Below are positions 1 through 40,071 of a stretch of 40,071 bases of DNA, one piece after another. The notes beneath the pieces are model-generated. The model ran no database searches and was not told where the DNA came from. It saw nothing but the letters and a program-made list of their open reading frames with translations. This stretch comes from Pseudomonadota bacterium (lineage in GTDB: Bacteria; Pseudomonadota; Alphaproteobacteria; Acetobacterales; Acetobacteraceae). The translations under genes and the position numbers were made by a program. The stretch lies in NCBI GenBank assembly GCA_021818425.1, contig JAKAEC010000012.1, forward strand, positions 1 through 40,071. Reading direction: 5' to 3'. Numbering within the stretch: position 1 is the first letter of the stretch; the number at the start of each line of letters is the position of its first letter.

Positions 1-1
1 G

Positions 2-169
2 ATGATGACAGGCGATGCAGTTCCAGCGGTGAGGTGTTTTCAACCAAGAAGAATGACCGACCGATCCGCACTTCGGACATTCCGGTCCATGCGGCCAGCG
101 CGACTTCTCAAACCAAGCGCGAGCAGCATCCTCATTTGGAAACATCTCATTGAAGGCGCGGAGTGTCAT
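2..169 (-). CDS. Partial IS1595-family transposase (N-terminal zinc ribbon), runs off the left edge
   Basis: Read on the minus strand from the ATG at 169-167, the frame is open to the window edge (56 codons). It begins MTLRAFNEMFPNEDAARAWF and contains a CPKC pair followed about 18 residues later by CIAC. A short acidic start, the W-P-x-G-P-x-C-P-x-C signature and a second CxxC are the hallmark of the zinc-ribbon domain that opens IS1595-superfamily transposases. The DDE catalytic domain would lie outside the window. The other end of the element is expected just past position 170, where the sequence changes to an oxygenase remnant on the other strand. I could not recognise its terminal inverted repeat. 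Whether the copy is intact cannot be judged from here. Confidence 0.75.
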   Translation of the reverse strand, partial: MTLRAFNEMFPNEDAARAWFEKSRWPHGPECPKCGSVGHSSWLKTPHRWNCIACHH

Positions 170-204
170 CGTCGTATTTTGTTCTACAGTTAGCCATCCA
201 TTTA

Positions 205-490
205 GTCAAATTAATAGGTCCGGTAGTAGATATCGGCGACGTGATGGAACACTGGACCAATGGCGTCTCCCGCTCCACCCTGCATCGCATAATCAACACC
301 TCCAGGAAGGAACGCTACTCCCTGTCGTTCTTCTTTGATCCCGATTTCTACGCCCCCAGTTGAGCGCCTTCCTACCTGTCTGAAATCTGGCGAGATGCCC
401 AAATATCCGCCCGCCACCGTCGGTCAGCATCTGCTGGATATGATCAACGCTTCCATCAAATATCGCCAGGAGAAGCAACAATTTACATAA
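205..490 (+). pseudogene. C-terminal remnant of an isopenicillin-N-synthase-like 2OG-Fe(II) oxygenase, frameshifted
   Basis: The plus-strand frame through 211-360 encodes VVDIGDVMEHWTNG, then STLHRIINTS and ERYSLSFFFDPDF. This is the end of the double-stranded beta-helix of isopenicillin-N-synthase-type oxygenases: the distal iron-binding His (in STLHR) and the Arg-x-Ser that binds 2-oxoglutarate (in ERYSL). The frame stops at the TGA at 361-363. Shifting by one base in the C5 run just before it restores the family ending (VERLPTCLKSGEMPKYPPAT and onward) to the TAA at 488-490, so a one-base indel is present. The N-terminal part, including the HxD iron motif, is missing and replaced by the IS1595-type fragment. 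The left boundary is approximate. The gene is dead as it stands. Confidence 0.75.
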
Positions 491-506
491 CGTTCTCGTA
501 ACGTTA
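488..506. terminator. Small inverted repeat at the end of the oxygenase remnant
   Basis: TAACGTT (488-494) and AACGTTA (500-506) form a perfect 7-bp stem with a 5-nt loop, and the stem includes the TAA stop of the oxygenase remnant. AT-rich sequence follows (about 506-520) but there is no clean T-run on either strand, so termination is only a possibility. The rest of the gap to 602 is AT-rich and shows nothing else I can name. Confidence 0.25.
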
Positions 507-602
507 AAAATATTATATTTCCCGTGCTTCTATCACCAGTTAAAAATTCTGTCACTTCGTATAACAACAAAATGCTATTCACGAATAGTCGAAGGCACAC
601 CC

Positions 603-2579
603 CTACACGGAACGATGTAATATTTTTCTTAGATTTTCCGTATCAGTCGCCGGCAAGTTACAGACATTTCCTCTACACACGTAGGCCGCCCGCGCATCTT
701 TCGGTTTGGCATAAGCCGGGTGCGCCGCATCAATCTCGGCACCGCCGCGCAGCACCAATACCGCCGGATCGGGCACCGCGAGCGCTGCTTGCGCTATGTC
801 CTCCGCCCCACCGGTGACCACCACGCAGGCCGAATTTGCTAAAAGGTCAACCGCGGCAAGAAGAATTGGTGAACCAGTGAGCGCCTGCGCTCGCCCACCA
901 AAAGCCGCTAGCAGTGCCTCGGCCTTGGCACGGTATTCGTCCTGACCGGTGAGGTGGAACAGCACGGCATAATTCTCCGCCATCAACCCAATTCCCGAAG
1001 GCGCGGGCCCATCCTGCACGCTACGCCCGCGCGGTGCGTACACATCCACGGCATCGTCAGCTGACATGTAGAACGCCCCTACGTCATCGCCAAAATGCGC
1101 TTCCGTCGCGGCCAGAATCACCTTCGCCCGTTTTAGATAACTTTCCGTCCCGGTCGCTTGGTATAAGGTCAAGGCGGCGCGGATCATTCCTGCTTGGTCT
1201 TCCAGCAACCCGACGGCGGAAATTTTGCCATGCCTCATCGCATGGGCCACCCGCCCATCCGCTTGGCCCATCGTCTCCACCAACACTCCGAACACCTTTG
1301 CCGCCATCGCGACCCAGCCCGGCTGGTTGAATATACATCCCGCCTTCACAAGTGCGACAATAGTCAACGCATTCCAGTCGGTCAGTATCTTGTCGTCCCG
1401 CCCCGGCCGCACACGTGAGTTACGCTCCGCCAGCAATTTCGCCCGGCAGGAAGCCAACCGCACCTCATCCGGCCCAAAGGGCGCACGACGCTCCAGAATG
1501 ATCTTGCCTTCCCAGTTGCCATGCTCCGGCAAAGGGTAAAAGCGTTCGAAAAAAACCGCGTCAGCGTCTAAAATTTTCAGAATTTCGGCGCGGGACCAGA
1601 CATAAAACTTCCCCTCCTCGCCTTCGGAATCTGCGTCTTCTGAGGCCGCAAAGGCACCCTCAGCACTCATGTCGCGGGTCAGCCATTCCACTGTCTCCAG
1701 CGCCCGGGCCTCGTAAAGCGGCAATGGCTTGTCCGCCTGGGCGAAAGCCAGCATCTCCAGGATCAGCGCGTTGTCGTAGAGCATCTTTTCAAAATGTGGC
1801 ACCAACCAGGCGTCATCAGTAGCGTAACGCGCGTAGCCGCCGCCAAGATGGTCATAAATCCCGCCCTGGCTCATCCGCTCCAGCAACAAATGCAGGGCTT
1901 GCGAACAATTCTTATCGCCACCGCGAAAATATTCATGCCAGAGAAAACGAAATACGGGAATGTTGGGAAATTTCGGTGCACCCGAAAGCCCGCCATACTG
2001 CCAATCCACGCCGCGCAAAAATGCGGCTCGCGCTGCCTCTAGCACTTCTGGCCCTGGCGCATCACCGGGCTTCGCGGCGGCAGCCTTGGCCAAGGCATTT
2101 TTGATCGTTTCCACCGAACGACCAATCCTCGGTTGATCATCTTTCCAGGCTTCAGACAAGGCAACAAGCACCTGCGAAAAACTGGGCCGGCCAAACCGCG
2201 GCGTGGGTGGAAAATAGGTACCTCCCCAGAAGGGTGTGCCATCTGGTGTCAGCACCATTGTCAGTGGCCAACCGCCCTGCTGACCCATCGCATGCAAGGC
2301 GGTCATGTAGGTCTGGTCAATATCCGGGCGTTCCTCGCGGTCTACCTTGATAGAAACGAAACGCTCATTCATCAGCGCGGCCACTTGCTCATTTTCGAAA
2401 CTTTCATGCGCCATCACATGGCACCAATGGCAGGAGGCGTAGCCGATGGAGAGCAGCACAGGCACATTGCGCATCTTGGCCTCAGCAAAAGCTTCCTCGC
2501 CCCACATATGCCAATGCACGGGGTTGTCCCGATGCTGGAGAAGATAGGGGGAGGACGAATCCTTCAAGCGGTTTTGCAT
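603..2579 (-). CDS. DUF255 thioredoxin-like protein with six-hairpin glycosidase-type C-terminal domain (YyaL/SSP411 family)
   Basis: A 658-residue protein if started at the ATG at 2579-2577, which has an AAGGAG-type ribosome site a few bases upstream (rc of about 2585-2592) and gives the family-typical beginning [16 protein letters not shown]. An upstream extension is open to 2723 but would overlap the divergent ferredoxin gene and is not family-like. The N-terminal third is the DUF255 thioredoxin fold with the active-site motif C50-H-W-C53, followed by the conserved [15 protein letters not shown] and [11 protein letters not shown]. The remainder resembles the alpha/alpha barrel of N-acylglucosamine-2-epimerase-like proteins ([23 protein letters not shown]). 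The biochemical role of the family is not firmly established. It probably acts in the cytoplasm, since no signal peptide is seen. It is divergent from the ferredoxin with a 56-bp gap. Confidence 0.9.
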
Positions 2580-2635
2580 TTTGCCGGCTCCTTCATCCCC
2601 CGCTACATAGGGGCAAACTATTAGGAGTAACAGCT

Positions 2636-2971
2636 TTGGGCGAACGCTTGGCCGATGATCCAGCGCCTTATTACGAAACGCATATTTTTGTCTGCGGCAA
2701 CCGCAGGCCAGAAGGCCACCCACGCGGTGATTGTGCCAGCAAGGGTTCAGAAAAAGTCCGCGACTATATGAAGGCGCGCATAAAAGAGCTTGGCCTCATG
2801 AACATCCGTGTCAACCAATCCGGCTGTCTAGACCGCTGCGAACTTGGCCCCTGCGCAGTTTTCTACCCCGAAGGAGTCTGGTACCGGTTGGACAGTTTCG
2901 CCGCTGCGGATGAGGTAATTGAAAAACACCTACAACAGCACGGCCGCGCCAGGAATCTAATGATACCATGA
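2636..2971 (+). CDS. Thioredoxin-like [2Fe-2S] ferredoxin
   Basis: A 111-residue protein begun at a TTG at 2636-2638, chosen because AGGAG at 2623-2627 sits 8 nt upstream and no early in-frame ATG exists. Cysteines C20, C33, C64 and C68 (C-x12-C and C-x3-C) match the cluster ligands of the Shethna/thioredoxin-fold [2Fe-2S] ferredoxins, with the typical [10 protein letters not shown] opening and [11 protein letters not shown] centre. C73 is an extra cysteine. The family carries single electrons or acts in cluster transfer, and the specific partner cannot be inferred. It shares a 56-bp divergent promoter region with the DUF255 gene and ends just before a strong hairpin. Confidence 0.88.
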
Positions 2972-2979
2972 ACAAAAGG

Positions 2980-3003
2980 AGGGCGGTCCCGAAGGACCGC
3001 CCT
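2980..3003. terminator. Bidirectional intrinsic terminator between convergent ferredoxin and permease genes
   Basis: AGGGCGGTCC (2980-2989) and GGACCGCCCT (2994-3003) form a perfect 10-bp GC-rich stem closed by a CGAA tetraloop. It lies between the stop of the plus-strand ferredoxin (2971) and the stop of the minus-strand permease (3009), exactly where a shared terminator is expected. A-rich sequence at 2971-2978 supplies a partial U-tract for the minus strand; the plus side has no clear T-run. Confidence 0.75.
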
Positions 3004-3008
3004 AGCCG

Positions 3009-4427
3009 CTAATATTCCTCGTCAGCGACGTATGAGCCGATGCGATGCACCAAATCCGGATCGGCTTTGGCCAGCAGCCCACCGTAGATCACCGAGAGCA
3101 CCAGCAGGCCCAACGCCAGCTTCGGATACAGGTCAAACGGGTAAGGCTGACCAGGCTGCACCAAGCCCCAAAGTGGAAATGCCATTGCTACCGTACCCAC
3201 CACGGGCACAATCAAATGGGTGAGGATGTTGAAGTCCTCACGATGATAGCGCAGCATATAAACTGGCAGCGCCAAATTAGTAAGCAGATAGGTCAGGATC
3301 ACCGGAATGGTGCCGAGCGTGCCCGTATCGCCAAACAAGGTCACAGGGTCGATATTTTCGGCCGTACCGAACACCAGCACGATCAGAAGCGCCACGACAA
3401 TATAGCTCCACATCGCGGTATGCGGCGTACGATGCTGCGGATGGATCTTGCCGAAGAACCGCGGGAGTAACCCCTCTCGGGCAGAGGAGAAAAGGATGCG
3501 CGCCTGCGCATTGGTCAAGCCAATCAGCGACGAAAAAATACTGGTCACACCCGCCAGATAGGCAATGATCAGTAGCCCGGCGGCAGAAGCCTTGAACGCG
3601 TCGACAAAGGGCAGTGACGACGCCGAGAGCGCCTTGAGGTCACCATGGAAAGCGGTTTCAGTCGCGAAGGCCAGGAACATGTAGAGTATGCCAATGGAGA
3701 GCGTGCCGGTGATCAGCGCGCGCGGAACATTGCGGCGGGGATTGGTGGTTTCCTCAGCCAGCATTGCGGAGTTTTCCCAGCCGATGAACAAATAGATAGC
3801 AAGCGGAAAGCCAAGTCCTATACCCTTCCAGCCGCCAGTGACGGAGGACAGCATGAAGGGGGCGGCCGAGATGGAATGCCGATTCACTACCAGCATGATC
3901 ACCGCCCCGACCATCAGCAAAATCAACTCGAAATAGAAAAAGATCGCCGCCCAGGTCGTGGAGAGCGAAATACCGCGGGAGACCAGCATACCGACAATGG
4001 CGGTGGCGAGAATGCTGAGCACTTGCCAGGGAATGCTAACGCCAAGGAACACATGCAGCGTTTGTGCCGCCCAGCCGCCGGAGATAACGACCACGGAGGC
4101 GGCGGCGATGCAATACCCCACCACCACGAAGATGGAGGCCGCCGCACCTGCCCATGGCCCGAATGACATGCCAATGAAGGTCACGAAGGATCCCGCGCTG
4201 GGGCGATATTTTGAAAACTGCGCCAGCGTATTGGTGAGGAAAAGGATCACCACCATTGCAACCAGAATGGTCAATGGCGCACCGAATCCAGCGCCAGAGA
4301 CGATAAGACCGAAACCGAAGAAAAAGCTCATGGCCGGTGCGATGTTGGCAAGGGTAGAGGCAATAATCTGCGAAAGGCCCAGACTGCCGCGCTGCAGCCG
4401 TTCGCCCGAACGGGGGATTGTGCTCAC
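3009..4427 (-). CDS. APC-superfamily amino acid permease
   Basis: A 472-residue polytopic membrane protein with about 12 to 13 hydrophobic segments. The N-terminal block LQRGSLGLSQIIASTLANIA followed by the first helix (PAMSFFFGFGLIVSGAG) is characteristic of the amino acid-polyamine-organocation superfamily, as is the later GWENSAMLAEETTNPRRNVP. I chose the GTG at 4427-4425 because AAGGA lies 8 nt upstream. The frame is also open to a TTG at 4514 that overlaps the putA stop (TTGA), adding 29 unremarkable residues. Its position directly after putA suggests uptake of proline or a related amino acid, but the substrate is not readable from sequence. It is probably cotranscribed with putA and ends at the hairpin at 2980-3003. 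Confidence 0.88.
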   Translation of the reverse strand: MSTIPRSGERLQRGSLGLSQIIASTLANIAPAMSFFFGFGLIVSGAGFGAPLTILVAMVVILFLTNTLAQFSKYRPSAGSFVTFIGMSFGPWAGAAASIFVVVGYCIAAASVVVISGGWAAQTLHVFLGVSIPWQVLSILATAIVGMLVSRGISLSTTWAAIFFYFELILLMVGAVIMLVVNRHSISAAPFMLSSVTGGWKGIGLGFPLAIYLFIGWENSAMLAEETTNPRRNVPRALITGTLSIGILYMFLAFATETAFHGDLKALSASSLPFVDAFKASAAGLLIIAYLAGVTSIFSSLIGLTNAQARILFSSAREGLLPRFFGKIHPQHRTPHTAMWSYIVVALLIVLVFGTAENIDPVTLFGDTGTLGTIPVILTYLLTNLALPVYMLRYHREDFNILTHLIVPVVGTVAMAFPLWGLVQPGQPYPFDLYPKLALGLLVLSVIYGGLLAKADPDLVHRIGSYVADEEY

Positions 4428-4510
4428 TGTTGTTTTCCTTGACGTTTCTGGTTCCTGCCTTTTGAGCAGGTGGGAAGCCTCCGCCCTTTGTGGACGTTCG
4501 TCAATATGTC

Positions 4511-7500
4511 TCAAATTTTCGCCATCAGGCTGGCATTGCCACCGACGGCGGCAATGTTCGTGGACAGGCTGCGCTCGACCACTAGCCCGCTGGGATTATA
4601 CTGCGCTCCTGCCGCAACAGCCTTGGGGGTCAAAGCGTATAGTGGCACGATCGGCCCCCGCCGCGCCGCCAAGTTTTTAGAATAGGATATGATATCTGTC
4701 GTATCAGCTTCTAGGAGGACGGCCCTAAAATCGACTTCGGGATCCATCGTCATAGTGCAGCCCGAAGCGTTTAATGCGACTTCCTGTGCCCTGCGCCCGG
4801 CCGGGGTTTGCGCTTTGCAAAAAATCAGCCCGCGCGGATATACCGTATATTCATTCCGCTCCCCCAAAGGCGTTTGCTTGAGATCCTGCGACACTGGCCT
4901 AAAAGCCGGGCCTTTCGCCAATAGACGGTGCAAATATAGCGGTCCGCCAGCCTTTGGCCCGGTGCCGGAGAGTCCATCTCCGCCGAATGGCTGCACCCCT
5001 ACCACTGCACCGATAATGTTGCGGTTGACATATATATTGCCCGCACGGATGGCCTCTGCCAAATTTCGCAGCCGGGCGTCCACCCGCCCATGTGCACCGA
5101 AGGTAAGGCCATAGCCAAGCGCGTTGATGCGCCCAGGCAAACTAGCAAGCGTCGCGCGTGGAAAGCGCAGTACATGCAGAACAGGTCCGAAAATCTCCTG
5201 TGTCAGCAAGGAAAGATTAGGTGCCTCGATGATCGTGGGCGGTACATAACCCGCATCGTCCGGCGCATCCCCTTGGAAAATTTGACAGTTAAGCTGACGC
5301 ATAAGTTCGATGTGGCGGCGGACGCTTGTGGCGGCGTCATGGCTGATGAGCGGTCCGAGGTCAGTTGAGAGTCGGTCTGGAGGACCAACTCTGAGCTCCA
5401 GCATCGCAGCGCGGAGTCGAGACAGGAAATCCCCTGCGATCTCTTGCTGTACACAGAGAAGTCGCAATGCCGAGCAGCGTTGCCCGGCAGAGTTGAAGGC
5501 CGAATAGAGGATGTCCGAAATAGCCTGCTCGGGCAATGCAGTGGAGTCGACGATCATCGCGTTCATTCCGCCCGTTTCAGCGATCAGAGGCACTGGCCGG
5601 TCATCCGGGTTCAGCCGCTGCGCCAGCGTGACATTGATCGCGCGCGCCGCCGCCAACGAACCGGTAAAGACAACGCCGCGGCAGCTCGGTGATGCCACCA
5701 TCTTTGCCCCTAGCGCGCCATCGCCGTGCAAAACATGCAATGCCGCACGGGGCAAACCGGCATCATGCGCTAATTGCGCAGCGAGAGCGGCAATTTCTGG
5801 CGTCTCCTCAGCGGGCTTCGCGATGACCGCATTGCCAGCCGCGAAGGCCCCCGCTATCTGGCCGATAAAAATGGATAACGAAAAATTCCATGGGCTTATG
5901 CAAACAACAGTTCCAAGTGGCAGATGCGTTTCCATCAACCATGCCTCAATTTGTGCCGCATAATAGCGGCAGAAATCCACCGCCTCACGCAACTCGCCCA
6001 GCGCATCCGGAATCGTGCGACGCGCCTCGCGGACCAAAAGCGAGACCAGAGGGACCCGGTGACGCTCAAAGTGATCGGCAATATGAAAAAGGATTTGCGC
6101 TCGTTGGTGCGGCGGCGGTGGCGTGAAGCCTTGCGCCTCACTAAAGGCCGTTTCCACGTCCGACTCCGTCGCCAGGCGTACGACGGGGGAAGCAAACCCA
6201 GTTGCAAGTTCGCCAGCGAGCCCGGCGAGGACGGATTCATCCGCAAGGTCCAACCCCTCTGAATTCTGCCGCACCGCACCAAACAAAGCCGGTGGACGAA
6301 CAATGGCTTCATGCGGCGCGCCTTGCGGAGTGAGCGCCTGGCTCTGCGCCACCGGGTTTTCCCACAACGTCTCTGGGGTGATAGTGTGATCGTGAAGCCT
6401 GTGAATGAAGGACGAGTTGGCACCGTTTTCTAAGAGCCTGCGTACCAGATAAGCCAGTAGCGTTTTATGCGGGCCCACCGGCGCGTAGATGCGGCAAGGG
6501 CGCGCGTGGGGAAGGTTGTGCACGGCGCCGTAAATCTCCTCGCCCATTCCGTGCAGGCATTGAAATTCATAATCCGCGTTGCCGGCCATAGCCAGTATGG
6601 CGCCAATGGAATTGGCGTTATGGGTAGCGAATTGCGGGTAGAGCGAGGCCAGCGCTAGCATCTGACGTGCACAGGCGAGATAGGCGATGTCAGTATGGAT
6701 CTTTCTGGTATAGACCGGAAAGTCCAAAAATCCACCAAGCTGTGCTTGCTTGATCTCCTGGTCCCAATAGGCGCCTTTAACCAGCCGCAACATCAAACGA
6801 CGACCGGTACGGCGAGCGAGATCAGCGCAGAAGTCGATGACCGCTGGCGCGCGCTTTCCATAAGCCTGGACGACATAGCCGATGCCATTCCATCCTGAAA
6901 ATCCTTGATCTTGACAGAGAGTTTCAAGAAGGTCGAGCGACAGATCCAGCCTCTCAGACTCCTCAGCGTCGATGGAGATGCTGATACTACGCTCCCGGGC
7001 AAGCTTTGCCAGAGCGACGAGGCGCGGCGCCAATTCGGCCAGCACGCGAGAGCGTTGGGCTCGTGTATAGCGCGGGTGCAGTGCGGAGAGTTTAATGGAG
7101 ATTCCATTTGCTTTTCTGATGTCGGCGTCACCTTTGAGACTGAGAATAGCGGTGCGGTACGATTGAAAAAATCCTTCGGCGTCGTCTGCCGTCATCGCGG
7201 CTTCGCCCAGCATGTCGAAAGAGAATAGGAAACCGCGCGTAGCTAGGGGGGCGGCGCGGGCAAGCGCTTCAGTCATGGTTTCGCCCAGCACAAAGGCGTG
7301 GCCAATGCGGCGCACGACGCCAAGGGCGGCAAGGCGGACAAGCGGCGCGAACAGTTTCCACGTCGGACCGCTGGCAAGCCATGCGGCTAGCGCCAAGGCG
7401 CGGCCGAACGGCAGGCCAGAATGTGACCAGCCACGACCTACTAACTTATCACGCAGTAAATCGTTGCGGGTAGCGACATCCGGCGTACGCAACAGCGCTT

Positions 7501-7783
7501 CGGCCAAGCCCATCAGCGCTAACCCCTCCGCACTATCAAGTGGGTAGGCGCGTAGCAGCCTGGCAAGCTCGGAATCCGGTGTAGCGCGCACGGCGCGGAT
7601 GAGCCTGATCGCGGTTGCTTGAGCCACTTCTTCCTCGGACAGGGTCAGGCTGGCGGCTTGGTACAAAGCGGCGATGGCTTCTGGCTCGGTACGCCTGCAC
7701 GCGGCAGTGATTGCCTGGCGCAAAGGCGATTGCAGAACAGTTTCCGCGGCAAAGGCGGTGAACGGCACATCGTCTTGCTGCAT
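4511..7783 (-). CDS. putA: Bifunctional proline dehydrogenase / L-glutamate-gamma-semialdehyde dehydrogenase PutA
   Basis: A 1090-residue protein started at the ATG at 7783-7781; a TTG at 7789 is the alternative. It oxidises proline to P5C (FAD-dependent proline dehydrogenase) and then to glutamate (NAD-dependent). The proline dehydrogenase barrel shows LRLVKGAYWDQEIK. The aldehyde dehydrogenase half shows the catalytic region ETGGMNAMIV and the nucleophile Cys near residue 770 in GQRCSAL, then EIFGPVLHVLRF and the late GVQPFGGDGLSGTGPKAGG. The last 110 or so residues, ending NIAAVGGNASLMAKI, match the tail of longer PutAs. There is no N-terminal ribbon-helix-helix, so it is not the self-regulating E. 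coli type. It follows flhB by only 43 bp on the same strand, and a dedicated promoter is not obvious there. Confidence 0.95.
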   Translation of the reverse strand: MQQDDVPFTAFAAETVLQSPLRQAITAACRRTEPEAIAALYQAASLTLSEEEVAQATAIRLIRAVRATPDSELARLLRAYPLDSAEGLALMGLAEALLRTPDVATRNDLLRDKLVGRGWSHSGLPFGRALALAAWLASGPTWKLFAPLVRLAALGVVRRIGHAFVLGETMTEALARAAPLATRGFLFSFDMLGEAAMTADDAEGFFQSYRTAILSLKGDADIRKANGISIKLSALHPRYTRAQRSRVLAELAPRLVALAKLARERSISISIDAEESERLDLSLDLLETLCQDQGFSGWNGIGYVVQAYGKRAPAVIDFCADLARRTGRRLMLRLVKGAYWDQEIKQAQLGGFLDFPVYTRKIHTDIAYLACARQMLALASLYPQFATHNANSIGAILAMAGNADYEFQCLHGMGEEIYGAVHNLPHARPCRIYAPVGPHKTLLAYLVRRLLENGANSSFIHRLHDHTITPETLWENPVAQSQALTPQGAPHEAIVRPPALFGAVRQNSEGLDLADESVLAGLAGELATGFASPVVRLATESDVETAFSEAQGFTPPPPHQRAQILFHIADHFERHRVPLVSLLVREARRTIPDALGELREAVDFCRYYAAQIEAWLMETHLPLGTVVCISPWNFSLSIFIGQIAGAFAAGNAVIAKPAEETPEIAALAAQLAHDAGLPRAALHVLHGDGALGAKMVASPSCRGVVFTGSLAAARAINVTLAQRLNPDDRPVPLIAETGGMNAMIVDSTALPEQAISDILYSAFNSAGQRCSALRLLCVQQEIAGDFLSRLRAAMLELRVGPPDRLSTDLGPLISHDAATSVRRHIELMRQLNCQIFQGDAPDDAGYVPPTIIEAPNLSLLTQEIFGPVLHVLRFPRATLASLPGRINALGYGLTFGAHGRVDARLRNLAEAIRAGNIYVNRNIIGAVVGVQPFGGDGLSGTGPKAGGPLYLHRLLAKGPAFRPVSQDLKQTPLGERNEYTVYPRGLIFCKAQTPAGRRAQEVALNASGCTMTMDPEVDFRAVLLEADTTDIISYSKNLAARRGPIVPLYALTPKAVAAGAQYNPSGLVVERSLSTNIAAVGGNASLMAKI

Positions 7784-7826
7784 GCCCAAAATCTAAGGGC
7801 TTAACCCAGCAAATTCCAGTCAAACA

Positions 7827-8942
7827 TTATCTTACCCAGCGGGAGATCTCGATCTCACCTTCCTGCGGCTTGGGTGGAAGCGGCTTCATACCGCCCTGCG
7901 CCCGCCACCGTTGCAACCGCCAGACATAGGCCAGGACCTCGGCGCAGGCGCGGTAAAGTGCGGTCGGCACATGATCGTCCGGCTCCACATAGCGGTAGAT
8001 AGCGCGAGCGAGAGGTGGAGATTGCACCACCGGAATGCCGTGGGCCCTCGCTCGAGTAATGATCTCCTCTGCCAACAGCCCGACACCTTTGGCCAGAAGC
8101 AAAGGAGCTCTGTCTCCGCCACGGCGGTAACGTATGGCGCAAGCATAATGGGTAGGGTTCGTGACAACAACAGAGGCTTCGGGGATGCGCTGCATCTGCC
8201 GGGCACGAGCAAGTTTGCGGGCCATAGCACGCTGGCGGGATTTGACATGCGGATTACCGGCAGCGTCCTTCATTTCCTCGCGGATTTCTTCATCCGACAT
8301 ACGAAGCTTCTGCCGATGCATCCAGAATTGCAGTGCAAAATCACCCGCCGCCAGTAGCACCAGCACAACGCAGATAATGCCCAACGTTTGCAACGCGATG
8401 CCCAGCATGGCGCCCGGCACAGGAAACGGCAGCAGCGCCAGCGCGGCGAAACGCCCCCGGCTGAGGAGGATGACAATGGCGCCAGCGCCGCCAATGGCCA
8501 GGAATTTCAGAATAGATTTGCCATGTTCAGAAAAACCATGGCCGGAGAAGATCTGCCCCAACCCCGCTTGAGGCATAAGCTTAGAGAAATCTGGCATCAG
8601 CAGATTAGTGGCAAAGACCCAACCACCGGAAGCAATGCTACCCGCAAGGGCGATGGCGGCGAGCAAAGCCAGGAGCGGAAATAACGCAACCGCGGCCGAA
8701 GTCGCCCAGTCAGATGCAGCAGAAAGAGGTGCGGTACCGGCTTGGTCCAAGGCAGCGGCAAAGAGGTCGAGTAGCCTCGCGCCCAACCCAGCTGCGGCCG
8801 TCAACCCCAAAAGCGTGAAGATGGCGATGGCGGCAGCCTTCGGTAGTTCCTGCGAACGCCCAACATCGCCGCGTTCGGCCGCCTGGCGCAGCCGGCGCTC
8901 GGTGGGCGCATGTTTCTTTTCACCGGCACCTTCTTCAGCCAT
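7827..8942 (-). CDS. flhB: Flagellar export switch protein FlhB
   Basis: 371 residues. FlhB sits at the export gate, and its cytoplasmic domain, after autocleavage, switches the substrate from rod/hook to filament proteins. The N-terminus shows the usual KKHAPTERRLRQAAERGDV, then four hydrophobic helices (about residues 35-210). The cytoplasmic domain begins at KLRMSDEEIREEMKDAAGNP and carries the autocleavage motif N262-P-T-H. It is the last gene of the minus-strand flagellar operon. The ATG overlaps the fliR stop by 8 nt (ATGGCTGA), indicating translational coupling. putA follows 43 bp downstream with no convincing terminator in between. Confidence 0.96.
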   Translation of the reverse strand: MAEEGAGEKKHAPTERRLRQAAERGDVGRSQELPKAAAIAIFTLLGLTAAAGLGARLLDLFAAALDQAGTAPLSAASDWATSAAVALFPLLALLAAIALAGSIASGGWVFATNLLMPDFSKLMPQAGLGQIFSGHGFSEHGKSILKFLAIGGAGAIVILLSRGRFAALALLPFPVPGAMLGIALQTLGIICVVLVLLAAGDFALQFWMHRQKLRMSDEEIREEMKDAAGNPHVKSRQRAMARKLARARQMQRIPEASVVVTNPTHYACAIRYRRGGDRAPLLLAKGVGLLAEEIITRARAHGIPVVQSPPLARAIYRYVEPDDHVPTALYRACAEVLAYVWRLQRWRAQGGMKPLPPKPQEGEIEISRWVR

Positions 8943-9702
8943 GCGGCAACATCCCGTTCAGCACGTGCATGCATTGGTCGGTGAGATGCTGCGCCGCAAC
9001 TCCGAAGCCGGGAATGGCGGCAACCAGGACCCATAATCCCACTAGGATGAGCAGGGGAAAGCCAATAGAGAGCAGATTCATGCTGGGCGCGAACACCGTG
9101 GTAAGGCCGACGGTAAGATTGACGCACAGTGTTGCCGCCAGCACGGGCATAGCGAGGCCAACAGCAGCGGCGAAGAAATTGCCACCAAGCCCCGTCAGAC
9201 CGGCCCACGAGGAGATGGGTGCAACAACCACCCCATGCGCAAAAGACCGCGCTAGCGCCGCGAAAAGCCAGACAGGGCCGCCCGCCGCCATGTAGCCGAG
9301 CAGCCCAGCCCAGAGCATGAGATCCGACAAAACCCCGCTGGAGCCAACCGTGCCACTAAATTGCAGCTCCGCGAAGGATAGTCCCATCGCCTGCCCCATT
9401 AGCTCACCGGCACTTGAAAACGCCGAAACGACGATCTGCATTGCCATGCCCAGCAGCGCGCCATATGTGATCTGCACAAAGCCCGTGAAGATGGCGCTGA
9501 ACGGATTCTCCGGGTAGGGTGGCAATGCTGGCAACCACATCGCGAGACACAGTGCCAGCGCCGCCGCCAACATGGCCTTGACCATGTTGGGGATGAGGGA
9601 CGAACCATAGAACGGCGCTGTAAGAAACAGGCCGGTTATGCGCAGGAACGGCCACAGAAAGCGCCCGAACCAAAGCATAATTGTGTGTTCGTCTAGTACC
9701 AT
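8935..9702 (-). CDS. fliR: Flagellar export gate protein FliR
   Basis: 255 residues, strongly hydrophobic with about six membrane segments. FliR is the single-copy subunit of the FliP5-FliQ4-FliR1 export gate. The sequence has the family pattern of N-terminal RITGLFLTAPFYGSSLIPNM, central GALLGMAMQIVVSAFSSAGELMG, and the PxMNLLSIGFPLLILVGL block. Its start overlaps the fliQ stop by 10 nt and its stop overlaps flhB by 8 nt. The order fliP-fliQ-fliR-flhB is the classical one. Confidence 0.95.
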   Translation of the reverse strand: MVLDEHTIMLWFGRFLWPFLRITGLFLTAPFYGSSLIPNMVKAMLAAALALCLAMWLPALPPYPENPFSAIFTGFVQITYGALLGMAMQIVVSAFSSAGELMGQAMGLSFAELQFSGTVGSSGVLSDLMLWAGLLGYMAAGGPVWLFAALARSFAHGVVVAPISSWAGLTGLGGNFFAAAVGLAMPVLAATLCVNLTVGLTTVFAPSMNLLSIGFPLLILVGLWVLVAAIPGFGVAAQHLTDQCMHVLNGMLPHG

Positions 9703-9968
9703 GACTGATGCACAAGGATCGGTGCGTGAACAATAAAATCCCTAGCCAAAGATTCAAATACACCAAGCGCGCCGAAGCCGCCTGTGAAGGCGATGACGAC
9801 CATCGCCATGGTTTTCGGCAATAGCGCGAAAGTGGCGTCCTCTATCTGGAACACCGCTTGAAAAATGGAAGTGACAAGCCCGACAATGAGCAACACTGCA
9901 ACGCAGGGTAAAATGGCCGACATTCCGGTTGCAAATGCGTGCTGAAAGAGCTTGAGATAGAGTGGCAT
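9693..9968 (-). CDS. fliQ: Flagellar export gate protein FliQ (copy 1, in the fliOPQR-flhB block)
   Basis: 91 residues with two membrane helices forming a hairpin. It contains the FliQ/SctS core GLVTSIFQAVFQIEDATFAL followed by LPK, close to the family consensus around the Q-A-x-x-Q turn and the following Pro-Lys. It lies between fliP and fliR, the canonical place, overlapping fliP by 1 nt and fliR by 10 nt. A second FliQ-type gene at 27136-27399 is clearly divergent, so this one is the better candidate for the ancestral gate subunit. Confidence 0.93.
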   Translation of the reverse strand: MPLYLKLFQHAFATGMSAILPCVAVLLIVGLVTSIFQAVFQIEDATFALLPKTMAMVVIAFTGGFGALGVFESLARDFIVHAPILVHQSWY

Positions 9969-10708
9969 TATTTAAAACTGTTCGCCAATGTACCGAGCAC
10001 CAGAACCCATCCATGGATGGAGACAAACATCAAAAGCTTCAGGGGCAAGGAGATGAGCGTCGGCGAGACCATGATCATGCCTAGAGACATGAGAATGGAT
10101 GCTACCGCAAGATCGATCAGAACGAAGGGAATATATATCAGAAACCCTATCTGAAAGGCCGTTTCAAGCTCAGAGGTAGCAAAAGCCGGCACCAACACGG
10201 TAAAAGGAATATGCTGAGGATCAGCGTATGTCTTGCCGGAAAGATTGACAAAAAGATGCAGCGGCTCTTTGCGGGTTTGCGCCAACATAAAATTGCGCTC
10301 GGGCGGTTCGGCGGCGGTGATGGCCTCTGAGAAGGTGAGCTGCCCGGAAAGATACGGCTGGATGGCTTGGCTCTGCTCCTGCTGGATGACGCCGCGCATC
10401 ACGAACACCGAAAGCGCCAATGCTAGTGCGGCCAACACCATGTTGGGAGGGGTTGTTTGCAAGCCCATCGCCTGGCGCAGAATGGAGAGCACGATGATGA
10501 TGCGGGTGAACGAGGTCATCAGCAAGATCAGCCCTGGCAGAAAGGCAAGTGCCGTGATGACCAACAGGCTTTGCACATCCAGCGAGTAGGTCTCGCCGCC
10601 ATTGCCAGCCAGCGTGTTGACAATCGTGAGTCCAGCCGGCTTAGCCCAGCCCACTGCGGGGACGAGCAAAAGTAGCGTGAACAGCGCTACGCGCCATCCC
10701 CTATTCAT
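9968..10708 (-). CDS. fliP: Flagellar export gate protein FliP
   Basis: 246 residues from the ATG at 10708-10706. A longer open frame to 10909 runs antiparallel through fliO and has no support. It begins with a cleavable-type signal sequence (MNRGWRVALFTLLLLVPAVG), as usual for FliP. It continues with the conserved LALLPG-like ITALAFLPGLILLMTSFTRI, the block LRQAMGLQTTPPNMVLAALA, and the C-terminal helical hairpin ending in GWVLVLGTLANSF. FliP forms the pentameric ring of the export gate. The start overlaps the fliO stop by 8 nt (ATGAATAG). Confidence 0.95.
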   Translation of the reverse strand: MNRGWRVALFTLLLLVPAVGWAKPAGLTIVNTLAGNGGETYSLDVQSLLVITALAFLPGLILLMTSFTRIIIVLSILRQAMGLQTTPPNMVLAALALALSVFVMRGVIQQEQSQAIQPYLSGQLTFSEAITAAEPPERNFMLAQTRKEPLHLFVNLSGKTYADPQHIPFTVLVPAFATSELETAFQIGFLIYIPFVLIDLAVASILMSLGMIMVSPTLISLPLKLLMFVSIHGWVLVLGTLANSFK

Positions 10709-10976
10709 GTGCGTCCAGCCGGCTGATGAGTACAATGCCGCCGCGGCTAATACCGAGCAGGAAGCGCTGTCCTTCTGCTTCCGCGATGACGAGGCTTTGT
10801 TGCCCGCCAAGTGGGCGGGAGGAGAGAATGGAGACCGGCATATTGCCGCCCGCCTTGCTGCCCGGCAGCCGTCCCTTAAACCGCCGCGCCAAAAAAGCGA
10901 GGCCAGCAAGGAGACCTAAAATGATGAGAAGCGAGGCGATCGTGGAAGCGGCACCGGAAATTGTTTCCGTGTCCAA
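10701..10976 (-). CDS. fliO: Flagellar biosynthesis protein FliO
   Basis: 91 residues, begun at a TTG (10976-10974) preceded by AGGAT within the end of fliL, which lies 5 nt upstream. It has one membrane helix (about residues 11-30) and a basic stretch RRFKGR. A small cytoplasmic domain follows with the FliO-type [20 protein letters not shown] and FLLGISRGGIVLISRL. FliO is a scaffold that helps assemble the FliP ring. The position between fliL and fliP is canonical. Confidence 0.85.
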   Translation of the reverse strand: MDTETISGAASTIASLLIILGLLAGLAFLARRFKGRLPGSKAGGNMPVSILSSRPLGGQQSLVIAEAEGQRFLLGISRGGIVLISRLDAHE

Positions 10977-10981
10977 AAGTT

Positions 10982-11440
10982 TTAATCCTGTTCGACGAGG
11001 TTGGTAATATAGGCAGCGGTAAAGGGGTTAGGCGGGGTGAAGGCGGCACTTTTGTCCAACACCTGATTGGCTATGGCGGTGCAGTTTTTTGCCAGCGCCG
11101 CATGGGTAGAAGGGTCCATCAACTGTTTGGCCGTTTGCGTCATGAGTAGGTTAATGGTCTTGGCCTTGATGATCGGCTTGAGGCCGTTGAAACCAACCAG
11201 CGCTTTCGGGTCTGTGGAGGCAAATTCGATTGAAAATTGCACATAAGCCTGGCCTGACTGACCGCTTGAATCGACTGGTACGCTGACCACAAGATTGTCA
11301 AGCTCGGCAAACAGTATCGGCTTGGGTGGCGGCGGTTTGGGTGGCCCGGCATGATGCTTCATATGCAGATAAGCCACCGTGCCCCCACCAGCGCCCAACA
11401 GCACGAGCGCGCCAACCGCCGCAAGAATAATTTTCTTCAT
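10982..11440 (-). CDS. fliL: Flagellar basal body-associated protein FliL
   Basis: 152 residues with one N-terminal membrane anchor (about residues 4-27), a Pro-rich linker (GPPKPPPPKP) and a periplasmic domain typical of FliL (FAELDNLVVSVPVD, YVQFSIEFAS). FliL surrounds and supports the stator near the basal body. AAGG precedes the ATG. It is the first of the fliL-O-P-Q-R-flhB run and follows flgK after 9 nt. The stators (motA/motB) are on the other operon. Confidence 0.88.
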   Translation of the reverse strand: MKKIILAAVGALVLLGAGGGTVAYLHMKHHAGPPKPPPPKPILFAELDNLVVSVPVDSSGQSGQAYVQFSIEFASTDPKALVGFNGLKPIIKAKTINLLMTQTAKQLMDPSTHAALAKNCTAIANQVLDKSAAFTPPNPFTAAYITNLVEQD

Positions 11441-11449
11441 ACGAAACCT

Positions 11450-13381
11450 TCAAATGGAGTTCAGCAGAGATTCGAACATGGTGTGGGCAGAGCTGATCGC
11501 CTGCGCCGCCGCCTGATAAGCCTGCTCATAATTGGTGAGGGTGATAGCCTGCTGGTCGCTGTTGACGCCCGCGACGGCAGAGAGATTGCTTGTGGCGGTG
11601 GTCACCTGCGCGGCGGTAGCGGTGGCGAGTTGCTGCGCTGCCGAAGCGTTGGCACCAAGACCCGTGGAAAGCCCCACAAAGCTCTGCTCCAGCGTGCCGG
11701 CAGTTGTGGTGCCAGACGCGGTCCACAGCGACGACATGCGTTGGGCGTTGCTGCCGCTTGAGCTACCACCGGGGGATAACGTCAGCGTATCTCCCGCCAC
11801 CGGCGCACCAGAAATTGGCAACTGCCAATATTGCCCGGACGTGGCACCAGCGGGATAGGCAATGGCAATGTTTCCACTACCACCTGTCAGCGTGCCACTG
11901 GCAATGGCCGTACCGGGGCTGGCTACGGTGCTCACAGTATATGCGGTGGCCGAAGTGAAGTTGATCTGCAAGTTTTGACCATAATAACTGGCAGGAATGA
12001 TGGCAGCAGTGCTGGCAGGAGTGGCAGTAACGCTGTCTGTTCCGGCGGTGATGGTACCGGCATTATTGTTCTGTACCGAGCCATCGGCCTGCAAGGTGCC
12101 GGGAGTCGCAACGTAAGGATCGGCGGCGGCAATGGCGGTGGTGGCGGATGTCGTGAGGCTGAGACCTGTTGCAGCAGAAGGCGCCGGATTGACAACGAAA
12201 CTGTCGCCATTGTTCGCGGTGCCGGAAATGCTGAGTGCCAGCCCTGCGAAGCTGGGTGGCGTACCGCTAACGGCATAGCTTTGGCCGGTTGCTTGGTCCA
12301 CCGCGCTCCAGCCGCTGCCGCCGTAGGTGAGAGTGAATGGACCGCCATCGGTGGGTAGGGCAGCGGCATTGGCGATGCTGGCGGTGATGACAGCGCTGCC
12401 GGTATTGCTGACGTTGGGCGTGACGCTAGGCGCCGGCACCGAAAATAGCGGCTTGCCGATTGCACCGTTCTGGTCCAACCCTTGAGCCTGTGAGGTGTTC
12501 ACTTGGGTAGCGAAAATCGCCGCCAATGTACCGAGTGACTGTGTGGCCTGGTTGGAAGCGGCGGCATTTCCCAGCGCGGCACCAAGAGAGCCATCTGCTT
12601 CGCTAAGTGTAACGGGGGTTTTGTTATTACCCGCAGTAATCCGCTGTACTCCCCCAGAAGACGTCGCCACCGCCAACGCCTGGGCACCGCTCTGGTCCAG
12701 CAGCACGGTACCACCGGTAGCGACGATGATGCTGCCATTGCCTTGGGGAATGACGTTAACTGGCATGTATTGCGAAAGCGAGTTCAGCGCCGCCTGCTGT
12801 TGGTCCAACAAACTTGGCTGGTTTGGGGATTGGATGAGGCCCTTATTGATGGTGGCAAGCTGCGACAGCAGGGTATTAACCGAAGTAACGCCCGTGGAGA
12901 GCGCCTCCTGAGCGCCAGAAAGTGTGCCGCTGATGCTTGCCGCCGCGCTCTGGAATGAACCAATCACGGTTTGCGCATCAGAAAGTACGGTTTGCCGTTG
13001 TGCGGCGCTCGTGGGGTTGGAAGCAAGCGTGCTGATATCCTGGAAAAATTGGTTGATTGCGGTCTGCACATTGCCACTATTGGTTAGCGCATTAGAAAGC
13101 GCTGTGAGGGCAGTGGACTGCGATGCGGCAGCCGACCCGGCCGCATTGGCATTGCGCAGCTGCGCGGCAGCAAAGCCTGAGGCAGCGCGGGTGATCTGAG
13201 CAGGCTGCACGCCTGCTCCAGGCTGACCTGGAGCGCCGGCCTGCGTCTGCGCGTTCACGCTTTCGGCGGAGTAACCACTCGTCGTGATATTCGCGAGATT
13301 GTTTGAAACGGTGGATATGCCCGTTTCAAACAATTGCAGCCCGGAAAGGGCGGTCGACATGGCGTTGGCAATGCCGCTCAT
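11450..13381 (-). CDS. flgK: Flagellar hook-filament junction protein FlgK (HAP1)
   Basis: 643 residues. The N-terminus (AMSTALSGLQLFETGISTVS, then NNLANITTSGYSAE) is the flagellar rod/hook heptad domain. The C-terminus (SAVAGVNSDQQAITLTNYEQ, then AYQAAAQAISSAHTMFESLL) is the matching FlgK coil. The centre is Ala/Ser/Thr/Gly-rich and low in complexity, as is common for surface-exposed domains. FlgK forms the first junction layer between hook and filament; its partner FlgL is encoded on the other operon (34380-35591). The ATG overlaps the flgJ stop by 4 nt. Confidence 0.94.
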   Translation of the reverse strand: MSGIANAMSTALSGLQLFETGISTVSNNLANITTSGYSAESVNAQTQAGAPGQPGAGVQPAQITRAASGFAAAQLRNANAAGSAAASQSTALTALSNALTNSGNVQTAINQFFQDISTLASNPTSAAQRQTVLSDAQTVIGSFQSAAASISGTLSGAQEALSTGVTSVNTLLSQLATINKGLIQSPNQPSLLDQQQAALNSLSQYMPVNVIPQGNGSIIVATGGTVLLDQSGAQALAVATSSGGVQRITAGNNKTPVTLSEADGSLGAALGNAAASNQATQSLGTLAAIFATQVNTSQAQGLDQNGAIGKPLFSVPAPSVTPNVSNTGSAVITASIANAAALPTDGGPFTLTYGGSGWSAVDQATGQSYAVSGTPPSFAGLALSISGTANNGDSFVVNPAPSAATGLSLTTSATTAIAAADPYVATPGTLQADGSVQNNNAGTITAGTDSVTATPASTAAIIPASYYGQNLQINFTSATAYTVSTVASPGTAIASGTLTGGSGNIAIAYPAGATSGQYWQLPISGAPVAGDTLTLSPGGSSSGSNAQRMSSLWTASGTTTAGTLEQSFVGLSTGLGANASAAQQLATATAAQVTTATSNLSAVAGVNSDQQAITLTNYEQAYQAAAQAISSAHTMFESLLNSI

Positions 13382-14232
13382 AATGCAGCTCCGTTGCTAG
13401 AGGAAGCGGGTGCCGCGCCAACGGCCTGAAGCACCCTGGTCATGATCGGCGAATGCGCGATCTGTTCGATCTTGGCCGCGTAGTTGTCATCCGTGGCATA
13501 ACCGCCGGCTTGCAGAGCTTGGGCAAAACCGGCCACACTGCCCTGCCCCGCTGCATTCTGATAATTCGATTGTATGAGGCTGACGTAATTGGAAACGCTG
13601 CCCGCAATATTGTCATAATCACGGAAGCTGGCAAGCTCTGGTGTCAACGCGCCATCGACCATCTCATGCGTGGCACGCAAACTGCCTTCCTCCGTTCCGC
13701 TGGCTTTTATGCCGAACAGATTGTTCCCTGGCACCGAGGCACCCCATCCGGTTTCCAGGGCCGTTTGCGCCAGCACTGCCACGGCGGGCACGCCCAACGC
13801 CTGGGCTGCTGCGGTGATCTGCGGCCAGACTGCCTTTGCGAACTTTGTCGCCTGAGCCACGAGATCTGGCGAGGCAGGTAAGCTATGCTCGGCTGCGGGC
13901 AAGGGTGCCGCGCTCACAGGCTGCGCTGTAAATTTGGCCGCCACGGCACTGAGGGTAGAAGTAGCTGGCGCCTGGGAGGCGGCACCCCCGATCTGGTGCA
14001 TTGCGGCATCAACGAGCCCAGAATCGTATTTTCCGAAATCATTCTGAGAAAGATTCCATAAGAACATGCTTTGGAAATCTCCGCCCCCAGCACCAAGAGC
14101 GCTACCATCGATGCCGGTCTTGTTTAGAGCAGAAAGCATCTGGTACCACAAAACGCCTGTGAGGCGCTGCACCTCCTGTTTCGTGCTGGGTTGGTGGGTG
14201 GCGGCTGGTTGGCCGTGTAAGGCGGTCACCAT
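13378..14232 (-). CDS. flgJ: FlgJ: rod-binding domain fused to a peptidoglycan glucosaminidase domain
   Basis: 284 residues. Residues about 15-80 form the rod-binding part (LTGVLWYQMLSALNKT, GGGDFQSMFLWNLSQNDFGK). After an Ala-rich linker, residues about 125-275 resemble a GH73 mannosyl-glycoprotein endo-beta-N-acetylglucosaminidase. The block VLAQTALETGWGASVPGNNL followed by FGIKASG contains the catalytic Glu near residue 160, and FRDYDNIAGSVSNYVSLI follows. The fusion lets the growing rod cross the cell wall. The ATG shares one base with the flgI stop. This two-domain form is the classical gammaproteobacterial arrangement, while many alphaproteobacteria have only the rod-binding half. Confidence 0.92.
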   Translation of the reverse strand: MVTALHGQPAATHQPSTKQEVQRLTGVLWYQMLSALNKTGIDGSALGAGGGDFQSMFLWNLSQNDFGKYDSGLVDAAMHQIGGAASQAPATSTLSAVAAKFTAQPVSAAPLPAAEHSLPASPDLVAQATKFAKAVWPQITAAAQALGVPAVAVLAQTALETGWGASVPGNNLFGIKASGTEEGSLRATHEMVDGALTPELASFRDYDNIAGSVSNYVSLIQSNYQNAAGQGSVAGFAQALQAGGYATDDNYAAKIEQIAHSPIMTRVLQAVGAAPASSSNGAAL

Positions 14233-15338
14233 TAGATCACCTTTATGGTGCCATTGATGGCGCCAGCCTGCTTTAACGCCTGGATAATAGCGATGAGGTC
14301 TTGCGGTGTGGCGCCAACGGCATTTAGCGCCGCAGCCACATCTTGCAAGGTGGCGGCACGTGGTAAGTTGATCACCTGCGCCTTACCTTGCTTGGCATTG
14401 ACGACAGTGTTCTGTACACCAACGGTGGTACCGTTGGAGAATGGCCCAGGCTGACTCACGGCATTCTGCGTCTGGATATTCACCGTGAGATCGCCGTGGC
14501 TAACCACGGCAGGGCCTAGCGTCACCCCAGCATTCATCACGATGGTGCCGCTCTGCGCGTCGACGATGATAGTCGGCGCCTGACCCTTTGGCGTGATGGG
14601 CAGAGACAAAACGTCGGACATGAAACGCATCGGTTCCCGGCCCTGCGCGTTTATGTCTACCTCTCCAGGGGAGATGGCATTTGCAGCACCGCCGCCGAAA
14701 GCCGCGTTGATGACATCAGATATCTGTTGCGCGGTTTCATAGCTCGGCTGGTTGAGCAACAGGGCAGAGCTGCCACCCACGCTGTAGCTGGCCGGAATGG
14801 TATTCGCGAGGATAGCGCCACCCGGCAACGAACCGACCGTAGGCACATTCACACTGGAGGAGGTGCCACCTGCACTTGCAGCGAAACCGCTCACCAACAA
14901 GGGGCCTTGTGCCTGGCCATAGATAATACCATTGCCACCGCGCAGTGGCGTAGGCAGCAACACGCCACCGGCCAGCGAGGTCGCATTACCGACGGCAGAC
15001 ACGGTGACATCCACATGCTGTCCGGCATGTGCGAAAGCGGGCACCTCGGCCGTGACCATCACAGAGGCAACGTCATTTGGCTGCATGGTATTAACGTTGG
15101 AAAGGGCGATACCCATGTTGCGGAGCATGTTGAGAATGGCCTGCTGGGTGTACGGCACCTGGGTTGTCTGGTCGCCCGTGCCGGGCAGGCCAACGACGAG
15201 ACCATAGCCATAAAGCTGATTGGTGGGCGCGCCAGCAACAGAAACAAGCTGACCGATGGTAGTTCTGTCCGCCCGCGCCGTGGTGGCGGTGCCAAGGGTG
15301 AACATCAGACAGAGGATAGAAAAGTCACGCCGGCGCAT
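14232..15338 (-). CDS. flgI: Flagellar P-ring protein FlgI
   Basis: 368 residues with an N-terminal signal peptide (about residues 1-23, ending TARA). The mature start is typical of FlgI (TTIGQLVSVAGAPTNQLYGY and GLVVGLPGTGDQ), followed by LRNMGIALSNVN. The C-terminus (GATPQDLIAIIQALKQAGAI) also fits. FlgI polymerises around the rod in the periplasm to form the P-ring. Its chaperone FlgA is encoded at the far end of the other operon (39022-39708). The ATG shares a base with the flgH stop. Confidence 0.96.
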   Translation of the reverse strand: MRRRDFSILCLMFTLGTATTARADRTTIGQLVSVAGAPTNQLYGYGLVVGLPGTGDQTTQVPYTQQAILNMLRNMGIALSNVNTMQPNDVASVMVTAEVPAFAHAGQHVDVTVSAVGNATSLAGGVLLPTPLRGGNGIIYGQAQGPLLVSGFAASAGGTSSSVNVPTVGSLPGGAILANTIPASYSVGGSSALLLNQPSYETAQQISDVINAAFGGGAANAISPGEVDINAQGREPMRFMSDVLSLPITPKGQAPTIIVDAQSGTIVMNAGVTLGPAVVSHGDLTVNIQTQNAVSQPGPFSNGTTVGVQNTVVNAKQGKAQVINLPRAATLQDVAAALNAVGATPQDLIAIIQALKQAGAINGTIKVI

Positions 15339-16012
15339 CAGAACGGAGCAACTTTATTTAGAACGCGTTGCAGCCAGGGAAGCTGGTGCGCGCCGCTGAT
15401 TGGCCCAACGCCGACATATTGCACATTCATGTCCGCAACCTGATTCGAGCTGATAGTGGTGTTGGCGGCGATGTCATCGGGGCTGGCATAGCCTGTGACA
15501 ACAATGGAGGTAACGTTGCCGTTGATATTCACGTTGGTACGACCCTCAAGAGTTAGAATTCCATTGGCATCGACACCGGTGACGACGGCCTCCACTTGGC
15601 CGGAGATGTTATTGGCCGCGGTGGCTGATCCAGTGCCAGTATACTCTTGGTCTGAACTGGCGCCGATGGTAGGTGCGAGGCTACCGCCATTGATATGCCC
15701 AAAGCTCATCGGTACGCCCATAAAGCTGGTCATTGAGTCGTTGATGACGCCAACGCGCTTCAGCGCCGAGTCATCAGTGTTGCTAGCCGTGCTACTGGTC
15801 ACGATGTCGATCGTTACAAGATCCCCAACCCGCCAATCCCGCCGCGGGGCATAGAGCGAACCAGAGGTCGCTGAAGGAAAAACAGAGCCATTCTGCGATG
15901 CCGGCGGCGCCACGACCGGCACCGGAAAGCTTGCTGGCTTGACCAGGCTAAGCGGCGGCGCCGCTGCGGTCTGGCACCCGGCCAGCAGCAGGAATGGCAA
16001 GAATTTCTTCAT
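15338..16012 (-). CDS. flgH: Flagellar L-ring lipoprotein FlgH
   Basis: 224 residues beginning with a lipoprotein signal (MKKFLPFLLLAGCQ), where Cys13 in the lipobox LAGC would be acylated. Downstream features are FlgH-like: SLYAPRRDWRVGDLVTIDIV, the NNISGQVEAVVTGVDANGIL block and LEGRTNVNINGN, with the C-terminal VADMNVQYVGVGPIS. FlgH forms the outer-membrane bushing around the rod. The start overlaps flgG by 4 nt. Confidence 0.95.
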   Translation of the reverse strand: MKKFLPFLLLAGCQTAAAPPLSLVKPASFPVPVVAPPASQNGSVFPSATSGSLYAPRRDWRVGDLVTIDIVTSSTASNTDDSALKRVGVINDSMTSFMGVPMSFGHINGGSLAPTIGASSDQEYTGTGSATAANNISGQVEAVVTGVDANGILTLEGRTNVNINGNVTSIVVTGYASPDDIAANTTISSNQVADMNVQYVGVGPISGAHQLPWLQRVLNKVAPF

Positions 16013-16803
16013 GCGCCAGCGGCAGCCTGGGCAAGATAGTTGAGCTGGTTGTCGATCGCACTGGCGGCCTGCGTGCCAAGCTGATAGGCGCGCTCAGCAG
16101 AGATCATGTTCACCATCGCTTGCACAACATTAACATTCGAGGCTTCAAGATAGGATTGATTGACTGAGCCCAGGCCATTGCTTTGTGGCGCGCCGTTCAC
16201 AGCAGTACCGGAAGAGGTAGTCGAGGCAAAAAGGTTCCCCCCTAGTGGCTGCAAACCTTGCGGGTTGACGAAGCTGGCAAGCTGCAATTGTCCCACCTGC
16301 GACGCGTTAGAGGAACCGGGTAATGTGACTGAGACCGTGCCATCTGTACCAATAGTGACCGAGGTGGCATTGCTTGGAATGGTGATGTTGGGCAACACCT
16401 GATAGCCGGATGAGGTGACAAGCTGCCCGGATGAATTAAGCTGAAAAGAGCCGTCGCGCGTATAGGCGGTTTGGCCGTTTGGCATCAGCACCTGAAAATA
16501 ACCTGAACCGTTTATGGCAAGATCCAAGGGGTTGCCTGTACTGATGAGCGTGCCCTGGGTGAGTGTATCCTTGATGGACGCCACTTTCACACCCGTGCCG
16601 ATCTCCAGCCCGGATGGATATACGGTCTGCCCCGTAGAATTAGCACCAGGCTGAATACCATTTTGGTATAGCAGTGTCTGGAATTCGGGCGTTTCTGATT
16701 TATAACCAGTGGTGTTCACATTGGCGAGATTGTCGGCAATCGTGTTCATCATCGTCTGACTTGCGTTCAAGCCAGTGGCGATCGTGTCCAAAGCATGATT
16801 CAT
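16009..16803 (-). CDS. flgG: Flagellar distal rod protein FlgG
   Basis: 264 residues, the usual length. The N-terminus (LDTIATGLNASQTMMNTIAD, then NLANVNTTGYKSETPEFQTL) and C-terminus (EASNVNVVQAMVNMISAERA, then YQLGTQAASAIDNQL) are the classic FlgG coil halves. The centre shows GNPLDLAINGSGYFQVLMPN and TRDGSFQLNSSG. It forms the distal rod through the P- and L-rings. It is 24 nt downstream of flgF and overlaps flgH by 4 nt. Confidence 0.96.
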   Translation of the reverse strand: MNHALDTIATGLNASQTMMNTIADNLANVNTTGYKSETPEFQTLLYQNGIQPGANSTGQTVYPSGLEIGTGVKVASIKDTLTQGTLISTGNPLDLAINGSGYFQVLMPNGQTAYTRDGSFQLNSSGQLVTSSGYQVLPNITIPSNATSVTIGTDGTVSVTLPGSSNASQVGQLQLASFVNPQGLQPLGGNLFASTTSSGTAVNGAPQSNGLGSVNQSYLEASNVNVVQAMVNMISAERAYQLGTQAASAIDNQLNYLAQAAAGA

Positions 16804-16827
16804 GGTGCCGCTCCGTTCTTAAAAAGG

Positions 16828-17571
16828 TCAGCCCTGTGCCAGAAGCGTATTAAGATTCTGCGAGGCGCTACTGTTGCTCTTCATCATGTCAGCCTGCATC
16901 TGATAAGATCTACTGCTGTTGATCAGATCCATCATTGCAGTTGTCGGATCGACATTGCTGTCGTTCAGGTAACCCTGGTGCAGGGACGCACCCGTGGCCG
17001 GGGTAAACTTGGTACCGGACGGTGCCTGGTAAAGCGAGCCACCCATGGATGTCAGTGTACCAGATGGCGTGGAAACCATTGCAATCTGGCCAAATATCTG
17101 CGCCTTGCCATTAGGATTTGACGCCAGAACGCCGGATATCGTGCCATCAGTCCCAATTTGTAACTTAGAGAGGGTTGGCAGGCTGATCGGCGTACCATTG
17201 CTGTTAAGCACCGGATCGCCAGCCGAGTCCGTGAGCAGGCCGGAAGCGGAAATGCTTAGTGAACCATCTCGAGTGAGCGCTACACCGCCAGCAGTTTGTA
17301 CCTGCAACCAGGCGTCTCCGCCAATGCCGACATTCATGGGATCGCCGGTTTGCTTTAGCGGGCCGGGCTTGAGGTCCGGCCCCAATGGTACAATCGCAAC
17401 ATCGGCGCCCACGGGGGCATTTGTACCCTGGTAGAACTGCGCTTGCGTTTCCGCCTGTACAGCCTCGTAGCCAGGCGTTTGCGAATTGGCGAGGTTGCTT
17501 GCCACCGCCTGCATCTGCGCGGCGATGGCCTGCAATCCAGCCATGCTGGTATAAAGAGAAGGGCCGGCCAT
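16828..17571 (-). CDS. flgF: Flagellar proximal rod protein FlgF
   Basis: 247 residues. It shares the rod-protein pattern with FlgG (SNLANSQTPGYEAVQAETQA; ALTRDGSLSISASGLLTD) but has the FlgF-type opening GPSLYTSMAGLQAIAAQMQA. The C-terminal coil (NVDPTTAMMDLINSSRSYQM) matches the family. FlgF is a minor component of the proximal rod. It begins 2 nt after the flgE stop. Confidence 0.92.
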   Translation of the reverse strand: MAGPSLYTSMAGLQAIAAQMQAVASNLANSQTPGYEAVQAETQAQFYQGTNAPVGADVAIVPLGPDLKPGPLKQTGDPMNVGIGGDAWLQVQTAGGVALTRDGSLSISASGLLTDSAGDPVLNSNGTPISLPTLSKLQIGTDGTISGVLASNPNGKAQIFGQIAMVSTPSGTLTSMGGSLYQAPSGTKFTPATGASLHQGYLNDSNVDPTTAMMDLINSSRSYQMQADMMKSNSSASQNLNTLLAQG

Positions 17572-17573
17572 GC

Positions 17574-18797
17574 TTAAATCTGAACTAGACGCTGACCGTC
17601 TTGCTGTTCCGTCTGAATGACGGAAGTGTTGGCCTGATAAGCCTGCTGATACTGGATCAGCGACACGAGCAGCGAAGACGTGGTTGCATTGGAAGCTTCA
17701 AGCTCGCCACCTGCGAGCGTGCCGGCCAAGCCGTTACCGGGCGTGTTTACCACCGGTTGGCCAGATGTCGTGCTTGTTGTAAAAAGATTCCCTGTAACGG
17801 GTGTAAGGCCCTCTGGGTTTATGAAGTTTGCGAGCGCGATCTTTCCCGCAGAAACCGTTTGCCCATTGGAATATGTTGCCTTGATAGAGCCGTCCGAGCC
17901 TATGCTGCTACCGGTATAGCTGCCCGGTGCATAGCCATCATTGGTGAGTCCAGCCACGGAGAAGTTTTGCGCCGACAAAGTTGTGCCAGTAAAATTGAAC
18001 GCGATGTTCGATGCTGCAGCACCGTTACCCCAATTCACGCTGAGCGTGGCAGGGCTGCCGGAGGTTAGCTTACCAGAGGTAGAAAAATTTAGCGTGGTTA
18101 AATTTTGTGGCGTACCAACGGCAGTGCCGTTAGCAAGCTGCGGCTGGGCATAAACTGTCCAGCTTGGCGTTGCCCCCGCAGTGGTAGGCTGGTTCTGCAC
18201 CAAATATAGCTGCGTGCGGTTGGCGTTGCCGAGCGAGTCATACGTCACCACCGAGGTGCTCTCGCTATACGTCGTCGGATCCGCCGGGTTGAAAGTAGTG
18301 GTGGAGGGGATCTGTGCGTCACCAGAGTTGAGATTGAGGGTTGCGCCGATATTGGCGCTGGCGTTGGCCGGAACCGCACCAGTGTTAATAGAGATGGGCC
18401 CCAACGTGCCCCCAGCTATACCGCTAGCATTGCTATAACCGAGCACGGAAGCGCCGTTCAGTGTTTGCAACTGACCGTTTGCGCTTAGCTGAAAAGCACC
18501 ATCGCGCGTATATTGCTGAGTGCCGTTACTGGAGACCAGAAAATATCCATTACCTTGAATAGCGGCGTCCATGGAGTTTCCGGTTGCAGTCAAGTTGCCT
18601 TGTGTTAGATCGGTAGAAATACCTTCCGTTGCAGTGCCGATGCCTGGCGTGTTGGTTGCATTGGCGGGAAACACATCTTCGAACAATGCTGTTTGACTTT
18701 TATATGCCGTGGTACTGGCGTTCGCGAGGTCGTTGGAAACCGTGTTGAGGCCGGTCTGTGCACCGAGCAGACCAGATAAGGCTGTTTGCAATGTCAT
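17574..18797 (-). CDS. flgE: Flagellar hook protein FlgE
   Basis: 407 residues. The N-terminus (LQTALSGLLGAQTGLNTVSN, then DLANASTTAYKSQ), the segment GNSMDAAIQGNGYFLVSSNG and the C-terminus (GGELEASNATTSSLLVSLIQ, then YQQAYQANTSVIQTEQQ) identify FlgE. Residues about 150-300 are the surface-exposed Ser/Thr/Ala-rich insert. It polymerises into the hook with FlgD as cap and FliK as length ruler. Its ATG overlaps the flgD stop by 4 nt. Confidence 0.95.
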   Translation of the reverse strand: MTLQTALSGLLGAQTGLNTVSNDLANASTTAYKSQTALFEDVFPANATNTPGIGTATEGISTDLTQGNLTATGNSMDAAIQGNGYFLVSSNGTQQYTRDGAFQLSANGQLQTLNGASVLGYSNASGIAGGTLGPISINTGAVPANASANIGATLNLNSGDAQIPSTTTFNPADPTTYSESTSVVTYDSLGNANRTQLYLVQNQPTTAGATPSWTVYAQPQLANGTAVGTPQNLTTLNFSTSGKLTSGSPATLSVNWGNGAAASNIAFNFTGTTLSAQNFSVAGLTNDGYAPGSYTGSSIGSDGSIKATYSNGQTVSAGKIALANFINPEGLTPVTGNLFTTSTTSGQPVVNTPGNGLAGTLAGGELEASNATTSSLLVSLIQYQQAYQANTSVIQTEQQDGQRLVQI

Positions 18798-19480
18798 GAG
18801 GAAGCTCCAAGAACGGTTTGCACGGAAGAAACTGGCAGAGGAGTCGCGGATCCGGCCACGCTGAGCGTGGGGGCGGAACCGGAAAGATTGACTCCTTGAA
18901 CATCATAGACCGTGTAGGGCGTTGCCGAGATGGCGCTGCCGCTGGCATCGGTGGCAGAGATATCATAGCTGTAAGTGGTATTAGCGGCGGCACCGCCCCA
19001 GCTGAAATTTTGTACCCCGGCGGGCAGCGCGCCGAGATTCAGTGTGGTTGCGATGCTGCCATTCGGGTTAATGACCGTGACGTTGGCGCTGGTCGCAGCA
19101 CTCGGCAGGCTGAAGGCACCATTCGCCTTACCCGTCGAAGAAGAGATAATGGCATTGCCACTCACCGCCACTTGCCTGCCAACCAGGGAAGATGCTTGTG
19201 CGATTTGCGAGGCACCATTGGCGCCGGCAATCGAGCTGAGTTGTGTATTAATCTGGTTGATGCCCTGAACCGTGGAAATAGCCGCGAACTCCTGCGCCAT
19301 CTGGGTGGGGTTAGCCGGTGAGGTTGGCGACTGGTACTTTAACTGGGCCGTCAAAAGCTGCAGAAAATCGGATTGCGTTAGTGTCGAAGCGCTGCTGGAG
19401 GACGCAGTGCTGGCCGTGGTGGAGGCCGCAACCGATGCGGCGTTTACCGAATTGGCACTGTTCGTTGCAAGAGTCGTCAT
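18794..19480 (-). CDS. flgD: Flagellar hook cap / hook assembly protein FlgD
   Basis: 228 residues. After an Ala/Ser/Thr-rich start comes the FlgD signature TLTQSDFLQLLTAQLKYQSP, then NPTQMAQEFAAISTVQGINQ. A C-terminal Ig-like beta-rich region follows (INPNGSIATTLNLGALPAGV, YDISATDASGSAIS). FlgD caps the growing hook. The ATG shares one base with the flgC stop. Confidence 0.94.
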   Translation of the reverse strand: MTTLATNSANSVNAASVAASTTASTASSSSASTLTQSDFLQLLTAQLKYQSPTSPANPTQMAQEFAAISTVQGINQINTQLSSIAGANGASQIAQASSLVGRQVAVSGNAIISSSTGKANGAFSLPSAATSANVTVINPNGSIATTLNLGALPAGVQNFSWGGAAANTTYSYDISATDASGSAISATPYTVYDVQGVNLSGSAPTLSVAGSATPLPVSSVQTVLGASS

Positions 19481-19920
19481 CAGGCCACCTGAAAGCTGTT
19501 GATCATTTGCTGGTCGATCCTGCTTGTCTGTTGCAGCATCGCTACAGACGCCGAATAGGAGCTGGAGCTGTCGATCATGTTCACCATTTCTTCGACCGGC
19601 GAGACATTCGACGACATCACATAGCCAGAGGCATTGGCGTAGGGATTGCCGGGGTCATATTTCATAACCGGTGGGGCATTGCTTTGCACATTGGCAACAA
19701 CCCGAACACCAAGGTCGGCATTTCCGAGGGACGCACTGCCGCCGTTGCCATCACTACCCACGACTGGTTGCGCTTGAAATACCAGTTCATGCGCGCGATA
19801 CGGCTGCTCGCCAGGAGCCGCCACCGAGGACGCATTAGCGAGATTCGACGAGATGGCGCCCATGCGCATGTCCTGGGCACTCAAAGCGCTGCCGATAATC
19901 GAAAAAATGCCGCTACTCAT
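19480..19920 (-). CDS. flgC: Flagellar proximal rod protein FlgC
   Basis: 146 residues. The N-terminal coil (IGSALSAQDMRMGAISSNLA) and C-terminal block (ASGYVMSSNVSPVEEMVNMI, then SSSYSASVAMLQQTSRI) match FlgC. The N-P-Y-A pattern typical before the C-terminal coil is present (PGNPYANASGYV). It follows flgB by 32 nt and abuts flgD. Confidence 0.93.
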   Translation of the reverse strand: MSSGIFSIIGSALSAQDMRMGAISSNLANASSVAAPGEQPYRAHELVFQAQPVVGSDGNGGSASLGNADLGVRVVANVQSNAPPVMKYDPGNPYANASGYVMSSNVSPVEEMVNMIDSSSSYSASVAMLQQTSRIDQQMINSFQVA

Positions 19921-19952
19921 ATGTCTGACTCCCTATCAAACAGCTTTGCCGG

Positions 19953-20303
19953 CTAGATGCCGTTCGGATTTGGCCGCAATGCGGTCACAAGATCAGTTGT
20001 TGCTTGATGCAGAAAAACCGTTGAAGCTTGCAGGTCCTGGCCATTCTGTGCGGCTTCCACGCGTTCACTATCGAGCGAAACATCGTTGCCATTAAGTCCA
20101 ACAGCGCCATTCTGCCGATACTCCGGCCCGGAGGCGGCACCCGTTTGCACGCCGAGCGCGCTCGCCAGCGCGGCATTAAACGGTATGTCAACAGCTTTAT
20201 AGCCAGGGGTGTCCGCATTGGCTATGTTGTTGGCAATCAAATCCGAGCGTTCCTGCCGGACATTGATGACCGCGCCGTAGAAATCCAGAAATCCCACCTG
20301 CAT
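19953..20303 (-). CDS. flgB: Flagellar proximal rod protein FlgB
   Basis: 116 residues from the ATG at 20303-20301, which has a GGAAGG ribosome site about 9 nt upstream. A TTG at 20369 would add 22 residues without family likeness. It contains QERSDLIANNIANADTPGYK and AVDIPFN, the FlgB hallmark, and a C-terminal coil. It is the first gene of the minus-strand flagellar operon. The 5' region up to 20400 should hold its promoter, though no sigma-54 or sigma-28 match was convincing. Confidence 0.93.
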   Translation of the reverse strand: MQVGFLDFYGAVINVRQERSDLIANNIANADTPGYKAVDIPFNAALASALGVQTGAASGPEYRQNGAVGLNGNDVSLDSERVEAAQNGQDLQASTVFLHQATTDLVTALRPNPNGI

Positions 20304-20398
20304 TGCCGTCCGCCTTCCGTATTGGAACAAAGTCTTGCCGGTGGTGCCCCGTAGAGACACCTGGAACAACGTTTAAAAAACGAAGTTTAAGGGATGGT

Positions 20399-20423
20399 AA
20401 AAAAAATGCCGAATCGGGGCATT
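20399..20423 (-). terminator. Intrinsic terminator downstream of the cheY unit, upstream of flgB
   Basis: On the minus strand AATGCC and GGCATT (20423-20418 with 20410-20405) form a 6-bp stem with a 7-nt loop, directly followed by a run of T (complement of the A8 at 20399-20406). It is about 107 bp past the stop of the 147-residue gene at 20530, so it probably ends the cheY transcript. A second, weaker hairpin (20514-20529, GCACC/GGTGC) immediately follows that stop codon. The plus side is also T-rich (20424-20435). Confidence 0.6.
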
Positions 20424-20529
20424 CTTATTTTTCTTGTCGGCACTGATATATTCGAAGACAGACAGACATCTTTTCCGAAAAAAATGAACCTGATGAAAAA
20501 AATTCTGCCCAGAGCACCTCGAAGGGTGC

Positions 20530-20973
20530 CTACCCCGCCTGCAGACGGTTTAAAACATCCTCATGCAGGCGTCTTTGGTCGTCACTAACATACAGCGCCG
20601 CCAAATCCGCCGAGGCAAAGCGGCTACCCTCGGGCATCCGCGCGCTCGACATGCGTTCCAGCGCGGTAATCACGCAATCGGCAATCTGGCGGGCAAAATC
20701 CTGCCTTTGCGCCTGAAAGAACGCCAGAGCATCGAGCTGGTGGCGTATCGTGGTGATCTTCGAAATCGCCTCACTTATCTCCTTGTCCAGCAGCAAGCTA
20801 GACTTTGGAGCATCACGGGTAATATCCGCCAGCAGCCCCGCCAACCAGGATAGCAGCGCCGATGTCTGCCACAGCAGATCAAAAGCCTCGCTGGCATCCA
20901 TCCGATCCCGCAGGTTTGAAACCTGCTCGGCCAAAATGGCGCAAACCAGCCGTTCGTTTGATTCTTCTACCAT
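20530..20973 (-). CDS. Uncharacterised helical protein next to CheY, possibly CheZ-like or chemotaxis-associated
   Basis: 147 residues, predicted almost entirely helical, with no signal peptide or membrane segment. I do not recognise a named family with certainty. The segment FFQAQRQDFARQIADCVITA resembles the Q-D-x-x-x-Q helix of CheZ and of related alphaproteobacterial helical chemotaxis proteins. The end LAALYVSDDQRRLHEDVLNR resembles the short YxS-x-x-x-R-x-x-H tail seen in chemotaxis accessory proteins. It starts 16 bp after the cheY-like stop on the same strand and ends before the terminator at 20399-20423. These two facts suggest a partner or phosphatase for that response regulator, but the function is inferred only from context and weak motif resemblance. 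Confidence 0.6.
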   Translation of the reverse strand: MVEESNERLVCAILAEQVSNLRDRMDASEAFDLLWQTSALLSWLAGLLADITRDAPKSSLLLDKEISEAISKITTIRHQLDALAFFQAQRQDFARQIADCVITALERMSSARMPEGSRFASADLAALYVSDDQRRLHEDVLNRLQAG

Positions 20974-20989
20974 GCTAACTGCCCACCCA

Positions 20990-21361
20990 CTACTTCAGCG
21001 GGCACAACTGTTTGACGACCGAAAGCAACTGATTCGGCTCGGCCGGCTTGGTCAACCAGCCCGAAGCCCCTGCCGCCCGCGCTTCATCCCGCTTGCGGCC
21101 ACCAGATTCGGTGGTGAGCACAATAATAGGCGTATAACGTGCCGTAGGGATCTTGCGGGCCTCCTTGATGAAGCCGATCCCATCCATATCCGGCATATTC
21201 AGATCGGTTAGGATAACGGAGGGCTTCACCCCATCCGTCAATTTGGTGATGCCCTCGCGGCCGTTCATGCCCGTCTCGACGTCGTAGCCGGCGCCTTTCA
21301 GTATATGAGACAAACTCATCACCATTGTGGCTGAATCGTCAAGGACAAGAATCGTCGGCAT
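20990..21361 (-). CDS. cheY: CheY-like single-domain response regulator
   Basis: 123 residues, one receiver domain and no output domain. The acidic pair D8-D9, phosphoacceptor D53 (in VILTDLNMPDMDG), T83 (VLTTES) and K105 (WLTKP) are all present. W102 occupies the position near the switch aromatic residue. It is isolated from a full chemotaxis cluster but placed between the two flagellar operons and divergent from fliE, which suggests that it acts on the motor or on flagellar regulation. The specific CheY role is inferred. Confidence 0.85.
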   Translation of the reverse strand: MPTILVLDDSATMVMSLSHILKGAGYDVETGMNGREGITKLTDGVKPSVILTDLNMPDMDGIGFIKEARKIPTARYTPIIVLTTESGGRKRDEARAAGASGWLTKPAEPNQLLSVVKQLCPLK

Positions 21362-21393
21362 ATGAACACGGCTCCATTCTGGTGACGTCGATT

Positions 21394-21427
21394 ACCGGAG
21401 TTTGATACTAAAGTATTGAAGCCCGGT
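21394..21427. promoter_or_regulatory. 34-bp symmetrical dyad in the cheY-fliE divergent region, candidate operator
   Basis: The sequence is symmetrical about 21410/21411. ACCGG (21394-21398) pairs with CCGGT (21423-21427), and ATACT (21405-21409) with AGTAT (21412-21416). The 6-nt spacers are of equal length and contain two further matched pairs. It lies 33 bp upstream of the cheY-like ATG and about 220 bp upstream of fliE. Such spaced dyads are typical of dimeric regulator sites, but an mRNA hairpin in the cheY leader is also possible. The rest of 21362-21645 shows no convincing promoter. Confidence 0.35.
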
Positions 21428-21645
21428 TAAAACGCGCGCGATGATGATTTCCTCCAGATGGGCGTAATTTTAAGAGTTCGTTAGGAAGGCCACCCTAATC
21501 GTACGGCATGAGCAAAGTTTTCCTGCTTCGTGCAAAAAAATTTAATGGCATAATCGCTTTGCCAAATCGGATCCGGGCCGCCGTGTTTCCATAGCGGCTT
21601 CACCGCCATCCCATTCAACCACACCATTCAAAAGGAAAGGTTATC

Positions 21646-21948
21646 ATGGTTTCCAGCATCGCGGCGCAGGGCGTTATATCGGCCGCAACCAGCCTTACCA
21701 ACAGCGGATCCACGAGTACCCAGCCGGGGAATTTTCTCAGCCTAGTTGCTGACGCTCTGCAAGGCGTCAGCGCACAGCAATCGGCCGCCACCGCCGCGGA
21801 AGCGGGATATGCGGCTGGCGTGCCGGGCGCTACTTTGGGCAAAGCGCTGGTAGCGAGCGACCGGGCGACTGTGGCATGGAATGCAACGGTCGCCGTACGC
21901 AACGAAGTTGTTTCCGCCTATCAGGCGGTCATGAACATGCAGTTCTGA
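21646..21948 (+). CDS. fliE: Flagellar MS-ring/rod adaptor protein FliE
   Basis: 100 residues, preceded by AAAGGAAAGG (21631-21640). It has the FliE layout of a variable N-terminus, the central FLSLVADALQGVSAQQSAAT, and the C-terminal ATVAWNATVAVRNEVVSAYQ followed by AVMNMQF. FliE joins the MS-ring to the proximal rod. It is the first gene of the plus-strand flagellar operon and is 3 nt ahead of fliF. Confidence 0.92.
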   Translation: MVSSIAAQGVISAATSLTNSGSTSTQPGNFLSLVADALQGVSAQQSAATAAEAGYAAGVPGATLGKALVASDRATVAWNATVAVRNEVVSAYQAVMNMQF

Positions 21949-21951
21949 TCC

Positions 21952-23478
21952 ATGCGCAACTGGCGTGAAATACTGGCCCGGCTACAGGAACAGGCATCGA
22001 AACTCCCGAAGCTGCTATGGGTAGCGGGTGCTGTCGTATTTGTTTCTCTCAGCGCGGTGATGTGGCTGGAGCTTTCCAGCCCGCCTTATGCGGTGTTGAG
22101 CGAAGGGCTTTCCCCCGCCGACGGCGGCAAGGTCATCGCGCAGTTGCAGAAACTGGGCATTCCGTATCAATTACAGGCAGCTGGCAACATCATCCTGGTT
22201 CCAGCCCCACAACTGGCCCAGGCGCGACTGCAACTCGGCGCCGAGCATGTGCCGGGCTCTAGTACGCAAACCGCCTGGAGCCAGCTTGAAAGCGCGCCGA
22301 TGACCACATCGGACCTCGCGCAATCCACGATGGCAACACAGGCTCTGGAGCTGTCTCTAGAACAGTCCATCGAAGCAATGGCAGGCATCCGCAGCGCGCA
22401 GGTATTCCTGGCGCTGCCCGCCGAAACACCATTTCTCGCAGACCAGCCCAAGCCTGCTGCCTCTGTAGTCGTGGATGCCGATCAGATGCAGGCCGCAGCG
22501 CAGGGCGAGACGATTGCCCGCCTGGTGGCGGGCGCCGTGCCGGGACTGGCCGCAGCGGATGTCACCGTGGTGACAACCTCGGGCGCAACCGTTTACCCCG
22601 CCGGCGGAGCGATGAATACCGGCACCCAGATGGCAACGGAGGCCGAAGTGGAGGCCAGCTCTGCCGCGCGTGTTGCCGGTTTGCTAATTCCATTGGTAGG
22701 GGCGCACAATTTCAGGACTGATGTCTCAGCAAATCTGGACTTCACCCAGGCGAGCATCCACGAGACGACTTACGGCCCCGGACACATCGTGGAGCATTCG
22801 AGCAGCAACCAAACATCGCAAACCGGCTCGGATGGCGCGGCACTTGGCATACCGGGTGCGCTCTCTAACGAGCCGCCAAGTCAAACTACAGCCGCGCCGG
22901 CGAAAGCTGCAAATAATAAAGCATCCGGGGCAAAACAGACTCCTGCAGCAGCCCCGCAAGAACCACGCCGCACCAGCAATGACCTTAACCAGACCTTTGT
23001 AACCGACCAAACAGTGAGCGATATCACCAAGCCGTCCTGGGCTGTGAAAGCCGTCGCGATCTCGGTGGTCCTGAATCAATTGGCAATGCCAAAAAATCTG
23101 ACGGTGCAACAGATCAAGACCGCAATCAGCGCCGCCTTTTCCTATCCGGACGTAACCGTGAACGTGCTGGTAACCCCATTCCAGAAGCAACCCGTGCCCC
23201 TGGCATCGGCCCCGCTTATCGCGGCGGCCAACCCTCTGGCGCACGCAATACTTGAGGTACTGGCGGCGCTGGCGCTGTTATTCGGCCTAGCTCTTCCCGC
23301 CGGGCGGCGCATCGCAAACCTAGACGTCAAAACCCTACTGCCGCCGCCGCAATCTGGTCCACGACCGATGCCGGTCATTACTCCGCCGCGGGATTTCTCT
23401 GAATTGCGTGATCTGGCCTCGGAGAACATCCCGGGCGTCGCACGACTCCTCCAAAGCTGGGCTGAAGAAAATGACTGA
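21952..23478 (+). CDS. fliF: Flagellar MS-ring protein FliF
   Basis: 508 residues with two membrane helices (about residues 20-40 and 425-450). The periplasmic ring-building motifs are present: LSPADGGKVIAQLQKLGIPY, the ARLQLGAEHVPGSS segment, ELSLEQSIEAMAGIRSAQVF and VADVTVV-type repeats. The cytoplasmic C-terminus (FSELRDLASENIPGVARLLQ, then SWAEEN) is the FliG-binding tail. Its stop overlaps the fliG start by 8 nt. Confidence 0.95.
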   Translation: MRNWREILARLQEQASKLPKLLWVAGAVVFVSLSAVMWLELSSPPYAVLSEGLSPADGGKVIAQLQKLGIPYQLQAAGNIILVPAPQLAQARLQLGAEHVPGSSTQTAWSQLESAPMTTSDLAQSTMATQALELSLEQSIEAMAGIRSAQVFLALPAETPFLADQPKPAASVVVDADQMQAAAQGETIARLVAGAVPGLAAADVTVVTTSGATVYPAGGAMNTGTQMATEAEVEASSAARVAGLLIPLVGAHNFRTDVSANLDFTQASIHETTYGPGHIVEHSSSNQTSQTGSDGAALGIPGALSNEPPSQTTAAPAKAANNKASGAKQTPAAAPQEPRRTSNDLNQTFVTDQTVSDITKPSWAVKAVAISVVLNQLAMPKNLTVQQIKTAISAAFSYPDVTVNVLVTPFQKQPVPLASAPLIAAANPLAHAILEVLAALALLFGLALPAGRRIANLDVKTLLPPPQSGPRPMPVITPPRDFSELRDLASENIPGVARLLQSWAEEND

Positions 23479-24496
23479 AGACACCAAGCAGCTACCCGCC
23501 CCCTCGGCCCTTTCTGGACCAGAGCGCGCAGCCATGGTGCTGCGTGAACTGGGCGAAGAAACCGCCGCAGCCGTACTGCGCGAGATGGATGAAATGTCCG
23601 TCAACCGCATCTCGACAGCAATGTCGACTCTTAAGGGCGTCACAGCGCAACTGCGGGAAGACGTCTTGCTGTCCTTTGCATCGGATCTTGGCATCACCGC
23701 AATTGGCGGCGACAGCATGAAGTTCTTGAACCGGGTGCTGACAAATGCGTTAGGCGAAAACAACGCGAAGGAAATTCTTGATCGCCTGCGTCGCCATGAA
23801 CGGCGCTCAACCTTCTACCTGCCGCCGAATACCGACGCTCGTACATTAGCGATGCAGATGGCACATGAACGGCCGCAAACCATCGCCCTGTTGTTGGCAC
23901 ATATTCCCCACGACATGGGCGCAAACTTGCTCAGTTTTCTGCCCGAGGCGCTGGCCGCCGAGGCACTTTACCGCTTCTCCAATCTCGATGTGGTTTCACC
24001 TAGCGTGGTGAAAGAGCTGCGCGACATGCTGGACGAATTGGCGATGCAAACCGGGACCGGCGGACGGCGCGTAACCAATTTGGGCGGCGCCAAGCAAACA
24101 GCCGATATCCTTAACCATTTCCCCTCGGCGATGTCTGACACCGTGCTGAGCGCGATTGATGAGCGGGACGCCAAAACGGCAGAAAAAATCCGCGAAAACC
24201 TGTTCACGTTTGTCGATCTCGGTCGCTTGCCAGATCGCTCGATGCAGATTCTGCTGCGAGAAGTACCGTCGGAAAAGCTAGCCCCCGCGCTGCGCCTAGT
24301 GGACGAGACACTGCGGGAGCGCTTCTTCCAGAACCTCTCGGCCAGGCAGGCGGAGGTGCTGAAGGAAGAACTAACAAACGGTCCGCCGATTCGACGTGCC
24401 GACGCTCTGGCCGCACAGAGCGAGGTCGTCGATGCCGCGCTGAAGCTCGCTGGAGAGGGACGCATTTCCATCAGCGCCACCGAGGAGATGGTTTGA
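23471..24496 (+). CDS. fliG: Flagellar motor switch protein FliG
   Basis: 341 residues from the ATG at 23471-23473, which overlaps fliF by 8 nt (ATGACTGA). A longer frame back to 23408 lies inside fliF. The N-terminal domain (SGPERAAMVLRELGEETAAA) binds FliF. The middle domain carries HERPQTIALLLAHI, the counterpart of the EHPQR motif. The C-terminal torque domain includes VDLGRLPDRSMQILLREVPS and LAPALRLVDETLRERFFQNL with its charged residues. It couples stator force to the rotor. Confidence 0.95.
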   Translation: MTEDTKQLPAPSALSGPERAAMVLRELGEETAAAVLREMDEMSVNRISTAMSTLKGVTAQLREDVLLSFASDLGITAIGGDSMKFLNRVLTNALGENNAKEILDRLRRHERRSTFYLPPNTDARTLAMQMAHERPQTIALLLAHIPHDMGANLLSFLPEALAAEALYRFSNLDVVSPSVVKELRDMLDELAMQTGTGGRRVTNLGGAKQTADILNHFPSAMSDTVLSAIDERDAKTAEKIRENLFTFVDLGRLPDRSMQILLREVPSEKLAPALRLVDETLRERFFQNLSARQAEVLKEELTNGPPIRRADALAAQSEVVDAALKLAGEGRISISATEEMV

Positions 24497-25884
24497 TGCC
24501 GGTTTCACCTCCCATATCCGTCACGCAAAGCACCGCACCGTCTGCCAGCACCGGAACGGCAACGGACGCCTCGGCGTGGCAGAACGCGTTGGCCAATACC
24601 AGCGACAACACCGCAGCCAGCACCAATGCCAACACCAATGCCAACACTGTGCCCGCGCCAGCCAAGTCCACCAGTGCGCCGCATGATCTCACCACCCGCA
24701 AGGCGTCAGCTGACCCGACACCATCAGCTCTGGCGGAGGACAGCACCTCGGCGCAACACACCGGGACACCCGAAGCCTCCGTGCTGCTTAGCGCCACCAC
24801 GCCCTCGAAGCATACCCGACAGGAAAAGCAAACGCTTCTGCCGGCAACGCCTGTAGGGCTAGCCGTGCCTCTCCAGCCAGTGCCGGAAAAGCTGAGCGCC
24901 ACAAGCAACGCGAAAGCACCGAGTGACACCGGCCAAACCACAACCAGCACCGAACCCGGCCAAGCGGCCGCAGTAGGCAACTCGCTTGTACCGGCAGCCA
25001 GCGCCACTCAGGCCATTACTGGGGCTGGTGTTTCGACGCCCCATTCAACTTCAGCAGCCACGCCCAGCACGAACGACGTGAAACCCGCTAGCACTGCGGC
25101 AAATGCCGCACCGGCTATACCGGCGCCAGAACACAACTTGCCCTCCACGCAAGCGGTAGTTAGTGCCCAACGCGGGTCCACGCCAAGCATTACACCGTCC
25201 CGCGCTACCACTACCGCGGGCACCGCTGCTGCCACTGCTGCCACTGCTGCCACGACCGCTGCCACGGAAGCACCCGTCGCCAAAGGGCCTGTTGTTTCCA
25301 CCAGCACGGCTCAGGCTGTCAGTCTGCGCACGGCGCAGCTTGCCGACGCCGGCACCGTACTGCGCAGCGGCAAGGAGGATAAAGCCAACGCCCAGCAACT
25401 CCCCCCCTTCGGTGGGACGGGCGCCAGCACCGCTATCATCCCGACTGTCAATGCCAGCAGTGTTCCCGCTACCACGGGAACAAACGCCATCTCCGCCAAT
25501 ACCGGCACGAGCGCGACAGCGCTGGCGGCGACGGTCACGGCACTGCATCAATCCGGCCAGACCAGCACAGTACTCCGGCTGGACCCACCAGGACTTGGGC
25601 ATCTCTCTGTGCAGGTCAATCTTAGCACGCAGGGACAAGTAAATGTGCTGTTCGTGCCCAGCTCCGCCGACGCCGCGCAGGCCATACAAGCCTCCCTGCC
25701 CGGCTTGGGCGGCGCCATGGCGCAGTCCGGCCTAACGCTAGGCCAAGCGCAGGTGGGCGGACAGTTCTCCCAGCAAAGTGGGCAGAACGGGCAAAACGGC
25801 TATACCCCGCCTCGCCAGAACCAAGCTGCCACTTTCAGCGCCGACGCATCCTCCACGCCGAGCGGAATAAGCGCATATGCTTGA
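24496..25884 (+). CDS. fliK: Flagellar hook-length control protein FliK
   Basis: 462 residues. The first 330 or so are a low-complexity Ala/Thr/Ser/Pro-rich region consistent with the flexible ruler. The C-terminal domain (about residues 350-420) shows the Flg_hook pattern VLRLDPPGLGHLSVQVNLST and GQVNVLFVPSSADAAQAIQA, which signals FlhB to switch substrates. The ATG (24496-24498) overlaps the fliG stop by one base, and the stop overlaps fliM by 8 nt. Short tandem repeats at 24622-24645 and 25228-25254 could alter its length by slippage. Confidence 0.85.
   Translation: MPVSPPISVTQSTAPSASTGTATDASAWQNALANTSDNTAASTNANTNANTVPAPAKSTSAPHDLTTRKASADPTPSALAEDSTSAQHTGTPEASVLLSATTPSKHTRQEKQTLLPATPVGLAVPLQPVPEKLSATSNAKAPSDTGQTTTSTEPGQAAAVGNSLVPAASATQAITGAGVSTPHSTSAATPSTNDVKPASTAANAAPAIPAPEHNLPSTQAVVSAQRGSTPSITPSRATTTAGTAAATAATAATTAATEAPVAKGPVVSTSTAQAVSLRTAQLADAGTVLRSGKEDKANAQQLPPFGGTGASTAIIPTVNASSVPATTGTNAISANTGTSATALAATVTALHQSGQTSTVLRLDPPGLGHLSVQVNLSTQGQVNVLFVPSSADAAQAIQASLPGLGGAMAQSGLTLGQAQVGGQFSQQSGQNGQNGYTPPRQNQAATFSADASSTPSGISAYA
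24622..24645 (+). repeat. fliK: Tandem 12-bp repeat inside fliK
   Basis: ACCAATGCCAAC occurs twice in a row (24622-24633 and 24634-24645), encoding Thr-Asn-Ala-Asn twice in the flexible N-terminal part of FliK. Indels of whole units keep the frame. Confidence 0.8.
25228..25254 (+). repeat. fliK: Tandem 9-bp repeat inside fliK
   Basis: GCTGCCACT is repeated at 25228-25236 and 25237-25245, with a third copy differing only at the last base (25246-25254). It encodes Ala-Ala-Thr units in the linker ahead of the FliK C-terminal domain, and unit changes keep the frame. Confidence 0.8.
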
Positions 25885-27139
25885 AATCGACCCGAACTCA
25901 GAGGTTATCGATCTTCTGGACCCGATGCGCGTACCACTCCTGCGCTCGGTACTTATGGAGACATTGGCCGACCGTTTCATGCGGCAAATCGCCTTTGTGC
26001 TGTTTCAACGCATGCGCCATTCAGTGCAACTGCTCTCCTGCATCCAGAACGTCATCAGCCATGAATCCGCGATGTCGGCCCTGCCTGAGGTTATGCTGGC
26101 AGGCATTTCCGAACTCACGCCCTTACGCGGGCGCATGTTGCTCGCCATCGACGGCGATTTGATCGGTGCGATGGTGGACGCCATGTGCGGTGCCACCAGC
26201 GCGCATCCGTTCGAGCGCTATGAACTCTCGGTCCTGGAAACCCGCATTGGCCGGCAAATGGTCGATCTGGCCTTTGCCACCATCACCGAAACGTTCGCGC
26301 CGATTGTTCCACTCAGTCTTGCGGCCATCGCCTATGAGAACGCAACCGGCATGCTTGCCATTGCCGACGGTCAGGACTGGATGATTGCCGTTACCGGTAT
26401 TTTCGAAACGGAGCTAGGCTCCGGTACTATCCGTCTCATAGTACCGTATTCCGCATTCGAAACGTTGGAGGCCAAGATCGCCAACCAGTCCGGCCTGCTT
26501 GGCGGACGAGGTACAGATACCAGCTGGGTGAACGGCATTGCTCAGCTAACAGATAGCACCACACTGGAATTAAGCTTTGAGCTGGCTCGCGCCAATGTGC
26601 CGCTGGCTGTGTTTCAAGCGCTGCGCCCGGGTGACCTGCTGCCCGTGACACTCTGGCCACACGCAGTGGCGGTGGGCGGCGGAGTAGATTTGTTCCTGGC
26701 GGATTACGGTCAGGAAGACGGACACATTTGCTGCCGCGTGAAAGCCGAGGAAGAAGGAGAGAATGAAATGGCCGATCAAAAAGAGCGCCTAACTGGCGCG
26801 GAAAAACTCATCGAGCCTGAGCGCGTTGAACTCGAACGACTACAGGCATTGCCGCGCGGCGTACCCGCCGTCACGGCGAAAGTGGTGATGGACCGAGTAC
26901 AAGTCGCCGTAGCGGTGGAACTGGGCCGCACGCAGATCAGCATAAAAGACCTTCGCACCTTGCGGCACGGGCAAATTTTACAGCTAGACCAAGTGATCGG
27001 CGAACCGCTGGCGATTTTTGCCAATGGCCAGAAGCTCGCCTACGGCGAGGTCGTTGCGGTGGCGAATGACCGTTACGGCGTACGCGTGACTGCGCTCGCG
27101 GAAGATGTCGTCAAGGAAGAGGAAGAGACCGCTTCATGA
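25877..27139 (+). CDS. fliM: FliM-FliN fusion, flagellar motor switch / C-ring protein
   Basis: 420 residues in one uninterrupted frame. Residues about 15-205 correspond to the FliM middle domain (LADRFMRQIAFVLFQRMRHS; ELTPLRGRMLLAIDGDLIGA). Residues about 225-290 are a SpoA domain (LELSFELARANVPLAVFQAL, LRPGDLLPVTLW). After a charged linker (EEEGENEMADQKERL), residues about 335-415 are a second SpoA domain typical of FliN (VELGRTQISIKDLRTLRHGQ, LAYGEVVAVANDRYGVRVTA). No separate fliN is in the window. The start is firm, since an in-frame TAA lies at 25868-25870. The usual N-terminal CheY-binding LSQxEIDALL peptide is therefore absent, and the FliG-contacting GGxG is replaced by CGATS. An internal start at 26768 may also yield free FliN. 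It overlaps fliK by 8 nt and the next gene by 4 nt. Confidence 0.88.
   Translation: MLEIDPNSEVIDLLDPMRVPLLRSVLMETLADRFMRQIAFVLFQRMRHSVQLLSCIQNVISHESAMSALPEVMLAGISELTPLRGRMLLAIDGDLIGAMVDAMCGATSAHPFERYELSVLETRIGRQMVDLAFATITETFAPIVPLSLAAIAYENATGMLAIADGQDWMIAVTGIFETELGSGTIRLIVPYSAFETLEAKIANQSGLLGGRGTDTSWVNGIAQLTDSTTLELSFELARANVPLAVFQALRPGDLLPVTLWPHAVAVGGGVDLFLADYGQEDGHICCRVKAEEEGENEMADQKERLTGAEKLIEPERVELERLQALPRGVPAVTAKVVMDRVQVAVAVELGRTQISIKDLRTLRHGQILQLDQVIGEPLAIFANGQKLAYGEVVAVANDRYGVRVTALAEDVVKEEEETAS
26754..26770 (+). promoter_or_regulatory. Internal ribosome-binding site and ATG that could produce free FliN
   Basis: AAGGAG at 26754-26759 is followed after 8 nt by an in-frame ATG (26768-26770, codon 298). 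The product would be a 123-residue protein ending at 27139, the size of a normal FliN with its SpoA domain. The spacing is optimal for initiation. Type III secretion SctQ proteins (SpaO, YscQ) are known to make a C-terminal fragment from just such an internal start. Use of the site here is inferred. Confidence 0.6.
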
Positions 27140-27399
27140 GTGTCAACGGCGTGAACAACGGCGCCTGGCTGGCCTTCGCCGAACTCGCCGGCCCCACGCT
27201 AATCCTTATGCTGGTCGTCGGGCTAGGTGCGGGTATTCTGCAAACCGCCACACAGGTACGCGAGGCTTCAATTCCCTTCGTGCTCAAGCTGGCCGGTCTG
27301 GCGGCCCTTACCACCATTGCCGGGCCATTGATGATGGGCGGGATAGATCATTACGCCACACGACTGTTTACTGCCATCCCGAGGCTTCTGCATGGCTGA
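27136..27399 (+). CDS. fliQ: Second FliQ-family export gate protein (divergent copy)
   Basis: 87 residues with two membrane helices. The core LVVGLGAGILQTATQVREAS, followed by IPFVLK, aligns with the FliQ/SctS hairpin: the Q-x-x-x-Q turn and the downstream Lys are kept, but the Pro before Lys and the S-I-F are changed. It aligns through most of its length with the FliQ at 9693-9968 while being clearly different in sequence. It overlaps the fliM/N stop by 4 nt (ATGA) and flhA by 8 nt, so it is translated with the switch protein and FlhA. It could be an additional or alternative gate subunit; a diverged non-functional copy is less likely given the clean frame and coupling. Confidence 0.82.
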   Translation: MSVNGVNNGAWLAFAELAGPTLILMLVVGLGAGILQTATQVREASIPFVLKLAGLAALTTIAGPLMMGGIDHYATRLFTAIPRLLHG

Positions 27400-29470
27400 A
27401 GCCCTCGCCATCGTGCGCCCACGCGCTTTTAGCCTATCCCAGCTTTCGGGGCCGGTTGTCATCTTAATGGTGTTGGTGATGCTGGCTGTGCCTCTGCCGC
27501 CACCCGCCATCTCCTTTCTGTTCGCTCTCAACATATCCGCCGGGCTCGTAATTCTGGGCGCATCACTCTACATCCCCTCCCCGTCCGAGTTCTCCTCCTT
27601 CCCCTCAATTCTACTGGCCACCACGCTTATGCGTCTGGCGCTGAACGTCGCCACTGCGCGCGCCATCCTTCTCAACGGCTATACCGGGCCGGGGGCGGCC
27701 GGGCACGTCATCGAATCCTTCGGCCAGTTTGCCGTAGGCGGCAATTACGTCGTCGGCGGCATCATCTTCCTCATTCTCATCATCATCAACTTCGTCGTCG
27801 TCACTAAGGGCGCCTCTCGTGTCGCGGAAGTCTCCGCCCGCTTCATGCTCGACTCATTACCAGGTCGGCAAATGGCGATCGACGCCGAGATCAATGCAGG
27901 CATCCTCTCACCCCAAGCGGCAGAACGGCGGCGCGACGCGCTAAGACGCGAGGCGGATTTCTTCGGCGCCATGGACGGCGCTTCCAAATTCGTGCGTGGA
28001 GACGTGGTGGCGGCTATGATCATCCTCGCTGTCAACATGATCGGCGGGCTCGTCATCGGCACGCTGCAATATGGGTTGCCGCTTAGCGATGCGGCGCGCA
28101 CCTACACACTACTCACGGTAGGGGATGGCCTGGCCGCACAAATTCCCTCGCTCACTATTTCGGTCGCGGCTGGCCTGGTTGTCACGCGCGTTGCCACCGG
28201 CGAGGATATCGGCGCGCAGATCAAATCCCAACTCTCCAAATATCCGCAAGCGCTGGCCATCGCTGCAGCGATCACTGTCGCAATTGGGCTAGTGCCGCAG
28301 ATGGCGCATATCCCGTTCCTAATGCTCGGCGGAGCACTTGGCGTGGCCTCTTGGCGGCTCTCCCGCCCCCGGCTGGAAGAAGAGCCAGCAGACGGCGCAG
28401 CAGACGAAGCCGCAAAGCCGGAGCTGAAGCCAGACAGCCTGACGGATGTTTCCGGCGTGGATCCTCTGGGCATGAATATCGGCTTTGCCTTGGCGCCAAT
28501 GGTAGGGCAGGGCGAGGGCCGGCTACTCGGTCGGCTCACTGCCGTGCGCCAGCGCTATGGCCGGGCCATGGGGTTTCTGGTGCCCGCCGTACATATCCGC
28601 GATTCTTCGGAGCTTCCTGCACATGGCTACCGCTTCACACTGCGGGGCGCAGCGATCGGCAGCGGCGAGGCTTGGCCTGGCCAATGGCTAGCTATTGAGG
28701 GCCCGATGGTGGTGGAGAAGCTCACCATCGGCCGCCCGGTGAAAGACCCAGCCTTCGGTCAGAATGCGGTATGGATTCCGCAAGGCGCGATCCCTGCGGC
28801 GGAAGAACTCGGTTACACAGTGGTGGACACAGCCTCCGCCATCGCTACCCATTTCGCCGAGACACTGAAACGCCACGGGGCTGAGCTGCTGGGCCGCCCG
28901 CAAGTAGAAGGGCTGATGACTCGCTTGGCCGAGACCACGCCGCGCTTGGCAGAGGACCTGCGTGCCGCCCTCTCCGCTGGCGTCATCCGACAGGTCTGCC
29001 AGGGGCTGCTGGCCGAGGAAGTTCCAGTGCGGGATTTCGAGCGCATCGCCGAGGCGCTGGTGGAGGCAGCCGATAACGGCACAAAGGAGCCTGAGCGCCT
29101 GCTGTCAGCCGTGCGGCTACGGTTGGGACGCTTTATTGTCGGCCAGTTGGCAGGGGCTGAACCGACTTTGCGGGTGGCTGTGCTGCAGCCAAAACTGGAA
29201 GAGTTGGTAAGCAAGTCTGTACGCGCGGCACGGGAAGCCGCAGGTACCGAGGTCGAGGCCGAAATCGCTACCCATCTGCGCCAAGCAGCGGAACAGGCGG
29301 CCAAGGCCATGCGCGCGCGCGGCGCTAAGCCAGTGCTGGTCGTGCAAGCGGCGATGCGTCGAGCTGTGGCAAAGTGCGTGAGCGGACTGCTGCCGGTGAT
29401 TGCGCTGGAAGAAATTCCTGAAACCATGCCGTTGCAGGTGGTGCACACGGCCGAGCCCGCCCATGGCTGA
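27392..29470 (+). CDS. flhA: Flagellar export gate protein FlhA
   Basis: 692 residues. The membrane half has about eight helices with the conserved LFALNISAGLVILGASLYIP, SFPSILLATTLMRLALNVAT and FVVVTKGASRVAEVSARFML, then the FHIPEP-type loop DSLPGRQMAIDAEINAGILS and RREADFFGAMDGASKFVRGD. The cytoplasmic domain (after about residue 330) forms the nonameric chaperone-docking ring. It uses ATGGCTGA overlaps with its neighbours on both sides (8 nt with the second fliQ and 8 nt with fliA). Confidence 0.96.
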   Translation: MAEALAIVRPRAFSLSQLSGPVVILMVLVMLAVPLPPPAISFLFALNISAGLVILGASLYIPSPSEFSSFPSILLATTLMRLALNVATARAILLNGYTGPGAAGHVIESFGQFAVGGNYVVGGIIFLILIIINFVVVTKGASRVAEVSARFMLDSLPGRQMAIDAEINAGILSPQAAERRRDALRREADFFGAMDGASKFVRGDVVAAMIILAVNMIGGLVIGTLQYGLPLSDAARTYTLLTVGDGLAAQIPSLTISVAAGLVVTRVATGEDIGAQIKSQLSKYPQALAIAAAITVAIGLVPQMAHIPFLMLGGALGVASWRLSRPRLEEEPADGAADEAAKPELKPDSLTDVSGVDPLGMNIGFALAPMVGQGEGRLLGRLTAVRQRYGRAMGFLVPAVHIRDSSELPAHGYRFTLRGAAIGSGEAWPGQWLAIEGPMVVEKLTIGRPVKDPAFGQNAVWIPQGAIPAAEELGYTVVDTASAIATHFAETLKRHGAELLGRPQVEGLMTRLAETTPRLAEDLRAALSAGVIRQVCQGLLAEEVPVRDFERIAEALVEAADNGTKEPERLLSAVRLRLGRFIVGQLAGAEPTLRVAVLQPKLEELVSKSVRAAREAAGTEVEAEIATHLRQAAEQAAKAMRARGAKPVLVVQAAMRRAVAKCVSGLLPVIALEEIPETMPLQVVHTAEPAHG

Positions 29471-30026
29471 CGTTGCCGCCCCCGGCATGCCGGAGCTCAC
29501 CGCGCTTTACGGCAACTGGATCAAGCGCATGGCGCTGTTGATGAAGGTGCGTATGCCCTGGGCGGACATGGACGAGTTGCTACAATGGGGGGCGATCGGC
29601 ATGATGGAAGCCTCTCAGCGCTTTGACCCAGACCACGGCGTGCCGTTCCAGGCTTTCGCGAGCCGGCGCATCAAGGGGGCGATGATCGACGGGCTGCGGC
29701 GCGAGGGCACGCGCCTGCGCGGCCATGCTACATTTGATCAGGAAACCGTAGATAACGCCGCACACGGCGCTGGCGAGGGGCCCGAGGACCCTCTTGCCGC
29801 GCTCACGCGGATTGATAACCGCGCCCTTCTGGTGGAGGCACTGCGCGAGCTACCCCAACTCGAATACAGAGTGCTGGCCCTGCATTTTTACGACGAGCTT
29901 AACAATCGGGAAATCGCGAGCGTGTTGGATATAAGCGAAGGCTACGCCTCGCGGCTGCGTAAGCGGGCGCTCGAGGCGCTCGCCTTGCACATTAATGCCG
30001 CTCAAAGAGGGGAACTTGCATCTTGA
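29463..30026 (+). CDS. fliA: FliA-like sigma factor lacking region 3
   Basis: 187 residues from the ATG at 29463-29465, which overlaps flhA by 8 nt. Region 2 is clear and FliA-like (MDELLQWGAIGMMEASQRFD, then FQAFASRRIKGAMIDGLRR). Region 4 is also clear (LRELPQLEYRVLALHFYDEL, NNREIASVLDISEGYASRLR). Between them there is only a short linker (about 30-40 residues, EGTRLRGHATFDQE...), and the sigma-3 domain of E. coli FliA (about 239 residues in total) is missing. It probably transcribes late flagellar or motility genes, but promoter recognition may differ. Its stop overlaps the motA start (TTGA). Confidence 0.82.
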   Translation: MADVAAPGMPELTALYGNWIKRMALLMKVRMPWADMDELLQWGAIGMMEASQRFDPDHGVPFQAFASRRIKGAMIDGLRREGTRLRGHATFDQETVDNAAHGAGEGPEDPLAALTRIDNRALLVEALRELPQLEYRVLALHFYDELNNREIASVLDISEGYASRLRKRALEALALHINAAQRGELAS

Positions 30027-30826
30027 TCAATCTGGCGACTCTGGTGCTCGGGATTATCGTCATCGTCGGAGGCGCGATGACGGACCACGTGCCGCTTTCC
30101 TCCCTGCTTAACCTCACAGCCTTCATCATCGTGATGTGCGGATCAACTGCCGCCTGCCTAATACAATTCGGCTTTCGTACCCTGCTCTCAGGCTTCAAGG
30201 CGGTAATGTGGATGGCCAAGCCGCCTCGGATCGATCTAGCGGAGTTCATCGACCGCGTAGCCGACTGGTCCTCAAAGGCGCGCGGCTTTGGCACGCTGGT
30301 GCTCGAGCAGGAGATTCCTAACGTGGAGGACCCGTTTCAACGCCAGGGCCTGCAAATGATCGTGGACAACACAGCACCTGAGGAGTTCGCCTCCATGCTG
30401 GGCATTGCCGCTGAAAATCTCGACCGCGAGCAGGCGCATCCCGGCCATGTCTGGGAGGCGCTGGGAGGTTATTCCCCCACCATCGGCGTGCTGGGCGCGG
30501 TGCTGGGGCTAATCCATGTGATGATGCGGCTCAACCACCCGAGCGAGCTGGGGGCGGGCATCGCCACCGCCTTCATCGCCACCGTCTATGGCGTGGGCTT
30601 TGCCAATCTCGTCGCCCTGCCGTTGGGGGCGCGGCTAAAATCCATCGCCAAGGAGCTTGAGCGCGAGCGAATGGTCGTCATCCAGGGCTTTCTGCTACTG
30701 GGGGAGGGTAAGCCCGGCATTGTCATCCGCCAAACCCTGAAAAGCTTCCTGCACGAAGAGCCCAAAGCGAAAGCCGAGGTGGAGGAGCAAGAAGACGTGC
30801 CTGAAACCGCCTCGCAGGCGGCCTGA
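30023..30826 (+). CDS. motA: Flagellar stator protein MotA family (MotC-like)
   Basis: 267 residues, started at a TTG (30023-30025) that overlaps the fliA stop, with GAGGGGA about 8 nt upstream. It has the MotA four-helix layout: two N-terminal helices, a cytoplasmic loop with QGLQMIVDNTAPEEFASMLG, and the pore helices with GGYSPTIGVLGAVLGLIHVM and GAGIATAFIATVYGVGFANL, followed by VALPLGARLK. The conserved prolines in GGYSPT and ALPLG are present. The loop and pore resemble pseudomonad MotC more than E. coli MotA. It forms the ion-driven stator with MotB, which follows 3 nt later. The coupling ion cannot be decided here. Confidence 0.9.
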   Translation: MINLATLVLGIIVIVGGAMTDHVPLSSLLNLTAFIIVMCGSTAACLIQFGFRTLLSGFKAVMWMAKPPRIDLAEFIDRVADWSSKARGFGTLVLEQEIPNVEDPFQRQGLQMIVDNTAPEEFASMLGIAAENLDREQAHPGHVWEALGGYSPTIGVLGAVLGLIHVMMRLNHPSELGAGIATAFIATVYGVGFANLVALPLGARLKSIAKELERERMVVIQGFLLLGEGKPGIVIRQTLKSFLHEEPKAKAEVEEQEDVPETASQAA

Positions 30827-30829
30827 CCC

Positions 30830-31663
30830 ATGACGATCAAGCTTCCCGCCAAGAAGAAAGAACCCGAGGCACACCCCAACCATGAACGCTGGATCATTTC
30901 CTATGCGGATCTGCTGACGCTTCTCCTGGCGACCTTCGTGGTACTCTATGCATCCTCGACCCGCAACCGGTACAAAGAGCAAGAGGTCGCGCAGTCATTC
31001 ATCCAGGCGTTCCACGGCACACCGCCAGCAGTTCTCACGCAGCATCCGTCTGGATCACATGGCGTCTTACAGCATCACATCTCTCCCATCCCTGAAGCAA
31101 CCCCTCGCCAATCCGCAGCCCGTTCCAAGCTCCCCGAAACCATGGCCAAGCAGTTGGCCAACGACTTGAAGGCCCTGCAACAGCTGCATTTGGAACTGTC
31201 ATCGCTATTTCGGCCGATGATAGAGAAGAACCAGGTCAGTATCAGCAATGCCCCGCTGACCGTAACAATCAAGCTAGACGCCTCGGTGCTCTTTGCCTCC
31301 GGCCAGGCAACCCTAAAGCCGCAAGCCGTGGCAGTGCTGTCAAAGGTTGGCGCGGGACTCACTAAGCTGCCCGCCGGGTACCGCATCACCGTTCAGGGCT
31401 ATACCGACAACAAACCCATCTCCACCGTACAATTCCCCTCGAACTGGTCTCTTTCGGCCGAACGCGCCGTGGCCGTGGTGCGGCTTTTTATCGCCAACGG
31501 CGTGAGCGGCAACGTGCTGGCGGCGGAGGGATTCGGTGAATTCTCGCCTATCGCCAGCGACAACACGCACGCGGGCCGCGCCCTCAACCGGCGTGTGGTG
31601 GTGGTGATCCACGCGCCCCAACCACTGAACAGCTCACCAAAGCCCGAGCAACCGCAAGGATAA
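30830..31663 (+). CDS. motB: Flagellar stator protein MotB family with OmpA-like domain (MotD-like)
   Basis: 277 residues. A short basic N-terminus leads into a single membrane helix containing the ion-binding Asp27 (RWIISYADLLTLLLATFVVL, then YASS). A linker and a C-terminal OmpA/MotB peptidoglycan-binding domain follow, with GYTDNKPISTVQFPSNWSLS, SAERAVAVVRLFIANGVS and ALNRRVVVVI. The TM segment resembles MotD of pseudomonads, in line with its MotC-like partner. It anchors the stator to the wall. Confidence 0.92.
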   Translation: MTIKLPAKKKEPEAHPNHERWIISYADLLTLLLATFVVLYASSTRNRYKEQEVAQSFIQAFHGTPPAVLTQHPSGSHGVLQHHISPIPEATPRQSAARSKLPETMAKQLANDLKALQQLHLELSSLFRPMIEKNQVSISNAPLTVTIKLDASVLFASGQATLKPQAVAVLSKVGAGLTKLPAGYRITVQGYTDNKPISTVQFPSNWSLSAERAVAVVRLFIANGVSGNVLAAEGFGEFSPIASDNTHAGRALNRRVVVVIHAPQPLNSSPKPEQPQG

Positions 31664-31669
31664 ACCAAA

Positions 31670-31942
31670 ATGGCCAAGGTAAAACCTCCTCGCAAATCCA
31701 AAAAACTATTCAGCCCGCTGTTGCTCAGCCTTGCCGCAACCACAGGCTGGGCCGCCACGAACGAGCCGGAGAGCTTCACTAATTTCGCAATGGCTGGGGC
31801 ATGGTTGCTTTCAGCCCTGGCCGTGGGGCTGCTGGTGCGCGCTGCATTGGCATTCGCTGCTCCACTCAGTGGGCTTGGCATGGAAACGCTGCGACTGGCG
31901 CTCAGCGACAGCAGGCCCAACCGGCGCGGCGGCGATTCATGA
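31670..31942 (+). CDS. Small membrane protein of unknown function between motB and fliH
   Basis: 90 residues, preceded by AAGGA (31655-31659) about 10 nt before the ATG. The basic N-terminus (MAKVKPPRKSKKLFS) is followed by two hydrophobic stretches (about residues 14-30 and 39-66) and a basic C-terminus. I do not recognise the family. It starts 6 nt after motB and overlaps fliH by 4 nt (ATGA), so it is translated as part of the operon. Position suggests a role with the stator or export apparatus, but there is no sequence evidence for this. Confidence 0.7.
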   Translation: MAKVKPPRKSKKLFSPLLLSLAATTGWAATNEPESFTNFAMAGAWLLSALAVGLLVRAALAFAAPLSGLGMETLRLALSDSRPNRRGGDS

Positions 31943-32589
31943 GCTTCGTCACCACTTCCCGCAACCGCGCCTTCGTACAAACGGTATTGGCGCCCGATGC
32001 GGCCGAAATCGCTGCACGCGAAACCGAAATTCAACGCCGCGTGAAGCAGGAGGTTGCAAAACTGCGCGATGCCGCCGTGACCGAGGCAAAAGAGGCCGGC
32101 GAAGCTGCGGCGCGCGCTGCGATGGCACCGCAACGGGAAAAGCTCGTTCAAACGCTCGCGGTTCTCGAACAGGCCATGGCACAACTTGCTGCTCCCTTGG
32201 CCTTGAAGGAGCAAGATCTTACCGAACTGGTCCTGGACATGGGGTTCCAACTCGCCCGACATATCGCCGGCGGTGCAAGCGGCAATGCCCGCGCCGAACT
32301 GGCGGGCCTTGTTACAAACCTGCTGAGAGAAGCCGCAGCCGAGCGAGAGTCGCGGCAAACCCTGCGGCTGCATCTGCATTCTTCCGACGTTGCCACGCTG
32401 CGCGAAAAGTTGCCCTGCGAAATGCTGGAATTGGTGCCTGACGACAGCATCACCCCCGGCGGCGCCTTGCTGGAATTGCTGAACGACGAAGGCGACAGGC
32501 AGGACAAGGCAGAATGGGATGCACGGCTGGAAAGCCGCTTCTCGACCTTGCGCGCCGGGCTTGGCCTGCCGGGAGACCCAGCCGCATGA
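31939..32589 (+). CDS. fliH: Flagellar export ATPase regulator FliH
   Basis: 216 residues started at the ATG overlapping the preceding gene (ATGA, 31939-31942). The N-terminal half is a charged Ala/Glu/Lys-rich helix (AAEIAARETEIQRRVKQEVA) typical of the FliH coil. The C-terminal half shows LTELVLDMGFQLARHIAGGA, LVTNLLREAAAERESRQTLR and a SctL/FliH-type end (LELVPDDSITPGGALLE). FliH binds FliI and docks it to the C-ring. The directly following fliI supports the call. Sequence conservation in this family is low. Confidence 0.8.
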   Translation: MSFVTTSRNRAFVQTVLAPDAAEIAARETEIQRRVKQEVAKLRDAAVTEAKEAGEAAARAAMAPQREKLVQTLAVLEQAMAQLAAPLALKEQDLTELVLDMGFQLARHIAGGASGNARAELAGLVTNLLREAAAERESRQTLRLHLHSSDVATLREKLPCEMLELVPDDSITPGGALLELLNDEGDRQDKAEWDARLESRFSTLRAGLGLPGDPAA

Positions 32590-33923
32590 TCACGCTGGAA
32601 AGCCTCGCCAACGGCACGGAAGAAAGACTGCGCAGCGCGCTCGCGGCTTCGCCCGTACGTCGCTATGGCCGCGTCCTGCAAGCAAACAGCGAAATGCTGC
32701 GCGTCGGCGGGCTGCATGCGCCCATCGGAGCGCGCTGCATGATCGAACAGGACGAGGGAGAAGCGGCTGCCGAGATAATCGGCTTCGAGGCCGGAGCGAT
32801 GCTAATGATGCCCGAGCAGGGCACCCGCGGCATCATGCGCGGCGCCCGGGTGCGGGTGGAAACAACCCAGATGGCGGTGATGACCGGGGATGCCCTGCTT
32901 GGCCGCATTATGGATGCGCGCGGCAATGCGCTAGATGGCGGCGCAGCGCCCGAAGCCTTCATCCCCTGGCCAATGCTGGGCTGCCCGATCAACCCCATGG
33001 CCCGCGCCAGGATTGAAAAGCCGTTCGATGTCGGCGTTTCGGCCATTAATGCGCTCACCACTTTAGGACGTGGTATGCGGGTGGGGTTGTTTGCGGGTTC
33101 GGGCGTCGGCAAAACGACGCTGCTCGGCATGATGGCCCGCCACGCACGGGCCGATGCCGTTGTGCTGGCGATGATTGGCGAACGCGGCCGAGAAATCCGA
33201 GAATTCATTGAGGATCACCTCGGCACGGCCAAGCCGCGCGCGGTGGTTGTCGCCTCACCGGCCGACGACACGGCGCTCGCCCGTTTGCATGGGGCCTATC
33301 GCGCCGCCGCTATCGCTGAATCGCTGCGGGCCGAGGGCAAGCATGTGCTATTGCTGGTGGACAGCCTCACCCGCCTAGCCATGGCCTTGCGCGAAATCGG
33401 GCTGGCGGCCGGCGAACCAGCAGCCACGAAGGGCTATCCTCCGTCCGTGTTCGGGGCCCTTTCTGCCTATGCGGAGCGGGCAGGCAATGGAGGGCCGGGG
33501 CAAGGCTCGATCACCGCGATTTATACCGTGCTCGTAGAAGGCGACGACCACGTAGGCGATCCGGTGGCCGATACCGCGCGTGCGATTTTGGATGGGCATA
33601 TTGTGCTCTCCCGCTCCATGACAGAAGCAGCAATTTATCCGCCGATCGACGTTTGCGCCTCGCTCTCCCGACCTATGCCGAGTTTGGTGACAAAAGAGCA
33701 CCTGCGGCTCGCCGGACGCTTCCGCGCCCTTTGGGCCAGAAAGCACGAAAAGCAGGATATTTTGGATCTCGGCGCTTACGCGCCGGGGCGCGATATCGTT
33801 CTGGATGAAGCCTTGCAACGCATGCCCACCATGGAAGCCCTGCTACGCCAGGATGCAGAGGAACGCATCGGGTTGGACGAGGCGTTGAGCCGGCTGCACG
33901 CCGTGTTTGGAGACGCCGCATGA
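32586..33923 (+). CDS. fliI: Flagellum-specific export ATPase FliI
   Basis: 445 residues from the ATG at 32586-32588, which overlaps fliH by 4 nt. The Walker A motif GSGVGKT (about residues 171-177) and Walker B HVLLLVDSLTRLAMALREIG are intact. GERGREIREFIEDHLG and KGYPPSVFGALSAYAERAG are the F1/FliI-type signatures. It forms the hexameric ATPase that readies export substrates. It overlaps fliJ by 4 nt. Confidence 0.96.
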   Translation: MITLESLANGTEERLRSALAASPVRRYGRVLQANSEMLRVGGLHAPIGARCMIEQDEGEAAAEIIGFEAGAMLMMPEQGTRGIMRGARVRVETTQMAVMTGDALLGRIMDARGNALDGGAAPEAFIPWPMLGCPINPMARARIEKPFDVGVSAINALTTLGRGMRVGLFAGSGVGKTTLLGMMARHARADAVVLAMIGERGREIREFIEDHLGTAKPRAVVVASPADDTALARLHGAYRAAAIAESLRAEGKHVLLLVDSLTRLAMALREIGLAAGEPAATKGYPPSVFGALSAYAERAGNGGPGQGSITAIYTVLVEGDDHVGDPVADTARAILDGHIVLSRSMTEAAIYPPIDVCASLSRPMPSLVTKEHLRLAGRFRALWARKHEKQDILDLGAYAPGRDIVLDEALQRMPTMEALLRQDAEERIGLDEALSRLHAVFGDAA

Positions 33924-34360
33924 AGCCACAAGCACTTGCCAAGCTTGACTTGCTGGCGGCGGCGAAGGAAGCAGCATTGCTGGACGCTCTGAGCCGCCAC
34001 AATGCTACCCTGCGGCGCTATGAGTCGCAGTGCGAGGTACTCAGCGCCTACCAGCAGCGGCTTGGCAGCATGTGGCGTGACGGCGCCGTAGTGAGTGCCG
34101 GCGACGCCAAGCGCGCCGGGCAATTCAGTGACCAAGCCGAAGGCGCCGCGTACCAACTGGCTCAGGCTATAAGGGTCGAGCAGGCGAAGTTTGATGAATG
34201 CGCCTCTGCCCTTGCCGAATTGCGGACACGCCGCCGCACTTTGCAAGAACGCCTTAGCAACGCGTTGCGGCTGGAACAAACCATCGCCCAAGAACGCGCG
34301 GCGCAAAGCCTGCCCCATCCGCCCGCACGCCCCCGCCCGAAAACACAAACACCGGCCTGA
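33920..34360 (+). CDS. fliJ: Flagellar export chaperone/stalk protein FliJ
   Basis: 146 residues, nearly all helical, forming the two-helix antiparallel coiled coil expected of FliJ, followed by a Pro/Arg-rich tail (SLPHPPARPRPKTQTPA). FliJ sequences are poorly conserved. The call rests on the coil, the length and the position immediately after fliI with an ATGA overlap. The second helix (ASALAELRTRRRTLQERLSN) is typical. It recycles chaperones and acts as a stalk inside the FliI ring. Confidence 0.75.
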   Translation: MKPQALAKLDLLAAAKEAALLDALSRHNATLRRYESQCEVLSAYQQRLGSMWRDGAVVSAGDAKRAGQFSDQAEGAAYQLAQAIRVEQAKFDECASALAELRTRRRTLQERLSNALRLEQTIAQERAAQSLPHPPARPRPKTQTPA

Positions 34361-34379
34361 AAGACAAAGGACTCCAAAA

Positions 34380-35591
34380 ATGGAACTGTCGTTCTACAGC
34401 AATTTCGCCAACACGCTGACAGCACAGGAAGCGCAGGTTAACACGCTACAACAGCAGATCGCCACAGGGCTGAAGGTGCAGACACCCAACCAGAACCCCG
34501 CCGCTTATCAAACCGCGGCACTGGGCAATGACCAGATCAGCCAACTCACCAACGACAACGTCACTCAGGCTACGATTCAAACCCAGCTGGGCGCTGCTAA
34601 CAATGCATATAGCTCGGCCACTACGCTGCTGGATAAAGTGCAATCCATCGTGTTGCAGGCTCTGAACGGATCCTCGAATCCACAAAACCTCAACGCACTC
34701 TCAACGCAAGTGCAAAGCGCTATGCAGCAATTGGTATCGGTGGGCAACACTGTTGCGCCAAATGGCAGCTACCTCTTTGGCGGTTCACGTGGCGCGCTGG
34801 CGCCGTTCCAGCCCGACGCCACCGGCAACATCGTTTATTTCGGCGATGCTGGACAGGGGCAGGCAACCATCGGCCAAGGCGAAACGGCCAGTACACTAGT
34901 CACTGGCCAGGTGTTTACATCGGCCCTGGCGGGAGACGGCATTTCTACCGTGGCCGCCAACAGCACCAACACGGGCTCGGGGCAGATGCTCCAACAAGGC
35001 TTGGTAAACGCCTCGGTGGCGAATTCGTTTCAGCAAAGCACGTCACCGATTACGGTCAGCTTTTCGGTTTCGGGCAACACAACAACCTACACAGCGACGC
35101 AGGGCGGCACCACACTCTCCACTGGCACGCTAGGCAGCAACGGCCAAACCAATGTGCAGCTCGCCGGCGTGGTTTACGAAATCAGCGGTGCACCCGCGAA
35201 TGGCGACAGCTTCACTATTTCCCCCGCACGGCCGCAATCCGCCTTTGCGTTACTGAAACAAATCTCCACAGCCCTTTCGGGAGCTGGAACAACCCCGGCG
35301 CAGGTGGCCAAAACCAACCAGTTACTTAACCAAAGCCTTGCCGGCCTCGCGCAATATCAGCAGGCGGTCACTACCGCTCAGGCTCAAAACGGCGTAACAT
35401 TGCAGGCGCTCGCGAACGCCGCCGCCGGCAACACCGCACAGCAGACGGCGGTGCAAACCGCGGTGAACAACGCAACCGCAGTGGACATGCCCGCCGCTAT
35501 TACGGCTCTGGACCAGACCATGACTGCCCTGCAGGCGGCGATGAAAACATTCGGCTCGGCACAAAGCCTCAGCCTGTTCAAATATCTCTGA
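34380..35591 (+). CDS. flgL: Flagellar hook-filament junction protein FlgL (HAP3)
   Basis: 403 residues started at the ATG at 34380-34382, with AAAGGA-like bases upstream; a longer frame back to 34191 overlaps fliJ. The N-terminal flagellin-like coil (FYSNFANTLTAQEAQVNTLQ, then QQIATGLKVQTPNQNPAAYQ) and the FlgL-type VGNTVAPNGSYLFGGSRGAL identify it. The C-terminal coil (ALDQTMTALQAAMKTFGSAQ, then SLSLFKYL) closes the protein. It forms the second junction layer with FlgK. It is separated from flgK, which is on the other operon. Confidence 0.88.
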   Translation: MELSFYSNFANTLTAQEAQVNTLQQQIATGLKVQTPNQNPAAYQTAALGNDQISQLTNDNVTQATIQTQLGAANNAYSSATTLLDKVQSIVLQALNGSSNPQNLNALSTQVQSAMQQLVSVGNTVAPNGSYLFGGSRGALAPFQPDATGNIVYFGDAGQGQATIGQGETASTLVTGQVFTSALAGDGISTVAANSTNTGSGQMLQQGLVNASVANSFQQSTSPITVSFSVSGNTTTYTATQGGTTLSTGTLGSNGQTNVQLAGVVYEISGAPANGDSFTISPARPQSAFALLKQISTALSGAGTTPAQVAKTNQLLNQSLAGLAQYQQAVTTAQAQNGVTLQALANAAAGNTAQQTAVQTAVNNATAVDMPAAITALDQTMTALQAAMKTFGSAQSLSLFKYL

Positions 35592-35602
35592 AAGAACCCG
35601 CC

Positions 35603-38600
35603 ATGTCAGATGCCATTTTCATTGTTGGCTATTACCGCAGCGGCACGTCGGCACTTTCCGGTGCGTTGCAGCGGGCGGGCGTAAAATTTTATAACGAAGC
35701 GGATCCAAATGAGCACAATCCGCTCGGTTTTTACGAAATTCCAGAATTGATCGAGCTGGACGCAAACTTGTTTACCCGCCTCGGCGTCGACTGGATGGAT
35801 GTACGCGGCCTGCCCGATGGCTGGACCGAACGGCCGGACATAATGCCTTTCCTGACTCGACTGGAGGATTGCCTACGCCGCCGCTTCAACCAGGAAGACA
35901 AACTCTGGGGCCTGAAGCACCCGCATCTATGCCGCACCTTGCCCCTTTACGAACGCGCCGCGCGGCAGGCCGGGCACAAGCCACATGTCGTGCATATTTT
36001 CCGCGACCCATGGACAGCCGCCTCCAGTCAGAGCCGGAAAAACGGTCTCTCCCGCGCTCACGCGCTACTGCTGTGGATGAGCTACGCCACGGGTGCAGAA
36101 CGGCAAGCTCGGCATTTGCCGCGCTGCTGGCTCACCTATCACGAACTGCTGGCCGAACCCGTCGCGCAGGTCCGCCGTATCGAAGCCGCGCTTGACGTTG
36201 CCTTCAACAAAGACAACTTGGCTGATGTCAACGCCTATCTCACCGGCCAGCTCAACCGTTCCGAACCGCTACCTTGCGAGGGTCTCAGCCGCCCCCTTCA
36301 CGACCTCGTCTTCCGCACATGGGAGGCGATCAAATCCCGTGAATTTTCCGCCACGCTATGGGACGATTTCGCCGCGCAGACAGCTGACTTAGTTGGTTTC
36401 CTGAGTGAAATCGGCACCAGTCGGGGACGCGCCCTACCGGGCTTCGGCAGCATCGCGGCCGCTGCTTCTTCCACCACTGCAGCCACTCCGATCCGCCCGC
36501 CGGAGCGCACGGATGACGGCGCCAAGGCTCGGCTAGAGCAACTGCGTGCAGCAGCGGCCCCTCTGCCCCGAGTGGCGGTGCTGATCGCCGCGCCCGCCGG
36601 CCGCGCGGCCGCTGTGAACGAAACACTGGAGAGTCTGCGCGGGCAATGGGCTCGCCCCACGCTCATCAAAGTTCTAGCCGCTGATCCGTTAACCCTGGAC
36701 GGCGTTTCAACCATCGCCGTCCCGGCAGAACCGGAGGCAATGACCCGGCGGCTGTGCGCCGAACTCAATCTCTGCGCTGATCAGGCCGATTACGTCGCCA
36801 TCCTCAACGCGGGGGATACCATCGCCCCGGACGGCTGCCTACGCTTTGCGCTGCTAGCGGCGCAAACTAAGGCCGACATGATCTATTCCGACGAGGTCGT
36901 GCCCCGGGAGACAGGTGCCTGGATCCGCCATAAGCCGGGCTGGGATGTCACTCGCCTGCGCCAAGCCGCTTATATCGGCGATTGGGTGTGGTACGGCACA
37001 GCCGCGCTACGGGCAGCGGGCGGCTTCGACCCCGAGGAAGCCGGCGCAGAGGAGTATGGCGTGCAGCTGCGCCTAGCGGCTAATTCTGCCAAGGTGGAAC
37101 GGCTGGCCGAGGCGCTGTTCATTCGCGGCCCTCAAAGCCGGCGAGACGACATCGTCCCGCAGGATTTCTGTGCCCGCGCGGCAGAAGCCCTCTCCCGGCA
37201 TCTCGCCGCGGCTGGCATGCCGGCGCAAGTGCAGAACCGCCAGCACCCCGGCCTATTCCATCATGTCCGCGATACCGAAGACCCCGGCACCTCGATCATC
37301 ATGCTATGCGACGGTGCCGAGATTCCCCTGCTCGACAAATGGCTGACCGCGCTGCTGAGCGGCCGCAAGCTGAGCGGCCCAGTGATCCTGGCCGGGGCAG
37401 AGCTATCCACGGAGATGACCAACTATCTCACTGCCGTCTCCCTCCAGCGGGAGGCGCTGGAGGGCCAGGTTCTCGCAATTATGGCAACCAGCCAGGGTGC
37501 CGCCCTGGCCCAGGCCGTGGCACTGGCTGAAACACCGCTAGTGGCAATTCTGGATGCGCGCATGCGCGAAGTTACCCCCCATTGGCTGGAAGCCTTGCGC
37601 GTCCGACTGGCAGACACTGGCGTTGCTGCCGTGGCAGCCCGCACCCTCACCCCCACGGGCGGGGGTGGCAAGCAGGGCGAGGTGCAAGGCCCAATTGTGC
37701 TAGGCGGGGATGCTCGACTAGGCACTGGGCATGGGCCGATGGACCCTGGCCCCGGCGGCTGGCTACTTGTTGACCAGGAAGCCAGTGCCATCGCGCCGCC
37801 TGGCCTTCTCGCCCGCCGCGAGGCCCTTGCTGCCTGCAATATGGCTGAGCATCTAGCGGGCGACGCGTTCTGGATCGACGTCTGCGCCCAATTACGGGCG
37901 GGCGGCGCCCGACTGGTCTGGACACCTGACGTAAGCTTCGTAATACCACCCGAAGCGCTGTCAAAGCCCGACACGGATTGTACCTTCCGCACTGGCTCAC
38001 CCGCTGCAAGCGCCCTGCCATGGGCCGATCCGTATCATCACCCTGCCTTGTCCTTGCACGGCGATCTGCTGGCGCCAGAGCCACGCAACGGGCTGGTGCG
38101 CGCCACGCCCGCCGATCCCACCAGCCTGTTGCTAAGCGGTGACGCGGCAAAGGCTAGCGTCGCCTTGAACGCTGCACGCGCGCTACGCAATGCCGGCACC
38201 ATCGAGGCCGATTGGGTGCAGGGCCTGCCCAGCACGGCCGATATAGGCCGACGCGCGCCGCAAAACTGGGTACGGGTAAACCCTCAGGAGCCACCGCATG
38301 ACCCCCGTACGCCCCATACCGCGCTGATTACCACCATGCCCGAACCGGATGCCCAGCCTGCCCTGGCGGCGGCGGCACGCATCGTCGCGACCTCACCGGG
38401 GCTCGTGGATAATCTGCGCAAGCTGATGCACGGCTCCGTTCCGGTCTCACTGTGGCGACCCGCTCTTTCGCGTCAGCATTGGCGGCATTTGCAGGCTGGC
38501 ACCGGGCTGAACACCAAGCCGCGCGTGCTCTGGATGGATGAAGGCATCGCACCGCCCTGGTTCATGGAACTGGTGAACGAAACGCTGGAACTCGCGGCCT

Positions 38601-39025
38601 GGATCGTCGTTGAACGACCCGGCACCAATTACACGGGCGCTGTTGGCCGCCTAGCCCCTCAGGAAACCGAGGAGGACTGGGCAAGCGCTTTTGCTCAGCT
38701 TGGACCGCAGATCATGGTCCGCCCGGCGGCCAGCGGATTTCATGCCGACCACTACCCGACCTTGCTTGCCGCCGCCGCAGGTTGTCGTATCATCACGGAC
38801 AGCCGCCTGGATACGCCCCTGAGCCTTGACGTTTTGCGCCTGCCTAGTCGCAAGCAAGATTGGTTGGCGGCACTGCGGCAGGCCATCACCGACCTGCCTG
38901 AAACCCTGAGGCTGGGTGCCAAGACCCGCCAAGCGGCATTGGCGCTGCCGGCCATTGAGGACGAACCTCCCGCTTGGGCCATCGCGGCACCATCCGTCGC
39001 TGCCATGGCCAGCGCAGCCGAATGA
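35603..39025 (+). CDS. Large sulfotransferase plus glycosyltransferase-like protein within the flagellar operon
   Basis: 1140 residues. Residues 1 to about 270 are a PAPS-dependent sulfotransferase: the 5'-phosphosulfate loop FIVGYYRSGTSALSGAL (residues 6-22) and a 3'-phosphate motif VHIFRDPWTAASSQS (about residues 128-145). From about residue 320 a GT2-like fold begins (VAVLIAAPAGRAAAVNETLE; VAILNAGDTIAPDG near residue 397; ADMIYSDEVV). A second GT2-like block starts near 640 (VAILDARMREVTPHWLEALR). The end (from about 925) resembles the C-terminus of a GT1-type enzyme (IVATSPGLVDNLRKLM; YPTLLAAAAGCRIITDSRLD). No signal peptide is seen. It sits 11 nt after flgL and overlaps flgA by 4 nt, so a role in modifying a flagellar protein is likely. 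Donor, acceptor and activity are unknown. Confidence 0.8.
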   Translation: MSDAIFIVGYYRSGTSALSGALQRAGVKFYNEADPNEHNPLGFYEIPELIELDANLFTRLGVDWMDVRGLPDGWTERPDIMPFLTRLEDCLRRRFNQEDKLWGLKHPHLCRTLPLYERAARQAGHKPHVVHIFRDPWTAASSQSRKNGLSRAHALLLWMSYATGAERQARHLPRCWLTYHELLAEPVAQVRRIEAALDVAFNKDNLADVNAYLTGQLNRSEPLPCEGLSRPLHDLVFRTWEAIKSREFSATLWDDFAAQTADLVGFLSEIGTSRGRALPGFGSIAAAASSTTAATPIRPPERTDDGAKARLEQLRAAAAPLPRVAVLIAAPAGRAAAVNETLESLRGQWARPTLIKVLAADPLTLDGVSTIAVPAEPEAMTRRLCAELNLCADQADYVAILNAGDTIAPDGCLRFALLAAQTKADMIYSDEVVPRETGAWIRHKPGWDVTRLRQAAYIGDWVWYGTAALRAAGGFDPEEAGAEEYGVQLRLAANSAKVERLAEALFIRGPQSRRDDIVPQDFCARAAEALSRHLAAAGMPAQVQNRQHPGLFHHVRDTEDPGTSIIMLCDGAEIPLLDKWLTALLSGRKLSGPVILAGAELSTEMTNYLTAVSLQREALEGQVLAIMATSQGAALAQAVALAETPLVAILDARMREVTPHWLEALRVRLADTGVAAVAARTLTPTGGGGKQGEVQGPIVLGGDARLGTGHGPMDPGPGGWLLVDQEASAIAPPGLLARREALAACNMAEHLAGDAFWIDVCAQLRAGGARLVWTPDVSFVIPPEALSKPDTDCTFRTGSPAASALPWADPYHHPALSLHGDLLAPEPRNGLVRATPADPTSLLLSGDAAKASVALNAARALRNAGTIEADWVQGLPSTADIGRRAPQNWVRVNPQEPPHDPRTPHTALITTMPEPDAQPALAAAARIVATSPGLVDNLRKLMHGSVPVSLWRPALSRQHWRHLQAGTGLNTKPRVLWMDEGIAPPWFMELVNETLELAAWIVVERPGTNYTGAVGRLAPQETEEDWASAFAQLGPQIMVRPAASGFHADHYPTLLAAAAGCRIITDSRLDTPLSLDVLRLPSRKQDWLAALRQAITDLPETLRLGAKTRQAALALPAIEDEPPAWAIAAPSVAAMASAAE

Positions 39026-39708
39026 GCATCTGGCGCCTCTGCTTTCCAGCGTTGCTGCTGGCGTCCGGCTGGACGGCTCCCTGTCGCGCAGAGGCGATGC
39101 AGGGCCAGCGCCAAGTTGCGCAAGCCGTGCGCCATGCGGCACTGGCCCTGGCCCCGCCCGGGGCAAACATACACCTCGGGCCAGTAGATGGCGCCGGCTC
39201 CATGCCGGCCTGCACCACGCCATTGTCGGTGACTCTAAGCGGCGACGCGCCCTATGAACAAGCTGCGGTGCGCTGCAACGCCCCAGTCTGGACGTTTTAC
39301 ACTACTGTCACCGTGGCTCAGAGCGAGACCGTGGTGCTGGCCGCCCGCCCCATCGCAGCGGGCCAGACCATCACCCCTGCCGACCTGATGGTAAAGCCCA
39401 TGCCGGTGCAGGATTTTGCTGGGCGGCAAATCTATACCAACCCGGCCGAAATCAACGGCACAAACGCGATCATGTCCCTCTCAACCGGCATGATCATCAC
39501 CCAGAACGATGTGCAGGCCCCGCAGGTAGTGAAAGCCGGGCAGCTCGTCACCGTACATGTTTATAGCGGCGGGGTGATACTGGAGGTGAACGCCACTGCG
39601 GACCAATCAGGCCGCATTGGCGACACCATTCTGCTCACCAACCAAAGCAGCGGACGGCGCTTCACCGCGCAGGTCACGTCACATGGTGTGGAAATGCGCC
39701 TGGACTAA
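39022..39708 (+). CDS. flgA: Flagellar P-ring assembly chaperone FlgA
   Basis: 228 residues started at the ATG overlapping the preceding stop (ATGA). An N-terminal signal peptide (about residues 1-24, ending PCRA) precedes a short variable domain. The SAF-domain part follows: TVVLAARPIAAGQTITPADL, NGTNAIMSLSTGMIITQNDV and VVKAGQLVTVHVYSGGVILE. FlgA is a periplasmic chaperone for FlgI (P-ring). It is the last gene of the plus-strand flagellar operon. Confidence 0.9.
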   Translation: MSIWRLCFPALLLASGWTAPCRAEAMQGQRQVAQAVRHAALALAPPGANIHLGPVDGAGSMPACTTPLSVTLSGDAPYEQAAVRCNAPVWTFYTTVTVAQSETVVLAARPIAAGQTITPADLMVKPMPVQDFAGRQIYTNPAEINGTNAIMSLSTGMIITQNDVQAPQVVKAGQLVTVHVYSGGVILEVNATADQSGRIGDTILLTNQSSGRRFTAQVTSHGVEMRLD

Positions 39709-39747
39709 TGAGACCTGTGTGCGGGTATGGCTTTCATGACTCTGAGT

Positions 39748-39775
39748 AATAAGATCTGAGCTTTTCTTATTTTTT
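39748..39775 (+). terminator. Possible terminator after flgA
   Basis: AATAAG (39748-39753) and CTTATT (39766-39771) form a 6-bp AT-rich stem with a 12-nt loop, followed by TTTT (39772-39775), 40 bp after the flgA stop. The stem is weak. The position at the end of the plus-strand operon is the main support. Confidence 0.4.
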
Positions 39776-39805
39776 AGGAGAGCGTGAGGCTACCCTCGAT
39801 AGGTA

Positions 39806-39918
39806 TCAGGCCGGTTGCGTGTCGAGGTTAAGAGTGCGTTTGAGGTTATAAGCGATGGCGGTGAGACGGACCTGAACGGGAGTGTCTGACTTTCTGTGTA
39901 TCTGATCTGGCCCATGTG
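39806..39918 (-). pseudogene. C-terminal remnant of a DDE-type insertion-sequence transposase
   Basis: On the minus strand a frame ending at the stop at 39808-39806 encodes SDTPVQVRLTAIAYNLKRTL then NLDTQPA. The V-R-x-T-A-I-A-Y-N-L-K-R pattern is typical of the last helix of IS5/IS1182-type transposases. A TAA about 39 residues upstream in the same frame marks the point where the fragment is broken. Directly beyond it begins an IS256-type transposase fragment. The family assignment is tentative. Confidence 0.5.
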
Positions 39919-39932
39919 GTTATCAGATAGTT

Positions 39933-40070
39933 TCAGGCGTCGAGGCGCCCTTCGAACATCATGGCCAGTTGATTGCGGGCCGCAACCCATTCTCTCACCG
40001 TGCGCCCGCCTTTTTCGAAATTTCGGATCGCCAGGAGGATCAGCTTTGTTGCTGATCTTTGGGTGGGAAT
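39933..40070 (-). CDS. Partial IS256/mutator-type transposase, runs off the right edge
   Basis: The minus-strand frame from the right edge to the TGA at 39935-39933 encodes KLILLAIRNFEKGGRTVREW then VAARNQLAMMFEGRLDA. The ending matches the C-terminus of IS256-family transposases (pattern K-x-x-x-L-x-x-R-N-x-x-K ... W-x-x-A-x-N-Q-x-A-x-x-F-x-x-R). Only 45 codons are within the window. A nearby 6-bp inverted repeat, TCTGAT/ATCAGA (39901-39906, 39923-39928), may be part of the element end. Confidence 0.65.
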   Translation of the reverse strand: MPTQRSATKLILLAIRNFEKGGRTVREWVAARNQLAMMFEGRLDA

Positions 40071-40071
40071 G

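Follow-up and report, generated by a model that had tools for sequence, protein, structure and literature searches.

A fused fliM-fliN gene in a flagellar operon

The window, the whole stretch of 40,071 nucleotides that was analysed, comes from an incomplete draft genome (116 contigs) of Acidocella, a genus of acid-loving bacteria. It holds a flagellar operon in which fliM and fliN are joined in one open frame (Table 1). A domain scan places fliE, fliG and fliK 5′ of this gene, here called fliMN, and a fliQ-family gene and a sigma-70-family factor 3′ of it; fliF, flhA, motA and motB are names that we presume for further neighbours from their ORF translations. Both ends of fliMN overlap the adjacent genes, the ATG with the stop of fliK and the stop codon with the fliQ-family gene.

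Table 1. Position of fliMN, its parts and its neighbours in the window
Feature	Position	Strand	Remarks
fliK, upstream neighbour	24493..25884	+	PF02120
fliMN, fused fliM-fliN gene	25877..27139	+	420-codon open frame; 420 aa, 45.7 kDa; PF02154 and two PF01052
fliMN start overlapping the fliK stop (ATGCTTGA)	25877..25884	+	weak Shine-Dalgarno, -3.5 kcal/mol
FliM middle domain, residues 26-200	25952..26476	+	PF02154
SpoA1 (FliM C-terminal domain)	26555..26743	+	PF01052, 29.9 bits
Internal Shine-Dalgarno AAGGAG	26754..26759	+	predicted duplex -9.3 kcal/mol; Gly294 codon
Internal start codon ATG (Met298)	26768..26770	+	conserved Met column; little local structure
Predicted free FliN, 123 aa, 13.5 kDa, carries SpoA2	26768..27139	+	codon 298 to stop
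SpoA2 (FliN-type)	26891..27097	+	PF01052, 71 bits
fliQ-family gene, downstream neighbour, overlaps the fliMN stop	27136..27399	+	PF01313
flhA, farther downstream, same operon	27392..29470	+	ORF; name read from sequence, no domain scan

The fliMN product matches the FliM middle domain at 66.7 bits (PF02154, cut-off 27, E = 3.2e-18) and PF01052 at two stretches (Pfam, E = 4.9e-27). The first stretch, SpoA1, follows PF02154 and lies above the cut-off of 23.8 bits, and the second, SpoA2, is a FliN-type SpoA domain. The preliminary description had read a FliM middle domain, a SpoA domain, a linker and a FliN-type SpoA domain in one frame, and the Pfam matches and the 420 open codons bear this out. 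In the alignment of fused proteins the N terminus is ExLDLLD, which we take to resemble EIDALL, the N-terminal CheY-binding motif. A profile search of the window's own genome, 86% complete, found no second PF01052 match.

An internal ribosome-binding site ahead of SpoA2

An AAGGAG motif lies in the linker between the SpoA domains, and the 8-nt spacer AGAATGAA separates it from an in-frame ATG. The positions, the spacing and the length of the FliN that would start there, 123 residues, agree with those first proposed.

We compared this site with the 236 in-frame internal ATGs of the 35 other window ORFs taken as genes. A duplex of -9.3 kcal/mol or stronger is found at 4 of the 236, a structure of -1.8 or weaker at none, and both together at none. 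Among the 23 nominal ATG starts in the window, none has a duplex as strong as that of the internal fliMN site. The site exceeds chance among the ATGs of the window. The anti-Shine-Dalgarno assumed for these duplexes matches the 16S end in 3 of the 38 genomes of the genus by pattern search; the other 35, the window's own included, gave no match, presumably since the 16S end is not assembled there.

Distribution of the fusion

The fused frame occurs in 31 of 38 Acidocella genomes (the copy in G211 is cut by a contig end), among them those of A. facilis (G187), A. aminolytica (G200), A. aquatica (G201) and A. aromatica (G202). Five of the 38 have no SpoA match and two have matches of the unfused type only. 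Two fused genes each are present in A. facilis and in G206. For 27 of the 31 fusion-bearing genomes, the profile search found no SpoA domain outside the fused frames; completeness is at least 98% in 10 of these 27. No second SpoA gene was found in G140, which is 100% complete in 10 contigs.

The fusion is also found in two genomes of the Acidisoma group, G053 and G179, the latter being A. silvae; G130, a third genome of this group (g54), gives one weak match (E = 1.4e-5). Outside Acidocella and Acidisoma, the matches listed for samples of the family (200 genomes), order (299) and class (385) include no full-length single-frame match, and neither does a phylum sample beyond both genera (398 genomes, E <= 1e-20), in searches that ranked relatives of the window protein and that an independently arisen fusion could escape. 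Some partial matches sit in long open frames, for example one of 451 codons in G962 of the phylum sample.

Conservation of the internal start

We aligned 35 fused genes, of which 29, from 27 genomes, have the internal start (clade A) and six lack it (clade B; G053, G179, G204, G224, G232 and G233). Clade A is a label for having the start and does not imply monophyly, as the G206 genes branch beside clade B. The clade B genes were left out of the clade A statistics.

A methionine occupies the M298 column in 28 of the 29 clade A genes, within a linker that varies in length and sequence. The 29th gene, L049, has ATGATGATG near this column, and its internal ATG was placed by hand at that cluster. 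The mean duplex is -8.8 kcal/mol at the internal site versus -2.0 at 334 other in-frame ATGs of clade A, a set that excludes the first 20 residues and ATGs at most 5 residues from the site. The internal duplex is the strongest among the compared in-frame ATGs in 25 of 28 genes, another ATG being stronger in L033, L049 and L067. L058, truncated at a contig end, offers no ATGs to compare and is absent from the FliM tree and from the structure and codon-bias statistics. Duplexes of -7.4 kcal/mol or stronger are found in 25 of the 29 genes, and weaker ones, of -5.3 to -6.4, in L033, L039, L049 and L067.

Across 300 synonymous shuffles of the set, the mean duplex is -7.3 (sd 0.35, minimum -8.5), so that the real mean lies below all of them. 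No single gene is clearly better than its own shuffles (lowest p value = 0.05, in L051), the encoded Glu-Gly residues being enough in themselves to favour a motif of this kind. Since shuffling is too weak gene by gene, we scanned codon usage column by column. The Gly294 codon is GGA in 24 of 25 genes and has the top bias among 310 well-filled columns (28 genes), figures that overstate the number of events because related sequences are not independent. It is the sole GGA-rich column among 28 glycine columns; elsewhere GGA makes up 74 of 935 glycine codons. The second most biased of the 310 columns is Leu2, with CTT in 24 of 25 genes. Because this codon overlaps the fliK stop, its sequence is constrained, which makes it a positive control for the scan.

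The mRNA around the internal site is weakly structured, with a mean MFE of -4.4 versus -12.4 kcal/mol in clade A, and the site ranks among the fifth of positions with least structure in 25 of 28 genes. The same position in clade B does so in one of six (L035). In addition, 23 of 28 clade A genes have a stronger Shine-Dalgarno at the internal start than at the full-length one, and 5 of 28 a weaker one, the full-length starts being picked by rule and not from annotation. This rule took TTG for L033 and L067; in L033 an upstream ATGCTTGA is likelier than the rule-chosen TTG.

Taken together, these results show that conservation of the internal start extends to the DNA sequence. The internal ribosome-binding site first noticed in the window is kept in its relatives, with ATG and Shine-Dalgarno persisting across the 27 genomes that have the start, and the search for a separate fliN found none in the 26 of these other than the window's. 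A conserved internal ribosome-binding site and start ahead of SpoA2 is one of the features by which an SctQ-like dual-translation switch gene would be recognised.

Lineages without the internal start

The clade B fusions have no methionine at the M298 column and are 44-49% identical to that of the window (five compared). Their SpoA2 domains score 46.8-51.9 bits in the four Acidocella genes and 48.7 and 60.3 in Acidisoma; with the start, the scores are 69.8-83.0 bits. The start-less fusion is divergent to a receiver gene in G179, G204, G224, G232 and G233 and lies near further chemotaxis-type genes in G053. From their sequences, we take these neighbours to be CheY-like in the former and CheA- and CheW-like in the latter.

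A free fliN accompanies the start-less fusion in three Acidocella genomes (G204, G224 and G233) and in both of the Acidisoma group (G053 and G179). It sits between fliK and flhA, the slot that the fusion occupies in the window, and the gene order in these five genomes is fliF-fliG-fliK-fliN-flhA. Here fliN was assigned by profile and flhA by protein match (G204, G224 and G233), the other names being read from sequence; for G053, the free fliN comes from the profile search and not from the operon ORF listing. Between fliN and flhA, fliQ is resolved in G204 and G233 and was left unresolved by the ORF filter in the other three.

All 32 informative genomes have either the internal start (27) or a free fliN (5), and none has both. 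This fits the earlier expectation of a separate fliN only where the internal start is lacking, as each of the five informative start-less genomes has one. The sixth, G232, has no free fliN that we could find and was set aside because it has no flhA match either, its fli operon apparently missing from the assembly. We do not count the correlation as 27 versus 5 independent cases: all of clade B falls on one side of a branch in the FliM tree (support 99/94, and 99/95 with other outgroups), and a single evolutionary change suffices in place of five independent ones.

Family assignment and known systems

In flagella, FliM and FliN count as distinct proteins; a single gene for both is seen as characteristic of SctQ. 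The fliMN product scores 137.9 bits with TIGR01397 (FliM; equivalog cut-off 219.6), 74.2 with TIGR02480 (FliN; cut-off 84.05) and 68.6 with TIGR02551 (SctQ; cut-off 100.8). Membership in SctQ was rejected on this last score and on the flagellar gene neighbourhood: the neighbours are fliE, fliG, fliK and the fliQ-family gene, and no injectisome locus surrounds fliMN. Among relatives with split genes, the closest found are G1076 and G1103 (Alphaproteobacteria), in which fliN comes after a 296-aa FliM frame. FliM of G1076 is also short of the TIGR01397 cut-off, at 106.7 bits, so that both belong to a divergent FliM lineage. With TIGR02480, the free FliN of G204 misses the cut-off (75.3) and that of G1076 passes it (85.6). 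By its scores and gene context, the fliMN product is a divergent flagellar switch protein. Accordingly, the idea that this flagellum has converged on the injectisome strategy is a fair one, as the FliM and FliN scores exceed that for SctQ (all three being below cut-off) and the nearest split relatives are flagellar, with overlapping fliM and fliN.

SctQ proteins (Spa33, SpaO, YscQ, SsaQ and HrcQ) are encoded by one gene whose internal start yields a SpoA2 fragment, and Spa33 forms a 1:2 complex of full-length protein and fragment, according to PMC4832279. Like them, fliMN is one gene with an N-terminal part, SpoA1, SpoA2 and an internal start, the fragment being a prediction here. Unlike them, it belongs to a flagellar operon, encodes the FliM middle domain and reaches about twice the score with FliM that it does with SctQ. 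FliM and FliN also form one chain in a Salmonella fusion mutant and in the 4YXB/4YXC construct, both of them laboratory products (PMC4832279, PMC7505661). FliY of T. maritima and B. subtilis, a FliN equivalent with a CheC-like domain, resembles fliMN in that a FliN-type SpoA domain ends a longer protein, but it stands beside a separate FliM (PMC6946799). The sister-lineage fusions of Acidisoma and of Acidocella G204, G224 and G233 are homologous to fliMN and differ in the missing internal start, the chemotaxis-type neighbours and the separate fliN.

In the part of the open-licence literature that was searched, we recognised no natural flagellar FliM-FliN fusion with dual translation. The nearest published statements, both in PMC4832279, are a hint at alternative expression of T. 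maritima fliY and an internal start in E. coli FliN.

Probable dual translation and C-ring stoichiometry

A complex of T. maritima contains FliM and FliN at 1:3 (PMC4832279), and the same ratio appears in a PDB listing, where one FliM accounts for 317 chains and one FliN for 951, each spread over 16 entries. A Salmonella mutant that has FliM and FliN solely as a fusion protein builds C-rings that are few and fragmented; FliN complements it, FliM does not (Kihara 1996, cited in PMC4832279). For these reasons a fused motor should need free FliN, which the internal start would supply: the Salmonella mutant expressed the fusion alone (PMC4832279), whereas fliMN is predicted to add free FliN.

We therefore regard it as very probable that fliMN is a natural switch-gene fusion translated from two starts, giving FliM-FliN and free FliN for the C-ring. 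Initiation at 25877, which is probably coupled to fliK, would produce the 420-aa FliM-SpoA1-SpoA2 protein, and initiation at the ATG at 26768, with its stronger ribosome-binding site and open mRNA, the free 123-aa FliN. A C-ring unit might then consist of one fusion and two free FliN, perhaps at 1:2, matching the FliM1:FliN3 of ordinary C-rings. From sequence, we infer that the fragment is made, in what quantity, and that it assembles with the fusion; the 13.5 kDa product would be needed and would set the FliM:FliN ratio. The stronger internal Shine-Dalgarno in 23 of 28 genes agrees with an excess of FliN over the fusion, duplex energy being a crude guide to yield.

The internal start could instead be a relic of a separate fliN, with the C-ring built from the fusion alone. 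In the nearest split relatives the fliN start overlaps the 3′ end of fliM, so that a recent fusion should leave such a relic, and some C-rings, limited in number, are still assembled in the Salmonella fusion mutant (PMC4832279). However, the site persists in genes whose proteins are as little as 46% identical, it includes the most biased codon and lies in open mRNA, and it survives changes of residue, as GAG-GAG-GAG in L034 and GGA-GGA in L063. We consider a relic improbable.

Even less credible is a protease that cuts free FliN from the fusion within the linker. The linker is charged and variable, hence probably exposed, but by eye it holds no conserved motif except the methionine and an ERVELE stretch, and cleavage leaves the conserved Shine-Dalgarno codon, the ATG and the low structure unexplained. 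We give slightly less weight again to free FliN coming from an undetected fliN elsewhere in the genome. The window's genome is incomplete and sister lineages have a free fliN; nevertheless that gene sits in the operon slot held here by the fusion, and the profile that found all five sister copies found none in the 27 genomes. Finally, an error of sequencing or assembly that merged two genes, conceivable in a draft of 116 contigs and raised early on as a stop hidden between the domains, is rejected with near certainty, because the same fused frame recurs in independent genomes, those of named species included. The single-frame FliM-FliN fusion in the window is thereby confirmed as real.

Possible origin and loss of the dual-start gene

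In G1076, fliN overlaps fliM by 20 nt in a different frame, and the order is fliK-fliM-fliN-fliQ (fliM and fliN by domain scan, fliK and fliQ named from sequence). In G377, from the family of the window genome, fliM and fliN are adjacent with an overlap of about 11 nt. The domains of these split proteins are homologous to those of fliMN and are encoded by a pair of genes that do not share a frame. A shift of frame within an overlap of this kind would fuse the genes and leave the fliN start inside. In clade B, the operon slot shared by free fliN and the fusion favours, from gene order, a later fission.

Accordingly, we lean slightly towards a scenario in which Acidocella flagella went independently through the step that is presumed to have produced SctQ: overlapping fliM and fliN would have been joined in frame with the fliN start kept, one gene then supplying FliM and FliN to the C-ring by dual translation. 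This would have been undone in Acidisoma and some Acidocella, where the operon copy may have shrunk to a free fliN while a second fusion copy, beside chemotaxis-type genes, lost its start and diverged in SpoA2. The Acidocella fusion bears on how SctQ could have arisen. A flagellum with a fused switch gene, in a genus with cultured species, is a natural test of C-ring stoichiometry, and the sister lineages with a separate fliN provide a built-in comparison; among these, A. silvae HW T2.11 (G179) is described as motile with a polar flagellum (PMC8537097).

In the trees, far outgroups gave very long branches and were replaced, and a later tree was built without the distant FliM outgroups or the canonical FliN sequences. 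Free FliN groups with SpoA2 of both G206 fusions (99/97 and 86/96 in two trees), and SpoA2 of the clade B fusions lies on long branches in both SpoA trees. A tree that groups SpoA2 of the start-bearing genes with free FliN is neither rejected nor established (p-AU of 0.256).

Unfused and duplicated genes in Acidocella

Two Acidocella genomes, G203 and G223, carry unfused-type FliM, and a fliM-fliN fusion was looked for in both with none detected. A free FliN is also found in G203 and groups with FliN from other genera of the family. This pattern suggests that flagellar systems have been exchanged.

Each of two other genomes, G187 and G206, contains two fused fliMN genes at separate loci. The internal ATG is present in the linker of all four copies, and the Shine-Dalgarno sequence is weaker in three (L033, L049 and L067).

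Motor contacts and neighboring genes

As read from the alignment, the N terminus of FliMN (window 25877-25925) is xxIDLLD, and CGATS is found at about 26183-26200, where FliM usually has GGxG. These sequences may reflect altered contacts with CheY and FliG. The stand-alone receiver of the window may be the motor's own CheY. In clade B, the fusions lacking the internal start, the relocated fusion gene has a divergently oriented neighbor that looks, by eye, like a similar receiver (loci L038, L066, L069, L071 and L074).

The flagellar cluster also holds two FliQ-family genes, both scoring under the FliQ equivalog cut-off. The 1140-aa ORF is possibly involved in flagellar glycosylation.

Window features and Acidocella loci
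Feature	Location	Strand	Remarks
FliQ-family gene	9693-9968	-	PF01313; adjoins fliP
Stand-alone receiver, CheY-like	20990-21361	-	PF00072; divergent to fliE
FliQ-family gene	27136-27399	+	PF01313; immediately 3′ of fliMN
1140-aa ORF, sulfotransferase-like start	35603-39025	+	PF13469; within flagellar cluster
Unfused-type loci, G203	contigs C50, C30		L073, L044
Unfused-type locus, G223	contig C6		L072
Fused fliMN pair, G187	contigs C6, C3		L033, L034
Fused fliMN pair, G206	contigs C24, C228		L067, L049
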